Part shown: positions 1-64,000 of the stretch, in pieces
Position numbering within the stretch: position 1 is the stretch's first letter
Layout: the number at the start of each line of letters is the position of its first letter
Source: Negativicutes bacterium
GTDB taxonomy: Bacteria > Bacillota > Negativicutes > Anaeromusales > Anaeromusaceae
Length of the DNA stretch: 64,000 nucleotides
Direction: 5' to 3'
Assembly (NCBI GenBank): GCA_009929485.1
Contig: SAAJ01000003.1
Span: 62,001-126,000 of the forward strand
The notes under the pieces: generated by a model
What the model was told of the DNA's origin: nothing
Seen by the model: only the letters and a program-made list of their open reading frames with translations
Databases searched by the model: none
Position numbers and translations under genes: made by a program

Positions 1-1158
1 AATCTGGCCTTCCCAATCCAAGGCTTTACGGGCTTTCGCCATCGACAAGTCCCACTCTTTCGCACCAGGCACGCCTTTCACAATATCCGCAGCATGAGCG
101 GCAATCCGCGAAGCCATTACGCCTTCACGTACATCGTCAATGGTCGGCAGCGCTAAATGTTCCGCCGGCGTCACATAGCACAAGAAGTCAGCTCCTGCAG
201 CCGCAGCCAGCGTACCGCCAATGGCGGCCGTAATATGATCATAACCTGGGGCCACATCGGTAACCAACGGCCCCAGCACATAGAACGGAGCGCCTTTGCA
301 AAGGCGCTTCTGCAGCTTCACATTGGCCTCAATCTGGTCATAAGGCACATGACCGGGTCCTTCCACAAGCACCTGCACGCCTTTGGCCCAGGCGCGGTCA
401 ACTAGCTCGCCCAAAATCAGCAATTCCTGCAATTGACCCCGGTCAGTGGCATCCGCCAAACAGCCGGGACGCAACCCGTCGCCTAAGCTGATGGTCGCAT
501 CATGACGCAGACAGATGTCCAGCAAATCATCATAACGCTCATACAAGGGATTTTCCTTATTATTATGGAGCATCCAGCCAGTCAAGAACGAACCGCCGCG
601 GCTGACAATGTCCATCACGCGACCTTCCCGGCGCAGCCTGCCGATGCTTTCCATCGTAATGCCGCAGTGAAGCGTCATAAAATCAGCGCCGTCCGCCGCC
701 TGTTTCTCAATGACATGCAGCATGTCGTCTGCAGTCATCTCCATAATGGAACCCTTGCTTTTAATAGCTTCCACCGTAGCTTGATAGATAGGTACTGTAC
801 CAACAGCAACGGTCGAGCGTTCAATAATCGCTCGCCGGGACGCGTCAATATTATCGCCAGTAGACAAATCCATTACCGCATGGGCCCCTGCAGCAATAGC
901 TGCATCCAGCTTAGCCAGCTCCGGCTCTAAGTCCGGGAAGGCACTGGACGTGCCGATGTTAGCATTTACTTTGGTCGAAAGGCCCTCGCCAAAACCAAAC
1001 GGACGCAAGGACGTATGATTGACATTGGCACATATCGCCACCGTACCTGCCGCCACTTTTTCTCGCAACGCCTCTGGCGCCATCCCCTCCGCTTTAGCTA
1101 CTGCGGCCATAACCTCGGTAATCTTGCCTTGTCTTGCCAACTGCATTTGTGTTGCCAT
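1..1158 (-). CDS. thiC: Phosphomethylpyrimidine synthase ThiC (3' end outside window)
   Basis: Makes the HMP-phosphate pyrimidine of thiamine from aminoimidazole ribotide by radical SAM chemistry. The 386 visible codons begin [12 protein letters not shown] and read through the whole core of the family, including [49 protein letters not shown] and [14 protein letters not shown], and are still open at base 1. The C-terminal iron-sulfur cysteine motif lies outside the window, so activity cannot be checked. The start is an ATG with an AGGAGG site about 6 nt upstream. A TPP riboswitch and its own promoter precede it, so it should be repressed by thiamine pyrophosphate. Confidence 0.97.
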
Positions 1159-1280
1159 GTTTTTTCCTCCTTCTCGTTCCAGCTTGCGCCGGACGGCATG
1201 CAGCCGCTAAGAGAGAGTGGCGATAATACAAGGGACCCTCTCCGCAAAGAGAGGGTTGCAAAATCTTTACGATTTTGTCC

Positions 1281-1361
1281 CACTTCCCTACGCTGGCATT
1301 ACCCAGAATCAGGTTCCAAGGGTCAACCGCCGCAGCAGTTTCTCAGCTTTCGCTCCCCTAG
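1281..1361 (-). ncRNA. TPP riboswitch (THI element) controlling thiC
   Basis: Read on the minus strand the segment has the hallmark blocks of the THI box: AGGGGAGC, then GCTGAGA, then GACCCTTGGAACCTGA, then CTGGGTAATGCCAGCGTAGG. It sits about 120 nt before the thiC start. Between it and the gene, at 1234-1257, is an 8-bp hairpin (ACCCTCTC pairing with GAGAGGGT) that is not followed by a T run; it may be part of a translational expression platform rather than an intrinsic terminator. That last point is inference. Confidence 0.95.
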
Positions 1362-1388
1362 TGGCTACTATGCAATTATTTACTAGTT

Positions 1389-1417
1389 ATTGTAGCATAA
1401 CAAAGCCGCCGAAGCAA
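1389..1417 (-). promoter_or_regulatory. Sigma-A-type promoter for thiC
   Basis: On the minus strand: -35 TTGCTT, 17-bp spacer, -10 TACAAT with the extended TGC just upstream. The start would fall about 20 nt before the riboswitch. The -35 box lies in the loop and stem of the terminator of the preceding gene. Confidence 0.6.
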
Positions 1418-1427
1418 TCGGCGGCTT
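1403..1427 (-). terminator. Hairpin after the GerMN gene
   Basis: A 10-bp stem (AAGCCGCCGA with TCGGCGGCTT) and a 5-nt loop, followed on the minus strand by TGTTATG, so the T run is weak. It is 13 nt past the GerMN stop codon. Confidence 0.55.
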
Positions 1428-1439
1428 GCGAAGGACGAG

Positions 1440-2021
1440 CTAGCGTTTAATTATTTTTTCCGAGCGACTCAGCGGTTCGCTAATGTCCACATGCCCCTGC
1501 AATGTAGCGCGGCGCTTGCCTTCCACTAAAAACTGCACGCTTTGCACTTCGGGAAATTCCGTCAACGTGTTCACAATAGCCGCCACTAAAAGACGTTCGC
1601 TCGTAGAGCCAGCGCTCTGGGCAATCGCCTCGCTAAAATCCACGTAAGCAATTTCGTCTTTAACCCACAGCCCCTTGATTTTTGCTTCCTTGGGCAACAA
1701 ACCCACCATACCGCTTCCATGAGGCGGAGCCGCCAGCAGTTCCATGGCGGTTCGGGCCGGGTGATCATTTTTCTTCACTTGAAAAACTTCCGGCAGCAGC
1801 CATTTGGCATCGTTAGACCCTCTGTATACCTTTATGCGCATTGTACCCGGCTCCGGCTGCGACGTATCTCCCTGCGGCACAAGCACGGCTACCGGAGGCG
1901 TTGCCGCCGCTCCAGGCGTTGTTGCCGGCGTCTGCGCCGCTGATGGTTTCATGTCGCTTGCGCAGCCGCCTAAAAAGAGCGCCGCCATCAAAAAGCAAGC
2001 TATGGTTATATCCCGCATCAT
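1440..2021 (-). CDS. GerMN-domain lipoprotein
   Basis: A 193-residue exported lipoprotein. The N terminus is a lipoprotein signal with a lipobox LGGC at about residues 18-21, then a Pro/Ala/Thr-rich linker to about residue 55. The rest matches the GerMN fold (Sporulation and spore germination domain), with stretches such as KIKGLWVKDEIAYVDFSEAI, LVAAIVNTLTEFPEVQSVQF and LVEGKRR. Its ATG overlaps the amidase stop as ATGA, so the two are translationally coupled and probably act together on the envelope. GerMN proteins occur in spore germination and in general envelope roles; which applies here cannot be told. Confidence 0.85.
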   Translation of the reverse strand: MMRDITIACFLMAALFLGGCASDMKPSAAQTPATTPGAAATPPVAVLVPQGDTSQPEPGTMRIKVYRGSNDAKWLLPEVFQVKKNDHPARTAMELLAAPPHGSGMVGLLPKEAKIKGLWVKDEIAYVDFSEAIAQSAGSTSERLLVAAIVNTLTEFPEVQSVQFLVEGKRRATLQGHVDISEPLSRSEKIIKR

Positions 2022-3097
2022 TGGACACCCCCTGACGCTGCGGCCTTGCGGAAAAAGCTATCCAAGCCCATCACAATGGCGTTAGCCATTTTTTGTTGAA
2101 ACGTCGGCGAGGCCAATAAACGTTCTTCTTCCGAATTGGAAATAAAGGCTAATTCCACTAAGGCAGCCGGCATAACCGTCCTTTTGATTACATAAAAATT
2201 AGCTGTATTGGCCCCTCGGTCATTGCGTCCGCCGGCATTAAGCAGCTGCTCCTGCAAACAATCCGCCAGCATGCCGTCGTATTTCGTCTTCTCATAGTAG
2301 AAGCTGCTAGTACCGCTAGCCGTGGCGCTGCTAAAAGAGTCGTTATGAATACTGACAAACGCATCCGCTTTAGCGTTGTTCGCCACTGCCGTCCTTGCAC
2401 TCAGCTCTTCTACATTGCTCGCATTAGGTCCAAAGACATCCTTGTCCGTCATGCGAGTCATAATCACGCGAGCGCCTGACTTTTCCAAAATAGCTTTCGT
2501 GCGCATGGCCACGGCCAAGGTAACATCCTTCTCTTTGAGGCCGCTCGGCCCAAGAGCGCCTGAATCGCTGCCGCCATGCCCCGGGTCAATAGCGACCACT
2601 TTTCCTTTCAAGCCAGCAGAAAATTTCAACTTAGTCAAAGGCGCCGATGACAACTGGATGTCCAGCACAACGCGGCAAGGGCGTCCAGCCTTATCGTCCG
2701 CCGGCAAGGTGAACACCTTGTAATCTCCCGCCTGCACCACGCCCGGCAAATTCACCGTTAAAGCAAGATCTGAACCGCTGCGCTTAAAAACCGCCGTATT
2801 GGCAATTTTTCCATCCAACTGATAGGACGCTTTAACCCCTTTGCCCAATTTTACTCCCGGCAAGGACAACGTCAAATTAGGAAGCGGCGCAGCCGACACC
2901 GCCGCTTCCGGCACGGTCAGGGGCCCGTTCAAATCCAAAACGAGCCGCAGCTTCGCAGCGCCTGTCACCGCATCGGTATGCACATGAGATTTCACCCCCT
3001 GCACCTGCGTCGCCTGCGAGGCCGCTTCGGCCACAGATGCAGCGCTAAAGCATAGCAGCAGCAAAAATAAGCATAAAAAACGAACTATGCGTCGCAA
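2018..3097 (-). CDS. N-acetylmuramoyl-L-alanine amidase with AMIN domain
   Basis: Cleaves the amide bond between MurNAc and the stem peptide. Signal peptide (about residues 1-27, ending AEA), an AMIN-like beta domain (about 35-170), then an Amidase_3 zinc domain with IDPGHGGSDSGA, the Glu of GLKEKDVT, SIHNDSF and the catalytic Glu of LVELAFISN. A start at the TTG at 3097 is preferred because AGGAGG lies 6 nt upstream and the protein then begins MRRIVRFLCLFLLLL; the longer reading from 3154 has no such site. First gene of a two-gene unit with the GerMN lipoprotein. Likely a cell-separation, sporulation or germination hydrolase. Confidence 0.93.
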   Translation of the reverse strand: MRRIVRFLCLFLLLLCFSAASVAEAASQATQVQGVKSHVHTDAVTGAAKLRLVLDLNGPLTVPEAAVSAAPLPNLTLSLPGVKLGKGVKASYQLDGKIANTAVFKRSGSDLALTVNLPGVVQAGDYKVFTLPADDKAGRPCRVVLDIQLSSAPLTKLKFSAGLKGKVVAIDPGHGGSDSGALGPSGLKEKDVTLAVAMRTKAILEKSGARVIMTRMTDKDVFGPNASNVEELSARTAVANNAKADAFVSIHNDSFSSATASGTSSFYYEKTKYDGMLADCLQEQLLNAGGRNDRGANTANFYVIKRTVMPAALVELAFISNSEEERLLASPTFQQKMANAIVMGLDSFFRKAAASGGVQ

Positions 3098-3143
3098 AAA
3101 ATACCCTCCTTTAAATCCCCAGAAGCCGTGGCTTCCCAAAACG

Positions 3144-3173
3144 AAAGGCGGCACGCCGCAGCATGCCGCCTTT
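3144..3173 (-). terminator. Intrinsic terminator after ndoA
   Basis: A 10-bp GC-rich stem (AAAGGCGGCA with TGCCGCCTTT), then CGTTTTG on the minus strand, 8 nt beyond the toxin stop codon. Confidence 0.6.
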
Positions 3174-3180
3174 ATGTACG

Positions 3181-3531
3181 TCAGACGGGTATCAGCCCCA
3201 GACTGATCTTGAGTGCTTCATCTACCTTACGCATCATATCGGCATCCAGGTGCGTCACTTTCTCCTGCAGCCTTCGCTTATCAATGGTCCGGATTTGTTC
3301 CAACAAGATAACAGAGTCTTTGTCGAGTTGAAAGCGCTGCGCCGCCACTTCTACATGCGTAGGCAGCTTAGCTTTAGAAATTTGTGAAGTAATCGCCGCA
3401 ATAATCACAGTGGGACTGTAGCGATTGCCCACATCATTCTGCACAACCAACACTGGCCGGTGTCCGCCTTGCTCGGAGCCGACAACAGGGCTCAGGTTTG
3501 CATAGAAAACATCCCCTCGCCGTATCGCCAT
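3181..3531 (-). CDS. ndoA: Endoribonuclease toxin EndoA/NdoA (MazF family)
   Basis: A 116-residue PemK/MazF mRNA interferase, the usual length for Bacillus-type EndoA. It opens [23 protein letters not shown] and continues [25 protein letters not shown] and [13 protein letters not shown], all typical of the Firmicute chromosomal branch that cuts single-stranded RNA at a short U-rich motif. The ATG overlaps the antitoxin stop by one base (TGATG), giving coupled expression. In Bacillus this pair follows alr; here it follows the NAD(P)HX repair gene and acpS and has its own promoter. Confidence 0.95.
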
Positions 3532-3794
3532 CAGCTTTTACCTTCCATCCACATCATGGACAAGGAAAAGCATTCCACATCAACTACAGGAGCCTCTTCC
3601 GCAAGGCCCAAATTAATGGCAGCCATTTCCTCATAGCCGCGCCGCATTTGTTCCCGCTTGCGTGCCTGCAGATAAATTTCCACGGCATCCTCAAAGCACT
3701 GGCTCACCGAGCACTGTTTTTCCTTTGCCACACCGCCCACCTCTTGCACTAAGGAGCTGGGAAGGGTGACAACGATTTGACGCAAATCAGACAT
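3531..3794 (-). CDS. ndoAI: Antitoxin EndoAI (ribbon-helix-helix, MazE-like)
   Basis: An 87-residue partner of NdoA. The N terminus [19 protein letters not shown] is a ribbon-helix-helix DNA-binding beta strand and helix; the acidic C-terminal part ([20 protein letters not shown]) would wrap the toxin. The family binds its own promoter and neutralises EndoA. The promoter at 3864-3892 directly serves this pair. Length and order match Bacillus EndoAI-EndoA. Confidence 0.88.
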
Positions 3795-3863
3795 CCAAGC
3801 TACCTCCGCTCTTTAGGCACCTGCCTGCATCTCAACAACCATAGTCAAAGCAATTATATACCT

Positions 3864-3892
3864 ATTATAAAAGGCATGCCCTCCAGTGTCAA
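3864..3892 (-). promoter_or_regulatory. Promoter of ndoAI-ndoA
   Basis: On the minus strand: TTGACA, 17-bp spacer, TATAAT, close to consensus. The -35 box overlaps the stop codon of the nnr gene, so the toxin-antitoxin pair can be transcribed independently of it. Confidence 0.8.
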
Positions 3893-5445
3893 ACCGTTTT
3901 CTCCGTCAAGGCATGCCGCGCAGTCGCCAAAGCGGCGACAATGTCTCCTGCCGCCATGCCGATCCTGCCGGTTTCCGCTACAATATCGCCTGCTAAGCCG
4001 TGCAGGTAAACCCCTGCCACCGCAGCTGCATCCGGCGCCATGCCCTGTCCCAAGAGCGCCGCAATTATGCCTGTCAGCACATCGCCACAGCCGCCTGTCG
4101 CCATGCCTGCGTTGCCTGTGGGATTAATCCAAGCTTCCCCGCCGGGAGCGGCAATGACAGTTCCCGCTCCTTTCAGCACTACCACTGCCTGCCAGGCTTC
4201 CGCCGCTAATTTAGCAATACCCAAACGGTCCGCATTGACTTCCGCAGCGCTGCACTCCAACAAGGCCGCCAATTCTCCCGGATGGGGCGTCAAAACAGCT
4301 GGCACTTTACGCCCCGCAAGAATTTCAGCTTGGCCGCAAAAAGCATACAGCCCGTCGGCATCCACTACCAGCGGCGTCTCCACCGCCCGCGCCACCTGTC
4401 TCACGCAAGCCAAGGTGCATTCTTGTCTGCCTATGCCAGGCCCTATGGCCAGGGCATTCATCGAACCAGCCCACTCCAGCAGGCGCTCCGCCGCTTCACT
4501 ATGCCAGCCGCCATCTGCCGCCTCCGGCAGAGGCCTTGTCATCACCTCTGTCAGCTTCAAAGCCGCTGTGGGCTGCAAGGACGCAGGCGTCGCCAACGTA
4601 ACCAAACCGGCGCCGGCGCGCACAGCCCCTTCCGCCGCTAGGCAGGCGGCGCCGCAAAAGGACAAGCTTCCTGCCGCCACCAACACTCTGCCGCTAGTTC
4701 CTTTATGAGCATCTTCCGGCCTTGTCGGCAATAATTGGCGCACGAACGCAGCCGTAGTCAACTGCTGCTGAATCCCGACTCCGTCCAGCACCTCCGGCGG
4801 CATGCCTATATCCGCCGCCATCCAGCCGCCTGTACAGGCAGCGCCAGGATAAAAAAGCAGCCCTAGCTTAGGTAAGGCAAAAGTAACCGTATAGGCCGCT
4901 TGCACCGCATCTGGAGATACTTGACCTGTATCCGCCTCCACGCCGCTAGGCAAATCTACCGCCCAAACCGGCAACCCGCTTTGATTCATCAGCCGAGCCG
5001 CTCGAGCCAGTCCTTCCCCCAACACACCTCGGAACCCAGTACCTACAAGAGCATCCACCAGAACGTCCGCAAAGAGAATGCTCAACCGCGCCTTTTCCCA
5101 GTCCCGCTCTTCGCGCAGCACAATAACTTCGCCTCCATACCGGCGCAAAAGTTCCAAATGAAACCGAGCGTCTCCGGTGACCATCTCTTCGGACATCGCC
5201 AGAAAAACCTTCACCTTCGCGTTTTGGCACAAGGCATGGCGCGCAGCCACAAAGCCGTCGCCTCCATTATTTCCCTTACCGCAAAAGAAAAGCACTTTTT
5301 TACCTGCCAGCCCGCTAAAGACCTGCGACATATGACGCGTCACCGCCGCGCCGGCATGTTCCATTAACATTTGACCAGGAAAGCCATATTTTTCAATGGT
5401 GATTTGATCGCAGGCCCGCATCTGCGCTGCCGTCGCTACTTGCAT
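3889..5445 (-). CDS. nnr: Bifunctional NAD(P)H-hydrate epimerase / ADP-dependent dehydratase
   Basis: Repairs hydrated NADH and NADPH. The 518 residues comprise an N-terminal YjeF_N epimerase (about 1-215, with CGKGNNGGDGFVAARH at about 55-70) and a C-terminal ribokinase-like dehydratase (about 225-515) with LTPHPGELAALL and NPTGNAGMATGGCGDVLTG. The start ATG has GGAGGGG 7 nt upstream even though it lies inside the end of acpS. The acpS-nnr order is common in Firmicutes. Confidence 0.95.
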   Translation of the reverse strand: MQVATAAQMRACDQITIEKYGFPGQMLMEHAGAAVTRHMSQVFSGLAGKKVLFFCGKGNNGGDGFVAARHALCQNAKVKVFLAMSEEMVTGDARFHLELLRRYGGEVIVLREERDWEKARLSILFADVLVDALVGTGFRGVLGEGLARAARLMNQSGLPVWAVDLPSGVEADTGQVSPDAVQAAYTVTFALPKLGLLFYPGAACTGGWMAADIGMPPEVLDGVGIQQQLTTAAFVRQLLPTRPEDAHKGTSGRVLVAAGSLSFCGAACLAAEGAVRAGAGLVTLATPASLQPTAALKLTEVMTRPLPEAADGGWHSEAAERLLEWAGSMNALAIGPGIGRQECTLACVRQVARAVETPLVVDADGLYAFCGQAEILAGRKVPAVLTPHPGELAALLECSAAEVNADRLGIAKLAAEAWQAVVVLKGAGTVIAAPGGEAWINPTGNAGMATGGCGDVLTGIIAALLGQGMAPDAAAVAGVYLHGLAGDIVAETGRIGMAAGDIVAALATARHALTEKTV

Positions 5446-5833
5446 GCTCTAACCCCTCCGTTCCCCATAAAAGGCATTGCGCAGCCGCATACATTCTTGT
5501 ATGCGTCAAAGACAAATGAATATCGATAACGCCATGTTTGGCTGCCAATTCTCTAAAAAAGCCGTGCACTACCAGCTTAGGCTTTCCTAATACATCATTT
5601 AGCACTTCTACATCCTGCAGCGTGCCGCCGCGCAGGCCTGTACCCAAAGCCTTGAGAAAGGCTTCCTTCGCGGCAAAGCGAGCTGCATAGGAAGCCGCTC
5701 GTCCAGCACCGCGCCCCTCACAAGAGGCAATTTCCCCGGGCGTATATACTCGTTCCAAAAAGCGAGGCCGCTCAATGGCTTTGGCCACCCGGTCCACTTC
5801 CACTAAATCCAACCCTATGCCAATAATGCGCAT
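5393..5833 (-). CDS. acpS: Holo-[acyl-carrier-protein] synthase AcpS
   Basis: Transfers 4'-phosphopantetheine from CoA to acyl carrier protein. The metal- and CoA-binding motifs GLDLVEVDRV (N terminus) and RFAAKEAFLKALG (about 51-63) are intact, as is HLSLTHT near residue 108. At 146 residues it is about 20 longer than usual: after the core it runs on for 53 bases into the next gene, ending in a low-complexity tail. Start ATG has GAGGTG upstream. Confidence 0.93.
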   Translation of the reverse strand: MRIIGIGLDLVEVDRVAKAIERPRFLERVYTPGEIASCEGRGAGRAASYAARFAAKEAFLKALGTGLRGGTLQDVEVLNDVLGKPKLVVHGFFRELAAKHGVIDIHLSLTHTRMYAAAQCLLWGTEGLEHASSDGSADAGLRSNHH

Positions 5834-5856
5834 GCAGGTTTACACCTCTTTCATTT

Positions 5857-5900
5857 CAAAAAGAACCTCTTGCGGTACAATTTGTACGCAAGAGGTTCTT
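5857..5900 (-). terminator. Terminator after motB
   Basis: A near-perfect hairpin of about 17 bp at 5861-5900 (AAGAACCTCTTGCG arms), followed on the minus strand by a run of five T, 9 nt downstream of the motB stop. Confidence 0.85.
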
Positions 5901-5908
5901 ACCACTTC

Positions 5909-6676
5909 CTACAGCCGCGTCGAGCGCATAATCAGCACTTCCACACGCCGATTTTTCGAACGTCCCTCCGGCGTTTCATTCGTCATAACCGGCCGATACT
6001 CGCCATAGCCAATCGCACTGAAACGTTCCGGTTTCACCGAGCCATCAGCAATCAAATAGCGCATAAAATTAACAGCCCGTTGCGAGCTCAGTTCCCAGTT
6101 AGATGGAAATTCCCGAGTATTAATTGGCACATTATCCGTATGACCTGACACGGTGATCCGTTGATTTAATACGGCCAGCATTTTAGCAATCTCACCGGCA
6201 AAACGTTGCGACTGCGGCAACAAGGTCGCACTTCCCGACGGAAAGAGAGCGCTGTCCCGAATCCGAATCATCAAACCATCTTCAGTCATCACCGTCTGCA
6301 AGTCCCCTGCAAGATTGTTGTTCTTGATATACTGTTCCAGCTTCTTCTGCGCTTCCATCAAGTCCATGGATTCCTTAAAAAAAGCCTGCTCCTTGGCTTC
6401 ATTCATACCAGAGGCATTCATGCCTTGAGGAGGAGTTGGCGGCGGTCCTTGCGTCACCATCGGTTGCCCTGGAGCACTGTCCAGCATAGCCTGACCGCTA
6501 AAAGCTACATTGAGTGAAGCCGCAATTTGCTCGAATTTCTTCTGATCCACCTGAGCTGCAGCAAACAGTACAATAAACAAGGCTAAGAGCAATGTCAAAA
6601 TATCAGCGTACGGAACCAGCCAGGTTTCGTCAATATGTTCTTCATGATGTGCTTCGTGGTGTTTTTTTCTGGCCAT
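5909..6676 (-). CDS. motB: Flagellar motor stator protein MotB
   Basis: Forms the ion-conducting, peptidoglycan-anchored stator with MotA. 255 residues: one membrane helix at about 22-42 with the proton-binding Asp in PYADILTLL, a plug/linker rich in Pro and Met (about 70-110), and an OmpA-like peptidoglycan-binding domain with VSGHTDNVPI, FPSNWELSSQRA and NRRVEVLI. It follows motA after 6 nt. No other flagellar gene is in the window, so this is a stand-alone motAB unit. Confidence 0.95.
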   Translation of the reverse strand: MARKKHHEAHHEEHIDETWLVPYADILTLLLALFIVLFAAAQVDQKKFEQIAASLNVAFSGQAMLDSAPGQPMVTQGPPPTPPQGMNASGMNEAKEQAFFKESMDLMEAQKKLEQYIKNNNLAGDLQTVMTEDGLMIRIRDSALFPSGSATLLPQSQRFAGEIAKMLAVLNQRITVSGHTDNVPINTREFPSNWELSSQRAVNFMRYLIADGSVKPERFSAIGYGEYRPVMTNETPEGRSKNRRVEVLIMRSTRL

Positions 6677-6682
6677 CAGAGA

Positions 6683-7465
6683 CTACTCCTCTTTCTTAGG
6701 CTTCAATCCAGCCCGCTCATTCGCCGGAATAAAGACCATCAGTTTTGCCTCAATCGCCGTAGGCGAATCGCCAGCCTGCAAGGACAAAATTCCTTCCACC
6801 ATCATCTTGCGTATTTCCGATTCCTTGCCGGACATGATTTTCAACTTGTTAGCAAAAGGATGCCACAGTACATAACCGGTAAAAATACCCAAAAGAGTCG
6901 CCACAAAGGCGGCTGCAATAGCTGGTCCTAGTTTGTCAATATCAGACAAGTTACCCAAAGCGGCAATCAAACCAACCACAGCCCCCAATACGCCCAGCGT
7001 AGGAGCATACGTACCTGCTTGAGTAAACATCAGCGCTCCAGTACGATGGCGTTCCTCCATGCTACGGATTTCCGCATCCAACACATCCGCCACGAAGTCC
7101 GGATCCAGACCGTCAATGACCATGCTCAAACCGCTCTTTAAAAACTGATCTGAGATTTCATCCACACGGCTTTCCAGCGCCAAAATACCCTCGCGTCGAG
7201 CCGTTTGAGACAGCTCGACAAACAACGGGACTAATTGCTGCTTAGTCATCATCTCCGGCAGCCGTATCAATTGCTTAAACAAGGTGGGCATCTGTTTAAT
7301 TTTATCCATCGGAAAAGCATTAAATAAACAAGCAACCGTTCCCAAGATAATAATCATAAACGCCGCTGGATTAATCAATGCCGTCAAGCTAGCACCTTTG
7401 ACCACCATCCCACCTACGACGGCCACCAGACCTAACACTACTCCAATAATTGTTGACTGCTCCAA
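6683..7465 (-). CDS. motA: Flagellar motor stator protein MotA
   Basis: Four-helix stator subunit, 260 residues. Features include the N-terminal helix IIGVVLGLVAVVGGMVV, the cytoplasmic loop with charged residues that contact FliG, and the paired helices around TYAPTLGVLGAVVGLIAAL with the conserved prolines. The start is an ATG with an AGGAGG-like site. Transcribed with motB from a promoter that may use the flagellar sigma factor. Confidence 0.95.
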   Translation of the reverse strand: MEQSTIIGVVLGLVAVVGGMVVKGASLTALINPAAFMIIILGTVACLFNAFPMDKIKQMPTLFKQLIRLPEMMTKQQLVPLFVELSQTARREGILALESRVDEISDQFLKSGLSMVIDGLDPDFVADVLDAEIRSMEERHRTGALMFTQAGTYAPTLGVLGAVVGLIAALGNLSDIDKLGPAIAAAFVATLLGIFTGYVLWHPFANKLKIMSGKESEIRKMMVEGILSLQAGDSPTAIEAKLMVFIPANERAGLKPKKEE

Positions 7466-7510
7466 AACCAGAACCTCCTGCTCGTCATCTTCGTATTCCT
7501 TACTTGTATG

Positions 7511-7538
7511 ATATCGGTTTCAATACGGTCTTATTATA
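7511..7538 (-). promoter_or_regulatory. Possible sigma-28 (SigD) promoter of motAB
   Basis: The minus strand carries ACCGATAT preceded by TATAA, with about 15-16 bases between them, close to the sigma-28 form TAAA-N15-GCCGATAA. A weaker match (TAAA then GACCGTAT) lies just upstream. The gene content makes sigma-28 control likely; the call rests on one imperfect match. Confidence 0.4.
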
Positions 7539-7642
7539 GTCTTTTTTTACGCAAACAGCCTATATATTCCATAAAACAACGCATTAAATACATCTTTAGT
7601 TATTCAACGCCTAAGAGCAGATTCCTTTTTTCCATGGCAGCG

Positions 7643-7685
7643 CAAAAAAAAAAGAAGCATAAGTAGGAAATCTATCCCACCTATG
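7643..7685 (-). terminator. Terminator after the CoA-disulfide reductase gene
   Basis: An 11-bp stem with two G.U pairs (GCATAGGTGGG with CCTACTTATGC) followed on the minus strand by TTC and then eleven T, 22 nt past the stop. Confidence 0.88.
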
Positions 7686-7706
7686 CCCTAATTAAAGCCT
7701 TCTAAG

Positions 7707-9083
7707 TTAGCAACGTCCTAGTTTAGCCGTCAGTTTATTAGCAGCAACAGCCAACATGTCGATAGGGCTGTTGAACGGCGGCGAATAAGCAAGATCGGCG
7801 TCAAACAACTTGTCAACAGTCGCTCCCAAGCTAAGAGCCATAGCCGCCACATCTACCCGTTTCACAACATCCCCTTCTCCCCAGGCCTGCATCCCCAGCA
7901 GCTGCCGCGATACCGCATCCGCCGTAAGCTTCAGCAGTACCTTGCGGGCTGCCTTCATATAATGCGGCCGATCATAGCCGGCAACCGTCACACTGACGCA
8001 TTCAAAGCCCGCTGCCGCACCTTGACGCTCATTCAAGCCGGTTCGCCCCACTTGCATTTCAAAGAGCTTGACCGCCGCCGTCCCCAGCACCCCGCCGAAT
8101 TTCACTCCAGCGCCGCAAAGGTTTTCACCGATAACACGGCCATGCTTATTAGCCGTTGAGCCCATAGGCAGAAATACTTTCTCACCGCTGACCCTATGCG
8201 TATTTTCCGCACAGTCTCCGCCCGCAAAAATAGCTTTGTCCGAGGTCTGCAGATACTCATTCACGGCAATAGCGCCGCTCGTGCCAATCTCCAGCCCCGC
8301 TTGGCGAGCCAGCTCTACATTGGGCCTTGCGCCCAATGCTAAAATCACCAAATCCGCCGTCAAAGTCCGTTTGTCTGTTTTTACTTCACGCACCTGCGCA
8401 TCGCCGCCAAAGGCTTCCACTGCTTCTTCCTTCAAAAATTGCAGGCCTTTAGCCGCCAAAGACAGTTCCAGCTCCTGCGCCATGTCTTCGTCCAAAAGAG
8501 CCGGGAAAAGCTGATTTTTCATTTCCACTACCGTCACATCTACATCCCACATGCGTAAAGCTTCCGCTATTTCCAGGCCAATTAGACCTGCGCCAATTAC
8601 CACCGCTTTTTCATATTTTTGCGTTTCCAGCCCCCTCCTGATAGCAGCAGCATCTTGGGGACGCCATACATGAAAAATGTTTTCTTTTTCTACGCCAGGC
8701 CAGGCCGGCTTCAACGGCGAGGCGCCTGTAGCCAAGACCAATTTATCGTAAGCAAATTGTTGCTTTGCCCCAGTTTCCAAATTCAAAGCATGCACGATCT
8801 TTGCCTCACGTTCGATCGCCACAGCTTCCATCCGCGTCAAAACATCCAGGTTTTTAGCCTTTTTGAAAAACTCCGGTGTACGCAGCGCCCCTGAAGGCGA
8901 ACTCATCAGTTGGCGAACCTGTTCCACCTCGCCGCCGATAAAATACGGCAACCCGCACGCTCCATAGGAAACAAGCTCGCCTCGCTCCAATACGGTAATT
9001 TGAGCTTCAGCATCCAGCCGGCGCACCTTGGCGGCGGCTTTCAGTCCGGCGGCCACACCGCCTATCACTACGATTCGCTGCAT
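7707..9083 (-). CDS. CoA-disulfide reductase / NADH oxidase family flavoprotein
   Basis: FAD- and NAD(P)H-binding disulfide reductase of about 458 residues. N-terminal FAD motif VVIGGVAAGLKAA, the single redox Cys in YGACGLPYF at about residue 43, the NAD motif AVVIGAGLIGLEIAEAL and the second FAD motif IFAGGDCAE. The family reduces CoA disulfide, CoA persulfide or oxygen; no rhodanese domain is fused, so the exact substrate is open. The start at 9083 (MQRIVVIGG) has GGAGAGGGG upstream; the longer reading to 9215 reaches repeats and is rejected. Lies next to ferritin, which suggests oxygen defence in an anaerobe. Confidence 0.85.
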   Translation of the reverse strand: MQRIVVIGGVAAGLKAAAKVRRLDAEAQITVLERGELVSYGACGLPYFIGGEVEQVRQLMSSPSGALRTPEFFKKAKNLDVLTRMEAVAIEREAKIVHALNLETGAKQQFAYDKLVLATGASPLKPAWPGVEKENIFHVWRPQDAAAIRRGLETQKYEKAVVIGAGLIGLEIAEALRMWDVDVTVVEMKNQLFPALLDEDMAQELELSLAAKGLQFLKEEAVEAFGGDAQVREVKTDKRTLTADLVILALGARPNVELARQAGLEIGTSGAIAVNEYLQTSDKAIFAGGDCAENTHRVSGEKVFLPMGSTANKHGRVIGENLCGAGVKFGGVLGTAAVKLFEMQVGRTGLNERQGAAAGFECVSVTVAGYDRPHYMKAARKVLLKLTADAVSRQLLGMQAWGEGDVVKRVDVAAMALSLGATVDKLFDADLAYSPPFNSPIDMLAVAANKLTAKLGRC

Positions 9084-9167
9084 ATTTTCGCCCCTCTCCT
9101 CGTCTTTACAACAGCTAGTTATTGTCTTAGTTCTCCTTTTCCCAGCACTTTCCTGCCAGGATATAAA

Positions 9168-9270
9168 GAGTGAACAGGAGAACCGGAGTCGCGAGAGAGC
9201 ACGGAGATTGAACAAGAGTCGCGGGAGTCACGGAGGGTTCGACTGTGGGTTACGGAATTTTAACAGGAGT
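9168..9270 (+). repeat. Purine-rich dispersed repeat, copy 1
   Basis: Two or three degenerate units of the type GAACAGGAG...CGGAGTCGCGAG...ACGGAG. The unit 9168-9203 matches about 31 of 36 bases of 11663-11698 on the opposite strand, and 9208-9241 resembles 11402-11436. No reading frame is preserved. It sits between the ferritin terminator and the CoA-disulfide reductase start, in a 370-bp gap without genes. Confidence 0.6.
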
Positions 9271-9360
9271 ACGACGCCGCCGGATGCGGTTAGGGTCGGT
9301 TGCGCCATGGACGGCATAGCAACCGACGTCTATGCAGAAGCGCATAGCTCATAAAATTCC
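9254..9360. other. 107-nt multi-branched hairpin element
   Basis: Closed by a perfect 9-bp inverted repeat (GGAATTTTA at 9254-9262, TAAAATTCC at 9352-9360). Inside are three further hairpins: 9276-9290 (GCCGC/GCGGT), 9295-9327 (9-bp GTCGGTTGC/GCAACCGAC plus an inner 3 bp), and 9330-9347 (6-bp CTATGC/GCATAG). This is the shape of a structured RNA with a four-way junction, or of a small non-autonomous mobile element. Function unknown. Confidence 0.5.
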
Positions 9361-9414
9361 CTTTCGCATTTTTCGTGTATTTCGCGGTTCGTTTTATTAG
9401 TTTTGGTACAACAG

Positions 9415-9442
9415 AAAAGCCGCCTCCTGCCGGAGACGGCTT
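9415..9442 (-). terminator. Terminator after ferritin
   Basis: An 11-bp stem (AAGCCGTCTCC with GGAGGCGGCTT) followed by TTTT on the minus strand, just beyond the ferritin stop. Confidence 0.8.
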
Positions 9443-9453
9443 CATTTTTCAGC

Positions 9454-9951
9454 TTATCCGCGAGCGCGCTTGCCCATTTCTTTATCCACATAGAAGATGG
9501 CGCCTACGCTCTTGTCGCCAATCAGACGGAGCTTGTCGACTACCGCTGTAGCGCTCGCTTCTTCTTCCACTTGCTCTGTGATGTACCACTGCAGGAAGAT
9601 CTGCGCCGCTACGTCTTTTTCTTTAACTGCAAGATCATATAAGCCGTTAATGCATTTTGTTACATACTGCTCATGTTTGAGCACTTCTTCAAACATCTGC
9701 AACGGCGTTCCAAAAGCTGCTGCCGGTGCGTCAACTTGGGAAAGCTCCGGCGTGCCGCCTCTTTCCAAAAGATAGTTCATAAACTTAAACGCATGTTCCA
9801 TTTCTTCTTGATATTGAATGCGCAACCAGGAGGCAAAACCGCCTAAGCTTTGCGTTTCGCTATATAACGACATCGCCAAATAAATCTGAGCGGAATTCAT
9901 TTCCACCTGAATCTGCTTATTAATCGCGTTTTGTAATTTTGCCGAAATCAT
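9454..9951 (-). CDS. ftnA: Non-haem ferritin (FtnA type)
   Basis: Iron-storage protein of 165 residues forming a four-helix bundle that assembles into a 24-mer. Ferroxidase ligands are visible in QVEMNSAQIYLAM and QYQEEMEHAFKFMNYL, and later QWYITEQVEEE. Length is normal for bacterial ferritin. The start has AAAGGAGG upstream. A promoter and a Fur/PerR-like box lie before it. Confidence 0.95.
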   Translation of the reverse strand: MISAKLQNAINKQIQVEMNSAQIYLAMSLYSETQSLGGFASWLRIQYQEEMEHAFKFMNYLLERGGTPELSQVDAPAAAFGTPLQMFEEVLKHEQYVTKCINGLYDLAVKEKDVAAQIFLQWYITEQVEEEASATAVVDKLRLIGDKSVGAIFYVDKEMGKRARG

Positions 9952-9985
9952 AATCTAATTCCTCCTTTAGAACTTTGATGTTTTT

Positions 9986-10014
9986 ATTTTAACATAAGTC
10001 TCTAATGAAAACAA
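9986..10014 (-). promoter_or_regulatory. Promoter of the ferritin gene
   Basis: Minus strand: TTGTTT, 17-bp spacer, TAAAAT, about 35 nt upstream of the start codon. Confidence 0.6.
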
Positions 10015-10031
10015 TAATTATTGACGGTAAA

Positions 10032-10046
10032 TTATAATCATTGTTC
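10032..10046. promoter_or_regulatory. PerR/Fur-like box between ferritin and dapL
   Basis: TTATAATCATTGTTC matches the first half and centre of the PerR box TTATAATNATTATAA. It is 18 nt upstream of the ferritin -35 box in the divergent gap. Iron or peroxide control is plausible for ferritin, but the second half-site is poor. Confidence 0.35.
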
Positions 10047-10149
10047 TTTACTATTTATTTCTCTCTTTATTTTCCTTCCCCCCTACCGTTTCTAAAGCAT
10101 CCATTGTATAATTAAGAGTAAACGTTTAAGGCTCGAAAGGAGATTTTTT

Positions 10150-11385
10150 ATGGCTTTTTTAAACGAAAACTACTTAAAATTACCAGGAAGCTATTTATTT
10201 GCGGAGATCGCCCGTCGCGTGAATCACTTCAAAGAAGAAAACCCCGAAGCGGATATTATCCGTTTAGGCATAGGAGACGTAACTCGTCCTTTGCCGCAAG
10301 CTTCTATTGAGGCTATGCACAAAGCGGTTGACGAAATGGCCTCAAGCGATACCTTCCGCGGTTACGGCCCGGAACAAGGCTATGCTTTCTTAGTGGAAAA
10401 AATTATCGCTCACGACTACGCTAGCCGCGGCATTCAACTCGGAACGGATGAGGTCTTCGTCAGTGACGGTTCCAAGAGCGACGTCGCCAACATTCAAGAA
10501 ATCTTTTCCAGTGACTGCACGGTAGCCATTACTGACCCGGTTTATCCAGTGTACCTGGATACCAATGTCATGGCGGGCCGCACAGGAACCCTGCAGGAAG
10601 ACGGTCGCTTTGCCAATGTCACCTACTTGCCTTGCAATGCAGAGAACAACTTCATTCCTTCTTTCCCAAAAGAACGAGTGGATATGATTTATCTTTGCTG
10701 CCCCAATAACCCTACAGGCACCACCCTTTCCAAAAGCGAACTAAAAAAATGGGTGGATTACGCCAAAGCCAATAAATCCATTATTCTCTTTGATTCCGCC
10801 TATGAATCTTACATTCGCGAGGCGGATATTCCTCATAGCATCTATGAAATTGAGGGCGCCAAAGAAGTGGCTATCGAATTCCGCTCCTTCTCAAAAACAG
10901 CTGGCTTTACCGGCACTCGCTGCGCCTACACGGTTGTGCCTAAAGAACTGATGGCTTATACCAAAAGCGGCGAAGCCCACTCCTTGAATCCGCTCTGGAA
11001 CCGTCGTCACACTACTAAATTCAACGGCGTTCCTTATATTATTCAGCGCGGCGCAGAAGCCATCTTCTCTGAAGCAGGCCAAGCCCAAGTGCAAGAAACC
11101 ATTGACTACTACATGGAAAATGCCCGGATTATTCGCGAAGGCCTGCAAAAAATGGGGCTCTCCGTCTTCGGCGGCGTCAACGCTCCTTATATTTGGCTAA
11201 AAACGCCGGCTGGCATTGATTCTTGGGGCTTTTTCGATAAGCTTCTGAACGAAGCCAATATCGTCGGCACTCCTGGCGCAGGCTTCGGCCCCTCCGGCGA
11301 AGGGTATTTCCGGTTGACTTCCTTCGGCACGAGAGAAAACACCATTCGCGCCATTGAACGCATCCAAACTCGCTTAAAAGTCTAA
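10150..11385 (+). CDS. dapL: LL-diaminopimelate aminotransferase
   Basis: Converts tetrahydrodipicolinate directly to LL-diaminopimelate for lysine and peptidoglycan synthesis. 411 residues of the fold-type I PLP class: [34 protein letters not shown], the PLP lysine in [13 protein letters not shown], and [18 protein letters not shown]. Preceded by AAAGGAGA and by a TATAAT at 10107-10112 without a clear -35. The only plus-strand gene between 1 and 17.8 kb. Confidence 0.97.
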
Positions 11386-11401
11386 GTACGAAGTACAAGT
11401 T

Positions 11402-11436
11402 TTGAACAGGAGTAAAGGGAGTAATCGGAGGGCACG
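11402..11436 (+). repeat. Purine-rich dispersed repeat, copy 2
   Basis: A unit beginning TTGAACAGGAGTAAAGGGAG, closest to 9208-9241. Lies 16 nt after dapL in a 333-bp convergent gap without genes that also holds the two hairpins and copy 3 listed next. Confidence 0.55.
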
Positions 11437-11460
11437 AAAGAGTCAATGGATGGATTATTG

Positions 11461-11493
11461 TCATTGCGAGTCGCGCAGTGACTCGGCAATCTC
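11461..11493. repeat. TCATTGCGAG...GCAATCTC palindromic repeat
   Basis: Begins TCATTGCGAGTC and ends GGCAATCTC, folding as ATTGC/GCAAT plus GAGTC/GACTC. Extragenic palindromes with these ends are known to me from many unrelated bacterial genomes. Only this copy is seen in the window. Confidence 0.5.
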
Positions 11494-11541
11494 TCCGCCG
11501 ATCTCCACACCTTTACTATTGAAAATCTTATACAAAGAATC

Positions 11542-11581
11542 AGCGCCTCTAGGTGTGGCTATTGCCGCATTTAGGGGCGCT
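11542..11581 (+). terminator. Long hairpin between dapL and the HAD gene
   Basis: A 40-nt nearly perfect hairpin: 11 bp at the base (AGCGCCTCTAG with TTAGGGGCGCT, two G.U pairs), a 1-1 internal loop, 6 bp, and a TATT loop. Followed on the plus strand by TTTCTC, so it could end dapL transcription although it lies 156 nt past the stop. It may instead belong to the repeat family. Confidence 0.4.
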
Positions 11582-11598
11582 TTCTCAATTCCGTTCTT

Positions 11599-11698
11599 GT
11601 CCGTAACCCTCACTCTACTCCCTATGCTCTTGTTAAAAAATCACATACCTTATTTTCTCTTGCGTACCCTCTCGCGACTCCGATTCTCTTGTTCATTC
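11599..11698 (-). repeat. Purine-rich dispersed repeat, copy 3 (inverted)
   Basis: Minus-strand units at 11663-11698 and 11599-11638 (AACAAGAG...GGGAGTAGAGTGAGGGTTACGG). Opposite in orientation to copy 2, so the gap between dapL and the HAD gene is flanked by inverted copies. Confidence 0.55.
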
Positions 11699-11718
11699 CT
11701 GCTTATCTTCTCTGTTGC

Positions 11719-12429
11719 TTAGCGCAGCAAATCCTGCAACAAGGCTGGCAGCTGCTGCAGCTCCACCTTGTGATCAGCCTTCTCCGGCAAGCCTTTGGCA
11801 TTGATCAGGCAATCCGTTACTAAAACCGTCTGCACCCCAATCGTGCCGGCAACCAAATCCTCTTCCACGTCATTGCCCACCATCAGGCACTCTTCAGGCA
11901 AAACTCCCTGACGATTCAGCACATCTTGATAATACCGCACATCGGGCTTGCAATAATATTCGCTTTCATAGGTAGTGATATGCGAAAATTCCTCGATCGC
12001 TATGCCAGCCCAAGCCACACGCTTTTCCACGGCCAAACGCGGAAAAAGCGGATTGGTCGCCAAGACGGCCGTCCGGCCAGCTTCTTTTACCGCTTTGACC
12101 GCCTGTGCTGCTGCTGCAGCGGCACAGGTCTCTTTTTGCAGCCTATCGAAATCTTGCCGATAAAATTCGTCGATCAAAGGTTTTAACACATTCTCTGGCA
12201 GCGGCAGCCGTCGATAAAACTGCCGCCAAAAGCGCTCTTCGTTTTTCCGTCCCGCCTCCGGCTGCATTACCATCGCCGCCGTCGCCTCCAAAAGCGCGTT
12301 AATAAAGGGTTGCGCCGGCGTAACGGAAGCCACCTTAGCCGCCAAGGCTTCTATATATCCCTTAATAAAACGTCCCTGATCCATAGGCAGCAACGTTCCG
12401 TCCAAATCAAAACAAACTACTTTTATCAA
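11719..12429 (-). CDS. HAD-superfamily hydrolase
   Basis: Phosphatase-type haloacid dehalogenase protein, 236 residues. Motif I DLDGTLLP at the N terminus, motif II near AVLATNPLFP, motif III Lys in YYCKPDVRYYQ, and motif IV GNDVEEDL. The cap is helical (about 20-100) with a Glu/Arg-rich stretch and an alanine run. Substrate unknown. Convergent with dapL. Confidence 0.85.
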   Translation of the reverse strand: MIKVVCFDLDGTLLPMDQGRFIKGYIEALAAKVASVTPAQPFINALLEATAAMVMQPEAGRKNEERFWRQFYRRLPLPENVLKPLIDEFYRQDFDRLQKETCAAAAAAQAVKAVKEAGRTAVLATNPLFPRLAVEKRVAWAGIAIEEFSHITTYESEYYCKPDVRYYQDVLNRQGVLPEECLMVGNDVEEDLVAGTIGVQTVLVTDCLINAKGLPEKADHKVELQQLPALLQDLLR

Positions 12430-12529
12430 TAAGATCCCTCTTTTCTATTTCTGCTCATTTTCCTATTCGCCTCTGATGCTGCATTTCCCTTGTTAAGAAA
12501 ATTAGATGAATAAGAAACACTGCAAAGAC

Positions 12530-12560
12530 AAAAAACAGCCGGCCCCGCAAGGGACCGGCC
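12530..12560 (-). terminator. Terminator after the pyruvate:ferredoxin oxidoreductase gene
   Basis: GC stem GGCCGGTCCC/GGGGCCGGCT with one mismatch and a TTGC loop, followed on the minus strand by GTTTTTTG. About 20 nt past the stop. Confidence 0.85.
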
Positions 12561-12580
12561 ATTCTTTTTGCTTTAAGCAA

Positions 12581-15500
12581 TTATGCGTCAGCGAGGCGCT
12601 TGTAGGTAGCGCGACGATCAGCGGCATCTTTTTCTGTTTTGGCGAACAATGCTTGCGCATTATCCGGGTTCTGCTTCTGAAGAGAAGCATAACGGACTTC
12701 GCCTTTAAGGAAGGCTTGGAAGTCACCAGTAGGCTCTTTAGAATCCAAGGTGAAAGGATTCTTGCCTTGCTCAGCAAGCTCCGGATTGAAGCGATACAAG
12801 GACCAGTAGCCGCATTCCACAGCTTTTTTAGTTTCTTCCTGGCTGCAGCCCATGCCTTGTTTCAGGCCGTGGTTAATACATGGAGCATAAGCGATAATCA
12901 GGGACGGACCCGGATATGCTTCAGCTTCAGCAATGGCTTTGAGGGTTTGGTTTTTGTCCGCACCCATGCCAATCTGCGCCACATATACATAGCCATAGGA
13001 CATGGCCATCATGCCGAGATCTTTTTTCTTGGTTTTCTTACCGCTAGCGGCAAACTGAGCGATAGCCGCTGCCGGGGTCGATTTGGAGGACTGACCGCCA
13101 GTATTGGAGTACACTTCGGTATCCAGAACCAGCACGTTGATGTTTTCGCCGGAAGCCAATACATGGTCAAGACCGCCGTAGCCGGTATCATAAGCCCAGC
13201 CGTCGCCGCCGAATACCCACTGAGAACGCTTGGTGAAGAAGTCGCTGTTTTTAGCGATTTCCGCCAGCACAGGCGCTTTGCCTTCGTTGCCTTTCAAAGC
13301 GGCAGCCAGACGAGCAGCACGCTCACGAGTGCCTTCGCTGCTATCGACTTTCTCCAGCCAATCGGTCATAGCGGCTTTCAGTTCCGCATCAAGATCCAAT
13401 TTAAGAGCTTCTGCTACATCGTCAGCCAGTTTAGCCCGAACTGCATTAGTACCAAAGAGCATGCCTAAACCAAACTCAGCATTGTCTTCGAAGAGGGAGT
13501 TAGCCCAAGCCGGACCATGACCTTCGCGGTCGGTGCAGTACGGCATGGACGGAGCGCTGGCGCCCCAGATGGAAGTACAACCCGTAGCATTGGCTACCAT
13601 CATGCGATTGCCGAAGAGCTGCGTTACCAATTTGACGTAAGGAGTCTCGCCGCAGCCTGCGCAGGCGCCGGAGAACTCGAGCAGCGGCTGTTCGAACTGG
13701 CTGCCTTTAACCGTCAGCTTGTTCACAGGGTTAGCTTTCACAGACACTTCTTTCGTTGCATAGTTCCAACGCTCGTTGCAATTGGAAAGCTGGCTTTCCA
13801 AAGGTTTCATGATCAATGCTTTTTCTTTTGCAGGGCACACCTGGGCGCAGTTGCCGCAACCGGTGCAATCCAGCGGAGAAATAGCCAGATGGAAATGAAG
13901 TTCTTTAGCGCCTACAGCCGGCTTGGTTTGGATACCTTCCGGAGCATTTTTAACTTCTTCGTCGTTCATCAGCACCGGACGGATAACTGCATGAGGACAA
14001 ACATAAGCGCACTGGTTACATTGGATACACTTGTCAACTTGCCATTCCGGCACGTTCACGGCAATGCCGCGTTTTTCATAAGCAGAAGTGCCTACCGGGA
14101 AGGTACCGTCTTCTACGCCTACGAAAGTGCTCACAGGGAGGCTGTCGCCTTCCAGACGATTCATGGGGTCAACTACTTTTTCAACAAATTCCGGTTTGAC
14201 GCCTTCGGCGCAAGCCAGATCGTTCGGCGCATCCGCCCAAGAAGCGGGAACGTTGATTTTGACAATAGCGTTAACGCCTTGGTCGATGGCTGCATTGTTC
14301 ATGTCAACAACGTTCTGACCTTTTTTGCCATAGGATTTTTCCACAGCATCTTTCAGATACTTAATGGCGTCTTCCACAGGAATGATGTCGGCAATTTTAA
14401 AGAACGCCGATTGCATGATCATGTTAATGCGGCTGCCCAGACCGATTTGATTACCAATCTTCACAGCGTCCAGAGTGTAGAAGGAAATATTGTTTTTGGC
14501 AATGAAGCGCTTCATGGCCGCCGGCAGATGCGTTTCCAGCTCTGCTTCGTTCCAGATGCAGTTCAAGAGGAAGCTGCCGCCTGGCTTCAAGCCGTCAAGA
14601 ACATTGTACTTGTAGACATAGGCCTGGTTGTGGCAGGCGATGAAGTCAGCTTTGTTGATGAGATAAGGCGATTTAATGGCAGATTTACCAAAACGCAAGT
14701 GACTCATGGTAACGCCGCCGGACTTCTTGGAGTCATAGGCGAAGTAGCCTTGCGCATACATGTCCGTATGGTCGCCGATAATTTTAATGGCGCTCTTGTT
14801 GGCGCCGACGGTGCCGTCGGAACCCAAGCCCCAGAACTTACAGGCTTTCGTGCCAGCAGGAGTAGTATCGAGATCCTCTGTCGGCAACGGCAGGCTCAAA
14901 TTGGTCACATCGTCGACAATACCGACGGTGAAGCCGTCTTTCGGCTGTGCAGCTTTGAGGTTATCGAAGACCGAAACCACATGAGCTGGCGTGAATTCTT
15001 TGGAACCCAAGCCATAACGGCCGCCGACGATAACAGGCTGCCAATCTTTGACATTGTAGAACGCCGTTTTAACGTCCTGGAATAAAGGTTCAGCCTGAGA
15101 GCCAGGTTCTTTGGTGCGATCCAGTACGGCAATTTTCTTAACCGTCTTAGGAATATATTTGAAGAAGTGAGAAATGGAGAAAGGACGATACAGATGAATC
15201 GACAGCAGACCCACTTTTTCACCTTTGCTGCGCAAATAATCGATTGTTTCTTCAATCGCTTCACAGCCGGAACCCATAGCAATGATCAAACGATCTGCTT
15301 CAGGATCGCCGTAGTAATCAAACAAATGATACTCACGGCCAGTAATTTTATACACTTCCTGCATGTAAGCTTCTACCATTTCAGGAATAGCCTCATAGAA
15401 GCTATTAGAAACTTCACGTTCCTGGAAGTAGATGTCCGGATTCTGTGCGGTACCGCGAATTACCGGATGATCCGGATTCAAAGCGTTGCGGCGGAATGCA

Positions 15501-16099
15501 TCAACAGCTTCAAAGTCGGTTACCTTCGCCATATCTTCATAGTCGATGAGCTCAATCTTCTGAATTTCATGGGAAGTACGGAAGCCGTCAAAGAAATGCA
15601 CAAAAGGAATGCGGCCTTTCAGAGCGGTTAAGTGAGCTACCAAGGCCATGTCCATGGATTGCTGCACGCTGTTGGAAGCCAGCATGGCAAAACCGGTCTG
15701 ACGAGCAGCCATCACGTCCTGATGATCGCCGAAAATATTCAAAGAGTTGGCAGCCAACGCACGTGCGCTGACATGGAAAACGGTCGGCAGCAATTCGCCG
15801 GCAATTTTATACATATTAGGAATCATCAGCAGCAGGCCCTGCGACGCCGTATAAGTGGTCGTCAAAGCGCCAGCTTGCAAAGAGCCATGCACCGCACCGG
15901 CAGCGCCGGCTTCGGACTGCATTTCTACCACGCGAACAGGCTGACCGAAAAGATTTTTCTTCCCTTGAGCAGCCCATTCATCCACATGCTCCGCCATCGG
16001 CGAAGAAGGAGTGATTGGGAAAATCGCAGCTACTTCGGTAAAAGCATACGATACGTACGCCGCTGCAGTGTTGCCATCCATTGTTTTCATTTTCTTCAT
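12581..16099 (-). CDS. nifJ: Pyruvate:ferredoxin (flavodoxin) oxidoreductase, single-chain
   Basis: Oxidises pyruvate to acetyl-CoA and CO2, passing electrons to ferredoxin; a core enzyme of anaerobic energy metabolism. 1172 residues in the full fused order: N-terminal pyruvate-binding domain (FPITPSSPMAEHVDEWA), transketolase-like and gamma domains to about 600, a 2[4Fe-4S] domain (CIQCNQCAYVCP and CTGCGNCAQVCP, about 690-760), and the TPP domain with SGACAGCGETPY, GGDGWAYDTGYGG and TEVYSNTGGQSSKS. A further cluster cysteine is in SGACAGCG. Preceded by a 550-bp AT-rich leader and followed by a strong terminator, so probably a single-gene, highly expressed unit. Confidence 0.97.
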   Translation of the reverse strand: MKKMKTMDGNTAAAYVSYAFTEVAAIFPITPSSPMAEHVDEWAAQGKKNLFGQPVRVVEMQSEAGAAGAVHGSLQAGALTTTYTASQGLLLMIPNMYKIAGELLPTVFHVSARALAANSLNIFGDHQDVMAARQTGFAMLASNSVQQSMDMALVAHLTALKGRIPFVHFFDGFRTSHEIQKIELIDYEDMAKVTDFEAVDAFRRNALNPDHPVIRGTAQNPDIYFQEREVSNSFYEAIPEMVEAYMQEVYKITGREYHLFDYYGDPEADRLIIAMGSGCEAIEETIDYLRSKGEKVGLLSIHLYRPFSISHFFKYIPKTVKKIAVLDRTKEPGSQAEPLFQDVKTAFYNVKDWQPVIVGGRYGLGSKEFTPAHVVSVFDNLKAAQPKDGFTVGIVDDVTNLSLPLPTEDLDTTPAGTKACKFWGLGSDGTVGANKSAIKIIGDHTDMYAQGYFAYDSKKSGGVTMSHLRFGKSAIKSPYLINKADFIACHNQAYVYKYNVLDGLKPGGSFLLNCIWNEAELETHLPAAMKRFIAKNNISFYTLDAVKIGNQIGLGSRINMIMQSAFFKIADIIPVEDAIKYLKDAVEKSYGKKGQNVVDMNNAAIDQGVNAIVKINVPASWADAPNDLACAEGVKPEFVEKVVDPMNRLEGDSLPVSTFVGVEDGTFPVGTSAYEKRGIAVNVPEWQVDKCIQCNQCAYVCPHAVIRPVLMNDEEVKNAPEGIQTKPAVGAKELHFHLAISPLDCTGCGNCAQVCPAKEKALIMKPLESQLSNCNERWNYATKEVSVKANPVNKLTVKGSQFEQPLLEFSGACAGCGETPYVKLVTQLFGNRMMVANATGCTSIWGASAPSMPYCTDREGHGPAWANSLFEDNAEFGLGMLFGTNAVRAKLADDVAEALKLDLDAELKAAMTDWLEKVDSSEGTRERAARLAAALKGNEGKAPVLAEIAKNSDFFTKRSQWVFGGDGWAYDTGYGGLDHVLASGENINVLVLDTEVYSNTGGQSSKSTPAAAIAQFAASGKKTKKKDLGMMAMSYGYVYVAQIGMGADKNQTLKAIAEAEAYPGPSLIIAYAPCINHGLKQGMGCSQEETKKAVECGYWSLYRFNPELAEQGKNPFTLDSKEPTGDFQAFLKGEVRYASLQKQNPDNAQALFAKTEKDAADRRATYKRLADA

Positions 16100-16251
16100 T
16101 GACTAAATTCCCCTCTCTTTTCTCTAAGTGTATTTTTATGAATATTACTAAAAAAAATAGTGGAAAGAATATATATCAATTATCTTTAATATACATCTTT
16201 CCTGTAACATTGTAAAGGCTTTGCACCGTCTCTGAAACAAATTAAAGTTTT

Positions 16252-16288
16252 CACGTGTATTCAGTGTACGTGCATTTTTATTGTACCA
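16252..16288 (-). promoter_or_regulatory. Possible promoter and overlapping operator upstream of nifJ
   Basis: Minus strand: extended -10 TGGTACAAT at 16280-16288 with no good -35 at the right distance, then a partial palindrome at 16252-16272 (CACGT/ACGTG arms) where transcription would start. This gap (16100-16650) is AT-rich and otherwise holds only the inverted repeat at 16541. Confidence 0.3.
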
Positions 16289-16540
16289 CGCAAAACTAAA
16301 AGATGCTAGTCAACTTTTTTATAGTTATTTTTTTATGAATTATTGCATAATTGTTATGGAAATTTAACATTTGCTACTTGTTTTTCGCAAAGCTTTCAAA
16401 ATACTCACCTTACTAAAACTACTCGCAAAAAGATTTCTTTCTTTTTACAAAGTTACTCTCCGTGGCAAGGGAAGCAATACGCTTGATTTTCCCTGTTTCC
16501 ACCTCGCTTTGCCTACTTTCTATCTCTATAGGTACCAATA

Positions 16541-16572
16541 GAAAGAATATGCAATTATCTGCATATTCTTTC
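16541..16572. repeat. Perfect 13-bp inverted repeat
   Basis: GAAAGAATATGCA and its exact complement TGCATATTCTTTC, separated by 6 nt. No T run follows on the minus strand, so it does not look like the mutY terminator; an operator or cruciform for the long nifJ upstream region is possible. Confidence 0.55.
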
Positions 16573-16650
16573 ATGCACATCGTCAGTTTTTTCTGATTCT
16601 ATTTTCTGTTTCCTACATTATATATGTTTTTGTGCATCCGAGCTCAAAAT

Positions 16651-17703
16651 TTACTTTTCATCTTTTTTATTTTTTTCCAACCATTCAAAGATTTTCTGAT
16701 GCGGCCCCGCCCACAATACAGTCGCTAAGGCTTCTTCTCGTACTGCCAGCCCGCCAGATTTTGGCAGGTCTTTGACCGGCGCACATTCATAGATGGCCAT
16801 CTCCCAGCGACGATGGCTAAAAACATGTGATACCCTCCATAGCGGAAAAGCCGGCTGCAAAAGTTGCAACCCTCGCTCAGACAGCAGCTTGGCCGCTTCG
16901 TTCTCTGACGCCGCCTCTGCAGAAACAAACTGCCACATGCCAGCCAAAAGCCCGCGAGCAGGCCGTTTTTCCAAGAGATAACCATCCGCCCCTTTAGCCA
17001 GACCCACTGCCACATGTATGCACGTAGGAGGCTTTTTGGGCTTACGCACTGGTAAAATTCGTTCTTGCCCCTGCAAACGAGCCAAACAGTACGCCGTCAC
17101 CGGGCAGCCTTCGCAGCGCGGCGTTTCCGGAATACAAATAGCTGCGCCAAAATCCATCAACGCTTGGTTGAAGTCGCCAGGGCGCTTCGCCGGCAGCACG
17201 TCAGAAACCAGTTTGGCTACCATCTTTTTAGCCGCCGTTGTCTGCACCTCTTCCTGCAGCCCGTATAGGCGGCTGAAAACGCGCAGCACATTGCCATCTA
17301 CCGCAGGCACAGCCTGCTGATAAGCAATACTCAAAATAGCCCCAGCCGTATATTCACCAACCCCCGGCAACGCGCGCAAAGACTTTTCATCTTTAGGGAC
17401 TTCCCCGCCATATTGAGCCACCGTTTCCTTGGCGCCTTGCCATAAATTTCTCGCCCGCGAATAGTAACCAAGCCCTTGCCACTGCTGCAGCACTTCTTCT
17501 TCCGTAGCCGCCGCTAAATTTTCAATAGCCGGAAAGCGCTCTAAAAAGCGCCGATAATAGTCTTTCACCGCTTCTACTCTCGTTTGCTGCAGCATCACTT
17601 CCGAAACCCAGGTTCGATATGCATCCGTCTGCTCACGCCACGGAAGCTGGCGTTTATTCTCATCGTACCAGCCCAAAAGAAGTAACGGCCATTCTTTTTG
17701 CAT
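16651..17703 (-). CDS. mutY: Adenine DNA glycosylase MutY
   Basis: Removes adenine mispaired with 8-oxoguanine. 350 residues: catalytic Glu in SEVMLQQT (about 35), helix-hairpin-helix LPGVGEYTA (about 112-120), catalytic Asp136 in AVDGNVLRV, and the [4Fe-4S] cysteines 190, 197, 200 and 206 with C-X6-C-X2-C-X5-C spacing. A C-terminal Nudix-like domain (about 225-340) reads 8-oxoG. ATG at 17703 preferred, with AGGAGGGG just upstream; a TTG 30 nt earlier has no ribosome site. Confidence 0.95.
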   Translation of the reverse strand: MQKEWPLLLLGWYDENKRQLPWREQTDAYRTWVSEVMLQQTRVEAVKDYYRRFLERFPAIENLAAATEEEVLQQWQGLGYYSRARNLWQGAKETVAQYGGEVPKDEKSLRALPGVGEYTAGAILSIAYQQAVPAVDGNVLRVFSRLYGLQEEVQTTAAKKMVAKLVSDVLPAKRPGDFNQALMDFGAAICIPETPRCEGCPVTAYCLARLQGQERILPVRKPKKPPTCIHVAVGLAKGADGYLLEKRPARGLLAGMWQFVSAEAASENEAAKLLSERGLQLLQPAFPLWRVSHVFSHRRWEMAIYECAPVKDLPKSGGLAVREEALATVLWAGPHQKIFEWLEKNKKDEK

Positions 17704-17939
17704 AGCCCCTCCTAATTCGCTCTTTTCTCGCAAAAAATATCATTTTCAGGATAACAGCGCCTAAACCAGTCTATTAGTCCTAAAAAATAACCCATATTTA
17801 ACAATGACGCCACATTCCTTTGTTTATAATAAAAATAGCACATTTCTTTTATTGTAGCTTATTGGCCAAAAACGCGCCACTTACTCCAAACAAACCTGCG
17901 TTTTCAACGTGTTGGATGAAACAAGGAGCTGAGCAAACT

Positions 17940-19880
17940 ATGAACCGCAAAGTCCGCAAACTACTCCTCCACTTAGGCCGTTCCGTCAAGCGCTCGCGCT
18001 GGCAGGGCGTTCCCTCTACCCTGCTTTCGGCCTTTCCCTTCTCACGTCAGTTGCAGCCGCTAACAAGCACGCCAGTCTCCCGTCCAGTGTCTTCCCAGCC
18101 TTCAAATCTGGAATCAATACTACAAAGCCGTGCCATTACTACCCATTTTCAACCCATTGTCGATTTACGTACCGGCAGTATTATCGGCTATGAAGCGCTC
18201 AGCCGCGGTCCTCTTGACAGCCCCTTGCATTCGCCTGTGTCACTATTTCAAGCGGCTGACACAGAATCTCTGCTAACACAGCTGGAGGATTTATGCCTCG
18301 ACCAGGCCTTGGAAAATGCCGCCGTGCATCAGCTGGACGGTCTGCTCTTTCTCAATGTCAATCCCGTTACACTGGGAAAACACGCTAGAAATTTTTCCGC
18401 ATTTCTAAATCGTTTGCGCCAGCAACAGCTAGGACCGGCGCATATTGTCTTTGAATTAACAGAACGCACCGCCATTCAAGACTTTGACCTTTTTCGCGCT
18501 TCCATCTCCCGCTGCCGGCATCATCAGTTCACTATTGCCATTGATGATGCCGGCGCCGGCTATTCCAGCCTGCAGGCCATTGCAGAATTGCAGCCTGAAT
18601 ATATAAAAATTGATCGTTCGCTCATTCAAAATATACAAGAAAGCAATTTAAAAAAAGCCCTGTTATCAGCGCTTGTCGATTGCGGCCATGCCATCCATGC
18701 AAAGTTAATTGCCGAAGGCATTGAAACGTCTGCGGAGCTGGCAGAGATCATTCGCCTAGGCGTAGACTACGGCCAAGGATTTTTTCTGGCTCGTCCAGCA
18801 ACTCCGCCGCCCCCGTTAGCGCCAGAATGCCCCCAAGCGATCCAGGTTCTCCAAGCTCAGCGGCATCAGGAACAAACCCTTTCGAAAACCTTCGGCCTTA
18901 CCATTGGCGATATTGCCCAATATTGCCCGAGCGTCAGCGCCGCCACGCTTGTTTGCGACCTGGAAGACTACCTCCACGACGAAACCATCCCAGGCATTGT
19001 GATCACCGAAAACGAAACACCCCAAGGTCTATTGATGAAAAACCGCCTATATTCGCAGCTCGGCACCCAGTTCGGTATTTCTCTTTACTACCAGCGCCCG
19101 GTGGAACGCATTATGGATCGCCAACCGCTTGTAGTCAGTGCCGATCTGCCATTAGAAGCCGTTTCCCAAATCGCTATGAGCCGCCATGCCGACCATCTTT
19201 ACGACCTGATTATTGTCGTCAAAGACGGCGCGCTGCACGGCGTGGTATCCATCATTCATTTGCTGAAAAACGTCACCAACTTGCAAATTCGCCGCGCTTT
19301 CAACGCCAATCCGCTCACAGGGCTGCCAGGAAATTTAATCATTGAAGAACGCCTAAAAAACCTCATTGCAGAAAAGAACGCCTTTGCCGTTCTCTACATT
19401 GATTTGGATAATTTCAAAGCCTTCAATGACAAATACGGCTTTGAACGAGGCGACCAGGCTCTTTTGCACACCGCCCGCCTCCTCAGCTCCTGTTTGGCCG
19501 AGCATTGCGCCTCTTCAAGCCGCGATTTCCTCGGCCACATCGGCGGCGACGATTTCGTCATCATTACGACTCAGGAAAATGCGCTTTCTCTCTGCCAGAC
19601 CATCTGCTGTCAATTCGACCAGGAGGTCAATTCACTCTACCTGCCGGAAGACCTGCAGCAACAACATATACGCGTCCTCAACCGCAAAGGAGAAGAAGAA
19701 GTATTCCCCCTCATGAGTTTATCCATCGCGGTAGTTCATAATCAACAGGAAACCTTCGGCAACTATCTGGAAATTTCCGAACTTGCGGCTAGTCTAAAAA
19801 AGAAAGCCAAAGAAATGCCCGGTTCTTCGTGGTGCGCGGATCGTCGAACCGCTGCACCGCTGCAAGCCGCCACCTCCTGA
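17940..19880 (+). CDS. EAL-CBS-GGDEF cyclic-di-GMP signalling protein
   Basis: Domains in order: basic N-terminal segment, EAL phosphodiesterase (about 60-300), paired CBS-like region (about 330-460, with PVERIMDRQPLVVSADLPLEAVSQIA), then GGDEF (about 475-640). The EAL residues needed for c-di-GMP hydrolysis are present: YEALSRG, FLNVNP, FELTER, IDDAGAGYSS, IKIDRSL and AEGIET. The GGDEF signature is GGDDF, so cyclase activity is doubtful. No membrane segment is evident after the chosen start; the frame is open further upstream to 17820 with weak start signals. A TATAAT lies at 17825-17830. Confidence 0.9.
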   Translation: MNRKVRKLLLHLGRSVKRSRWQGVPSTLLSAFPFSRQLQPLTSTPVSRPVSSQPSNLESILQSRAITTHFQPIVDLRTGSIIGYEALSRGPLDSPLHSPVSLFQAADTESLLTQLEDLCLDQALENAAVHQLDGLLFLNVNPVTLGKHARNFSAFLNRLRQQQLGPAHIVFELTERTAIQDFDLFRASISRCRHHQFTIAIDDAGAGYSSLQAIAELQPEYIKIDRSLIQNIQESNLKKALLSALVDCGHAIHAKLIAEGIETSAELAEIIRLGVDYGQGFFLARPATPPPPLAPECPQAIQVLQAQRHQEQTLSKTFGLTIGDIAQYCPSVSAATLVCDLEDYLHDETIPGIVITENETPQGLLMKNRLYSQLGTQFGISLYYQRPVERIMDRQPLVVSADLPLEAVSQIAMSRHADHLYDLIIVVKDGALHGVVSIIHLLKNVTNLQIRRAFNANPLTGLPGNLIIEERLKNLIAEKNAFAVLYIDLDNFKAFNDKYGFERGDQALLHTARLLSSCLAEHCASSSRDFLGHIGGDDFVIITTQENALSLCQTICCQFDQEVNSLYLPEDLQQQHIRVLNRKGEEEVFPLMSLSIAVVHNQQETFGNYLEISELAASLKKKAKEMPGSSWCADRRTAAPLQAATS

Positions 19881-19901
19881 CTTTCTGGCAATCATTTCTC
19901 T

Positions 19902-20546
19902 TTATTTTTTCGTATGACCCTGTTCCCAAATCTGCCGCAGCTTGCGAGCCGCGCCGCCAATATCCTCTGCTCCCAAAATAGCGGATACCACAGCCGCTCC
20001 AGCTAAGCCGCTTTGACGAACTTCCTGCAAGTTGCCTGCAGCAATGCCGCCAATGCCAACGGCGGGAATACGCAATACCTCTCTTATGGCCTGCACGTCC
20101 GCCCACGACAATTGCTGTACGTCTTTTTTAGTGGACGTAGGAAACAAACTCCCAATGCCTACATAGTCAGCCCCGCCTTCTTGCGCAACGACCGCTTCCG
20201 CCACCGAGTGCACAGACACGCCAATAAGGGCCTCTTGCCCCAACTGGCGCCGGGCAATGGACAAGGGCAAATCTTCCTGCCCCACATGCAGGCCATCTGC
20301 GCCAACAGCCAGGGCAATATCCAAACGGTCATTGATAATTAAAGGAACCTCCAGCTTTCGAGTCACTTCCCGCACCGCCAAGGCTTCTTCGTAGAAAAAT
20401 CGGCTTGAGGCATCTTTTTCCCTCAATTGCACCAAGGTCGCGCCATTCCGGCAAGCTTCCTCCACACAAGCCGCTAAAGTTCTCCCCTGCAAAAAACTGC
20501 GATCCGTTACTAAATATAAAGTATAGTCAATCTGACTCTTTTTCAT
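19902..20546 (-). CDS. thiE: Thiamine-phosphate synthase ThiE
   Basis: Joins HMP-PP and thiazole phosphate to thiamine phosphate. 214 residues, TIM barrel with LREKDAS, PLIINDRLDIALAVGADGLHVGQEDLP, IGVSVHSVAEA and DYVGIGSLFPTSTKKD, and a closing AVGIGGI. Overlaps the end of the upstream UPF0174 gene by 20 nt, so translated from within it. No TPP riboswitch is seen here, unlike at thiC. Convergent with the EAL-CBS-GGDEF gene, only 21 nt apart. Confidence 0.95.
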   Translation of the reverse strand: MKKSQIDYTLYLVTDRSFLQGRTLAACVEEACRNGATLVQLREKDASSRFFYEEALAVREVTRKLEVPLIINDRLDIALAVGADGLHVGQEDLPLSIARRQLGQEALIGVSVHSVAEAVVAQEGGADYVGIGSLFPTSTKKDVQQLSWADVQAIREVLRIPAVGIGGIAAGNLQEVRQSGLAGAAVVSAILGAEDIGGAARKLRQIWEQGHTKK

Positions 20547-21237
20547 GCTGTTTTACACGCTCCCCTTTTCCTGCTTCTTTCCCACGGCGCGCTTTTTCAC
20601 GCAAATAAGCAATTTGCACTACCGTCGGTATGGTTTTGCGGTAAGCCGGTCCCGCCAAATCCCAGCCAACTACCAAAGCGCCCAGCGCCAACCCCAAAGG
20701 ACCAAGCCAAGCTGCCGCCACGCCCTCTCCCAGCAGACCGGCGCCAGCCTCGCGAGCAAAAGCAGTCGCTACAAGGCGAGCCACATTCCAGCTCACCAAA
20801 TACCCTACTGCCGGCAAGAAATGCCGCAAAGTCCCTTCTAAAAACAGCCGTTCCACATCCTCTGCGTTAGCGCCTTCCTTCGCCAGCAGCTGCCGCAAAG
20901 GCTCCTTTTCATCCAAGGACAATTGTTCTACCGCCTGATGAAAGACCTGCAGATAAATGCGCTGTTCCAGTTCAGCTTCTGTTTCTTCTTCCGTCCAGGA
21001 AATTTGCAGCGTCTTGGCTACGTCCCGAACTAATTGCAAATACGAAGGCATGCCTGAAAAATGCCGTTTCACATCATGACTGCCATGCTGCAAAATGGCC
21101 GCCACCAACTCTTCCGGCAGTGCTTCCGGAGCTTCGGGCAGATTATATTCCCGCAAGACAGCCAAATCAGCCGCCTCTGTTTCTTGCAATAACGCCAGCA
21201 GCCTGGCGTTGGATAACTCCATTTCATCCCGTTTCAT
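20527..21237 (-). CDS. UPF0174 (YaaW-like) family protein
   Basis: About 236 residues of unknown function. The C-terminal pattern, a hydrophobic glycine-rich stretch (GLLGEGVAAAWLGPLGLALGALVVG region) followed by AYRKTIPTVVQIAYLREKA, is the signature I recall from E. coli YaaW. The N-terminal two thirds is Glu/Leu-rich and helical. It ends with a basic, charged tail. Start at 21237 has AGGAGG 7 nt upstream. It is co-transcribed with thiE, a link I cannot explain. Confidence 0.75.
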   Translation of the reverse strand: MKRDEMELSNARLLALLQETEAADLAVLREYNLPEAPEALPEELVAAILQHGSHDVKRHFSGMPSYLQLVRDVAKTLQISWTEEETEAELEQRIYLQVFHQAVEQLSLDEKEPLRQLLAKEGANAEDVERLFLEGTLRHFLPAVGYLVSWNVARLVATAFAREAGAGLLGEGVAAAWLGPLGLALGALVVGWDLAGPAYRKTIPTVVQIAYLREKARRGKEAGKGERVKQHEKESD

Positions 21238-21319
21238 ACGCACCCCTCCTTTGCAGTATCATTCGCGATTTCACTTAGACTTTCCTGCCCTATTGCACGC
21301 TAAAAGCTACGGTCAAAAA

Positions 21320-21483
21320 TGAACGAGGAGTGGAGTGAGTAAAGCGAGGAAACGACTGAGGCTGCGGTGGCAATGATTGTATTTGAGACTTTTATTGGCG
21401 CAAGACGGTCCACAGGACGAAAAAGCTAGCTAAGGCAGATACGGTTACAGTTATGCCGCCGTTTATGCAGAAGCTCCTAGCCC
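21320..21483 (+). repeat. Purine-rich repeat copy 4 with tail block
   Basis: A degraded unit at 21320-21360 (GAACGAGGAGTGGAGTGAG) is followed about 95 nt later by a block at 21456-21483 that matches 9323-9350 at about 22 of 28 bases, centred on TATGCAGAAGC. Order and orientation are the same as at 9.2 kb. Fills most of a 350-bp gap without genes. Confidence 0.45.
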
Positions 21484-21535
21484 TTGATATCCCTAGGTTT
21501 TTCAGCCGTAAAAACTTATAAATTCTGTTATAGGG

Positions 21536-21573
21536 AAAAAGTGGGGGAACCTTGCTATACAAGGTTCCCCCAC
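21536..21573 (-). terminator. Terminator after the LarA-family gene
   Basis: A perfect 14-bp stem (GTGGGGGAACCTTG) with a 5-nt loop, followed on the minus strand by TTTTTCCC. Confidence 0.9.
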
Positions 21574-21588
21574 CTCTTGAAGGTCTGC

Positions 21589-22887
21589 TTATTTTTTCAG
21601 AACCGGCACCGTATTGGCCCCATGTTCCATCACCGTAACCGTAAAGTCGTCACGACCAATTTTTTCCTTCGCAATGGCCATAGCTTCTGCCGCGCTTGTC
21701 GCCGGAATAATGCCGCCGGCATTATTCATGAAATCTACATTGTTAGGATGCGTCACGATAATCAAGGAAACCTGTTTGGCAATATTAGCCAGTTTAAACG
21801 CTACATAACCAGGAATGGTAAAACGTTCCCGCAATGCCAGTTCAAATTCATGAATATCTTTGTGTTTGAACCAGCCGCTGAATTCCGGCGGTTCCGTAAT
21901 ATCGCGGCATTCTAAGAAGCAAATGATAACGCCCCCTGGTTTTACCGCCATGAATGCATTATCGATGGTTTTAGAACCTTGGTAAAGGTTGATATCTTTA
22001 GGATAACCGCCGGCGGAAGCCAATACCAAGTCCGCTTTAGCCTCAATCGGAATCCCAAAGATTTCTTCCACCGTTTTGGTTCCTTCACGCCAAGCACTGC
22101 GCCAGTTTCCAGCTACAAAGCGGGCAAATTTCCCTTCCGGCGTAAACACAGCGTTAAGCAAAAAGGCGGGTTTCAACAATTCTGCATGTTCTTCCATATC
22201 CAGGTGCATAGGGTTTCCTTCCAGCTTGCCGGACACGCAGTCCGGGCTGATCCCCTTGCCCACTACTTCGTTCAAGGCGATGCAGTGATTGCTTTGGATG
22301 GCTTCCCAACTGCTGACGCCAGGCATAACCGATTTGCGTCCGCCGCCAAAGCCGGCCATTAGATGGTATACGATGCCGCCGGTCAAAATCACTTTGTCCG
22401 CAGCTGCAACCAGCTTGTTCATATACGCTTTAACGCCGCGGCTCGTAGTCCCCATATAAGTAAGCTTTTCTGAGTCGCTCGCTTCATGCTGATGAATACG
22501 AACACGCCGGCAAACTTCCTCGCCGCAAACACTGCGGTCTTCTTCCGGCGTATGCGGGCGATGGCTGCCCAGAGCAACCACAATGTCAATATCCGCGTCC
22601 GGCACGCCAGCCTCGTTCAGTTCGTTCAACAAAGTCGGTAAAAATTGGTCAAATTTCGTCCAAGCACGCGTGACGTCGCTGACAATAACAGCTACTTTTT
22701 CACCCGCTTTGACCACTTCTTTAAGCGGCGGCGAATCAATCGGATTGCGCAATACTTCCTGTACTGCCGCATTGACATCCGTAATCGCCGGAGCGGCCTT
22801 GCCTTCAATGACATGCAAGACCTGCTGCGCCGGCACCTGGACCTGCACCTGTTGATCGCCCAGTCCAAAGGTAAATGTTTTTTCCAT
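21589..22887 (-). CDS. LarA-family 2-hydroxyacid racemase/epimerase
   Basis: Member of the nickel-pincer-nucleotide racemase family, about 432 residues. Visible: SDVTRAWTKFDQFLP, the histidine-containing ALGSHRPHTPEE, GIVYHLMAGFGGGRKSVMPG (containing the lysine position to which the pincer cofactor is attached in LarA), and SAGGYPKDINLYQGSKTID. The family includes lactate, malate and phenyllactate racemases and sugar-acid epimerases. An ACS-type transporter lies just upstream, which favours a sugar acid over lactate, but this is inference. No larB, larC or larE cofactor genes are in the window. Start chosen at MEKTFTF behind AAAGGAGG. Confidence 0.85.
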   Translation of the reverse strand: MEKTFTFGLGDQQVQVQVPAQQVLHVIEGKAAPAITDVNAAVQEVLRNPIDSPPLKEVVKAGEKVAVIVSDVTRAWTKFDQFLPTLLNELNEAGVPDADIDIVVALGSHRPHTPEEDRSVCGEEVCRRVRIHQHEASDSEKLTYMGTTSRGVKAYMNKLVAAADKVILTGGIVYHLMAGFGGGRKSVMPGVSSWEAIQSNHCIALNEVVGKGISPDCVSGKLEGNPMHLDMEEHAELLKPAFLLNAVFTPEGKFARFVAGNWRSAWREGTKTVEEIFGIPIEAKADLVLASAGGYPKDINLYQGSKTIDNAFMAVKPGGVIICFLECRDITEPPEFSGWFKHKDIHEFELALRERFTIPGYVAFKLANIAKQVSLIIVTHPNNVDFMNNAGGIIPATSAAEAMAIAKEKIGRDDFTVTVMEHGANTVPVLKK

Positions 22888-23076
22888 AATACTAAGAGCC
22901 TCCTTTAGTTTCCCAGCCGCACCAAGCAGGTTCCCCCGCCGGATAAGCGCCGGAAAAGCCGGAAGCATATCGCTCCGGCTCCTCCCGCCAATCTTTATTC
23001 CTATCGTGTGAATGCAGCGGTTCTGGTTTTATTGTCTTTCGTATTCGCCGCTGTTCTGGACATTTCCTGCAAAAAT

Positions 23077-24336
23077 TTACCCAGCCTGCTTTTCTGCAAT
23101 ATTTTGAATGCTTTGATCCGGCTTAACCATAATCCAAGCAGCAACACCAACCAGCGCCGTTAAGGACGTGAAAGTAATGGCCGCTTGCCAGCCATAGGTT
23201 GTCGCAATCCAAGCCGTCACAATCGGCGCCAAGACGCCGCCAACATTACCCCAGAAGTTCATCCAGCCGGCAACCGAACCGGCATAGGCGCCGCCAATAT
23301 CATGGCAAGCCGCCCAAGAGGCATTAAAGGTAAAGCCCAACGACCCCAAAGAAACGGTCAACCAAAGTACGTTCTGCCACGGCTCGCCGGCAGTAGCTGC
23401 AAAATACAAGGTTACACAGCACACCAGCAGCCCTGCAATGCCAAAAACAGTCCTGGCCTTGTTTTTGGAAACCCCAGCAGCAACCATGCGGTCACTGATG
23501 TAGCCCGCCAGGAACGTCAAGCCGCAAAGCATGGCCCAAGGCAACGCAGCTGCCCAGCCCATTTTTTGCAGGGAAAATTTCTGCGCCTCCATCAAATACA
23601 AAGGCAGCCATGCCAAGAAAACAAACATAATGTAGTCCGTAATAAAATATTGAATCCCAATGGCCCAAAACTGACGGGAACGCATAAAAGCGCTCCAAGG
23701 AGCCATTTTCTTGCCGCCAGCCACAGCACCCGCTTCAATATATTCCTTCTCTGCCGCATTAACCAAAGGACTCTGCCCTGGCTTTTCTTTCACATAACGA
23801 TACCAAAGGAAAGCCACAAGAACGCCTACAACGCCAAAGATAAAGAATACCGACCGCCAGCCCAACGCCAGCATTAAGGCCACCGTAATAGCCGGTCCAA
23901 ACACAGGGCCAATAAAAGAACCGCTCAAGAGAAATGAAGAAGCTCTGGCTTTTTCCCCCGAAGGAAACCACCGGCCAATGAAATTATTAAACGCCGGATA
24001 CACCGGCCCTTCGCCCATGCCGAAGAGACAGCGAACCGTCGCCAAACCAGCGAAAGAAGACGGAACCGCCGTCAAAGCAGTAAACACGGACCACCACAGC
24101 ACCGAACCGGACACAACGCGGCGATGTCCAAAGTATTCCGCCAGCATGCCCCCTGGAATCTGCATCAGCGCATAGCCAGCAAAAAAAGCGGTCTGGAGCC
24201 AGCCGATCTCCATTTTTCCATACCCAAACTCCTTCATAATTTCCGGTGTGGCCACAGAAAAGTTAACTCGGTCCATATAGGACACAAAGCTAACAAGAAA
24301 CATCAGCCATGCAAACCACCAGCGTGTTTTTGTCAT
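23077..24336 (-). CDS. MFS transporter, anion:cation symporter (ACS) family
   Basis: Twelve-helix permease of about 419 residues. The N terminus (MTKTRWWFAWLMFLVSFVSYMDRVNFS) with YMDRVN, the loop-2 stretch GGMLAEYFGHRRVV, GMGEGPVYPAFNNFIGRWF and YRYVKEKPGQSP are typical of the hexuronate/galactonate/glucarate branch. The likely substrate is a sugar acid or similar organic anion. Start at 24336 follows a GGAAG/GTGGAG site; the longer frame has none. Forms a unit with the racemase 189 nt downstream. Confidence 0.88.
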   Translation of the reverse strand: MTKTRWWFAWLMFLVSFVSYMDRVNFSVATPEIMKEFGYGKMEIGWLQTAFFAGYALMQIPGGMLAEYFGHRRVVSGSVLWWSVFTALTAVPSSFAGLATVRCLFGMGEGPVYPAFNNFIGRWFPSGEKARASSFLLSGSFIGPVFGPAITVALMLALGWRSVFFIFGVVGVLVAFLWYRYVKEKPGQSPLVNAAEKEYIEAGAVAGGKKMAPWSAFMRSRQFWAIGIQYFITDYIMFVFLAWLPLYLMEAQKFSLQKMGWAAALPWAMLCGLTFLAGYISDRMVAAGVSKNKARTVFGIAGLLVCCVTLYFAATAGEPWQNVLWLTVSLGSLGFTFNASWAACHDIGGAYAGSVAGWMNFWGNVGGVLAPIVTAWIATTYGWQAAITFTSLTALVGVAAWIMVKPDQSIQNIAEKQAG

Positions 24337-24361
24337 TGCTCCACTTCCTTTTCTTTGCTTT

Positions 24362-24371
24362 TTGTATACAA
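24362..24371. promoter_or_regulatory. TTGTATACAA palindrome, possible GntR-type operator
   Basis: A perfect 10-bp palindrome about 12 nt downstream of the -10 box of the transporter-racemase promoter. This form is typical of FadR-subfamily GntR operators. No GntR gene is in the window. Confidence 0.35.
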
Positions 24372-24382
24372 TAATTATTGCA

Positions 24383-24411
24383 ATTTTATTCCAACCGCTC
24401 CATTTTGTCAA
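24383..24411 (-). promoter_or_regulatory. Promoter of the transporter-racemase unit
   Basis: Minus strand: TTGACA, 17-bp spacer, TAAAAT. Confidence 0.8.
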
Positions 24412-24470
24412 TTCATTTTTACAACATTACACTAACCAGCAACGCTTAGTTTTCTAAAAAAAGACAAAAG

Positions 24471-24511
24471 AAAACAGCAGTCTCAGTTTTAGCCGCCGAG
24501 ACTGCTGTTTT
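24471..24511 (-). terminator. Terminator after clpB
   Basis: A perfect 14-bp stem (AAAACAGCAGTCTC) with a 13-nt loop; CTTTTGTCTTTTTTT follows on the minus strand. Confidence 0.88.
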
Positions 24512-24531
24512 CACTTAATTAGCGCGTATAC

Positions 24532-27075
24532 TCAATTCACTTTAGTAAACATAATTTGATTTCCAGTCCGGCTCATGCGTAAATGATCGCCCTCGCCAAC
24601 TTCTCCCGCTACAATGCGCCGGCTCAAAGCCGTTTCGACACTGCGGCTGATTTGCCGTTTTAGCGGTCTAGCGCCAAATTGAGGATCAAAGCCTTCTTCC
24701 GCCAACCAGGCCAGAACGTCTTCATCCCATTCTAAGCGAAGCTGCAGCTGGCTTTCCAGCCGCGCAGCCAGCCTTGCTAACAGGATAGCGGCAATTTGTC
24801 GTACCTGCTCCGCCTCCAACGCATGGAAGACCACTACATCATCAATGCGATTGAGGAACTCCGGTCTAAAATAGCTTTTTAACAGTTGCAATACTTCATC
24901 GCGCGCCTTTTCGCCGTGCTGCAAAATATCAGCCGAGCCAAGATTGGAAGTCATAATAATAATCGTGTTTTTAAAGTCTACGGTCCGGCCTTTGCTGTCC
25001 GTAAGACGCCCATCGTCCAAAATCTGCAACAGCACATTGAACACGTCAGGATGCGCTTTTTCCACTTCGTCCAACAAGAGCACGCTATACGGCTTGCGAC
25101 GGACCGCTTCGGTCAGCTGACCGCCTTCTTCATGGCCCACATAACCAGGAGGCGCTCCAATGAGCCGGGCCACAGAATGTTTCTCCATGTACTCAGACAT
25201 ATCGAGACGAATCATGCTGCGTTCATCATCAAAAAGCACTTCCGCCAGCGTTCTCGCCAGCTCGGTCTTGCCCACCCCGGTCGGCCCCAAAAAGAGGAAA
25301 GACCCTACAGGGCGGTTCGGATCCTTAATCCCCGCCCGAGCGCGCAAAATAGCTTCGCTTACGGCATCAACGGCCTCGTTCTGCCCCACAACGCGCTGAT
25401 GCAAAATATCTTCCAAATGGGCCAGCTTTTCCCGTTCTCCCGCCAGCATGCGATTCACCGGAATTCCCGTCCAGCGGCTGACCACCTTTGCAATGTCCTC
25501 TTCGCCGACTTCTTCTTTTAAAAGCCGCCCTTCAGTCGCTTCACCGCGCTCTTTAGCCGCCATCTGCTTTTCCAGCTCCGGCAGCCGGCCATACTTAAGC
25601 TCCGCCAAGCGGTTCAAATCATAGGCGCGCTCAGCTTCCTCCATCTGCGCCCGCAAGGTTTCCATTTCTTTCTTCAGATTACGCTGGGCAAAAATTTCTT
25701 TTTTCTCGGCATCCCAGCGCTGCCGCAGCGCAGCCTCCTGTTCACGCAGCCGCGCCACTTCCGTCCGCAATTGCTGCAGCTTCTCTGCAACCGACGGAGT
25801 CTCTTCTTTGGCTAACGCCTTCTCTTCGATTTCCAGTTGCATCAGCCGCCGCATAATTTCGTCCAGCTCGCTAGGCATGGAATCGATTTCCGTCCGCAGC
25901 TTAGCAGCCGCTTCATCCATCAAGTCGATGGCCTTGTCCGGTAAAAAACGGTCGCTGATATAGCGGTCCGATAAGGTCGCTGCCGCCACTAAAGCCGCAT
26001 CCGTGATCCGCACGCCATGATGCACCTCGTAACGATCCTTCAGTCCCCGCAGAATGGAAACGGTATCTTCCACCGACGGCGGCGCCACCAGCACCGGCTG
26101 AAAACGCCGTTCTAAGGCGGCATCCTTTTCGATGTGCTTACGGTATTCGCCCAAGGTAGTAGCGCCGATACAGCGCAGCTCACCGCGCGCCAAAAGAGGC
26201 TTCAGCAAATTACCTGCATCCATGGCTCCTTCAGCAGCTCCAGCGCCAACTACAGTATGCAGCTCGTCAATAAAAAGCAGCATGGCGCCCTCGGACTGCG
26301 CTACTGTTTTTAAGACATTTTTCAGGCGCTCTTCAAACTCACCCCGGAATTTAGCGCCTGCGAGAAGCGCTCCCAAGTCCAGAGAGTACAGCATCTTCTC
26401 CTTGAGGGACTCCGGCACATCACCGGCTACGATACGTCGGGCCAAGCCCTCCACAATGGCCGTTTTCCCGACGCCTGGTTCGCCAATAAGAACTGGGTTG
26501 TTCTTACTGCGCCTGCTGAGAATCTCAATGGTACGGCGAATTTCTTCATCCCGGCCGATTACAGGGTCCAACTTTCCTTCTTTAGCGGCCGCCGTTAAAT
26601 CCCGTCCATAGCGAGCCAACATTTCCTGCGCCTCATCAGCGGCTGTTTCTTGGGGCCAACTCTGACGCAGTTTTGACCGACTCAGGCCATGCTTGCGAAA
26701 TAAGGCCACCACCTCTTGCTCGCCATCGTCCGCCAAAGCCAGCAGCAAATGCAGCGGCGCTACCAATTGTTTCTCTTCTTTGGCCAACCGTTCCGCCACC
26801 GCCATAATGCGAACAAAGGCCGTACTGGGACGCAGCTGCCCCTCCTGGCCCCGTACCTGGGGCTGGGAATTCAACAACGCTTCCGCTTCTTGCAAAAGAC
26901 GGCTGCGCTCCAAGCCTAAGGCCTCCCAAAAACGCTGCCACCGCGTCTCGCTTTCCCGCAAAAGCGCTACCAGCAAATGCTTGCCGGTCAATTCCTGATG
27001 ATACTGCACAGCGGCAATCTGCTGCGCCGTTTGTATGACTTCCAACGCTTGCGGTTGATATTGTTCTTGATTCAT
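24532..27075 (-). CDS. clpB: ATP-dependent disaggregase ClpB
   Basis: Hsp104-class AAA+ unfoldase that rescues aggregated proteins with DnaK. 847 residues: Clp_N repeats (1-150), first AAA+ module with [14 protein letters not shown] and [14 protein letters not shown], a long coiled-coil middle domain (about 400-520, very Glu/Arg/Leu-rich) that separates ClpB from ClpA/C, and second AAA+ module with [14 protein letters not shown] and [13 protein letters not shown]. The C-terminal extension is slightly shorter than in E. coli. Own promoter, with an inverted repeat upstream of it. Confidence 0.97.
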
Positions 27076-27108
27076 AGAAAATCCCTCCTCTGGGCATCTT
27101 TTAATCTT

Positions 27109-27137
27109 ATTGTAGCAAAGGGATTTTCACAGCACAA
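27109..27137 (-). promoter_or_regulatory. Promoter of clpB
   Basis: Minus strand: TTGTGC, 17-bp spacer, TACAAT. About 33 nt from the start codon. Confidence 0.6.
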
Positions 27138-27147
27138 GTACTTTTTA

Positions 27148-27177
27148 GACTTTTTGACTTTTATTTATCAAAAAGTC
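27148..27177. promoter_or_regulatory. 10-bp inverted repeat upstream of clpB promoter
   Basis: GACTTTTTGA and TCAAAAAGTC, perfect, 10-bp spacer, 11 bp upstream of the -35 box. It is not CIRCE and does not fit the tandem heptamer spacing of CtsR, though half-sites AGTCAAA are reminiscent of it. Confidence 0.45.
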
Positions 27178-27190
27178 AATCGAACTTATA

Positions 27191-27223
27191 AAAAAAGCCC
27201 GCCCTTAAAGGGCAGGCTTTTTT
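27191..27223 (-). terminator. Terminator after the ferredoxin gene
   Basis: Hairpin AAAAAAGCCTGCCC.../GGGCGGGCTTTTTT with a short loop and a T run, 12 nt beyond the stop. Confidence 0.9.
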
Positions 27224-27234
27224 GTAAGTAAACC

Positions 27235-27405
27235 TTATTCGGGGCTGATGGCGCTAACCGGACAGCTAGCAGCACAAGCGCCGCAATCAATACAGGAACC
27301 TGCATCGATTACAAACTGAGTGTCGCCTTGGGAGATAGCTCCAACCGGGCAAGTGGACTCGCAAGCACCACACTGAATGCAAGCATCGCTAATTTTGTAA
27401 GCCAT
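27235..27405 (-). CDS. 2[4Fe-4S] ferredoxin
   Basis: Small electron carrier of 56 residues, clostridial type. Two cluster motifs: CIQCGACESTCP and CIDCGACAASCP, separated by the usual loop, ending AISPE. It is the obvious acceptor for the pyruvate oxidoreductase in this window. ATG follows a GAGGAAG site. Monocistronic, with its own terminator. Confidence 0.95.
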   Translation of the reverse strand: MAYKISDACIQCGACESTCPVGAISQGDTQFVIDAGSCIDCGACAASCPVSAISPE

Positions 27406-27509
27406 TTGTCTTCCTCCTCACCATACAGAAAGTTGAAATAACATCCAAATATATAATATCACAAAGAGCTTCGTTTACCTAGTGCTTTTTTTATTTTTGA
27501 AGAGCAAAT

Positions 27510-28811
27510 TTATTCAGACGCTAAGAGTCGCAACGTACTGCGAACCAGCAGTTCCGCCGCCGGAGCCAGTACCGCCTCGTCAAAATCAAAATGCCCATTA
27601 TGATGTCCCGCCGCCAACTTCGCGCCAAACATTGTATAGCACCCTTTGCCGCCCTGCTCTTGTACAGCGCTTAAAAGATAGGCAAAATCCTCGGATGCTC
27701 CAAAATCAACGCGTGTTTCAATTTCCGTGAAGAAAGGAATAACGTTGGCTGCAGCTTCCACTTGGGCAATGACCGCCGTATCGCTCTCACCGCCTTTAGT
27801 GCCTCCCACCACGTCAATCTGATACGAGACATCCCACATGGCAGCCGCCGCTTCAATAATACGCCGCGCTTCGCCCTGCATGTACTCATCCAGCTCGCTC
27901 GTAGCGCCTCGCGTTTCCAACTGAAAAAAAGCGTTTGGCGGAATCACATTACGCCCCTGCCCCGCCTGAAGCGTGCCTACGGTAATACGCGTAGCGCCGC
28001 CGCCATGACGCGAAATGGCATGAAGATTCAATGCCGCTGAGCAAGCCGCCAACAAGGCGTTTTTTCCCTGCTCCGGAAACGCGCCGGCATGCGAAGACAC
28101 ACCCGTGTACGTAACATCCATCTTTGTAGTCGCCAAAAAATTATCGGTACCGCAAATAACTTGGCCCGTTCGAGTCGCTTTAAAGCCAATATGTGCGCCT
28201 AAAAGGTAATCCACCTTTTCTACCGCACCGGCGCTGACCATCGCCTTAGCTCCGCGCACGCCTTCTTCGGCCGGCTGGAAAATCAGCCGGATTTTACCGC
28301 GCAACTGGCTGCGCTGCGCAGCCAGAGCCGCTGCTACCGCCAAGCCAACCGCTACATGGCCGTCATGGCCGCAAGCATGCATAGCACCCGCCTGCACCGA
28401 AGCAAAGCCGGCTGCATGCGGCCGATGCGCCGCATCTGCGCTTTCCACACAATCATTGGCGTCCAAGTCAAAACGCAGCGCTACCAACGGCCCCTCGCCG
28501 CAATCCAGATCCGCCCACAGCGCCGTAAAACCGCCGCGCATCCGGTCCAACCATTTTTCCGGCGTTCCCTGTTGCAAGGCCCGCGCCTCCTGCTCTGCCA
28601 AGACCTCCGCCTTGGGAACCCCCATGCGATCCTCGTCGCGCAAAGCGTCTTTCCCTACGGTCAGCGCATACCCTAGCTGTTCCAACCGTTCCGCCACTTT
28701 TGCCGCTGTCCGGTATTCCGTCCAGCCGGTTTCCGCATACCGGTGCACATCCCGCCGATCTTCCACCAGTTGCGCTTCCCCTGCTGCCAAGCTTTTTTGC
28801 CATTGTTCCAT
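27510..28811 (-). CDS. M20 amidohydrolase, AbgA-like (p-aminobenzoyl-glutamate hydrolase subunit A)
   Basis: Zinc aminoacylase-type hydrolase of 433 residues. It lines up well by memory with E. coli AbgA along its length: RRDVHRYAETGWTEYRTA, GGFTALWADLDCG, MHACGHDGHVAVGLAVA, FQPAEEGVRGAKAMVSAGAV, CGTDNFLATTKMDVTYTG, QAGQGRNVIP and FGAKLAAGHHNGHFDFDEAVL. Metal ligands and the general-base Glu are kept. E. coli AbgA works with AbgB; no second subunit or AbgT transporter is adjacent, so the substrate may differ. Start at MEQWQKS, behind GGAGG at 7 nt. Confidence 0.85.
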   Translation of the reverse strand: MEQWQKSLAAGEAQLVEDRRDVHRYAETGWTEYRTAAKVAERLEQLGYALTVGKDALRDEDRMGVPKAEVLAEQEARALQQGTPEKWLDRMRGGFTALWADLDCGEGPLVALRFDLDANDCVESADAAHRPHAAGFASVQAGAMHACGHDGHVAVGLAVAAALAAQRSQLRGKIRLIFQPAEEGVRGAKAMVSAGAVEKVDYLLGAHIGFKATRTGQVICGTDNFLATTKMDVTYTGVSSHAGAFPEQGKNALLAACSAALNLHAISRHGGGATRITVGTLQAGQGRNVIPPNAFFQLETRGATSELDEYMQGEARRIIEAAAAMWDVSYQIDVVGGTKGGESDTAVIAQVEAAANVIPFFTEIETRVDFGASEDFAYLLSAVQEQGGKGCYTMFGAKLAAGHHNGHFDFDEAVLAPAAELLVRSTLRLLASE

Positions 28812-28875
28812 CTTTTTGCCTCCACTCTTCACGAAACGACCTAATAACGGACGTTTCCGTTTTTCTTGTATACTT

Positions 28876-28904
28876 AGTTTACCTTGTGTTTTTGATATTG
28901 ACAA
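28876..28904 (-). promoter_or_regulatory. Promoter of the AbgA-like gene
   Basis: Minus strand: TTGTCA, 17-bp spacer, TAAACT. TTGTATAC (28866-28873) lies just downstream. Confidence 0.55.
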
Positions 28905-28936
28905 CAAACATTCTTGAATATTCGGCAGAATTTAAT

Positions 28937-28972
28937 AAAAAAAGCTGCCGCCTCAGGCGTACAGCTTTTTTA
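28937..28972 (-). terminator. Terminator after the GGDEF/EAL gene
   Basis: Hairpin with AAAAAAGCTG/CAGCTTTTTT arms and an inner GCCT/AGGC pair, ending in seven T on the minus strand, 8 nt past the stop. Confidence 0.85.
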
Positions 28973-28979
28973 TTGAAAA

Positions 28980-30398
28980 TCATGAAGATCCAGGCGACTC
29001 CTCTACAAACCACAAATGACAGAGCCGCTGAGCCGTCCACAAATCCAAGAATCTGCGTATTTTGCCTTGCGGCAAAGGCGGACTGAACCAATAGCCCTGC
29101 AGATAATCGCAATTCAGTTTGCACAAATGACGGAACTGTTCTCTTGATTCAACGCCTTCCGCCACAACCCGCAGCGATAGATGATGAGACATCTCAATCA
29201 CACTGCGCACAACGGCTTCAAACACCGGATCGTTTTGAATGTCCTGAATGAAGGTTTTATCCAGCTTCACCGTATGAATAGGAAGCTTCGTTAAATACGT
29301 TAAAGAAGAATAACCGGTACCGAAGTCATCCAAAGAAAACCTCACCCCTGCGTCGCCCAGCTCATGCAAGACCTTTACAGCCTTATCAAAAGAAGCGATC
29401 AGTAAGCTTTCCGTAATTTCCAATTCCAGCGCAGACGGCGGCAGCCCCGTCTGTTCCAATACATCTAACACCTGGCAGACAAAGCCTGCTTGTTCAATTT
29501 GCTTGGCCGATACGTTAACTGCCATGCGCAGGTTGCGTCCCGTAGCTTTCCGCAATTCTACAGCATATGCGCAAGCCTCTTCCAACACCCACAGACCGAT
29601 GGCTTCAATCAGCCCATTTTCCTCCGCCAGCGGAATAAAATCCCCCGGCGAAATAATGCCTTCTTTCAAGCGGTGCCATCGCACCAAAGCTTCTAATTGG
29701 ATAACTTCTCTCGTATGAGGATCCACTACAGGCTGATATTCCAAAAAGAATTCCTCATTCTTCAACGCCTGATACAAGTTCTGCTCCAGCGTCGTCTTTC
29801 TCTGCAGACGCTGTTTCATCGAAGGCTCAAAAAGGACCCAGCCCTTCTTGCCCCGCTTTTTCACTTCATAAAGAGCCACATTAGCATGTTGCATAACCTG
29901 CGTAGCCGAGGTGCCATGTTTAGGATACGTGGCTACGCCAAAACTTGCACTCAAATGACAAGATTGTTCTTTAACAACAAATGGATCTCGAAACATTTCC
30001 GCCATATTTCCTACCCAGCCGGAAATATTCAAGCGCTCCGGCGTCATTGCCGGGCAAACCGCTACAAATTCATCGCTAGAAGTACGCGCCAGCACGCAGC
30101 TTTCATCCAAGGATTCACGCAGACGTCCGGCAACCTGCTGCAGCAACATATCGCCGCAGTCTTCTCCCATGGAATCGTTCACCGTCTGAAAATTATTCAA
30201 GTCAATAGAAATGACCGCCCCCTGACAAGAAGCTGCCATTTCTTCCAGCAAATGCAGCAAATACGTACGATTGGGCAGACCTGTCAAATTATCATAAAAA
30301 GCCAGCCGCCGCAGCTTTGCCTCGCCTTGGCGCAATTCTTCCCAAATATCTGGCCGGCACGAAGGAAATCCCATAAATTCGCTCCATTTATCATCCAT
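28980..30398 (-). CDS. GGDEF-EAL protein with degenerate GGDEF, probable c-di-GMP phosphodiesterase
   Basis: 472 residues, soluble, with a short N-terminal segment, GGDEF (about 40-200) and EAL (about 215-460). DNLTGLPNR and SIDLNNFQTVND are kept, but the active-site loop reads SSDEF instead of GGDEF, so cyclase activity is unlikely; it may sense GTP. The EAL half is complete: LEALVRWHR, AVNVSAKQ, LEITESLL, SLDDFGTGYSSLTYL, KLDKTFI and VAEGVES. Start at 30398 (MDDKWSEF) has GGAG 8 nt upstream. Confidence 0.88.
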   Translation of the reverse strand: MDDKWSEFMGFPSCRPDIWEELRQGEAKLRRLAFYDNLTGLPNRTYLLHLLEEMAASCQGAVISIDLNNFQTVNDSMGEDCGDMLLQQVAGRLRESLDESCVLARTSSDEFVAVCPAMTPERLNISGWVGNMAEMFRDPFVVKEQSCHLSASFGVATYPKHGTSATQVMQHANVALYEVKKRGKKGWVLFEPSMKQRLQRKTTLEQNLYQALKNEEFFLEYQPVVDPHTREVIQLEALVRWHRLKEGIISPGDFIPLAEENGLIEAIGLWVLEEACAYAVELRKATGRNLRMAVNVSAKQIEQAGFVCQVLDVLEQTGLPPSALELEITESLLIASFDKAVKVLHELGDAGVRFSLDDFGTGYSSLTYLTKLPIHTVKLDKTFIQDIQNDPVFEAVVRSVIEMSHHLSLRVVAEGVESREQFRHLCKLNCDYLQGYWFSPPLPQGKIRRFLDLWTAQRLCHLWFVEESPGSS

Positions 30399-30608
30399 TT
30401 TGTGCATCTCCAGCAACAATGTTAATAGCACACTAAAACCATTTTACATGTTTTCTAAGAAAGTTCAAAGCTATTTTTTATTGTTCAAATGACTTTCAAC
30501 TAAAAACAGGATTATTCCTTATAGATCGAGAACTGAATATCCAAGTGAGTTCACACCTGAACGATCTTTGGCTTTTGTTTAGCACTTTATTTCAAGGAGG
30601 TTTTCATT

Positions 30609-31184
30609 TTGTCCAAATCCATCATTATGCGTCTCAGTTGTATCGCCCTTGTTTGCCTGTTCCTAGGTTCTCTTTCTTCGGCCGAAGCCGCTACCAAAGA
30701 GGAGAAACGCCAAAACGTGCGCAATATGGCCTCAACCGCGCTAAATCGACTCTACGACAGCCGCCCTTCCGCCCGCGAAGCGGTTGAAAACGCTGCCGGC
30801 TACGCCGTCTTCCAAAATACCGGCATCAAGATTTTAGTTTTAGGCAGTAGCCGCGGTAAAGGAATTGCCGTCAATAACCAAAACGGCGCGGAAACATTCA
30901 TGAAAATGGCCGAAGGGCAAGTCGGCTTAGGTATCGGCGTAACCAAGTATAACGTGATCTTTGTTTTTGATACCCAGGACGCTTTAAACCGCTTTGTCAA
31001 CAAGGGTTGGGACTTCGGCGGCCAAGCTACCGCCGCTGCTACCGACAGTGTTTCCGGCGGGTCTTTTGAGGGAGCCGCCAGCGTCTCTGAGGGCATCTGG
31101 ATGTACCAAATGACCGATTCCGGCCTGGCCTTGGAAATCGCGCTCAAAGGCACTCGTTACTATAAAGACGGAGACTTGAACTAG
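30609..31184 (+). CDS. YSC84-family exported lipid-binding-type protein
   Basis: 191 residues, signal peptide with likely cleavage after AEA at about residue 27, then the YSC84 domain: AREAVENAAGYAVFQNTGIK, GSSRGKGIAVN, GQVGLGIGVTKYNVIFVFDTQDALNRFVNKGWDFGG, ending in a Tyr-rich strand. The start is TTG, fixed by AGGAGG 8 nt upstream. YSC84 domains bind membranes or lipids in eukaryotes; the bacterial role, probably periplasmic, is not established. Confidence 0.82.
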   Translation: MSKSIIMRLSCIALVCLFLGSLSSAEAATKEEKRQNVRNMASTALNRLYDSRPSAREAVENAAGYAVFQNTGIKILVLGSSRGKGIAVNNQNGAETFMKMAEGQVGLGIGVTKYNVIFVFDTQDALNRFVNKGWDFGGQATAAATDSVSGGSFEGAASVSEGIWMYQMTDSGLALEIALKGTRYYKDGDLN

Positions 31185-31277
31185 AACGCACTCTCTAAGC
31201 AGCCCTTTAAATCCCTCTGCTACAGCAAACTGGGGATGTGAAAGGCCAACTTCCATAAGTAAATACTGCGAATAATT

Positions 31278-31319
31278 AAGGCCAGGATGTATAAATTAGT
31301 CACCATACATCCTGGCCTT
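31278..31319. terminator. Bidirectional hairpin between convergent genes
   Basis: A perfect 15-bp stem (AAGGCCAGGATGTAT) with a 12-nt loop between the YSC84 and DUF4412 genes. T runs are weak on both sides. Confidence 0.6.
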
Positions 31320-31336
31320 CTACTTTCTGAGCCTAC

Positions 31337-31915
31337 TTACTCCCTCGGTATAAACCCGCCCATCCCAGACATGCTCATTTTAGTGTAATCTGCAGGAACT
31401 TCGAACAGGGATGGATTCAAATTACCAAGGCTAATATTGCGATATTCAGTCCACCAACTGCCGTCAATCGCAGCTGTTTTTACCGCCATCGTTATGCCGG
31501 GATCACTCGAAACCCATTCATAGTACGAACTTTGCTTGTTTATGGTTATTTTGTATTTGTCGGCGCCATACCCATTGATGGTTTCACGAAGAATAAATTC
31601 CCGTTCGACGTCGCTGGCTCCAGAATCATTCGCCGGAAGATGCTTTTGATTCATAGCGGCGGACTGCAGCACTTGTTCCATATACATCTTCTCTTCAGGC
31701 ATCAGCAGCCAAATCAGCTTCTTATCAAGGCGCGTAATGCTAATCATTTCCTTGGTTTCCACTCTTATTTTATCGGCATCCATGTAAATTTTTCCATTAT
31801 GCCCGTCCGAACTATATAGGTCAGCAGAAAAAGTCATTGCTGCTGCCGAAGCGGCCAACCCCCAAAGACCCCAAGCCATTACTGCTAAGAAACAAAAGTT
31901 TTTCATAAAACGCAT
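31337..31915 (-). CDS. Exported protein, DUF4412/LolA-like fold
   Basis: 192 residues with a signal peptide (to about residue 25, ASAAA). The mature part has repeated beta strands of the outer-membrane-lipoprotein-sorting type: FSADLYSSDGHNGKIYMDADKIRVET, ITRLDKKLIWLLMPEEKMYME, YGADKYKITI and SLFEVPADYTKMSM. Likely periplasmic. Substrate unknown. ATG at 31915 with GGGAG upstream. Confidence 0.6.
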   Translation of the reverse strand: MRFMKNFCFLAVMAWGLWGLAASAAAMTFSADLYSSDGHNGKIYMDADKIRVETKEMISITRLDKKLIWLLMPEEKMYMEQVLQSAAMNQKHLPANDSGASDVEREFILRETINGYGADKYKITINKQSSYYEWVSSDPGITMAVKTAAIDGSWWTEYRNISLGNLNPSLFEVPADYTKMSMSGMGGFIPRE

Positions 31916-32046
31916 TGTTTTCTCTCCCTTCAATAGCTTCTACAGTCTCACTTCTCTTCGTTTTCCCGGATACGCTTAATCTCATTATACAATTTTGCCC
32001 TCAAAATTCCTGCTGTTTTTCTATATTTCTTCTATGAGCGCACAAA

Positions 32047-33204
32047 TCAAAACAAAAACTGAACTATGCCGATTGCGCCGCCACCAAATATAAGCCAGGT
32101 AGTATTTACGCGATACTTAAAAATAGCAATACAAGATAGCATCGCAAGCAGCGCCGTCAGCCAGTCAATCACTGAAGACATCGCCAGTGTCCAGGTTACC
32201 GAAGCCATAAGGGCCAGAGAAGCCACAATGACACCAGCAAGAAAGTCCGATGCTATGGCTGAATTTTTGATTTTGCTTAAAAAAATGCTTATAACAGGCA
32301 CAAAGACAAAAGACGGTAAAAAAATGGCAATCGTCGCAACGATCGCGCCCGGAATCCCGGCAATCACATAGCCAATAAAGGTTGCCGTTGTAAATACCGG
32401 TCCAGGAGTAACTTGGCCAATCGCCACAGCATCCAACAGTTGCTGAGAAGTAAGCACTTGGTAATTTTGCACAAAGTCCTTCCATAAAAAGGCCAGCAAA
32501 ACATAGCCGCTGCCATACAAAACAGCACCGATTTTAAAAAACGTAACAAACAACGCTGCTAGTGAAAGCTTAGCGCCAGCAGCAGCCTGCGCGGCTTCGT
32601 TTTTTGTCACATCCACAAGCGCAAGCAAAGGTGCAAAAAACACATTCATTTTTATCTTGTGCGCTCTTTTTATCGCGATCATCGCCACGCCGCTCAGCAT
32701 CAGAAGAAATAACGGATTAACAACAAAAAAAGAGAGCCCCAACGCCATGCCGCCGATCAAGCCGCTAGGAACGTCTTTAACTGCCGTTTTCCCCAAATTC
32801 CAAATGGCTTGGGCGATGATGGCTACAATCACAGGCTTTACGCCATAAAGAGCGAAGGATACTTGCGGTAATTCTCCATACAATACATAAATGTGCGCTA
32901 AAAACAAAACGATTAACATCGCAGGCAGAATGAAAAAAACGCCCGCGCCAATTAACCCCGGCCAGCCTGCCTTTAAATAGCCGATATAAATAGCCAATTC
33001 CGTTGAGGTGGGGCCAGGAATTAAATTGGAAGCGCCTACTAATTCAAGAAACTTGCCTCGCTCCAACCATTGTCGTTTCTGTACAAATTCATCTTCCATC
33101 ATCGCAATATGCGCGGCCGGACCGCCAAAAGACAATGTCCCTAAACGCAAAAAGACCAAACATACTTCCAGCAAACTTGCTTTCGTCTGATGTTCTTGAA
33201 GCAT
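32047..33204 (-). CDS. chrA: Chromate transporter family protein ChrA
   Basis: CHR-family membrane protein of 385 residues with two homologous halves, the long form. Half 1 has LRLGTLSFGGPAAHIAMMEDEFVQKRQWL and NLIPGPTSTELAIYIGY; half 2 has FKIGAVLYGSGYVLLAFLWKDFV and AIGQVTPGPVFTTATFIGY. Ten or more hydrophobic helices. Family members export chromate; many genomes have homologues without known chromate exposure, so the native anion is uncertain. Start at MLQEHQ behind GAGGGGGG. Confidence 0.88.
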   Translation of the reverse strand: MLQEHQTKASLLEVCLVFLRLGTLSFGGPAAHIAMMEDEFVQKRQWLERGKFLELVGASNLIPGPTSTELAIYIGYLKAGWPGLIGAGVFFILPAMLIVLFLAHIYVLYGELPQVSFALYGVKPVIVAIIAQAIWNLGKTAVKDVPSGLIGGMALGLSFFVVNPLFLLMLSGVAMIAIKRAHKIKMNVFFAPLLALVDVTKNEAAQAAAGAKLSLAALFVTFFKIGAVLYGSGYVLLAFLWKDFVQNYQVLTSQQLLDAVAIGQVTPGPVFTTATFIGYVIAGIPGAIVATIAIFLPSFVFVPVISIFLSKIKNSAIASDFLAGVIVASLALMASVTWTLAMSSVIDWLTALLAMLSCIAIFKYRVNTTWLIFGGGAIGIVQFLF

Positions 33205-33326
33205 AGAGTCCCCCCCTCTGCTTGCCTTGAAGCAGTGATGTGATTCGCAAATCATAAGCAAGATGCCTCTCTTGCTACCGTTTGGAAATAACTGCAATAC
33301 TTTTATAGAAATAGAGGAACATACGC

Positions 33327-33383
33327 AAAAAACCGCTCTTCATGATAATCTAATTCAAGATTACCATAAATGAGCGGTTTTTT
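33327..33383 (-). terminator. Terminator after glmS
   Basis: A long hairpin: AAAAAACCGCTC/GAGCGGTTTTTT at the base and an inner ATGATAATCT/AGATTACCAT, ending in T on the minus strand. Confidence 0.85.
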
Positions 33384-33407
33384 CATCTTTTACACAATCA
33401 GTTTCCG

Positions 33408-35237
33408 TTACTCAACAGTAACACTTTTGGCTAAATTCCTTGGTTTATCTACGTCGCAGCCGCGAGTAACGGCGGCGTAGTAGGCCAGGAGCTGCAGCGG
33501 AATGACCGCCAGCAACGGCGCCAGGTATTTGTCGGTCGCAGGAATCTGAATGACGTGATCCACGTATTTTTTCAGCTGCTCGTCGCCTTTGAGGCCGATG
33601 CCGATAACGACGGCGTCCCTCGCCTTGACTTCTTTAATATTGCTCAGGGTTTTCTCATACACGTCGGTCTGTGTCGCCAAAGCGATAACCGGCACGCCTT
33701 CAATAATCAAGGCCAAGGTGCCGTGTTTGAGTTCGCCCGCGGCATAGGCTTCCGCATGAATGTAGGAGATTTCTTTGAGCTTTAGAGCGCCTTCCAAGGC
33801 CACGGCATAGTCCAGCGAACGGCCGATGAAGAATACGTCTTCGCTGAAGCCGTATTGCTGGGCAAAGGTTTTAATGGGCTCTACGTCTTCCAGAATTTCA
33901 TGCGCCTGTGCAGGCAGCTCCCGTAGGCCGCGGATAAGCTCCTGAATCCGCTCGGCAGGCAGAACTTCTTTGAGGCCTGCCATATAGATGCTCAGCATGC
34001 ACAGCGTAACCAGCTGCGTTGTATAGGCTTTGGTAGAAGCCACGGAAATCTCCGGGCCCGCCAGGGTGTACACTACTTGATCCGCTTCCCGAGCGATGGA
34101 GGAACCCAACACATTGGTAATTGCCAGCGTGCGAGAGCCAAGACGCTTTGCTTCTTTCAGCGCCGCCAGAGTATCGCTGGTTTCACCGGACTGACTGATA
34201 ACAATGGTCAGCGTCTTCTCGTCGATCAAGGGCGAACGGTAGCGGAACTCGGAGGCGATGTCTACTTCCACCGGGATGCGCACCAAGCGCTCAATGAAGT
34301 TCTTGCCCACCATGCCTGCATGATACGCCGTACCGCAGGCCACGATGGCAATTTTGCTGATATTGTCCATATCATGACGCGACCATTTCAATTCTTCGAA
34401 CACGATATGGCTGTCGTCTTTAGCCAGCCGTCCGCTCATGGTTTCCCGCACCGCTTTAGGCTGTTCGTAGATTTCCTTGATCATGAAATGCTCGTAGCCG
34501 CCTTTTTCCGCAGCTTCCGCATCCCATTTGACTTCGAATACTTTTTTGGTAACAGGCACTCCTTGGCGATTCATCACCCAGACAGCGTCTTTGGTCACAA
34601 TGGCCATTTCACCGTCGCTGAGAATGTACGTACGGCGGGTACGCTTGATAATCGCAGGGATATCGGAAGCGATGAAGTTTTCTCCTTCACCCAGGCCGAT
34701 AACCAGCGGATTGTCCTGTTTGGTGCAAATCAGCTTGTCCGGATCTTCTTCCGACAAGAACACCAACGCATAGGAACCTTCAATTTCAGCCAGAACTTTT
34801 TTTACGGCTTCTTCAAAGTTTCCTTGGTAATGCTCTTCCAGTAAATGGGCTACTACTTCTGTATCCGTTTCGGAAGTAAAGACATGGCCTTTAGCAATCA
34901 AGTCTTCTTTCAGTTCCAGATAGTTTTCAATAATCCCGTTATGGACTACCGTAAACTTACCAGTGCAGTCGGTATGGGGATGGGAGTTGACGTCCGACGG
35001 ACGCCCATGGGTAGCCCAGCGAGTATGTCCAATGCCAACATGTCCTTGAGGCGCCCGGTTTTCCAGACGTTTACAAAGAGCGTTCAGACGACCGACGCTT
35101 TTTTCCACATTCACCTTAGCGCCGTCAAAGACCGCAATGCCCGCCGAGTCGTAGCCGCGATACTCCAGTTTGCTCAAGCCTTCCAATAAAAACGGGGTCG
35201 CCTGGTCTGGACCGATATAACCAACAATACCACACAT
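33408..35237 (-). CDS. glmS: Glutamine--fructose-6-phosphate aminotransferase GlmS
   Basis: Makes glucosamine-6-phosphate, the first step to UDP-GlcNAc. 609 residues: N-terminal glutaminase with the nucleophile Cys2 (MCGIVGYIG), GHTRWATHG and HNGIIENY, then two SIS domains (VACGTAYHAGMVG, SQSGETSDTLAA, AKSVTVE at the end). Start ATG behind AGGAGG; the longer frame to 35402 runs through the ribozyme and is rejected. Controlled by a glmS ribozyme in the leader. Confidence 0.98.
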   Translation of the reverse strand: MCGIVGYIGPDQATPFLLEGLSKLEYRGYDSAGIAVFDGAKVNVEKSVGRLNALCKRLENRAPQGHVGIGHTRWATHGRPSDVNSHPHTDCTGKFTVVHNGIIENYLELKEDLIAKGHVFTSETDTEVVAHLLEEHYQGNFEEAVKKVLAEIEGSYALVFLSEEDPDKLICTKQDNPLVIGLGEGENFIASDIPAIIKRTRRTYILSDGEMAIVTKDAVWVMNRQGVPVTKKVFEVKWDAEAAEKGGYEHFMIKEIYEQPKAVRETMSGRLAKDDSHIVFEELKWSRHDMDNISKIAIVACGTAYHAGMVGKNFIERLVRIPVEVDIASEFRYRSPLIDEKTLTIVISQSGETSDTLAALKEAKRLGSRTLAITNVLGSSIAREADQVVYTLAGPEISVASTKAYTTQLVTLCMLSIYMAGLKEVLPAERIQELIRGLRELPAQAHEILEDVEPIKTFAQQYGFSEDVFFIGRSLDYAVALEGALKLKEISYIHAEAYAAGELKHGTLALIIEGVPVIALATQTDVYEKTLSNIKEVKARDAVVIGIGLKGDEQLKKYVDHVIQIPATDKYLAPLLAVIPLQLLAYYAAVTRGCDVDKPRNLAKSVTVE

Positions 35238-35274
35238 AATAGTATCCTCCTGCTTACACTTCTTAGGGAGGTTC

Positions 35275-35417
35275 CTGCCAAGACGCATTGTCCCCGCGGT
35301 CACCCACGGGTTTTGTCGTCTTTTTGCGGCTGCAGGTCCGCCGAGAGGCATCCGCTGATCGTCTCGATGCTCCTCTTCCTCGTCCTCTTGACTGCAACAC
35401 AATCAAGAGCCAGCGCT
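35275..35417 (-). ncRNA. glmS ribozyme (GlcN6P-activated self-cleaving)
   Basis: Minus strand shows the characteristic order: cleavage-site context A/GCGCTGGC (cut between 35417 and 35416), then GACGAGGA, ATCGAGACGATC, GGCGGATGCCTCTC-like core (here AGCGGATGCCTCTCGGC), CTGCAGCCG and the 3' segment ending ACAATGCGTCTTGGC. It lies 38 nt before the gene. Glucosamine-6-phosphate would trigger cleavage and mRNA decay. Confidence 0.92.
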
Positions 35418-35482
35418 TCATGGTCGGCTTTGCTTGCCTTGCTGTTTCCACCTCCTTGGGGCAAAACCAGCCTGACAGTAAA

Positions 35483-35510
35483 CAAAGGAGCACCTCCCGT
35501 GCTCCTTTGC
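35483..35510 (-). terminator. Hairpin at the 5' end of the glmS leader
   Basis: A 12-bp-class stem (GCAAAGGAGCAC with GTGCTCCTTTG) and 5-nt loop, followed by TTTACTG on the minus strand. It lies downstream of the glmS promoter, 10-40 nt into the transcript, so it could end glmM read-through, cap the 5' end, or attenuate. Confidence 0.5.
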
Positions 35511-35526
35511 AACGTCATATATAGCT

Positions 35527-35555
35527 ATTGTACTCGACGTCCGTCGTTTGGTCAA
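35527..35555 (-). promoter_or_regulatory. Promoter of glmS
   Basis: Minus strand: TTGACC, 17-bp spacer, TACAAT, between glmM and the ribozyme. The rest of the glmM-glmS gap is filled by the hairpin and the ribozyme. Confidence 0.7.
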
Positions 35556-35581
35556 CTTACTTCTCTCTTACGGTTTCGCGC

Positions 35582-36928
35582 TTACGCTTGTTCCCGATCT
35601 ATAACGGCCGCTACTTCCTGCGCCAGAGAATCAAGCTGCTCTTGCACCGGTCCTTCGGCCATCACGCGAATCAGCTTTTCCGTCCCCGAGGCGCGCACCA
35701 GAATGCGTCCTTCTTCGCCCAAAACGGCTTCCGCCTTTTCAATGGCTTCACAGATGGCTTCGTTGTCTTGCCAGCCTTCTTTGGTGCCTACGCGTACATT
35801 GACCAGCACCTGCGGGAAACGCGTCATTACGCCGGCCAGTTCGGACATGGCTTTGCCGCTTTCTTTCAAATTGGCCAACAGCTGCAGCGCCGTCAAAATA
35901 CCGTCGCCAGTAGTGCTGAACTGTCGGAAAATGATATGACCGGACTGCTCGCCGCCCAGAGAGAAGCCGGAGGCGCGCATGGCTTCCAACACATACCGGT
36001 CTCCTACCGGCGTCACTACCACGGTGCCGCCTTCTTTGCGGATCGCCTGATGCAGCCCGAGATTACTCATGACCGTCGCCACCAGGGTATGCTCTTTGAG
36101 CTTTCCTTGACGTAAAAGAGCCAAAGCGCAAATAACCATAATCTGGTCGCCGTCAACAATGTTTCCTTTTTCATCTACGACTAGGCAACGGTCCGCATCG
36201 CCGTCGTTGGCAATGCCCACATGCGCTTTTTGCCGCAGCACTTCCCTCTGCAGCGCATCCAGGTGCGTAGAGCCGCAGCCTTCATTGATATTAATGCCGT
36301 CAGGCTGATTGTAAAGCACCGTAACCTCAGCGCCTAAACGCTCTAAAATGCGCGGCGCCGCTTCAAAGGCGGCTCCATTGGCACAGTCCAAGACCACGCG
36401 CAGCCCCTGTAAATCGCCTTTAATTGTCCCGGCCAAATAGTCTAGATATCGATCCAAAAGCTCATGGCCAGGTTCAATGGTTCCCACCTGAGCGCCGGTC
36501 GGACGCTTGCCGCCTTTTTCGTCGCAAGACAGCACAAGTTCTTCGAGCTGATCTTCTACTTCATCTGGAAGCTTATAGCCTGTGCCGGCAAAAAACTTGA
36601 TGCCGTTATCCGGGTACGGATTATGCGACGCAGAAATTACAGCGCCTGCCTGAGCTTTACAAGAATGCGTCAAATAAGCTACAGCCGGCGTCGGCACTAC
36701 GCCCAACAGCACCGCCTTGCCGCCTGCGGCGCAAATACCGGCGGCCAAGGCCGCTTCCAGCATCGGACCGGACAAACGAGTATCGCGGCCAATCAAAATG
36801 GTAGGCTGGCATTTACTATGCCGCCCAAAATAGGTGGTCGCCGCCCAGCCTAACCGAAATGCCAATTCCGGCGTCAATTCTTTATTAGCAATCCCCCGCA
36901 CTCCGTCGGTTCCAAACAATCTTGCCAT
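35582..36928 (-). CDS. glmM: Phosphoglucosamine mutase GlmM
   Basis: Interconverts glucosamine-6-P and glucosamine-1-P. 448 residues: FGTDGVRGIAN, the phosphoserine loop ISASHNPYPDNGIKFF (Ser about 100), the metal loop NDGDADRCLVVDE, the sugar-binding GGEQSGHII, and the phosphate-binding VRASGTEKLIRVM. Normal length. Third to last in a unit with cdaA and ybbR, the classic c-di-AMP cluster in which GlmM inhibits CdaA. Confidence 0.97.
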   Translation of the reverse strand: MARLFGTDGVRGIANKELTPELAFRLGWAATTYFGRHSKCQPTILIGRDTRLSGPMLEAALAAGICAAGGKAVLLGVVPTPAVAYLTHSCKAQAGAVISASHNPYPDNGIKFFAGTGYKLPDEVEDQLEELVLSCDEKGGKRPTGAQVGTIEPGHELLDRYLDYLAGTIKGDLQGLRVVLDCANGAAFEAAPRILERLGAEVTVLYNQPDGININEGCGSTHLDALQREVLRQKAHVGIANDGDADRCLVVDEKGNIVDGDQIMVICALALLRQGKLKEHTLVATVMSNLGLHQAIRKEGGTVVVTPVGDRYVLEAMRASGFSLGGEQSGHIIFRQFSTTGDGILTALQLLANLKESGKAMSELAGVMTRFPQVLVNVRVGTKEGWQDNEAICEAIEKAEAVLGEEGRILVRASGTEKLIRVMAEGPVQEQLDSLAQEVAAVIDREQA

Positions 36929-36970
36929 CGTTTTTAAAATCCCCCTCTAGAAAATCTTTAACCATGCCGC

Positions 36971-38569
36971 TTAACGCGGCGGTCCGTACAGCTCCATCAG
37001 CGACAACGCCGCCATATACCCGTCAAGAGCTGCGCTCATAATACCTCCGGCATAACCGGCGCCCTCGCCCAAAGGATATAAGCCCTGCAGCGTAAGAGAC
37101 TGAAAATCCCGCCCCCGCAAAATACGAAGCGGTGCGGAGGTGCGCGTCTCTACGCCGGTCAACACGGCTCCCGGATGATCAAAACCCTTAATCTTTCGGC
37201 CAAAATCCGGCAGCGCCTGCCGCAGGGTATCACCGACAAAAGCAGGCAGGCAAGCGCCTAAATGGGTTCGTTTGATGCCTGGCCGATAGCTTGGGGAGGT
37301 TAAAAACTCCGTCTTGCCGTCATGGCCCTGCAAAAAATCCCCCACCGCCTGCACCGGTGCGGCATAACCGCCGCCGCCAGCAGCAAAAGCCGCTTGTTCC
37401 CACTGCCGCTGGAAAGATACGCCTCCTAAGGGCGTGCCGTCATGATCCTCCGGCAGCACATTCACAACCAACGCGCTGTTAGCAAGCCCCGAAGCGCGGC
37501 TGTAAAGACTCATGCCGTTAGTTACAACGCCGCCCTCTTCGGAGGCGCTGGCGATTACCAGCCCTCCGGGGCACATGCAAAAAGAGTACGCCGTCCGCCC
37601 GTTGCTGGGATGATGGTAGACCAGCGCGTAATCCGCCGCCCCTAGGCGCGGATGCCCTGCGGCAGCGCCATATTGCGCCTGATCCAGCACTTCCTGCGGA
37701 TGCTCAATACGCAGGCCGATAGCGAAGGGTTTTGCTTCCATCGCCGCTCCTCTTGCCTGGAGCATAGCATAGGTATCCCGTGCGCTATGGCCGATGCCCA
37801 ACAGCACAGCCGCGCAGGCTTCGCGTTCTTGCCCGTTGATTTCAACAGCAGCAACGCGGCCATCTGTCACTTGCAAATCAGTTACCTGATGCTCGAAGCG
37901 TACTTCGCCGCCCAAACGCTTAATCTCTTCACGCAGGTTTTTAACAACCAAGCGCAATAGGTCCGTACCCACATGCGGCTTATGCAAATAGGCGATTTCC
38001 GGCGGCGCCCCAGCGTCTACCATGATTTCCAGCAATTCCTGCATCCGCGGATGGTTTACCCGCGTCGTCAGCTTGCCGTCCGAAAAGGTACCGGCGCCGC
38101 CTTCGCCAAATTGCACATTACTTGCCGGATCCAGCCGTCCGCTTTGCCAAAAGTCAGCTACGTCCCGGCTGCGCCGTTCCACATCCCGTCCTCGCTCCAG
38201 CACCAGCGGCCGGTAGCCATGACGAGCCAAAGCCAAGGCGGCAAACAGCCCCGCCGGTCCTAGGCCTACTACTACAGGCCGCCCCTTTAAGGGCGTTGTC
38301 CCCAGCAGAATCGGCGGCCGTTCTTTGGGTTGTCCCAAAACAATATCCCGGTCATTGCGAAGTTTTTTGCACACCGCCTTTTCCAGCGGCGTTTCGACCT
38401 GCAGGGTATGGACAAAAGAAATATGCGGCTTGCGCCGCGCGTCCACCGCACGGCGGACAATTCGCACCTTTTGGATATCTCCCTCTTTTAGCCCCAGCCG
38501 TTTAGCGGCAGCCGTCGTTAAAGGAGTTTCATCCTCCAGAGCGGTACGAAAATTATGAATGACTATCAA
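36971..38569 (-). CDS. FAD-dependent dehydrogenase of the COG2509 type
   Basis: 532 residues. An N-terminal ~85-residue module precedes the FAD motif VVVGLGPAGLFAALALARHGY (about 97-118); later VQFGEGGAGTFSDGKLTTR and GEGAGYAGGIMSAALDGY. The family is uncharacterised; in several Firmicutes it sits beside glmM. TTG start with GGAG 8 nt upstream. Lies between ybbR and glmM on the same strand with gaps of 29 and 42 nt, so likely in the operon. Confidence 0.82.
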   Translation of the reverse strand: MIVIHNFRTALEDETPLTTAAAKRLGLKEGDIQKVRIVRRAVDARRKPHISFVHTLQVETPLEKAVCKKLRNDRDIVLGQPKERPPILLGTTPLKGRPVVVGLGPAGLFAALALARHGYRPLVLERGRDVERRSRDVADFWQSGRLDPASNVQFGEGGAGTFSDGKLTTRVNHPRMQELLEIMVDAGAPPEIAYLHKPHVGTDLLRLVVKNLREEIKRLGGEVRFEHQVTDLQVTDGRVAAVEINGQEREACAAVLLGIGHSARDTYAMLQARGAAMEAKPFAIGLRIEHPQEVLDQAQYGAAAGHPRLGAADYALVYHHPSNGRTAYSFCMCPGGLVIASASEEGGVVTNGMSLYSRASGLANSALVVNVLPEDHDGTPLGGVSFQRQWEQAAFAAGGGGYAAPVQAVGDFLQGHDGKTEFLTSPSYRPGIKRTHLGACLPAFVGDTLRQALPDFGRKIKGFDHPGAVLTGVETRTSAPLRILRGRDFQSLTLQGLYPLGEGAGYAGGIMSAALDGYMAALSLMELYGPPR

Positions 38570-38598
38570 ACTTCTTACTCCTATCTTTAAAAAACGTC

Positions 38599-39525
38599 TC
38601 AGCGTTCTACACTAATTTGTACATGCACTTTCGTTGGTTGAAAAACCACGCCAGGCTGCGCCTGCAAGATTAATTCCCGATCCATATTGCCGTTTACCTG
38701 CGACAAGTCAATGATTTCCGTAGAAATATAAGGCATTCCGTCCAGCACAGCCTTATCCCCTTGCGCTTCTACCTTGTTAGGCACAATTACCATGCGGGTA
38801 ATCTTGGTGCCCAACGGTAATTGTCCCTGGAAAGCCGCTTCCACATCCAGTTGTTTTTTTATCTGCGGCTTGGACCAAGCAACAAGCACATGAGACACAT
38901 CGGGTGTAATGGTAACACCTTCCGCCAGCCGGCCTTCACTATTTAAAGCCAAGACCGGAGCTTCCACTTCAAAGGAAGCATCCTTGCCGCTGGCGTCGAC
39001 GGTTACCACTACCTGGCTGACCGCCGCTACAGCGCTGCGCAGCCCTTCTAGACGCACTTGCTTCACCGATAAATCCGTCTTCACGCTAGCCGTCTGCGGC
39101 TCTGGACTGCCGTTTAAGCGCAATTCCACAGGCACTACTTTGGAGATAATCATTTCCAAAGTAATGGGTACAGGGTTCGGTTGAATCTCTAGTAATTCTA
39201 CGCCGCTAGGCACATTCACCTGAAAGCGGGGCGCCTGTTTCCCTTCGCTCAGCCCCTTTAGGTCCAGCACCGCCTTCATATCCGCCGGATTCAGATACGC
39301 CACGGCGCTGCGCGGCCCCTTGACGCGGATTCGCACAGTTTCCGGCAATTGATGCACGACTAAGTCGCTGGCCAGATTGTGCACCTCAACGGGTACGCTA
39401 TAGCTGACCTCTGCCGGCGGATTTTGTTCATTCATTACATAAAGCCACAAAAAAATGGCAGAAAAAAGTGCTAACAGCTTCATTGCCAAATTTCTGCGCA
39501 ATAAGTTCACCAATCCCTGCATCAC
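38599..39525 (-). CDS. cdaR: YbbR-domain protein (CdaR), regulator of CdaA
   Basis: 308 residues: one N-terminal membrane helix (LLALFSAIFLWLYVM) and three to four YbbR repeats outside the membrane, each with patterns like VPVEVHNLASDLVVHQLPETVRIRVKGPRSAV and VTVDASGKDASFEV. It binds and modulates the diadenylate cyclase. GTG start chosen, 9 nt after a GGAGG that lies inside the end of cdaA; an ATG follows one codon later. Confidence 0.9.
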   Translation of the reverse strand: MMQGLVNLLRRNLAMKLLALFSAIFLWLYVMNEQNPPAEVSYSVPVEVHNLASDLVVHQLPETVRIRVKGPRSAVAYLNPADMKAVLDLKGLSEGKQAPRFQVNVPSGVELLEIQPNPVPITLEMIISKVVPVELRLNGSPEPQTASVKTDLSVKQVRLEGLRSAVAAVSQVVVTVDASGKDASFEVEAPVLALNSEGRLAEGVTITPDVSHVLVAWSKPQIKKQLDVEAAFQGQLPLGTKITRMVIVPNKVEAQGDKAVLDGMPYISTEIIDLSQVNGNMDRELILQAQPGVVFQPTKVHVQISVER

Positions 39526-39528
39526 AGC

Positions 39529-40341
39529 TTATTGCCTCCAATTAAAGAAGTCCCCAAGGCTTGTATGACGCTGCACCACCAAGGGGCGCAGCATTTCCTT
39601 CAGGCTTTCCGTATCCAGATAGCGAGTGAGCTTACCAGAACGAGCTACGGAAATAGTGCCTGTTTCCTCACTGACTACCACTACTACGGCGTCTGTCTGT
39701 TCTGTTATCCCGATCGCCGCTCTGTGACGCGTCCCCAGCTCTTTACTCAAGCTGCGGTCTTCCGTCAAAGGCAGCAGACAGCCCACCGCCAACACACGGT
39801 TGCCGCGTAGTACCGCAGCGCCGTCATGCATAGGCGTATTAGGAATAAAAATATTAATCAAGAATTCATTAGATACAATACCATCAACCTTGATCCCAGT
39901 TTCGGTATAATCCCCCAAGCCAGTTTCTCGCTCCAGCACCAATAGCGCGCCAATCTTGTTTTTCGCCAGCACCGCCACGGCCTTAGCCATTTCCTGCAAG
40001 AAATCTTCAGTTTCTTCCTCATTTAAAAAAGCGTTCTTACGAAACAGCTTGCCGCGCCCTAATTGCTCCAACGCCCGGCGCAGTTCCGGTTGAAATACCA
40101 CAGGTAAAGCCACGAGCATGACGGTCACTGTTTTTTGCAGCAGCCAATAGACTACGTTTAACCCCAGCCACTTGCTGCCCGCCGTAGCCAAAAGAAGCAG
40201 CATCAGCCCTTTTACCAATGCCGCCGCGCGAGTGTCGCGAATCATATAATACAACCGATACAATACAAAGGCAACTATAATAATATCAATCACGTCAAGA
40301 CCGCTTAACGTGGCCAGGATCACTTCAATTTGCGACATCAT
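39529..40341 (-). CDS. cdaA: Diadenylate cyclase CdaA
   Basis: Makes c-di-AMP from two ATP. 270 residues: three N-terminal membrane helices (to about residue 80) and a DAC domain with the catalytic DGAAVLRGNRVLAVGC and GTRHRAAIGITE. Heads the order cdaA-cdaR-COG2509-glmM, linking the second messenger to wall precursor supply. No clear promoter was found upstream of 40341. Confidence 0.97.
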   Translation of the reverse strand: MMSQIEVILATLSGLDVIDIIIVAFVLYRLYYMIRDTRAAALVKGLMLLLLATAGSKWLGLNVVYWLLQKTVTVMLVALPVVFQPELRRALEQLGRGKLFRKNAFLNEEETEDFLQEMAKAVAVLAKNKIGALLVLERETGLGDYTETGIKVDGIVSNEFLINIFIPNTPMHDGAAVLRGNRVLAVGCLLPLTEDRSLSKELGTRHRAAIGITEQTDAVVVVVSEETGTISVARSGKLTRYLDTESLKEMLRPLVVQRHTSLGDFFNWRQ

Positions 40342-40485
40342 GGCGAAAACCCCTCACGCTGCTTATACTCAGCCCATAAATTCATACATATTCATTTTTT
40401 ATTCGTTCTTTAGCGGCTCAATCCCTTTTTACAAATTCATTTTTTTCGGTTGCCTTCAGCATTTTCTTGGGATAAGTGCAAAAAT

Positions 40486-40541
40486 GAGACCATAGACGGT
40501 CTCAAAAAAACCAGGTCCACGCTTTTACCGCATGGACCTGG
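40486..40541 (-). terminator. Tandem terminators after ilvE
   Basis: Minus strand: first hairpin 40511-40541 (CCAGGTCCATGCG/CGTGGACCTGG) with TTTTTTT, then at 40486-40503 a second hairpin GAGACC...GGTCTC followed by ATTTTTG. Confidence 0.9.
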
Positions 40542-40551
40542 GAAAAAAGTC

Positions 40552-41625
40552 TTAAATTTTTGTTACTTCATCAACCCAACCGAACTTGTCGGCAATTTTA
40601 CCGGACTGAATACCTGTAACATGATCGAACAGCTTTTGCGCAAAAGGACCAGTCTTATTGTCGTGAATGCTGATCTTATGGCCCTTCCAGCAAAGCTCGC
40701 CCACCGGCGAGATAACCGCTGCCGTACCGGTGCCAAATACTTCTTCCAACTGCCCTTTGGCATGAGCTTCGAACACTTCGTCAATGGAAATGGCTCGTTC
40801 CTCTGCCGGCACGCCCCAGTCTTTACAAAGCTCGAGCACAGTGCGACGGGTCATACCGCCGAGAATGCTGCCATTCAGAGCCGGAGTAATGACTTTGCCG
40901 CCAATTTTAAAGCAGATATTCATCGTACCCACTTCTTCAATGTACTTGCGCTCACAGGCGTCCAGCCAGAGTACCTGCGCAAAGCCTTCTTTCTTCGCTT
41001 CAATCTGCGCTTTCAAGCTGGCTGCGTAGTTAGCCGGCGTTTTGGCTTCGCCAAGACCGCCCTTGATAGCCCGTACATAATGATCTTCTACTTTGATGGC
41101 TACCGGGTTAAAGCCTTCGGCATAGTACGCGCCGACCGGTGAGAGAATAATAAACAGCTTATAGCGGTCCGAACTTTTTACTCCCACATAGGGATCGTCG
41201 GCAATAACAAAAGGACGTACATACAAGGATGTACCTTCGCCTTTAGGCACCCAGCGTTTTTCCAGCTCTACCAGTTTGTGCAGTCCTTCCCGCAGCAGCT
41301 CCGTGTCCATCTGGGGGATACAGAGAATATCCGCCGAACGGTTGAACCGGGCAAGATAATCGCGGGTCCGGAAAATGACAACACGGTCATCATCGGTTTT
41401 GAACGCTTTAATGCCTTCAAAAATACCCTGACCATAATGAAGGATCATAGCCGCCGGAGAAAGGTCGAAATCGCCGTAAGGCTCAATGCGCGGCGAATGC
41501 CACCCTTTACCTGTCTCATAATCCATGACAAACATGTGATCCGTAAAGTAGTGACCAAAGCCAAGCTTATCCTGCGGGGGAAGCTCCTTGGGTGTAGTTA
41601 CCTTTGTTACTTTAATTTCCGCCAT
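40552..41625 (-). CDS. ilvE: Branched-chain amino acid aminotransferase
   Basis: Fold-type IV PLP enzyme, 357 residues, last step of valine, leucine and isoleucine synthesis. Landmarks: HYGQGIFEGIKAF, RFNRSADILCIP, LYVRPFVI, the lysine in GEAKTPANYAASLKAQ, LWLDACERKYIEEVGTMN, ILGGMTRRTVLEL and GTGTAAVISPVG. Although next to the arg genes, it has its own promoter and tandem terminators, so it is a separate unit. Confidence 0.95.
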   Translation of the reverse strand: MAEIKVTKVTTPKELPPQDKLGFGHYFTDHMFVMDYETGKGWHSPRIEPYGDFDLSPAAMILHYGQGIFEGIKAFKTDDDRVVIFRTRDYLARFNRSADILCIPQMDTELLREGLHKLVELEKRWVPKGEGTSLYVRPFVIADDPYVGVKSSDRYKLFIILSPVGAYYAEGFNPVAIKVEDHYVRAIKGGLGEAKTPANYAASLKAQIEAKKEGFAQVLWLDACERKYIEEVGTMNICFKIGGKVITPALNGSILGGMTRRTVLELCKDWGVPAEERAISIDEVFEAHAKGQLEEVFGTGTAAVISPVGELCWKGHKISIHDNKTGPFAQKLFDHVTGIQSGKIADKFGWVDEVTKI

Positions 41626-41684
41626 AGTCTGACTGCCTCCTTCTCATGCATACAACCTGTAATAAGTCCGCTAGCATTAGACCT

Positions 41685-41714
41685 ATTATATATCGTTTTT
41701 TGTATACATGTCAA
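41685..41714 (-). promoter_or_regulatory. Promoter of ilvE
   Basis: Minus strand: TTGACA, 18-bp spacer, TATAAT. The spacer contains TGTATACA (41701-41708). The -35 lies in the end of argH. Confidence 0.7.
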
Positions 41715-43104
41715 GGAAGCTTTGCTGTTTTCGGATAATTTCTTCCGCAGCTTCCATGGCCAGCTTTACCTGTGCTGGAGAAGTGCCGCCGAAGGAGTTG
41801 CGGTTTTCCACGCAAGTCTCCACCTTGATTGCTTCTAGGATATCTTCCTCGAAAAGCGTTGAAAACTGTTGGAACTCGGCGATGGACAAATCCATCAGCC
41901 ATTTTTCCTGTTCGATGCAATACCGCACCGTCTTGCCGACTACTTCGTGAGCCTGGCGGAAAGGCAGCCCTTTTTTCACCAGATAATCCGCCATATCGGT
42001 GGCGTTGGAGAAGTCATGGCGCACAGCCTGTTCCATCTTTTCCTGGCGCACCCGCAAACCGCGAATCATCGCCGCATAGACGGCCAAGCTGAATTTAATG
42101 GTATCAATGGCGTCAAACAAGCCTTCCTTATCTTCCTGCAAGTCCTTGTTATACGCCAGCGGCAAGCCTTTTACCGTCGTCAGCATCGCCATCAAGTGGC
42201 CAATGACCCGGCCGCTTTTGCCGCGCACCAGCTCCGCCATATCCGGGTTCTTCTTCTGAGGCATGATGCTGGAACCTGTGCAATGAGCGTCATCCAGTTC
42301 AATAAAAGCAAACTCCGCTGAAGACCAAAGAATGATTTCTTCACTGATCCGGGATAAGTGCACCATCAGAATGGAGGCGAAAGAAAGGAACTCCAAAATG
42401 TAGTCGCGGTCGCTTACAGCGTCCAAGCTGTTTTGGTACACTTGCGCAAACCCAAGCTGCTCCGCTACATAGTGGCGATCGATGGGGAAGGTTGTGCCTG
42501 CCAGCGCCCCCGCCCCTAAGGGCAGAATGTCCGTCCGGCGCTGCACGCCCTGAAGGCGTTCAAAATCTCGCGCCAGCATGAAAAAGTAGGCCATCATGTG
42601 GTGGGAGAAAAGAATCGGCTGCGCCCGCTGCAAGTGCGTATAGCCAGGCATAATGACCTGCAGATTATTCTGCGCCGCCTCTACAAAAGCCTTTTGCAAG
42701 TCTTCCAGCAAATTCGCAATTTCGCCGATTTCCCGGCGTACATACATGTGCGTATCCACCGCTACCTGGTCATTGCGGCTGCGCGCCGTATGCAGCTTGC
42801 CGCCGACGGCACCGATGCGCTCAGTCAGACGCTTTTCGATATTCATGTGAATATCTTCCAAGGATACTTCAAAAGAAAAATTACCGGCTTCAATATCCGC
42901 CAGGATGTCTTGCAGTCCTTGACGGATAGTAGCAGCCTCGGCGTCCGTCAGGATGCCGCAACGCGCCAGCATAGCCGCATGGGCCATGCTGCCGGCAATG
43001 TCTTCTCGATACATTCTCTTATCAAAAGAGATGGAGGAGTTAAACTCCTCCATCATGGCGTCGGTCGTTTTGGTGAAACGTCCACCCCACATGCTCTTAC
43101 TCAT
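41686..43104 (-). CDS. argH: Argininosuccinate lyase
   Basis: Final step to arginine, releasing fumarate. 472 residues of the fumarase/aspartase superfamily: [11 protein letters not shown] at the N terminus, [32 protein letters not shown], and the catalytic-loop signature [12 protein letters not shown]. Its ATG overlaps the argG stop as ATGA. Last gene of argCJBDFGH. Confidence 0.97.
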
Positions 43105-44315
43105 TTTATACCTGCCTCTTTTTTCATCAAGGCCCGCACTTTAAGGGGCAAGCCGAAAAGATTAATGAAGCCAGTTGCGTCGGCCTGGTTATATACTTCG
43201 TCGCGTTCAAAGGTAACAAATTCTTTGCTATACAGAGAGTAGGGGGATTTAGCCCCTGCCGCCATGATGTTGCCTTTGTAGAGTTTGAGTCTTACTGTGC
43301 CTGTAACGGTTTCCTGAGTGCTGTCAACGAAAGCTGCGAGAGCTTCCCGAAGCGGTGTAAACCACATGCCGTCATACACGAGTTCGCCATAACGGATCGC
43401 CACGCCTTCTTTGTAATGCATGGTCTGACGATCCAGGCAAAGGTATTCCAGTTCGCGATGTGCATAGTACAAAATGGCTCCGCCCGGGTTTTCATAGACG
43501 CCGCGAGATTTCATACCAACAAGACGGTTTTCCGTGATATCGGTAATACCGATGCCGTTGGCAGCGCCGATTTCATTGAGCTTGGTCAAAAGTTCAACCG
43601 AAGCCAATTTTTCGCCATTAACGGCCACTGGCAGGCCTTTTTCAAAATCAACTGTTACATATTCAGCTTTGTCAGGCGCAGCTTCCGGCGCTTTCGTGAC
43701 AAGAAGCATTTCGTTTTTAGGCGCATTCCACGGATCTTCAAGATCGGCCCCTTCATGGCTCAGATGCCAGATGTTGCGGTCCATGCTGTAGGTCTTATTG
43801 CTTGTGGCTACTGGGACATTGTGTGCTGCCGCATAAGCAAGGGCATCTTCACGCGAACGGATTTCCCATTCACGCCAAGGAGCGATGATTTTTAACTGCG
43901 GCGCCAGCGCCTTGATGGTCAGCTCAAAGCGAACCTGATCGTTGCCTTTACCGGTAGCGCCGTGGGCAATAGCGTCAGCGCCTTCTTTTTCAGCGATAGC
44001 CACCATAGCTTTAGCGATCAGCGGCCGGGCAAAGGAGGTGCCCAGCAGGTATTTTCCTTCGTAAACAGCGCCGGCTTTCAGCGTCGGCCATACATACTCT
44101 TCCAGGAACGGTTTTACCAAGTCTTCAACGTAAATTTTGCTGGCGCCCGAAGCAATGGCTTTGTCCCGGACGACGTCCAGCTCGTCCCCTTGGCCGATAT
44201 CGGCACACATGGCGATGACTTCGCAGCCATCGTAGTTTTCTTTGAGCCAGGGAATGATTACCGAAGTATCCAGGCCGCCCGAGTAGGCCAATACCACTTT
44301 TTTAATTTTACTCAT
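43101..44315 (-). CDS. argG: Argininosuccinate synthase
   Basis: Condenses citrulline and aspartate using ATP. 404 residues, normal length. ATP-binding P-loop [15 protein letters not shown] at the N terminus, then [28 protein letters not shown] and [15 protein letters not shown]. Seventeen nt after argF. Confidence 0.98.
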
Positions 44316-44332
44316 TATAACTTCCTCCTCGC

Positions 44333-45265
44333 TTATTCGCCCATTACCAGGGCCATGACGGCTTTTTGCACATGCAGCCGGTTTTCCGCTTCGTCAAAGA
44401 CTACCGATTGCGGACCTTCCAGAACGTCTTCAGTAATCTCTTCGCCGCGATGCGCCGGCAGACAGTGCAGAACAATGGCCTTTTTATCGGCCGCAGCCAG
44501 CACTTGCTGGTTAATTTGGTAGTTTTTGAAAACGGCCTGGCGCGCCACCTGTTCGCTCTCCATGCCCATGCTGGCCCAGACGTCCGTGTACAGCACATCC
44601 GCTCCGGCGGCTGCTTCCAGCACGTCTTGCGTCAGTTCAATGCGGCTGCCTGTTCCTTGAGCCACCTGCTTCGCCGCAGCCACAATCCCCGCGTTCGGCT
44701 CGTACGCCGTAGGGGTGGCCACGGAAATATCCATGCCGAATTTGGCGCAGCCATGCATCAGCGAATGGACCATATTGTTGCCGTCGCCGATATAGGCCAT
44801 TTTCAACCCTTTCAAGGAGCCTTTATGCTCTCGAATGGTCAAAAGGTCCGCCATCGCTTGGCAAGGATGCAGCCGGTCTGTAAGTCCGTTAATGACCGGA
44901 ATATCCGCATACGCAGCCAGCTCTTCCACCTCAGCATGAGAAAAAGTGCGAATCATAATGCCGTCCAAGTAGCGCGATAGCACACGGGCCGTATCTTTTA
45001 CAGGTTCGCCGCGGCCAATCTGAAGATCATTGGCGCTTAAAAACAGCGCCTGCCCCCCGAGCTGCCACATGCCGACTTCGAAAGAAACCCGGGTGCGGGT
45101 GGAGGATTTTTGGAAAATCATACCCAGCGTTTTACCGCGCAAAATAGGATGCGCTTCCCGCCGCTGCTGCTTTTCTTTTAGATCTGCCGCCAGATCCAGC
45201 ACCTGTTCCAGCTCTTCCGTAGACCATTCCTGTATTGATAAAAAATCCCTGCCGTATAGGCTCAT
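44333..45265 (-). CDS. argF: Ornithine carbamoyltransferase
   Basis: Makes citrulline from ornithine and carbamoyl phosphate. 310 residues: carbamoyl-phosphate loop [36 protein letters not shown] (SMG loop for ornithine), and [12 protein letters not shown]. In a biosynthetic cluster, so the anabolic form. A 46-nt gap separates it from argD. Confidence 0.97.
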
Positions 45266-45311
45266 GGCTATCCCTCGCTTTTTCCATTATACAAAGATAT
45301 TCCTTACGCTG

Positions 45312-46511
45312 TCAAAACGCGCCGTGTTCTTTCAGCACGCCGTCCAGAACAGCGATCACTTCTTCTATATGCGCCGCGGTGATATTAAGCGGCGGTACGA
45401 ACCGCAGCACGTTGCCTGCGGTGCAATTGATGATGACGCCTTTTTCCAGGCAAGCTTCCACAATGCCTCGTCCCTGACCGGCCAGCTCCGCGCCCACAAT
45501 CAAGCCGCGCCCCCGAACCGTGGTAATGACGCCCGGATATTTTTGCGCCAGCTGCCGCAGTTTGTCCTGCAGCAATTGACCCAGCTTGTTGGCATTATCC
45601 AGCAATCCTTCTTCCTCCATGGCTTCCATGACAGCCAAAGCCGCCGCGCAAGCCAGCGGATTACCGCCAAAGGTGCTGCCGTGATCGCCGGCATGAAATG
45701 CCTGCGCCACTTCTTCTCTAGCCAGGAAAGCGCCAATCGGCACGCCGCCAGCCAGTCCTTTAGCCAACGTGACAATATCTGGCGTAATCCCTTCTTGCTC
45801 ATACGCAAAAAAAGTGCCTGTCCGGCCAACGCCGGTCTGAATTTCGTCAAAAATCAGCAGCGCACCGTGCTTATCGCAAAGCTCGCGTACCGCTTTTAAG
45901 TACCCTGCCGGCGGCACATGCACGCCGCCTTCGCCTTGAATAGGCTCCAGCAATACCGCGCAGGTCTTAGCCGAAACAGCCGCTTCCATCGCCGCCAAAT
46001 CGCCGAAAGGCACATGGGAAAAGCCCTGCGGCAATGGCTCATAGCCTTTTTGGTATTTTTCCTGCGCTGTCGCCGTCAAGGTCGCCAAGGTGCGTCCATG
46101 GAAGCTGTGCTGAGCTGTGATGATTTCTACTTTGCTCTCGCTTTGCAGCTTGCCGTATTTACGCGCCAGCTTCATCGCGCCTTCATTAGCCTCTGCACCG
46201 CTGTTGGCGATAAAGACTCGTTCCAAGCCGCTGCGCTGGGCCAGCTTTTGCACCAGCTTGGCCTGCACTTCCGTATAATACAGATTGGAGCAATGGATGA
46301 GTTTTCCCGCCTGCTCCGCCACTGCCTTCACCAAGCCAGGATGTCCGTGTCCTAGAAGGTTGACAGCAATACCTGCCAAAAAGTCGAGATATTTTTTACC
46401 TTCGTTGTCGTATACATACGGGCCTTCGCCGCGTTCCAAAACGATGGGGTATCTGGCGAACACCGGCAGATAATACTGCGCATCCAGCGCCATCACTGCA
46501 TTCTTGTTCAT
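45312..46511 (-). CDS. argD: Acetylornithine aminotransferase
   Basis: Class-III PLP aminotransferase of 399 residues. GEGPYVYDNEGKKYLDFLAGIAVNLLGH region at the start, FIANSGAEANEGAMKLARK, SFHGRTLATL, LIFDEIQTGVGRTG and the PLP lysine in VTLAKGLAGGVPIGAF; HGSTFGGNPLA follows. Twelve nt after argB. Confidence 0.96.
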   Translation of the reverse strand: MNKNAVMALDAQYYLPVFARYPIVLERGEGPYVYDNEGKKYLDFLAGIAVNLLGHGHPGLVKAVAEQAGKLIHCSNLYYTEVQAKLVQKLAQRSGLERVFIANSGAEANEGAMKLARKYGKLQSESKVEIITAQHSFHGRTLATLTATAQEKYQKGYEPLPQGFSHVPFGDLAAMEAAVSAKTCAVLLEPIQGEGGVHVPPAGYLKAVRELCDKHGALLIFDEIQTGVGRTGTFFAYEQEGITPDIVTLAKGLAGGVPIGAFLAREEVAQAFHAGDHGSTFGGNPLACAAALAVMEAMEEEGLLDNANKLGQLLQDKLRQLAQKYPGVITTVRGRGLIVGAELAGQGRGIVEACLEKGVIINCTAGNVLRFVPPLNITAAHIEEVIAVLDGVLKEHGAF

Positions 46512-46523
46512 GTTCTTTCCTCC

Positions 46524-47408
46524 TTAGCGCACCACTTCGCTGCCAATACCGCCGGAGGTAAAAACCTCCAGGAGCAGCGAATGCTGCTGGCGACCATCAA
46601 TGATATGCGCTTTTTTAGCGCCGCCTTTCAAAGCGCGCACGCAAGCTTCCACCTTAGGAATCATACCGCCGTCAATGACTTTATCAACAATCAACGCCTG
46701 CGCTTCTTCAAAGGTCAGCGTGGAAATAAAGCTGCTCTTATCGTTGAAATCACGATAAATGCCTTCCACATCGGTCAGCAGCAGCAATTTTTCAGCCGCC
46801 AGCGCCCCGGCCACTTCACCAGCTACCGAGTCAGCGTTGATATTATAGCTTTCGTAATTTCGCCCGACGCCGATCGGCGCAATAACCGGAATGTAGCCTT
46901 TATCAAGCAGATCGTGAATCAGCTGCGTATTGACGCTGGCCACATCGCCTACAAAGCCGATATCCACTTCTTTAATCTCGCCGTTTTCATGGACTTTAGC
47001 CAAATGTTTTTCCGCCACAATCAGATCGGCGTCCTTGCCGGTCAAACCGACCGCTTTCGCGCCATGCTGATTGAAAAGGCTTACAATTTGCGAATTGAGT
47101 TTGCCTACCAGCACCATCTCCGCCACTTCCACCGTTTCTTCATCGGTGACGCGCAAGCCGCTGATAAATTCCGACTGCTTGCCAACTTTTTTCAGCATCG
47201 CCGTAATCTCCGGACCGCCGCCATGTACCACAACAGGCTTCATGCCCAAGCATTTCATCAGTACAATATCCTGAATCACGCTGTGCTTGAGTTCTTCATT
47301 CACCATGGCGTTACCGCCGTATTTAACAACAATGGTTTTGCCCACAAAACGCTGAATATAAGGCAGCGCCTCAATCAATACACCGGCTTTTTCTGCTGCT
47401 TCCATCAT
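46524..47408 (-). CDS. argB: Acetylglutamate kinase
   Basis: Phosphorylates N-acetylglutamate. 294 residues: KTIVVKYGGNAM (ATP lysine), VVHGGGPEI, KAVGLTGKDADLI, YNINADSVAGEVA and GGMIPKVEACVRAL. The N-terminal helix before residue 20 is of the kind seen in arginine-inhibited hexameric enzymes, so feedback control is likely. Confidence 0.97.
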   Translation of the reverse strand: MMEAAEKAGVLIEALPYIQRFVGKTIVVKYGGNAMVNEELKHSVIQDIVLMKCLGMKPVVVHGGGPEITAMLKKVGKQSEFISGLRVTDEETVEVAEMVLVGKLNSQIVSLFNQHGAKAVGLTGKDADLIVAEKHLAKVHENGEIKEVDIGFVGDVASVNTQLIHDLLDKGYIPVIAPIGVGRNYESYNINADSVAGEVAGALAAEKLLLLTDVEGIYRDFNDKSSFISTLTFEEAQALIVDKVIDGGMIPKVEACVRALKGGAKKAHIIDGRQQHSLLLEVFTSGGIGSEVVR

Positions 47409-47434
47409 GTTTATTCGTCTCTCCTTTAGGCGGC

Positions 47435-48643
47435 TCAGGTATGATACTCGCCGTTGATCTTAACATATTCATAAGAAAAGTCGCAGGTCCAAACAGTGGC
47501 CTCTGCAGAGCCCACGCCCAGATCCACCGTTACAACGATATCATGCTGCTGCATCACTTTCTGCAGCACTTCTTCGTCTGTATCAGCCTTCATGCCGCCC
47601 TTAACCACTTGCTCGGCGCCCAGCCATACAGCCAATTTTTCCGCATTGATATTGGTTTCGGAATAACCTACCGCCGAAACAATGCGGCCCCAATTGGGAT
47701 CCTGTCCAAAGAAAGCAGTTTTCACCAAGGGAGACTTGGCAATGGTCATCGCCGCCTTTTTGGCTTCATAGAAGCTGATGGCGCCCTTCACCTGAACTTC
47801 GAGGAACTTCGTCGCTCCTTCACCGTCTCTGGCGATGGCTTTGGCCAAGAAGACGCATACCGCATGCAGCGCCGTCAAGAACGTCATGTAATCTTCCGTA
47901 TCCACCCGGTCAACAACTTCATTGCCAGCCAGACCGTTGGCCAATACCGCTACCATGTCGTTAGTGCTGGTATCGCCGTCCACACTGATCATGTTAAAGG
48001 AAACCTGGATGCAATATGCAAGAGCCTGCTGCAAAACAGGCTGCGAAATAGCTGCGTCAGTGGTAATAAACGCCAGCATAGTCGCCATGTTGGGATGAAT
48101 CATGCCCGATCCCTTAGCCACGCCGCCGATGCGCACTGTTTTACCGCCTAATTCCAACTCCACCGCAATGGCTTTGGAAAAGGTATCGGTCGTCATAATG
48201 GCCTTGCCGGCATTCTTCTCGCCGTCCACGGAAAGCTCGGCCGCCGCTTTCACAATCCCTTGCTTCACTTTGTCCATGGGCAGCTCCACGCCGATCACGC
48301 CGGTAGAAGCCACAAATACTTCGCTGGCGTCTACATTCAGCGCTTTAGCCGCTTCCGCCGCCATCGCTCTAGCATCAGCCAAGCCCTGTTCGCCTGTGCA
48401 GGCATTGGCGCAGCCGGCATTGACCACAATGGCTTTCGCCTGGCCTTTGGCCGCCACTTCTTTAGATACAGCCACAGGCGCCGCCGCCATGGTGTTCAAG
48501 GTGAACGTCGCAGCCGCTGTAGCCGGCACGTCGCTGACAATCAGCGCTACATCCTCTTTACCGCTTTTCTTAATGCCGGCTTTTACGCCTGCCGCTTTAA
48601 ACCCTTTAGGGGCAGTAATACTGCCTGGTATTTCTTTCAACAT
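47435..48643 (-). CDS. argJ: Bifunctional ornithine acetyltransferase / N-acetylglutamate synthase
   Basis: Recycles acetyl from acetylornithine to glutamate and may also use acetyl-CoA. 402 residues, self-cleaved at the Thr in HPNMATMLAF to give alpha and beta chains; GSITAPKGFKAAGVKAG, NAGCANACTGEQG and GQDPNWGRI are present. No separate argA is in the cluster, consistent with a bifunctional form. Confidence 0.96.
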   Translation of the reverse strand: MLKEIPGSITAPKGFKAAGVKAGIKKSGKEDVALIVSDVPATAAATFTLNTMAAAPVAVSKEVAAKGQAKAIVVNAGCANACTGEQGLADARAMAAEAAKALNVDASEVFVASTGVIGVELPMDKVKQGIVKAAAELSVDGEKNAGKAIMTTDTFSKAIAVELELGGKTVRIGGVAKGSGMIHPNMATMLAFITTDAAISQPVLQQALAYCIQVSFNMISVDGDTSTNDMVAVLANGLAGNEVVDRVDTEDYMTFLTALHAVCVFLAKAIARDGEGATKFLEVQVKGAISFYEAKKAAMTIAKSPLVKTAFFGQDPNWGRIVSAVGYSETNINAEKLAVWLGAEQVVKGGMKADTDEEVLQKVMQQHDIVVTVDLGVGSAEATVWTCDFSYEYVKINGEYHT

Positions 48644-48671
48644 GCTATGGTTCCTCCTCTAATTTTCTTGC

Positions 48672-49706
48672 TTAGGGATACACGGGGGATAATTCCAAGC
48701 CGGTTTTTTCCGGCAGGTTGAACAGAACGTTCATATTTTGCACCGCTTGACCGGCAGCGCCCTTCACCAGGTTATCAATAGCCGAAAGAGCTACGACACG
48801 ACGGGTCCGCAGATCCACATGCCAGCCCAAATCGCAGAAATTGCTGCCCCTTACTGCTTTGGTGGCCGGATAACCGCCACGTCCCAAAAGGCGCACAAAG
48901 TATTCTTGGGCGTAAGCCTCTTCATAAGCTGCATCCACGGCTGCCGCTTCCACGCCGTTTTTCAAGCGTGCATAACAAGTGCTGAGAATGCCTCGCGCCA
49001 TGGGAATCAAGTGCGGTGTAAAGCTCAGCACAAGCGACGTCTTAGCCAAGCCGCCCAAGGCTTGCTCGATTTCCGGCGTATGCCGATGCCCGCCCACATT
49101 GTAGGCTTTCAAGTTCTCATACATTTCGCCAAAATGACTGTTCAGGCTCAACGAACGTCCCGCACCGGACACGCCGGATTTAGCGTCCACCACAAGGGAA
49201 TCCAATTCCACTAAGCCTTTTTTCACCAGCGGCGCCAACGCCATAATGCTGGCCGTTGTATAACAGCCGGCATTGCCGACAATTTTCGCGCCGCGAATGT
49301 CTTCCCGGTACCATTCGGTCAAGCCGTATACCGCCTTGGCGTCCTTGTGCGTATGCGGCACTTTATACCAGGCTTCGTAAATCGCCGTATCTTTAAAACG
49401 ATAATCAGCGCCTAAATCAATAATTTTGACGTCCGTCTTCTCCAATCGTTTACCTACCGCCATGGCATGACCGTGAGGCAGCGCGATGAAAAGCACATCA
49501 CTGTCAGCCGCCACCTCATCCAAGGCTTCCATGCTGACCAGCTTGGCCTCCTGCACCGCTTGCAAGTGCGGATATACCTCCGCAATGGACTTGCCGGCGC
49601 TGCTCTCCGAAGTAATATAACGAATATCCGCTTCCGGGTGTCCTCCCAAAAGGCGTAACAATTCCGCTCCTGTGTACCCGGTAGCGCCAATAATGCTTAC
49701 TTTCAT
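48672..49706 (-). CDS. argC: N-acetyl-gamma-glutamyl-phosphate reductase
   Basis: NADPH reductase, 344 residues. NAD motif IIGATGYTGAELLRLL, active Cys in GNAGCYTTASIMAL, SGVSGAGRSL, and HRHTPEIEQAL. ATG at 49706 preferred: AGGAGG is 10 nt upstream, whereas the ATG at 49715 directly abuts that site. First gene of the arg operon, directly behind an ArgR-controlled promoter. Confidence 0.96.
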   Translation of the reverse strand: MKVSIIGATGYTGAELLRLLGGHPEADIRYITSESSAGKSIAEVYPHLQAVQEAKLVSMEALDEVAADSDVLFIALPHGHAMAVGKRLEKTDVKIIDLGADYRFKDTAIYEAWYKVPHTHKDAKAVYGLTEWYREDIRGAKIVGNAGCYTTASIMALAPLVKKGLVELDSLVVDAKSGVSGAGRSLSLNSHFGEMYENLKAYNVGGHRHTPEIEQALGGLAKTSLVLSFTPHLIPMARGILSTCYARLKNGVEAAAVDAAYEEAYAQEYFVRLLGRGGYPATKAVRGSNFCDLGWHVDLRTRRVVALSAIDNLVKGAAGQAVQNMNVLFNLPEKTGLELSPVYP

Positions 49707-49739
49707 CTTTCCCATACCTCCTCACGTCTATGTTAAATA

Positions 49740-49769
49740 ATTATACATGTATATGAATATTAATTCAAG
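49740..49769 (-). promoter_or_regulatory. arg operon promoter with overlapping ArgR box
   Basis: Minus strand: TTGAAT, 17-bp spacer, TATAAT. The 18-bp ARG box CTTGAATTAATATTCATA (49752-49769) fits WNTGAATWWWWATTCANW at all but one position and covers the -35. ArgR with arginine should block RNA polymerase. The promoter overlaps the end of the radical SAM gene. Confidence 0.8.
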
Positions 49770-50796
49770 TGCTTTCTGCAGGAGTAAAGTGAATTTCGCC
49801 AAAAACATCACTTTGCTTACCACAATTCCTGCAGCTTTTTTCCGGCGTCAGCCAATGCAGACGGCGCTGTCGGTCCAAGAGGGGCGCTCCGCAGCCGCGG
49901 CAGAAGGTACGCTCGCTAGGGGCGTGCGGCATATTGCCAATATACACATAAGGATGCAAAACTGCTGCGGCCGCCCAAATTTCTTCAATCTCCGCAACAG
50001 ATGGCCCTGCCTCCCGACAACGCCAGGCCGGATAATAGCGCGTCAAATGCCAAGGAATGGAGCGCGACAATCCCTGCAGCCAGGAAACGACTTCCGACAC
50101 TTGAGCCAAAGAAACGCCAGCCCTTGGCGCTAAAAGAGTTGTAACCTCCACATGCGCAGAAGCGGAAGTTAATTCAATCGTGCGCTTCACTGCAGCCAAA
50201 TTCCCGCCCAGTTGTTGATAGGCGGCTGCATCCCAAGCCTTAAGGTCAATGTTCCAGGCGTCAACCAACGGCAGCAATTGCCGCAGCGGCTCTTCTTCAA
50301 TCATGCCGTTGCTCACCATCGCCACAACCATACCGCGCTTTTTAGCCAGCGTCGCCGCTTCCAAGACATATTCAAACCAAACCAGCGGCTCCATATAGGT
50401 AAACGCCAAACCGCAATTCTCCCCGCCAAAACCCGCAGCCGCCTGCAGCAATTCTTCCGGCGTCAATTGTCGGGCGCGGCTTCCCGGCGCCAACTGGGAA
50501 ATCTCCCAATTTTGACAGAAAGGGCAAGCCATATTGCAGCCCCAGGAGCCTACGGAAAAAATTGCCCCGCCGGGATGGAAATGGTAAAAAGGCTTTTTCT
50601 CCATCGGATCCAAAGCCGCCGCGCTAACAAGTCCGTAAATCAAGCTGCGCAAACGCCCTTCCCGTACCCCTCGGGCACGGCAGCGTCCATCCGCTCCTTC
50701 CTTCAGCAAACAGTGATGCGGACACAACAGACAACGTATGCGTCCGTCCGCTGCCGCTTCCTGCCATAACGCTTCTTTCTGCACCGCCGCGCTCAT
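49765..50796 (-). CDS. amrS: AmmeMemoRadiSam system radical SAM enzyme
   Basis: 343 residues. N-terminal cysteine-rich part (CLLCPHHCLLKEGADGRC), radical SAM cluster CNMACPFC at about residues 89-96 with CQNWEIS next to it, TYMEPLVWFEY, NIDLKAWD, and a C-terminal rubredoxin-like CRGCG...CRNCG pair. The three-part AmmeMemoRadiSam association is known only from co-occurrence; no reaction is established. ATG at 50796 overlaps the upstream stop as ATGA. Confidence 0.9.
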   Translation of the reverse strand: MSAAVQKEALWQEAAADGRIRCLLCPHHCLLKEGADGRCRARGVREGRLRSLIYGLVSAAALDPMEKKPFYHFHPGGAIFSVGSWGCNMACPFCQNWEISQLAPGSRARQLTPEELLQAAAGFGGENCGLAFTYMEPLVWFEYVLEAATLAKKRGMVVAMVSNGMIEEEPLRQLLPLVDAWNIDLKAWDAAAYQQLGGNLAAVKRTIELTSASAHVEVTTLLAPRAGVSLAQVSEVVSWLQGLSRSIPWHLTRYYPAWRCREAGPSVAEIEEIWAAAAVLHPYVYIGNMPHAPSERTFCRGCGAPLLDRQRRLHWLTPEKSCRNCGKQSDVFGEIHFTPAEST

Positions 50797-52097
50797 ACGC
50801 CGTACCTGCACACGCGAAATCGAAAAAGTTCTACAGCTGCCGTCTCAGCAATACCTGCCTTGCGTTTAGCAATACGTAGCTGTTCCTCCACGGTATCCAC
50901 TCCTTCCAAGTCTGGCAGCAGCAGCCCCCGGCGAGGCCCTTGCTGTACAATCACGCCGTATTCTTTCGGATCAAGCTGCGTCTCGCTCGCCACCTTTTCC
51001 GGTTCCGAAAGAACATCCACCGATAGTTGCAGTGTTTGCAGCTCTTCCTCTCGCACTGGTTCAAAACGCGGATCTTCCGTAGCCGCCAGCACGGCATTGC
51101 GGATAATCTCCGCTGCCAAGGATGGTTGCGTTGGCGCAAAGGTGCCAATGCAGCCGCGCAGCATCCCTTCCTTCTTTAGAGAAACAAAAGCGGCGCCTGG
51201 GCGCTTCCATTCTTCTGCTAGCTCGCTCGGTACCGGCCACAGCGTACGCTGCTGCAGATAGTGGCGAATGCTGCTCCATGCCAGCTCTACTGGAAAAGCC
51301 ATCTGCTGATTTTCTCGCAGTAGCGTCACCGCATAACCGACGCCAAAAGGCGCTTCATAGGATAAATGACGCACCAAAGGCTCTGAACCGCAAGCCCCTA
51401 ACAAAAACAGAATGGAGCGCAACCCGCACTCGCCGGCTTCTTCCTGCAGTTCCCACGGTAAATGCAACAGCGTTTCCGCATCTCCTTGCCCTAAAGCCGC
51501 TAGCACCTGCTTGTCAAACTGCGTTCCCGCCGGATGATACCCTGCCGGGGCATTGCGAGTCACGCGGTGCGATAAGTCTCCCGAGGCAATAACAGCCACT
51601 CGCTGGGTTCCTGCCAAAATAAGCCTCCGCAGTATTTGACCCATTTCATAGTACTGACGCTGCGCCAAAGCTCCAAAGCTTACAGTCACAACCTTTGCTT
51701 TACAACCTGCCTGCGCCAGAAAATATAACGGCACTAAGGCGCCATGATCTAGTTCCTGTTCCTGCTCTTGACAAGAAATTCCCCCTCGACCCCAAGCAGT
51801 AACTAAACTCTTAGCCAGCTCAGAAGCGCCATTCCAGCATTGCTCTTCCTGCGGAAAGCCAAAAGCCCTCAAGGATCCCTTTAAGCTCTCGCTGGCATTC
51901 ACCGCAACCGCCCTTGCCTTGCTCGGCGCATGGGGCGATATGAGAACAAGCACGTCCGGCTCCCAAGAAGCAATCTCCCTAGCCGCCTCCCCGCACGCTT
52001 GCAAAGTGGCTGCGGCTTCCTTCTCTCTCCCCTGCCCAATCGCAGGAAGAAGGATTGGCGGATGCGGCAATAAAGCGCCGCCAAGGAACATGGTCAT
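50793..52097 (-). CDS. Fused LigB/Memo-like and AMMECR1-domain protein
   Basis: 434 residues. N-terminal half (1-265) is a class III extradiol-dioxygenase-like/Memo domain with GGALLPHPPILLPAIG, LISPHAP, DHGALVPLYFL and ASGDLSHRV carrying the candidate metal histidines. C-terminal half (275-430) is AMMECR1: WSSIRHYLQ, FVSLKKEGMLRGCIGTFAP, AATEDPRFEPVREEEL and GVIVQQGPRRGLLLPDLEGVDT. Together with AmrS it gives all three parts of the system in two genes. Start at ATG 52097, with AAGGA about 10 nt upstream. Confidence 0.85.
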   Translation of the reverse strand: MTMFLGGALLPHPPILLPAIGQGREKEAAATLQACGEAAREIASWEPDVLVLISPHAPSKARAVAVNASESLKGSLRAFGFPQEEQCWNGASELAKSLVTAWGRGGISCQEQEQELDHGALVPLYFLAQAGCKAKVVTVSFGALAQRQYYEMGQILRRLILAGTQRVAVIASGDLSHRVTRNAPAGYHPAGTQFDKQVLAALGQGDAETLLHLPWELQEEAGECGLRSILFLLGACGSEPLVRHLSYEAPFGVGYAVTLLRENQQMAFPVELAWSSIRHYLQQRTLWPVPSELAEEWKRPGAAFVSLKKEGMLRGCIGTFAPTQPSLAAEIIRNAVLAATEDPRFEPVREEELQTLQLSVDVLSEPEKVASETQLDPKEYGVIVQQGPRRGLLLPDLEGVDTVEEQLRIAKRKAGIAETAAVELFRFRVCRYGV

Positions 52098-52208
52098 GAT
52101 TGTCACGTCCTTTCTTGGTTTGCGTTTTTTGAGCCATACCTATGCTTCCATCGCCCCGCTTTGCCCCGCTTCTCTGATTCGTTCTTTGCAGCCATTTTCC
52201 CGCTACAC

Positions 52209-52237
52209 TTGGCAGCAAGGCTTTCGGAGTATAAAAT
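52209..52237 (+). promoter_or_regulatory. Promoter of the transglycosylase gene
   Basis: TTGGCA, 17-bp spacer, TAAAAT, followed by AAGGAGGG and the TTG start. Confidence 0.6.
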
Positions 52238-52265
52238 AGTAGTAAGAAACGAAGGAGGGATCTCT

Positions 52266-53063
52266 TTGCGCCGCTTACGCTGGGGTCGTGTTTTACTTGT
52301 GTTTTTTTGTCTTGCTTTTCTGGGCGCGTTTCTTTCCTTTGACGGCTTATCTCCTTTAAAACAACAAGGACAGTCGCTTTTGCAAGAAGGAACCAGACAG
52401 TTGCCCAGTTTCGAATCAACCGGCCTGCCCAAAAACGCTTGGCAGCGCCTGCATCGGCTGATCTTTTTGCGAGACGCCGTAGCTGAGCAATTAAAAGAAA
52501 GGCCCCTTACGCCGCTGCGCGATATTGCGCTGCCCATGCAGCAAGCCTTAATCGCCGTAGAAGATCATCGTTTTTACCAACATGCTGGCGTCGATATGGA
52601 AAGCATCCTGCGCGCTTCTTTAGTCAATTTGCAATTTGGCGCTATTACCGAAGGAGGCAGTACCATCACTCAGCAGCTGGCCAAAAATCTTTTTTTAAGC
52701 CACGAGCAAACCATGGGGCGCAAGGCGGAAGAGTTTGCCTTAGCCTTGCTTTTAGAAGCTCGCTTCAGCAAAGATGAAATTCTTGAGTTGTACTTGAACA
52801 CCATTTATTTCGGCTCTGGAGCTTACGGTATTCAAGAAGCATCCTCGGTTTATTTCGGCAAATCCCCCGCTTCCTTGAGCTTGGCGGAAGCCTCTCTCCT
52901 GGCTGGTCTGCCCCAGGCGCCGTCGCGCCTCTCCCCTTATAATGATTTTGACGCCGCCAAAAAACGGCAATCCATCGTCTTAGCCGCCCTGAGCCGTTAT
53001 GGCTATATTACACCCGGAACCGCCACAGAAACGCAAAATACGGCGCTGCGGCTGCGGCAGTAA
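52266..53063 (+). CDS. mtgA: Monofunctional peptidoglycan transglycosylase (GT51)
   Basis: Polymerises lipid II into glycan strands. 265 residues: one membrane anchor (RVLLVFFCLAFLGAFLSF) and a GT51 domain with AVEDHRFYQHAGVD (catalytic Glu), GGSTITQQLAKNLFLS, ARFSKDEILELYLNTIYFGSGAYGIQ and SLLAGLPQAPSRLSPY. It stops after the glycosyltransferase, without a penicillin-binding domain. TTG start set by AAGGAGGG 6 nt upstream. Confidence 0.9.
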   Translation: MRRLRWGRVLLVFFCLAFLGAFLSFDGLSPLKQQGQSLLQEGTRQLPSFESTGLPKNAWQRLHRLIFLRDAVAEQLKERPLTPLRDIALPMQQALIAVEDHRFYQHAGVDMESILRASLVNLQFGAITEGGSTITQQLAKNLFLSHEQTMGRKAEEFALALLLEARFSKDEILELYLNTIYFGSGAYGIQEASSVYFGKSPASLSLAEASLLAGLPQAPSRLSPYNDFDAAKKRQSIVLAALSRYGYITPGTATETQNTALRLRQ

Positions 53064-53066
53064 CAT

Positions 53067-53105
53067 ATAAAAAAGCCTCGCTTCCAAGAAGCGAGGCCTT
53101 TTTTA
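53067..53105. terminator. Bidirectional terminator
   Basis: AAAAAAGCCTCGCTT/AAGCGAGGCCTTTTTT hairpin with a 5-nt loop and A/T runs on both sides, between convergent genes; it overlaps the end of the RpiR gene. Confidence 0.9.
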
Positions 53106-53996
53106 TACCCGTTTCACCAAAAGAGCCTTACGCGTCTTGTCCAGAGTTTTTAAAAACTCGTCCTGCCTGCGCATGGCCAACGATACATACAGTACGTCCA
53201 CAATGTAAATTTGCGCCAGCAGATTTTCAATCGATTCACTGCGATAGAAGCTTTCCGGCGTAGAAGTAATGATTTTGATATCCGCTACCTTCGTCAACGG
53301 CGTATTATGCTTGCCGGTAATGCAAATCGTGGTAGCCCCTGCTTCCTTGGCTTCCTTCAGCGCATCCAAGATCACTTTGCTGCTGCCGGAGCTGCTGATT
53401 CCCACCGCCACATCGCCTGGCGCCATAAGAGACGCCGACATAACCTGAGCGTGAGCATCTTCAATACACTGAGTATAAAAGCCCAAGCGAAAAAATTTAT
53501 GGTAGGCATTTAACGCAACACAGCTAGTGTTGCCCACACCATAAAAGTCAACGCGTTTAGCTTTTTCCAACGCATCAATCGCCATATTCAACTGGTACAT
53601 GTCCAGCACTTCCCGCGTTGCATTGATGGACAGCACATGCGACTCCGCCAGTTTCAAAGCTACATCCGAGATATCGTCCTGCTCGCTGATGCCTTCATGA
53701 ATATGCTCTAAAGGACGTATAAAATCCTTGGCAATGATCAGCTTCATTTCCTGATAACCGCTAAGACTAATCTGCTTGCACAGATTGGTTACCGTAAACT
53801 GGCTGACTTTGCAACAATCCGCCAGTTCCGTAATGCTCAACGAGACAATACTGCGCGGATTTTTCAGGACATAATCGGCTACCAGCTTGGTCCGTTTTCC
53901 CAAATGATGATATTTCTCTGCAATGCGACACAACACCTCATTTTCGGGCTTGTCGCTCTGCGATTGCAGCTCATCTCCCTTTCGTTCCTCAGTCAT
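53103..53996 (-). CDS. RpiR/MurR-family transcriptional regulator
   Basis: 297 residues: N-terminal HTH_6 (about 20-100, with LSITELADCCKVSQFTVTNLCKQISLSGYQEMK) and C-terminal SIS sugar-phosphate-binding domain (about 130-280, with VDFYGVGNTSCVALNAYHKFFRLG, ISSSGSSKVILDALKEAK and TTICITGKHNTPL). The ligand should be a phosphosugar such as MurNAc-6-P. No sugar-catabolic gene is adjacent; the convergent transglycosylase hints at wall metabolism only. Confidence 0.88.
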   Translation of the reverse strand: MTEERKGDELQSQSDKPENEVLCRIAEKYHHLGKRTKLVADYVLKNPRSIVSLSITELADCCKVSQFTVTNLCKQISLSGYQEMKLIIAKDFIRPLEHIHEGISEQDDISDVALKLAESHVLSINATREVLDMYQLNMAIDALEKAKRVDFYGVGNTSCVALNAYHKFFRLGFYTQCIEDAHAQVMSASLMAPGDVAVGISSSGSSKVILDALKEAKEAGATTICITGKHNTPLTKVADIKIITSTPESFYRSESIENLLAQIYIVDVLYVSLAMRRQDEFLKTLDKTRKALLVKRV

Positions 53997-54028
53997 ACCA
54001 GTTCACTACCTTTCTCCCCGTTGTACCG

Positions 54029-54685
54029 TCAAAAAAAGTTCTTAATATCTTTCCAGCTGCCGCTGCGCATGCCGTCGCCCTCGCGGGTTTTGCTAAGACG
54101 CTCAATAGTAAATTCGCGAATATACGTATCGCCGCTAATATTGGCAATGTCTTTTACCAGACGGCCCTCATCTTGAATATTGAAGACCAAAAGCGTAAAC
54201 CACTGCGGCTGTTTGACAGGCTCGGTCTTAACGGCAACGCCCATCGTAACCGGGGATTCCCGCTCTTGAAATTGCCGGGTAAGCCGACGATCATACGTAG
54301 CAAAGGGCATAGCCTTAGGATGCTGAATCAAGGCATATACTTCTGGAAAATATTCTTTAAACTCTTTAATTTTTATGCCCATGTTAGGCGTAAACCGCTG
54401 AATCTGTACGGGCGATCCCGGTTTTTCATTGACATAGGTAACTTCCATTTGAATCCCCAGGCCATTGCGGCTGAAGTTGTGAGTATACGAAGCGATTTTC
54501 GCTTTGCGCTTGCCTTGCGCTTCCCAATCCAGGCGGCTCCAAGTCTGGTTGTCTTCATCAATAATCATGCGGAAGTCGCCATACTGTTTGGCAATGGTTT
54601 CCTTCGTATCGTCAAGGCTGGCAAACGCCACTTGCGCTGTGCCTAAAACTGCTACTGCCACCAACGCAGATAAATAACGTTTCAT
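54029..54685 (-). CDS. Exported protein of unknown function
   Basis: 218 residues with a signal peptide (MKRYLSALVAVAVLGTAQVAFA). The mature part begins with a DDTKETIAKQYGDFRMIIDEDNQTWSR-like segment and is mainly beta with charged turns; a short FNIQDEGRLVKDIANISGDTYIREF region follows. I recognise no family. Start at 54685 behind AGGAGG. Same strand as the RpiR gene after a 32-nt gap, so perhaps co-transcribed with it. Confidence 0.75.
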   Translation of the reverse strand: MKRYLSALVAVAVLGTAQVAFASLDDTKETIAKQYGDFRMIIDEDNQTWSRLDWEAQGKRKAKIASYTHNFSRNGLGIQMEVTYVNEKPGSPVQIQRFTPNMGIKIKEFKEYFPEVYALIQHPKAMPFATYDRRLTRQFQERESPVTMGVAVKTEPVKQPQWFTLLVFNIQDEGRLVKDIANISGDTYIREFTIERLSKTREGDGMRSGSWKDIKNFF

Positions 54686-54811
54686 CTCTAGATCCTCCTC
54701 TTCCTTTTTAACCTTCTCCAAAATTGTTCTATTTGTAACATATTAGACTTTTTTCGCTTAAATCCTGCTGCCGCGAAAAACTATGTCGGAAAAATTGCAC
54801 AAACCGCGGCA

Positions 54812-54850
54812 TAAAAAAAGTCCAGGAAAAGAATGCTCTTCCTGGACTTT
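54812..54850 (-). terminator. Terminator after rpsI
   Basis: AAAGTCCAGGAA/TTCCTGGACTTT hairpin followed by seven T on the minus strand. Confidence 0.9.
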
Positions 54851-54861
54851 CTTGTTGCAAA

Positions 54862-55254
54862 TTAACGTTTCGAGAACTGCGAAGCTTTGCGGGCTTTTTT
54901 GAGGCCGTATTTGCGGCGCTCTTTTTCGCGAGGGTCGCGGGTCAAAAGACCAGCTTTTTTCAAGGACAAGCGAAGTTCGCCGTCAACCTTGAGCAAAGCG
55001 CGCGCGATGCCATGCCGGATAGCGCCGGCTTGGCCAGTGGTGCCGCCGCCTTTTACGCTGGCGACAACATCATATTTACCGAGAGTTTCTGTAACGTCCA
55101 AAGGCTGTTTTACGATGATTTCCATCGTCTTACGGCCAAAGTATTCGTCAAGCTTACGCTCATTTACTACGATATTACCTTCACCGGGGATGAGACGCAC
55201 CCGCGCGACGGAGGTTTTTCTACGGCCAGTGCCGTAATAACTAACTGCTGCCAT
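54862..55254 (-). CDS. rpsI: 30S ribosomal protein S9
   Basis: 130 residues, standard length. [16 protein letters not shown] at the N terminus, [20 protein letters not shown] in the middle, and the basic tail [16 protein letters not shown] that reaches the P-site tRNA. Twenty-one nt after rplM. Confidence 0.99.
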
Positions 55255-55275
55255 GATATGGTCCTCCTTTCCGTA

Positions 55276-55716
55276 TTACCGTACGTTGATTTCAAGTACT
55301 TCAGGCTGCTGTGCTGCATGCGGATGCTCCGCACCGCGGTAAACCTTCAGCTTGCGGTACATCTGACGGCCCAAAGTATTCTTCGGCAACATGCCTTTAA
55401 CTGCCAATTCCAGAACGCGTTCAGGCTTGTCAGCCAGCATTTTGCCAGCCGTAGTGAACGTCGTACCGCCAACGTAACCGGAATGACGGAAATACGTTTT
55501 CTGTACCAGTTTTTTACCGGTAAGAACTACTTTTTCTGCATTGATAATGATGACAAAATCACCAGTATCCACATGAGGAGTAAAAATGGGTTTATTTTTG
55601 CCGCGCAGCACTTTTGCTACCTCGGCTGCCAAACGGCCTAACGTCTTGCCTTCAGCGTCTACGATGAACCATTTACGATCCACTTCGGCCGCTTTAGCCA
55701 TAAACGTGGTTTTCAT
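55276..55716 (-). CDS. rplM: 50S ribosomal protein L13
   Basis: 146 residues: [50 protein letters not shown], and [29 protein letters not shown]. Starts the rplM-rpsI unit, with its own promoter and a leader of about 88 nt. Confidence 0.99.
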
Positions 55717-55804
55717 GTGCGATTCCCTCCCTGTTGCTCATGGCTTCATTATGATTTCCTACCTAATGAGTTCCGGGGCTAATGGAATTCATGGCAAAAT
55801 CTCA
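55717..55804 (-). ncRNA. Probable L13 leader
   Basis: The untranslated leader of rplM on the minus strand includes ATTAGCCCCGGAACTCATTAGG, then TAGGAAATCATAATGAAGCC and CATGAGC, with CTCAT/ATGAG able to pair. Position and these blocks fit the Firmicute L13 leader through which L13 represses its own operon. Identified from memory of the consensus only. Confidence 0.5.
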
Positions 55805-55811
55805 TAAAGTA

Positions 55812-55840
55812 ATTTTATTAAAAGACGTCCCTGCTGTCAA
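55812..55840 (-). promoter_or_regulatory. Promoter of rplM-rpsI
   Basis: Minus strand: TTGACA, 17-bp spacer, TAAAAT. It lies in the last codons of truA. Confidence 0.8.
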
Positions 55841-56615
55841 TACCCTGGAAAAAGTAAATTTCATTTTTAGCCCATTGATAAAAAATCTTTTGCAAAAATA
55901 ATCCTTGCGGCGGCGCTGTCGGCGGCGCCAAGGAACGATCTTTAGCCTTAACCAACGCGGCAAATTCATCGACAAGCAGCTCGCCTCGGCCAACCGCTGC
56001 AAAAGCGCCGACCAAATTCCGCACCATATGGTATAAAAAACCATCGCCGCAAACATGAAAGGTCAATAAGTTTCCTTCCGCCTGCCAGCCGGCGCTGAAA
56101 ATAGTTCGTACCGGCTGCACTGGCGCACTGCCTACGGCGCGAAAGCTGGAAAAATCATGCTGCCCCAAAATATATTCCGTAGCTTTCTCCATGGCGGCCA
56201 CATCAAGCTTTTTAGTTACCATCCAAGCATAGTGACGGCCAAAAGGGCTTTCAGGCGCATCATGACGCAAACGATACAGATAGCGTTTAGCCACGGCCGA
56301 TCTACGCGCGTGAAAAGACGTATCCGCGTCTTCCGCCGCCACCACGGCGATATCCGCTGGCAGCATCCCCCGGGCCGCTCTAGGAATGCGTTCTGCTGGA
56401 ATGCGTCCTTCCGTATCAAAATGGACAGTTTGCCCCCAAGCATGAACGCCGGTATCAGTTCGGCCGGCGCCGGTCATACGCAGCTGATGCCCAAAAAGAG
56501 GCGCCAAACGCTCCTCCAATACCTGTTGTACCGCAAGCGCGTTCTGTTGCCGCTGAAATCCGTGATAGGCGCTACCGTCGTAAGCCACCGTCAATTTTAA
56601 ACGCCGCGCGGTCAT
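55818..56615 (-). CDS. truA: tRNA pseudouridine(38-40) synthase TruA
   Basis: 265 residues. YDGSAYHGFQRQQNA, the catalytic Asp in GAGRTDTGVHAWGQTVHF, ARRSAVAKRYLYRL, and DGFLYHMVRNLVGAFAAVGRGE. ATG at 56615 overlaps the ecfT stop as ATGA, so it is coupled to the transporter genes. Confidence 0.97.
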   Translation of the reverse strand: MTARRLKLTVAYDGSAYHGFQRQQNALAVQQVLEERLAPLFGHQLRMTGAGRTDTGVHAWGQTVHFDTEGRIPAERIPRAARGMLPADIAVVAAEDADTSFHARRSAVAKRYLYRLRHDAPESPFGRHYAWMVTKKLDVAAMEKATEYILGQHDFSSFRAVGSAPVQPVRTIFSAGWQAEGNLLTFHVCGDGFLYHMVRNLVGAFAAVGRGELLVDEFAALVKAKDRSLAPPTAPPQGLFLQKIFYQWAKNEIYFFQGIDSRDVF

Positions 56616-57418
56616 GGTTGCATCCCCCAACGCAGCCAGACCAACAGCAAGGCAAAGAGCATCAAAAAGAGAGCCGCCACGGCATCCTGCCGTCGATACT
56701 GCAACGGATGCATGCGGGTCCGGCCTTCGCCGCCTCGATAACAGCGGGCTTCCATGGCTGTAGCCAGCTCGTCCGCCCGCCGAAAGGCGCTGATGAATAG
56801 CGGCACAAGCACTGGCACCAAATTCTTTCCCCGCCGCAGCAAAGAGCCGCTGGAAAAATCAACGCCTCGGGCTTCCTGGGCTTTAATAATGCGCTGCGTT
56901 TCCTCTAACAAAGTCGGGATAAACCGCAGAGCAATGGTCATCATCATGGCCAGCTCATGCGCCGGCAGGCCCCAGCGCTTGGCAGGACGCAGCAACGCCT
57001 CCAAGCCATCTGTCAACGCAATAGGCGAAGTAGTAAAAGTTAAAAGAGACGACGACACGATCAAAAGCGCCAGCCGCCCCGCCATACGCCCGCCTTGCTG
57101 CAGCCCTCCGTCTGTTACCGCAAAGGGTCCCCAGGCAGCCAACGTTTCCCCTTGGCCGCTGAAGGCATGAATCAGTACGGTAAGCAGCAAAATCGGCCAG
57201 AGTGGTTTCAAGGAACGAAGGACAAGGCCAACGGGCAATTGAGCGCTCAGTATCAACACCGCCAAAAAAACTAAAAAGACGCCATAAGAAGCAGCGCTTT
57301 CCAACAAGAAAATGATCAGAATACACCCTAAAGCCCCTGCTATTTTAGTGCGCGGATCTAAGGCGTGCACTGCCGAATTCCCCGGGAAATACTGCCCGAC
57401 AAGAAGGTTATTCAACAT
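56612..57418 (-). CDS. ecfT: ECF transporter transmembrane protein EcfT
   Basis: 268 residues, five to six membrane helices. The N terminus LVGQYFPGNSAVHALDPRTKI and the coupling motifs AQEARGVDF and AMEARCYRGG (Ala-Arg-Gly type) are diagnostic. It joins the two ATPases with interchangeable vitamin-binding S proteins, none of which is in the window. Start at 57418 behind AAGGAGGT, within the end of ecfA2. Confidence 0.95.
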   Translation of the reverse strand: MLNNLLVGQYFPGNSAVHALDPRTKIAGALGCILIIFLLESAASYGVFLVFLAVLILSAQLPVGLVLRSLKPLWPILLLTVLIHAFSGQGETLAAWGPFAVTDGGLQQGGRMAGRLALLIVSSSLLTFTTSPIALTDGLEALLRPAKRWGLPAHELAMMMTIALRFIPTLLEETQRIIKAQEARGVDFSSGSLLRRGKNLVPVLVPLFISAFRRADELATAMEARCYRGGEGRTRMHPLQYRRQDAVAALFLMLFALLLVWLRWGMQP

Positions 57419-58289
57419 GAACTTGACCTCCTTGCTTCCGGAGAATGGCTGCAATTTCCTGGGCCGCTTCCTTCGGCGTAACTGCTTGGCTCGCCTTTAG
57501 CGGCAATCCCGCTTGCGTCAAAGCACCCATAAGCTTGGTTACCCCTGGAGGCTCCAGGCCGCAAGATTTGAGCAGAGTTCCTTCTTCTTGGAAAATCTGC
57601 TGCGGCGAACCGTCTAGTAAAAGTTGTCCCTGATCCAACACCAAAAGACGCTGCGCCAAACGCGCCGCGTCCTCCATATTGTGCGTTACAAGCAAAATTC
57701 CCATGCCGGTTTCCGCCTGCAGCTGCAACAACTGCCCATAAATTTCATCGCGGCCCTTCGGATCCAGACCGGCAGAGGGTTCGTCTAAAATCAAATATTC
57801 CGGACGCAAAGCAAGAATACCAGCTAGAGCCACCCGGCGCATCTGCCCTCCTGATAATTGAAACGGAGAACAAGGTCCATGCTCTGCTTCATCCAAGCCA
57901 ACCAGCTTCATCGCCCAGGAAACCCGCCGCGCCACCTCTTCTTCCGGCAAACCGGCATTGCGCGGTCCAAAGGCAATATCGGCGCTTACGGTTTCTTCAA
58001 ACAACTGGTGTTCCGGATACTGAAACACCAAGCCCACGCGCCGTCTAGCCGTCTTAGCGGCTTCGCTCCCGCCGCTAAACTCACAGCCGTCCAAAAGAAC
58101 CTGTCCTACGCTCGGTTTTAGCAGACCCGCCAGGATTTGCACCAACGTAGATTTGCCGGAACCGGTATGTCCAATCAAAGCCACTCGCTCTCCTGGAGCT
58201 AACTCCAAGTTTAAATCGCGCAGTGCGTCTTGGGCAAAAGGAGTTCCAGGCGAATAGGTATGTTGTAGTTGTGTTACCACTAGGGACAT
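57408..58289 (-). CDS. ecfA2: ECF transporter ATP-binding protein EcfA2
   Basis: 293 residues. Walker A GHTGSGKST, Q-loop VFQYPEHQLFEETV, signature LSGGQMRRVALAG, Walker B YLILDEPSAGLD, and switch His in VTHNMED. The order ecfA1-ecfA2-ecfT-truA after rplQ is the standard Firmicute arrangement. ATG at 58289 overlaps the ecfA1 end by 10 nt. Confidence 0.95.
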   Translation of the reverse strand: MSLVVTQLQHTYSPGTPFAQDALRDLNLELAPGERVALIGHTGSGKSTLVQILAGLLKPSVGQVLLDGCEFSGGSEAAKTARRRVGLVFQYPEHQLFEETVSADIAFGPRNAGLPEEEVARRVSWAMKLVGLDEAEHGPCSPFQLSGGQMRRVALAGILALRPEYLILDEPSAGLDPKGRDEIYGQLLQLQAETGMGILLVTHNMEDAARLAQRLLVLDQGQLLLDGSPQQIFQEEGTLLKSCGLEPPGVTKLMGALTQAGLPLKASQAVTPKEAAQEIAAILRKQGGQVHVE

Positions 58290-59146
58290 AATGCTTTCAC
58301 CAACGCTTCGTCTGTAATTATAGGGCTTGTTGCCGCCAACAGCCCCTGCTGCTGCAAATGCCAAGCTACTTCCGCCGCCACGGGCACATCTAAGCCCATT
58401 TCTTTCAAGCGAGGAACCTGGCAGAAAATTCCCTCCGGCGTCCCGTTCGCTACGATTCGCCCCTTGTCCATAACAACGACCCGATCAGCGGCTACTGCTT
58501 CTTCCATAAAATGAGTAATATAAACAACAGTAATGCCCTGCTGCCGATGCAAGTCGCAAACGGTTTGCAAAACCTCCTGGCGCCCTTGGGGGTCCAACAT
58601 CGCTGTTGGCTCATCCAACACCAGACAAACCGGCTGCATGGCTAATACACCGGCAATAGCAACCCGCTGCTTCTGACCTCCGGACAGCAAATGCGGCGCA
58701 TGCTGACGATAGTCGCTCATGCCCACTTGCGCCAAAGCTTGCTCAACCCGACTAACAATTTCCGCTGTGGGTACGCCAAGATTTTCCGGCCCGAAGGCCA
58801 CATCTTCCTCTACTAGCGTCGCCACTAGCTGGTTGTCGGGGTTTTGAAACACCATGCCAACCTGTTGGCGAATCTGCCAAAGTTGCTCGGCTTCCCTCGT
58901 ATCACGGCCTGCTACCAAACAGCGTCCTTCGGTCGGCAAGAGCAGGGCGTTCAAATGCTTAGCCAGCGTGGATTTACCGGAACCGTTTGTACCGATGATG
59001 GCTACAAACTCTCCCGGCTGAATCACCAAATCCACCTCTGCCAAAGCATAGGCAATTTCATTTTTAAGGCCCTGATAGCTATGACTTAGCTTTTCCAGGC
59101 AAATGAACGGTTCCAAACGTTTTCTTCCCTTCCTTGGTTTTGCCAT
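58280..59146 (-). CDS. ecfA1: ECF transporter ATP-binding protein EcfA1
   Basis: About 288 residues. Walker A GTNGSGKST, Q-loop VFQNPDNQLVATLVEEDVAFGPENLG, signature LSGGQKQRVAIAG, Walker B CLVLDEPTAMLD, and switch His in ITHFMEE. The start is uncertain: ATG 59146 lacks a good ribosome site; a TTG at 59116 (MEPFICLEKL) lies behind the purine-rich AAGGAAGGGAAG and may be the real one. Confidence 0.93.
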   Translation of the reverse strand: MAKPRKGRKRLEPFICLEKLSHSYQGLKNEIAYALAEVDLVIQPGEFVAIIGTNGSGKSTLAKHLNALLLPTEGRCLVAGRDTREAEQLWQIRQQVGMVFQNPDNQLVATLVEEDVAFGPENLGVPTAEIVSRVEQALAQVGMSDYRQHAPHLLSGGQKQRVAIAGVLAMQPVCLVLDEPTAMLDPQGRQEVLQTVCDLHRQQGITVVYITHFMEEAVAADRVVVMDKGRIVANGTPEGIFCQVPRLKEMGLDVPVAAEVAWHLQQQGLLAATSPIITDEALVKALCP

Positions 59147-59187
59147 CGACAAGTTAACCACAAAAATATTCCGGTTTACTTATACGA

Positions 59188-59236
59188 CAAAAACAGGCAC
59201 GAAAAATCACACTAACAGATGATCTTCCGTGCCTGT
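59188..59236 (-). terminator. Terminator after rplQ
   Basis: A 9-bp stem (ACAGGCACG/CGTGCCTGT) closing a 26-nt AT-rich loop, with TTTTTG following on the minus strand; ends the long ribosomal transcript. Confidence 0.75.
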
Positions 59237-59272
59237 GGCAAAGAAAGGCGACCATCCGGTCGCCCCATGCAG

Positions 59273-59608
59273 TTACACCAACTCGAGAATCGCCATCGGC
59301 GCAGCGTCGCCACGACGGGGGCCTAATTTCAGCACCCGAGTGTAGCCACCTTGCCGTTCTGCGTATTTCGGGGCGATGGTGTCAAACAATTTCTTCGTAA
59401 CTTCTTCGTCTACCCAGACCAACACTTGACGACGGGCATGAAGGTCACCCTTTTTCGCCAAGGTAATCATTTTTTCAGCCAGACCGCTGACTTCTTTGGC
59501 TTTCGCCTCAGTCGTCTCGATGCGCTCATGCGCAAAGAAGGAAGTCAGCAGGCTGCGGAAGAGCGCCTTACGGGCGCTAGAATCGCGTCCCAGTTTACGA
59601 TAGGCCAT
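59273..59608 (-). CDS. rplQ: 50S ribosomal protein L17
   Basis: 111 residues, the compact bacterial form: [56 protein letters not shown] and [24 protein letters not shown]. Eighteen nt after rpoA. Confidence 0.98.
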
Positions 59609-59626
59609 TCTTCTCGTCCCTCCTCC

Positions 59627-60580
59627 TTATTCTTCCGTTTCCTTAAGACCTGATCCCAGTTCTACAAGCTTTTTCTTCACTTCTTCCAGGGATTTACGGC
59701 CCAAGTTACGGACTTTCATCATATCGTCTTCCGTTTTTTGCGTCAGCTCAGCTACTGTATTAATGCCAGCCCGCTTCAAGCAGTTATAAGAACGTACCGA
59801 TAAATCCAGATCTTCGATGGTCATTTCCAAATTGGGGCCGTCTTCCGGCTCCTTGGCAAAACCACTTTCCGGTCCTTCTTCTTCCGGCACTTCGCCTGCC
59901 ATGTTTTGGAAGAGTTTCAAATGCGCAATCATGATCGTTGCCGATTTACTGATTGCTTCTTCCGGCTTGATGCTGCCATCGGTCCATACTTCCAGCGTCA
60001 GCTTGTCATAGTCAGTTACATTGCCAACACGAGTGTCAGCAATGGCATAATTGACGCGCTGAATCGGCGAAAAAATGGAATCGATAGGAATCACGCCAAT
60101 GACATGATCGCTTTTCTTGTTCTTATCAGCCGGAACATAGCCGCGGCCTTTTTCAGCGACAATCTCCATCCGCAAAGAAGCACCTTGGCCAACGGTGGCA
60201 ATATGCTTTTCCGGGTTGAGGATTTCCACGTCTGAACTAGCGATAATGTCAGCTGCGGTAACACTTTTCTCACCATCGACTTCAATACGAAGTACAACCG
60301 GCTCGTCAGTGTACATTTTTAAACGCAGCTCTTTGAGATTGAGGATGATGTCGGTGACATCTTCCCGCACTCCGGGAACTACGGAAAACTCATGATCCAC
60401 GCCTTCAATGCGCACAGAGGTAACTGCCGCACCAGTCAACGACGATAACAAAATGCGCCGTAAACTATTACCGAGGGTAGTACCATAACCGCGTTCCAAT
60501 GGTTCACAAACAAATTTGCCATAGCGATTGTCTTCACGGCTTTCGACAATTTCAATTCTTGGCTTTTCGATTTCCATCAT
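59627..60580 (-). CDS. rpoA: DNA-directed RNA polymerase subunit alpha
   Basis: 317 residues: N-terminal assembly domain ([34 protein letters not shown] region) and C-terminal helix-hairpin-helix domain ([43 protein letters not shown]), joined by an acidic linker at about 230-250. AGGAGG about 10 nt before the ATG. Confidence 0.99.
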
Positions 60581-60635
60581 TAGGAAGCGACCTCCTCTTC
60601 GCGCGTTGCTACTACGCTATGCCACAGAAAGGACA

Positions 60636-61271
60636 TTAACGCGAGTAGAGCTCGACGATGAGATGTTCCACGATGGGGCAGTCGATCTCTTCTCGGCTGG
60701 GGAAGCGAGCCACTTTGGCGCTAACCGCCTCAGGGGTCACCGTAACGTCTTCAACCCATGCAGGAACTGTCTTGCTGCCGTAAGTTTCAATCATCATTTT
60801 GATGATCGGAGATTCCATGCTGGTTTCATGTACAGCAACTACGTCGCCAACACGAACCTGGAAGGAAGGAATATTTACCCGACGGCCGTTCACAGTCATG
60901 AGACCATGACGAACCAACTGGCGAGCTTGGTTGCGGCTAGCCGCAAAACCCATGCGGAAAACCGCATTGTCTAAACGACGCTCCAGCAGAACCAGCAAGT
61001 TTTCACCGGTAATACCTTTAGTACGCTCAGCGCGATCAAAGTATTTCCGGAACTGACCTTCCAGAATGCCGTAAATCCGGCGGGCTTTTTGCTTTTCACG
61101 CAGCTGCAAGCCATATTCCGAAACCTTTTTACGTCCTTGGCCGTGCTGGCCGGGAGCGTAGGCACGTTTCGTGAACGCGCACTTGTCGCCATAGCATTTA
61201 TCACCTTTGAGGTAGAGCTTCGCGCCTTCACGGCGGCAAAGTCTGCACACAGGACCCGTATATCTAGCCAT
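60636..61271 (-). CDS. rpsD: 30S ribosomal protein S4
   Basis: 211 residues, the zinc-binding type: [23 protein letters not shown] supplies four cysteines at the N terminus (two CXXC-like pairs). S4 RNA-binding domain at [32 protein letters not shown]. Lies between rpsK and rpoA as usual in Firmicutes that keep rpsD in this operon. Confidence 0.99.
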
Positions 61272-61294
61272 TCCTCTTCAACACCTCCCGAAAA

Positions 61295-61687
61295 TTATAC
61301 TCTTCTCCGCTTGGGCGGACGGCAACCGTTATGTGGAATGGGAGTAACGTCCTTGATCAGGTTTACTTCCAAACCAGATGCCTGCAAAGAGCGGATCGCC
61401 GCTTCACGTCCTGATCCAGGACCCTTTACAAACACTTCCACCTGCTTGAGACCATGTTCCATAGCTACCTTGGCAGCGGCTTCTGCAGCCATCTGTGCCG
61501 CAAAAGGAGTGCTCTTGCGGGAGCCGCGGAAACCAAGGCCGCCGGCACTAGCCCAGGAAAGAGTATTGCCTTTGGTATCGGTGATGGTGACGATGGTATT
61601 ATTGAAAGTAGAGCGGATGTGAGCATGACCATGCTCAACGTTTTTCCGTTCTCTTCTTTTGGTTCTAACAACTTTTTTCGCTACCAC
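61295..61687 (-). CDS. rpsK: 30S ribosomal protein S11
   Basis: 130 residues: [67 protein letters not shown] and the tail [12 protein letters not shown]. Twenty-two nt after rpsM. Confidence 0.99.
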
Positions 61688-61709
61688 GCGTGTTTCCCTC
61701 CTTTACGGA

Positions 61710-62081
61710 TTATTTTTTCTTCTTGGCGCCAACAGTCCGCTTAGGACCTTTGCGAGTGCGGGCATTGTTCTTCGTGTTCTGTCCACGCACAGGCAAGCCT
61801 ATGCGATGACGGCGGCCACGGTATGAGCCAATCTCAATCAAACGCTTGATATTGAGCTGCTGTTCACGCCGCAGGTCGCCTTCGACCTTGTAGTTTTTGT
61901 CAATCAGTTCACGAAGTTTAGCTACTTCTTCTTCCGTTAGATCCCGGGTGCGAGTATCAGGATTGATTCCCGCTGCAGCCAGGATTTCACTGGACAAAGT
62001 CGGCCCAACTCCATAGATGTATGTCAAAGAGATTTCCACGCGCTTATCGCGCGGTAAATCCACACCGGCAATACGTGCCAT
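61710..62081 (-). CDS. rpsM: 30S ribosomal protein S13
   Basis: 123 residues: [25 protein letters not shown] at the start, helix-two-turn-helix region, [26 protein letters not shown] and a lysine tail. Fourteen nt after rpmJ. Confidence 0.99.
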
Positions 62082-62095
62082 CGAACAGCCACCTC

Positions 62096-62209
62096 CTAAC
62101 CTTGTTTTTGTTTATGCTTCGGATTTTCACAAATGACCATGACATGGCCATGACGCTTGATGACTTTGCATTTTTCGCAAATGGTCTTCACCGAAGGTCT
62201 TACTTTCAT
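62096..62209 (-). CDS. rpmJ: 50S ribosomal protein L36
   Basis: 37 residues ([20 protein letters not shown] then [17 protein letters not shown]). The zinc ligands CEKC, the later Cys and His are intact, so the C+ form. About 50 nt after infA. Confidence 0.97.
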
Positions 62210-62260
62210 TTGCCTTGGCCTCCTTCTCTGCGCAGCCCGACGGGCTGCCCCGTTATCCGC

Positions 62261-62479
62261 CTATTTAAAGCGATAGGTAATACGGCCGCGCTTCAAATCG
62301 TACGGTGTTAATTCAACAGTAACACGATCTCCCGGCAGGATGCGAATAAAATGCATCCGAATCTTACCGGAAACATGCGCCAGCACGACATGTCCATTTT
62401 CCAGTTTAACTTGAAACATGGCGTTTGGCAATGCCTCAACTACCGTACCTTCTACTTCAATTACATCTTGTTTGGACAC
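62261..62479 (-). CDS. infA: Translation initiation factor IF-1
   Basis: 72 residues, a single S1/OB fold: [58 protein letters not shown] and GRITYRFK. Preceded by GAGGGAGAT. Confidence 0.99.
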
Positions 62480-62648
62480 GAGATCTCCCTCCTCGCCCGC
62501 TTCTTACACCTGTTGTGCCATCCTGCCCGCAATCCGCTGACAAATGGCTTCGTCCGTCCGGCCAGCCGCAAAAACGACCGGTCCAGACGCCGTTGCCGTG
62601 CATAACCGCCGTTTAGCAAGCTATACACTTTTCCTGCAGTCATTTCGT
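62480..62648 (-). other. Spacer between map and infA, no convincing gene
   Basis: In many related genomes a small KOW-domain RNA-binding protein gene sits here. The minus strand has an open frame of 63 codons from a GTG at 62652 that overlaps the map stop (GTGA), but the predicted product is an Arg-rich string without KOW features and has no ribosome site. Another frame reads GPVVFAAGRTDEAICQRIAG then MAQQV before a stop but has no start. Could be a decayed gene. Confidence 0.4.
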
Positions 62649-63395
62649 TCACAAACGTGTCAAAATTTCCGGTTCGCCATCAGTTACAGCAATGGTATGC
62701 TCAAAATGAGCCGACCATTTTTTGTCCCTAGTAATAACGGTCCAGTTGTCCCGCAGGGTTTTTACTTCATATGTCCCCATGTTAATCATGGGTTCAATCG
62801 CCAGAGTCATGCCAGGCTTCAGCCGCGGGCCGCGCCCGGGAGCGCCGTAGTTGGGAATTTGCGGATCTTCATGCATCTTGCGACCAATGCCATGTCCCAC
62901 ATAGTCGCGCACTACTCCATAACCAAATTCTTCCGCATGAATTTGAACAGCATGTGAGATATCATAGAGACGTTGATCAGCCACTGCTTGAGCAATACCT
63001 TTATAAAGCGATTCTTCCGTCACCTTCAGCAGCTGCGCTACTTCCGGAGCAACCTCCCCTACAGGGAAGGTCATGGCTGCATCGCCATAAAATCCATTAA
63101 TCAACGTACCGATGTCGACGCTGATGATATCGCCGTTCTTAAGTTTCCTCGGCCCTGGAATTCCATGTACTACTTCTTCGTTTACCGAAGCGCAGATACT
63201 GCCGGGAAAACCATTATACCCTTTGAATGCCGGGATTGCACCGCGTTCGCGAATGTATTCGTCGGCGATTCGATCCAGTTCTTGTGTCGTCACGTCCGGT
63301 TTCACCGCTTGCCGGATGAGTTCCAGCGTTTCCGCCACAATCCGCCCAGCTTCACGCATATAGGCGATTTCCTGTTGACTTTTCAGGACAATCAT
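62649..63395 (-). CDS. map: Methionine aminopeptidase type I
   Basis: Removes the initiator Met. 248 residues: substrate His in [10 protein letters not shown], metal ligands in [20 protein letters not shown] (two Asp), [18 protein letters not shown] (His), [12 protein letters not shown] (Glu) and [15 protein letters not shown] (Glu). No N-terminal SEC-C extension. Two nt after adk. Confidence 0.98.
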
Positions 63396-63397
63396 CG

Positions 63398-64000
<603 letters not shown>

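Follow-up and report, generated by a model that had tools for sequence, protein, structure and literature searches.

A hairpin-rich intergenic segment from a Negativicutes genome is one copy of a multi-copy, intergenic, covarying element that is present at the orthologous site of one related genome and absent from that of another. Sequence and structure comparisons place it as a dispersed, structured non-coding element of several Negativicute families, related to the TwoAYGGAY RNA. As its best explanation we propose, with a probability of roughly 0.5, a mobile element of TwoAYGGAY-like type; RNA made from transcribed copies would bind CsrA, such that the copies together would form a dispersed CsrA sponge. 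Here, the window is the whole 64-kb stretch of DNA that was analysed, G000 is the genome from which it derives, and G001 and G002 are congeners in which the orthologous site was compared.

A stable fold with a smaller conserved unit

The preliminary description of this DNA reported a perfect inverted repeat enclosing three hairpins in a gene-free gap. All of these stems were recovered, including the three inner hairpins in the predicted fold, and the segment does lie between the start of the CoA-disulfide reductase gene and the end of the ferritin gene. The parts of the fold beyond its first two hairpins are as follows.

9254-9262/9352-9360, + strand: 9-bp inverted repeat (closing stem), 100%, confirmed by sequence check
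9254-9262, + strand: 5' arm of the 9-bp closing stem, within the common flanking repeat GGAATTTTAACAGGAG (copy comparison)
9330-9347, + strand: third hairpin, focal copy only, absent from the G002 ortholog and the other inspected copies
9352-9360, + strand: 3' arm of the 9-bp closing stem, focal copy only, without counterpart in the G002 ortholog and the inspected copies

Compared with dinucleotide shuffles, the 107-nt fold had z-scores of -3.5 (+ strand) and -4.1 (- strand), and none of 200 shuffles was as stable; equally stable shuffled folds, named in the preliminary description as evidence against it, were thus not seen. Without composition correction, an equally low minimum free energy (MFE) was found in 25 of the 1,598 same-length segments of the window; because low MFE alone is not unusual there, the argument for an element rests on comparison.

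In a search of G000 itself, similarity among copies usually ended near query position 79, so that neither the third hairpin nor the 9-bp closing stem is common to the copies; the inspected copies and the G002 ortholog rule both out as parts of the unit. What survives of the reported structure is the fold itself, and what does not is the 107-nt closed structure as a unit, the conserved unit being a 62-nt core with the first two hairpins. Conserved terminal inverted repeats, as in a MITE, were not found around the unit: other copies lack the closing stem of the focal one, and inverted-repeat ends were noted, by eye, only at the G017, G023 and G033 copies.

A covarying two-hairpin core

To describe the core, we used a covariance model, R1, comprising 31 distinct copies of the window's genus and no RF01731 member.

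9270-9331, + strand: two-hairpin core, 62 nt, model R1, TwoAYGGAY-like (94 scored genus copies at >=30 bits; covariation)
9273-9275, + strand: 5' side of P1, GAC, pairing with 9328-9330 (two of three pairs invariant, third lost in 12 of 31)
9276-9290, + strand: hairpin 1, 5-bp stem, loop CGGAU at 9281-9285 (four of five pairs with compensatory changes)
9291-9292, + strand: UA linker joining hairpins 1 and 2 (unchanged in 70 of 70 copies)
9295-9327, + strand: hairpin 2, 9+3 bp, with the 9-bp stem at 9295-9303/9319-9327 and a 3-nt 3' bulge at 9316-9318 (compensatory changes at five pairs among the 31 sequences)
9307-9312, + strand: loop 2, AUGGAC (ANGGAN, candidate CsrA-type site; ANGGAN in 68 of 70 copies)
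9328-9330, + strand: 3' side of P1, GTC (31-sequence alignment)

Across the 31-sequence alignment, 96.9% of cells were paired, and 9 of the 20 pairs (39 cells) had changes on both sides, which none of 500 shuffles reached; slid-pairing controls collapsed. Homologues with compensatory changes, whose absence would have spoken against the feature according to the preliminary description, were thus searched for and found. The left arm of hairpin 2 came in 15 different versions (GTCGGTTGC, GCCGGATGC and GCCGGCAAT among them), mostly matched by their right arms. Within the hairpin stems, G-U and A-C oppositions stood at 51:19, a count that is not a formal test because the copies are related; the G-U excess favours the motif (+) strand as the one acting as RNA.

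The invariant or nearly invariant unpaired bases were the UA linker, the GA of loop 1 and the A.GGA of loop 2, the second and sixth bases of which are free. Loop 1 contained GGA in 30 of 70 copies and was otherwise mostly GUGA; with hairpin 1 lacking GGA in the other 40 copies, many modules have only one candidate CsrA site.

A below-threshold relative of TwoAYGGAY

Rfam searches of the window at gathering score returned a glmS ribozyme (35270-35428, - strand) and a TPP riboswitch (1268-1369, - strand) and nothing else. The best in-register Rfam fit of the focal hairpins was TwoAYGGAY (RF01731), a family described by Weinberg et al. in 2010 (PMC2864571), at 16.5 bits against a gathering cut-off of 43; other sub-threshold matches, to miRNA, Xist and similar families, were rejected as chance. 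A search of 20 other loci with copies gave no RF01731 match at E<=1, and G000, G001 and G002 gave none either. In the opposite direction, R1 matched in 7 of 30 canonical RF01731 loci at E<1, each time weakly (E 0.035-0.77) and always within the stretch, and on the strand, that RF01731 itself matches; one genome (G017) has both RF01731-like and R1-like modules. Tandem hairpins within an outer stem, as in TwoAYGGAY, are present, with an outer stem of only 3 bp that is incomplete in 12 of 31 sequences, and, where that family has AYGGAY in both terminal loops, loop 2 is ANGGAN in nearly all copies and loop 1 has GGA in fewer than half (CGGAU in the focal copy). The element is named TwoAYGGAY-like and is not filed as a member of RF01731. 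That the fold matched no known RNA family, as first described, thus nearly holds, the RF01731 match being in register and below the cut-off.

In three further genomes (G017, G023 and G033; L070-L095), TwoAYGGAY-like cores sit centrally in elements of 150-200 bp whose flanks differ between genera and whose ends appear, by eye, to be imperfect inverted repeats.

Dispersal and an empty orthologous site

Model R1 matched 37 times in G000 and 32 and 26 times in two congeners. The focal copy is part of a mosaic whose presence varies at the orthologous site.

9157-9404, no strand: whole mosaic insertion, with 19 bp instead in the orthologous gap of G001 (orthologous-gap comparison)
9172-9253, + strand: purine-rich units of the host repeat that carries the core, GAACARGAG..GGAGGGT.CGA..GGGTTACGG (copy comparison)

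Among relatives, checked for empty sites as the preliminary description had proposed, the reductase-ferritin gap of G001 is empty of the mosaic and that of G002 is filled, carrying the core with a different 3' flank; by this comparison, both the third hairpin and the 3' closing-stem arm of the focal copy are local to its lineage. Elsewhere, the core occurs within a different host repeat or nested inside another core. The 45-bp purine-rich units (GAACARGAG...GAGGGTACGA) themselves form inverted pairs flanking gene terminators, at 9172-9253 of the window and at many loci of the genus (for example, L016, L018 and L052). A palindromic block (GTATTTGAGACTTTT...AAATCTTGTCTCAAATGCAG), which is a further repeat dispersed in the genus, lies near the module in the G002 reductase-ferritin gap (L333) and in L053 and is missing in G000.

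These comparisons bear directly on the suggestion that the fold serves the CoA-disulfide reductase gene as a leader in cis. The element does lie upstream of that gene in both G000 and G002; however, the orthologous G001 site is empty, which contradicts a leader, other copies adjoin unrelated genes, and the conserved loops are on the strand antisense to the reductase gene, leaving this reading very improbable. The two other proposals made for the fold, a small RNA and a non-autonomous mobile element, were each borne out in part, by RNA-like covariation in the one case and by dispersal and the empty orthologous site in the other.

A selfish or passive intergenic repeat (a BIME- or REPIN-like mosaic), in which the hairpins would serve spread as DNA or replication and have no RNA role, is the strongest rival, and one that we consider somewhat less probable than the CsrA sponge. 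Orientation relative to genes appears random, as such a repeat would have it: genus modules were on the same strand as the upstream gene in 47 cases and on the opposite strand in 38, with no bias indicating selection for sense orientation to that gene. The modules also avoid divergent promoter gaps (6 of 88), occur as nested and mosaic copies, have an empty site and land beside terminators. A repeat of this kind leaves unaccounted for, however, the two-sided compensatory changes, the invariant ANGGA loop and UA linker, the G-U excess on one strand and the association with csrA (see below). Nor is a REP-type transposase required, since the Y1 transposase is missing from 13 of 47 TwoAYGGAY genomes; no module was found within the 3-kb loci that hold the two G000 Y1 genes, and REP/RAYT mobilization was rejected on these two grounds.

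Co-occurrence with csrA

TwoAYGGAY has been proposed to bind CsrA on the basis of its loop motifs (PMC4333381), and the modules described here display GGA in a loop on a stable stem, as a CsrA-sequestering RNA does. Each of the three congeneric genomes has a single csrA, with L4 and R44 kept. Across a phylum sample of 299 genomes, TwoAYGGAY (scored as present at an RF01731 match of E<=0.01) occurred in 47, many with 5 to 9 scored matches, up to the 9 candidates that were scored. Among these 47, csrA was present in 44, compared with 169 of the 252 other genomes (Fisher P = 8e-5), and two of the three exceptions are only 63% and 75% complete. The association persisted among good assemblies (40 of 41 with TwoAYGGAY versus 159 of 226 without; P = 6e-5), at the family level (23 of 23 TwoAYGGAY families versus 94 of ~121; P = 0.0015, with families hand-counted from tables) and at the class level (11 of 11 genomes with R1 or RF01731 matches versus 18 of 29; P = 0.019). 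The Y1 transposase, used as a control gene, was found in 34 of 47 TwoAYGGAY genomes and 132 of 252 others (P = 0.016). Shared ancestry or a flagellar lifestyle may underlie this co-occurrence with csrA.

Placement behind terminators and rRNA operons

In all four rRNA operons of G001, a module follows the 5S gene at a distance of ~80-120 nt, on the rRNA strand and beyond the rRNA terminator (L170, L181, L190 and L156). In G013, a normal 5S gene is followed by a 5S remnant in which the module replaces positions 81-89; remnants of a similar kind occur in G030 and G015. The TwoAYGGAY-like modules in 5S remnants at the rRNA operon ends of these three genomes are at the following positions.

L142, 246-304
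L152, 548-606
L143, 115-174
L151, 471-530
L145, 491-553
L153, 149-210

A second terminator follows the rRNA-operon module in G013 and G030. Several rRNA terminators were read by eye, the automatic scan having missed them because their T-tails pair with A-tracts. With an rRNA terminator between operon and module, transcription of the module would need read-through.

Most of 45 exact pattern matches (L197-L241) were in Sporomusa silvacetica, in which the element is uniform and ~140-160 nt long, with a 5' hairpin, the two-hairpin core and its own terminator (a hairpin and T-rich tail). The start of these elements immediately follows T-tracts (6.7 T per 12 nt on average), many of which belong to a visible terminator hairpin. 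One locus, L235, contains element-behind-element copies.

Placement near 3' ends and behind terminators is also what one would expect of a processing or protection element at transcript ends (an RNase III site or 3'-end stabilizer) that is not a CsrA ligand, and the bulged stem 2 could be an RNase substrate; because such a role leaves unexplained both the conservation of the A.GGA loop amid varying neighbours and the link to csrA, we regard it as improbable.

A proposed mobile CsrA decoy

Under the CsrA sponge model, the element would spread as a small non-autonomous unit, landing behind intrinsic terminators in Sporomusa and, in other genomes, within 5S rRNA remnants or intergenic repeats of other kinds. 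Read-through would transcribe the AYGGAY strand of some copies, and the hairpin loops of this RNA would bind and sequester the cell's single CsrA; if module loops bind CsrA wherever they are transcribed, then the copies together would act as a dispersed sponge. Several observations count against this model: the absence of orientation bias in the genus, the single candidate site in many modules, the position of the rRNA-operon modules behind a terminator, a score below the RF01731 cut-off and the lack of a promoter-like site at the focal copy. For the focal copy, whose loop-bearing (+) strand runs antisense to the genes on either side, the search upstream gave no promoter-like site on the + strand, and this copy may therefore be silent. 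A more speculative extension, which we consider rather unlikely, is that elements landing behind terminators, including those of rRNA operons, would through read-through RNA from dozens of loci tie the free CsrA pool to overall transcription and growth rate.

TwoAYGGAY was described in 2010, and the literature that we found gives it no proven function; the multiple copies, presence and absence at sites, terminator and rRNA placement and near-confinement to csrA genomes together suggest one that is testable. They also suggest a possible route by which decoys of a regulator spread, and TwoAYGGAY-like modules may explain some 5S rRNA expansion segments and remnants.

Comparison with known systems

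The element shares with TwoAYGGAY two adjacent GGA-loop hairpins closed by an outer stem, the same GCC-AUGGAY-GGC sequence at the tip of hairpin 2, mutual recognition by covariance models and multiple copies in many Bacillota genomes. It differs in scoring below the Rfam cut-off, in having a 62-nt core that is closed by a P1 of 3 bp and lacks a long outer stem, in the 3-nt bulge of stem 2, the UA linker and the frequent GUGA of hairpin 1, and in the embedding of the core in other repeats and 5S remnants.

Expansion segments and remnants of 5S rRNA at rRNA operon ends have been described from other taxa (Stepanov and Fox 2021, PMC7812874, the text of which names neither TwoAYGGAY nor CsrA). Those remnants, like the ones described here, have a hairpin module inserted in a 5S-derived remnant behind a normal 5S gene and terminator, whereas the insert here belongs to a genome-wide repeat family. 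In Escherichia coli, the rrA, rrB and rrF sRNAs, produced by read-through from between two rRNA-operon terminators, bind CsrA (PMC8144298); the modules share with them CsrA-type GGA hairpins behind an rRNA operon terminator, but most module copies lie outside rRNA operons. Finally, ANGGA-loop hairpins as candidate CsrA sites are common to the modules and to sRNAs of the CsrB/CsrC/RsmZ type, which concentrate many sites in each sRNA, whereas the TwoAYGGAY-like element distributes one or two per copy over dozens of loci.
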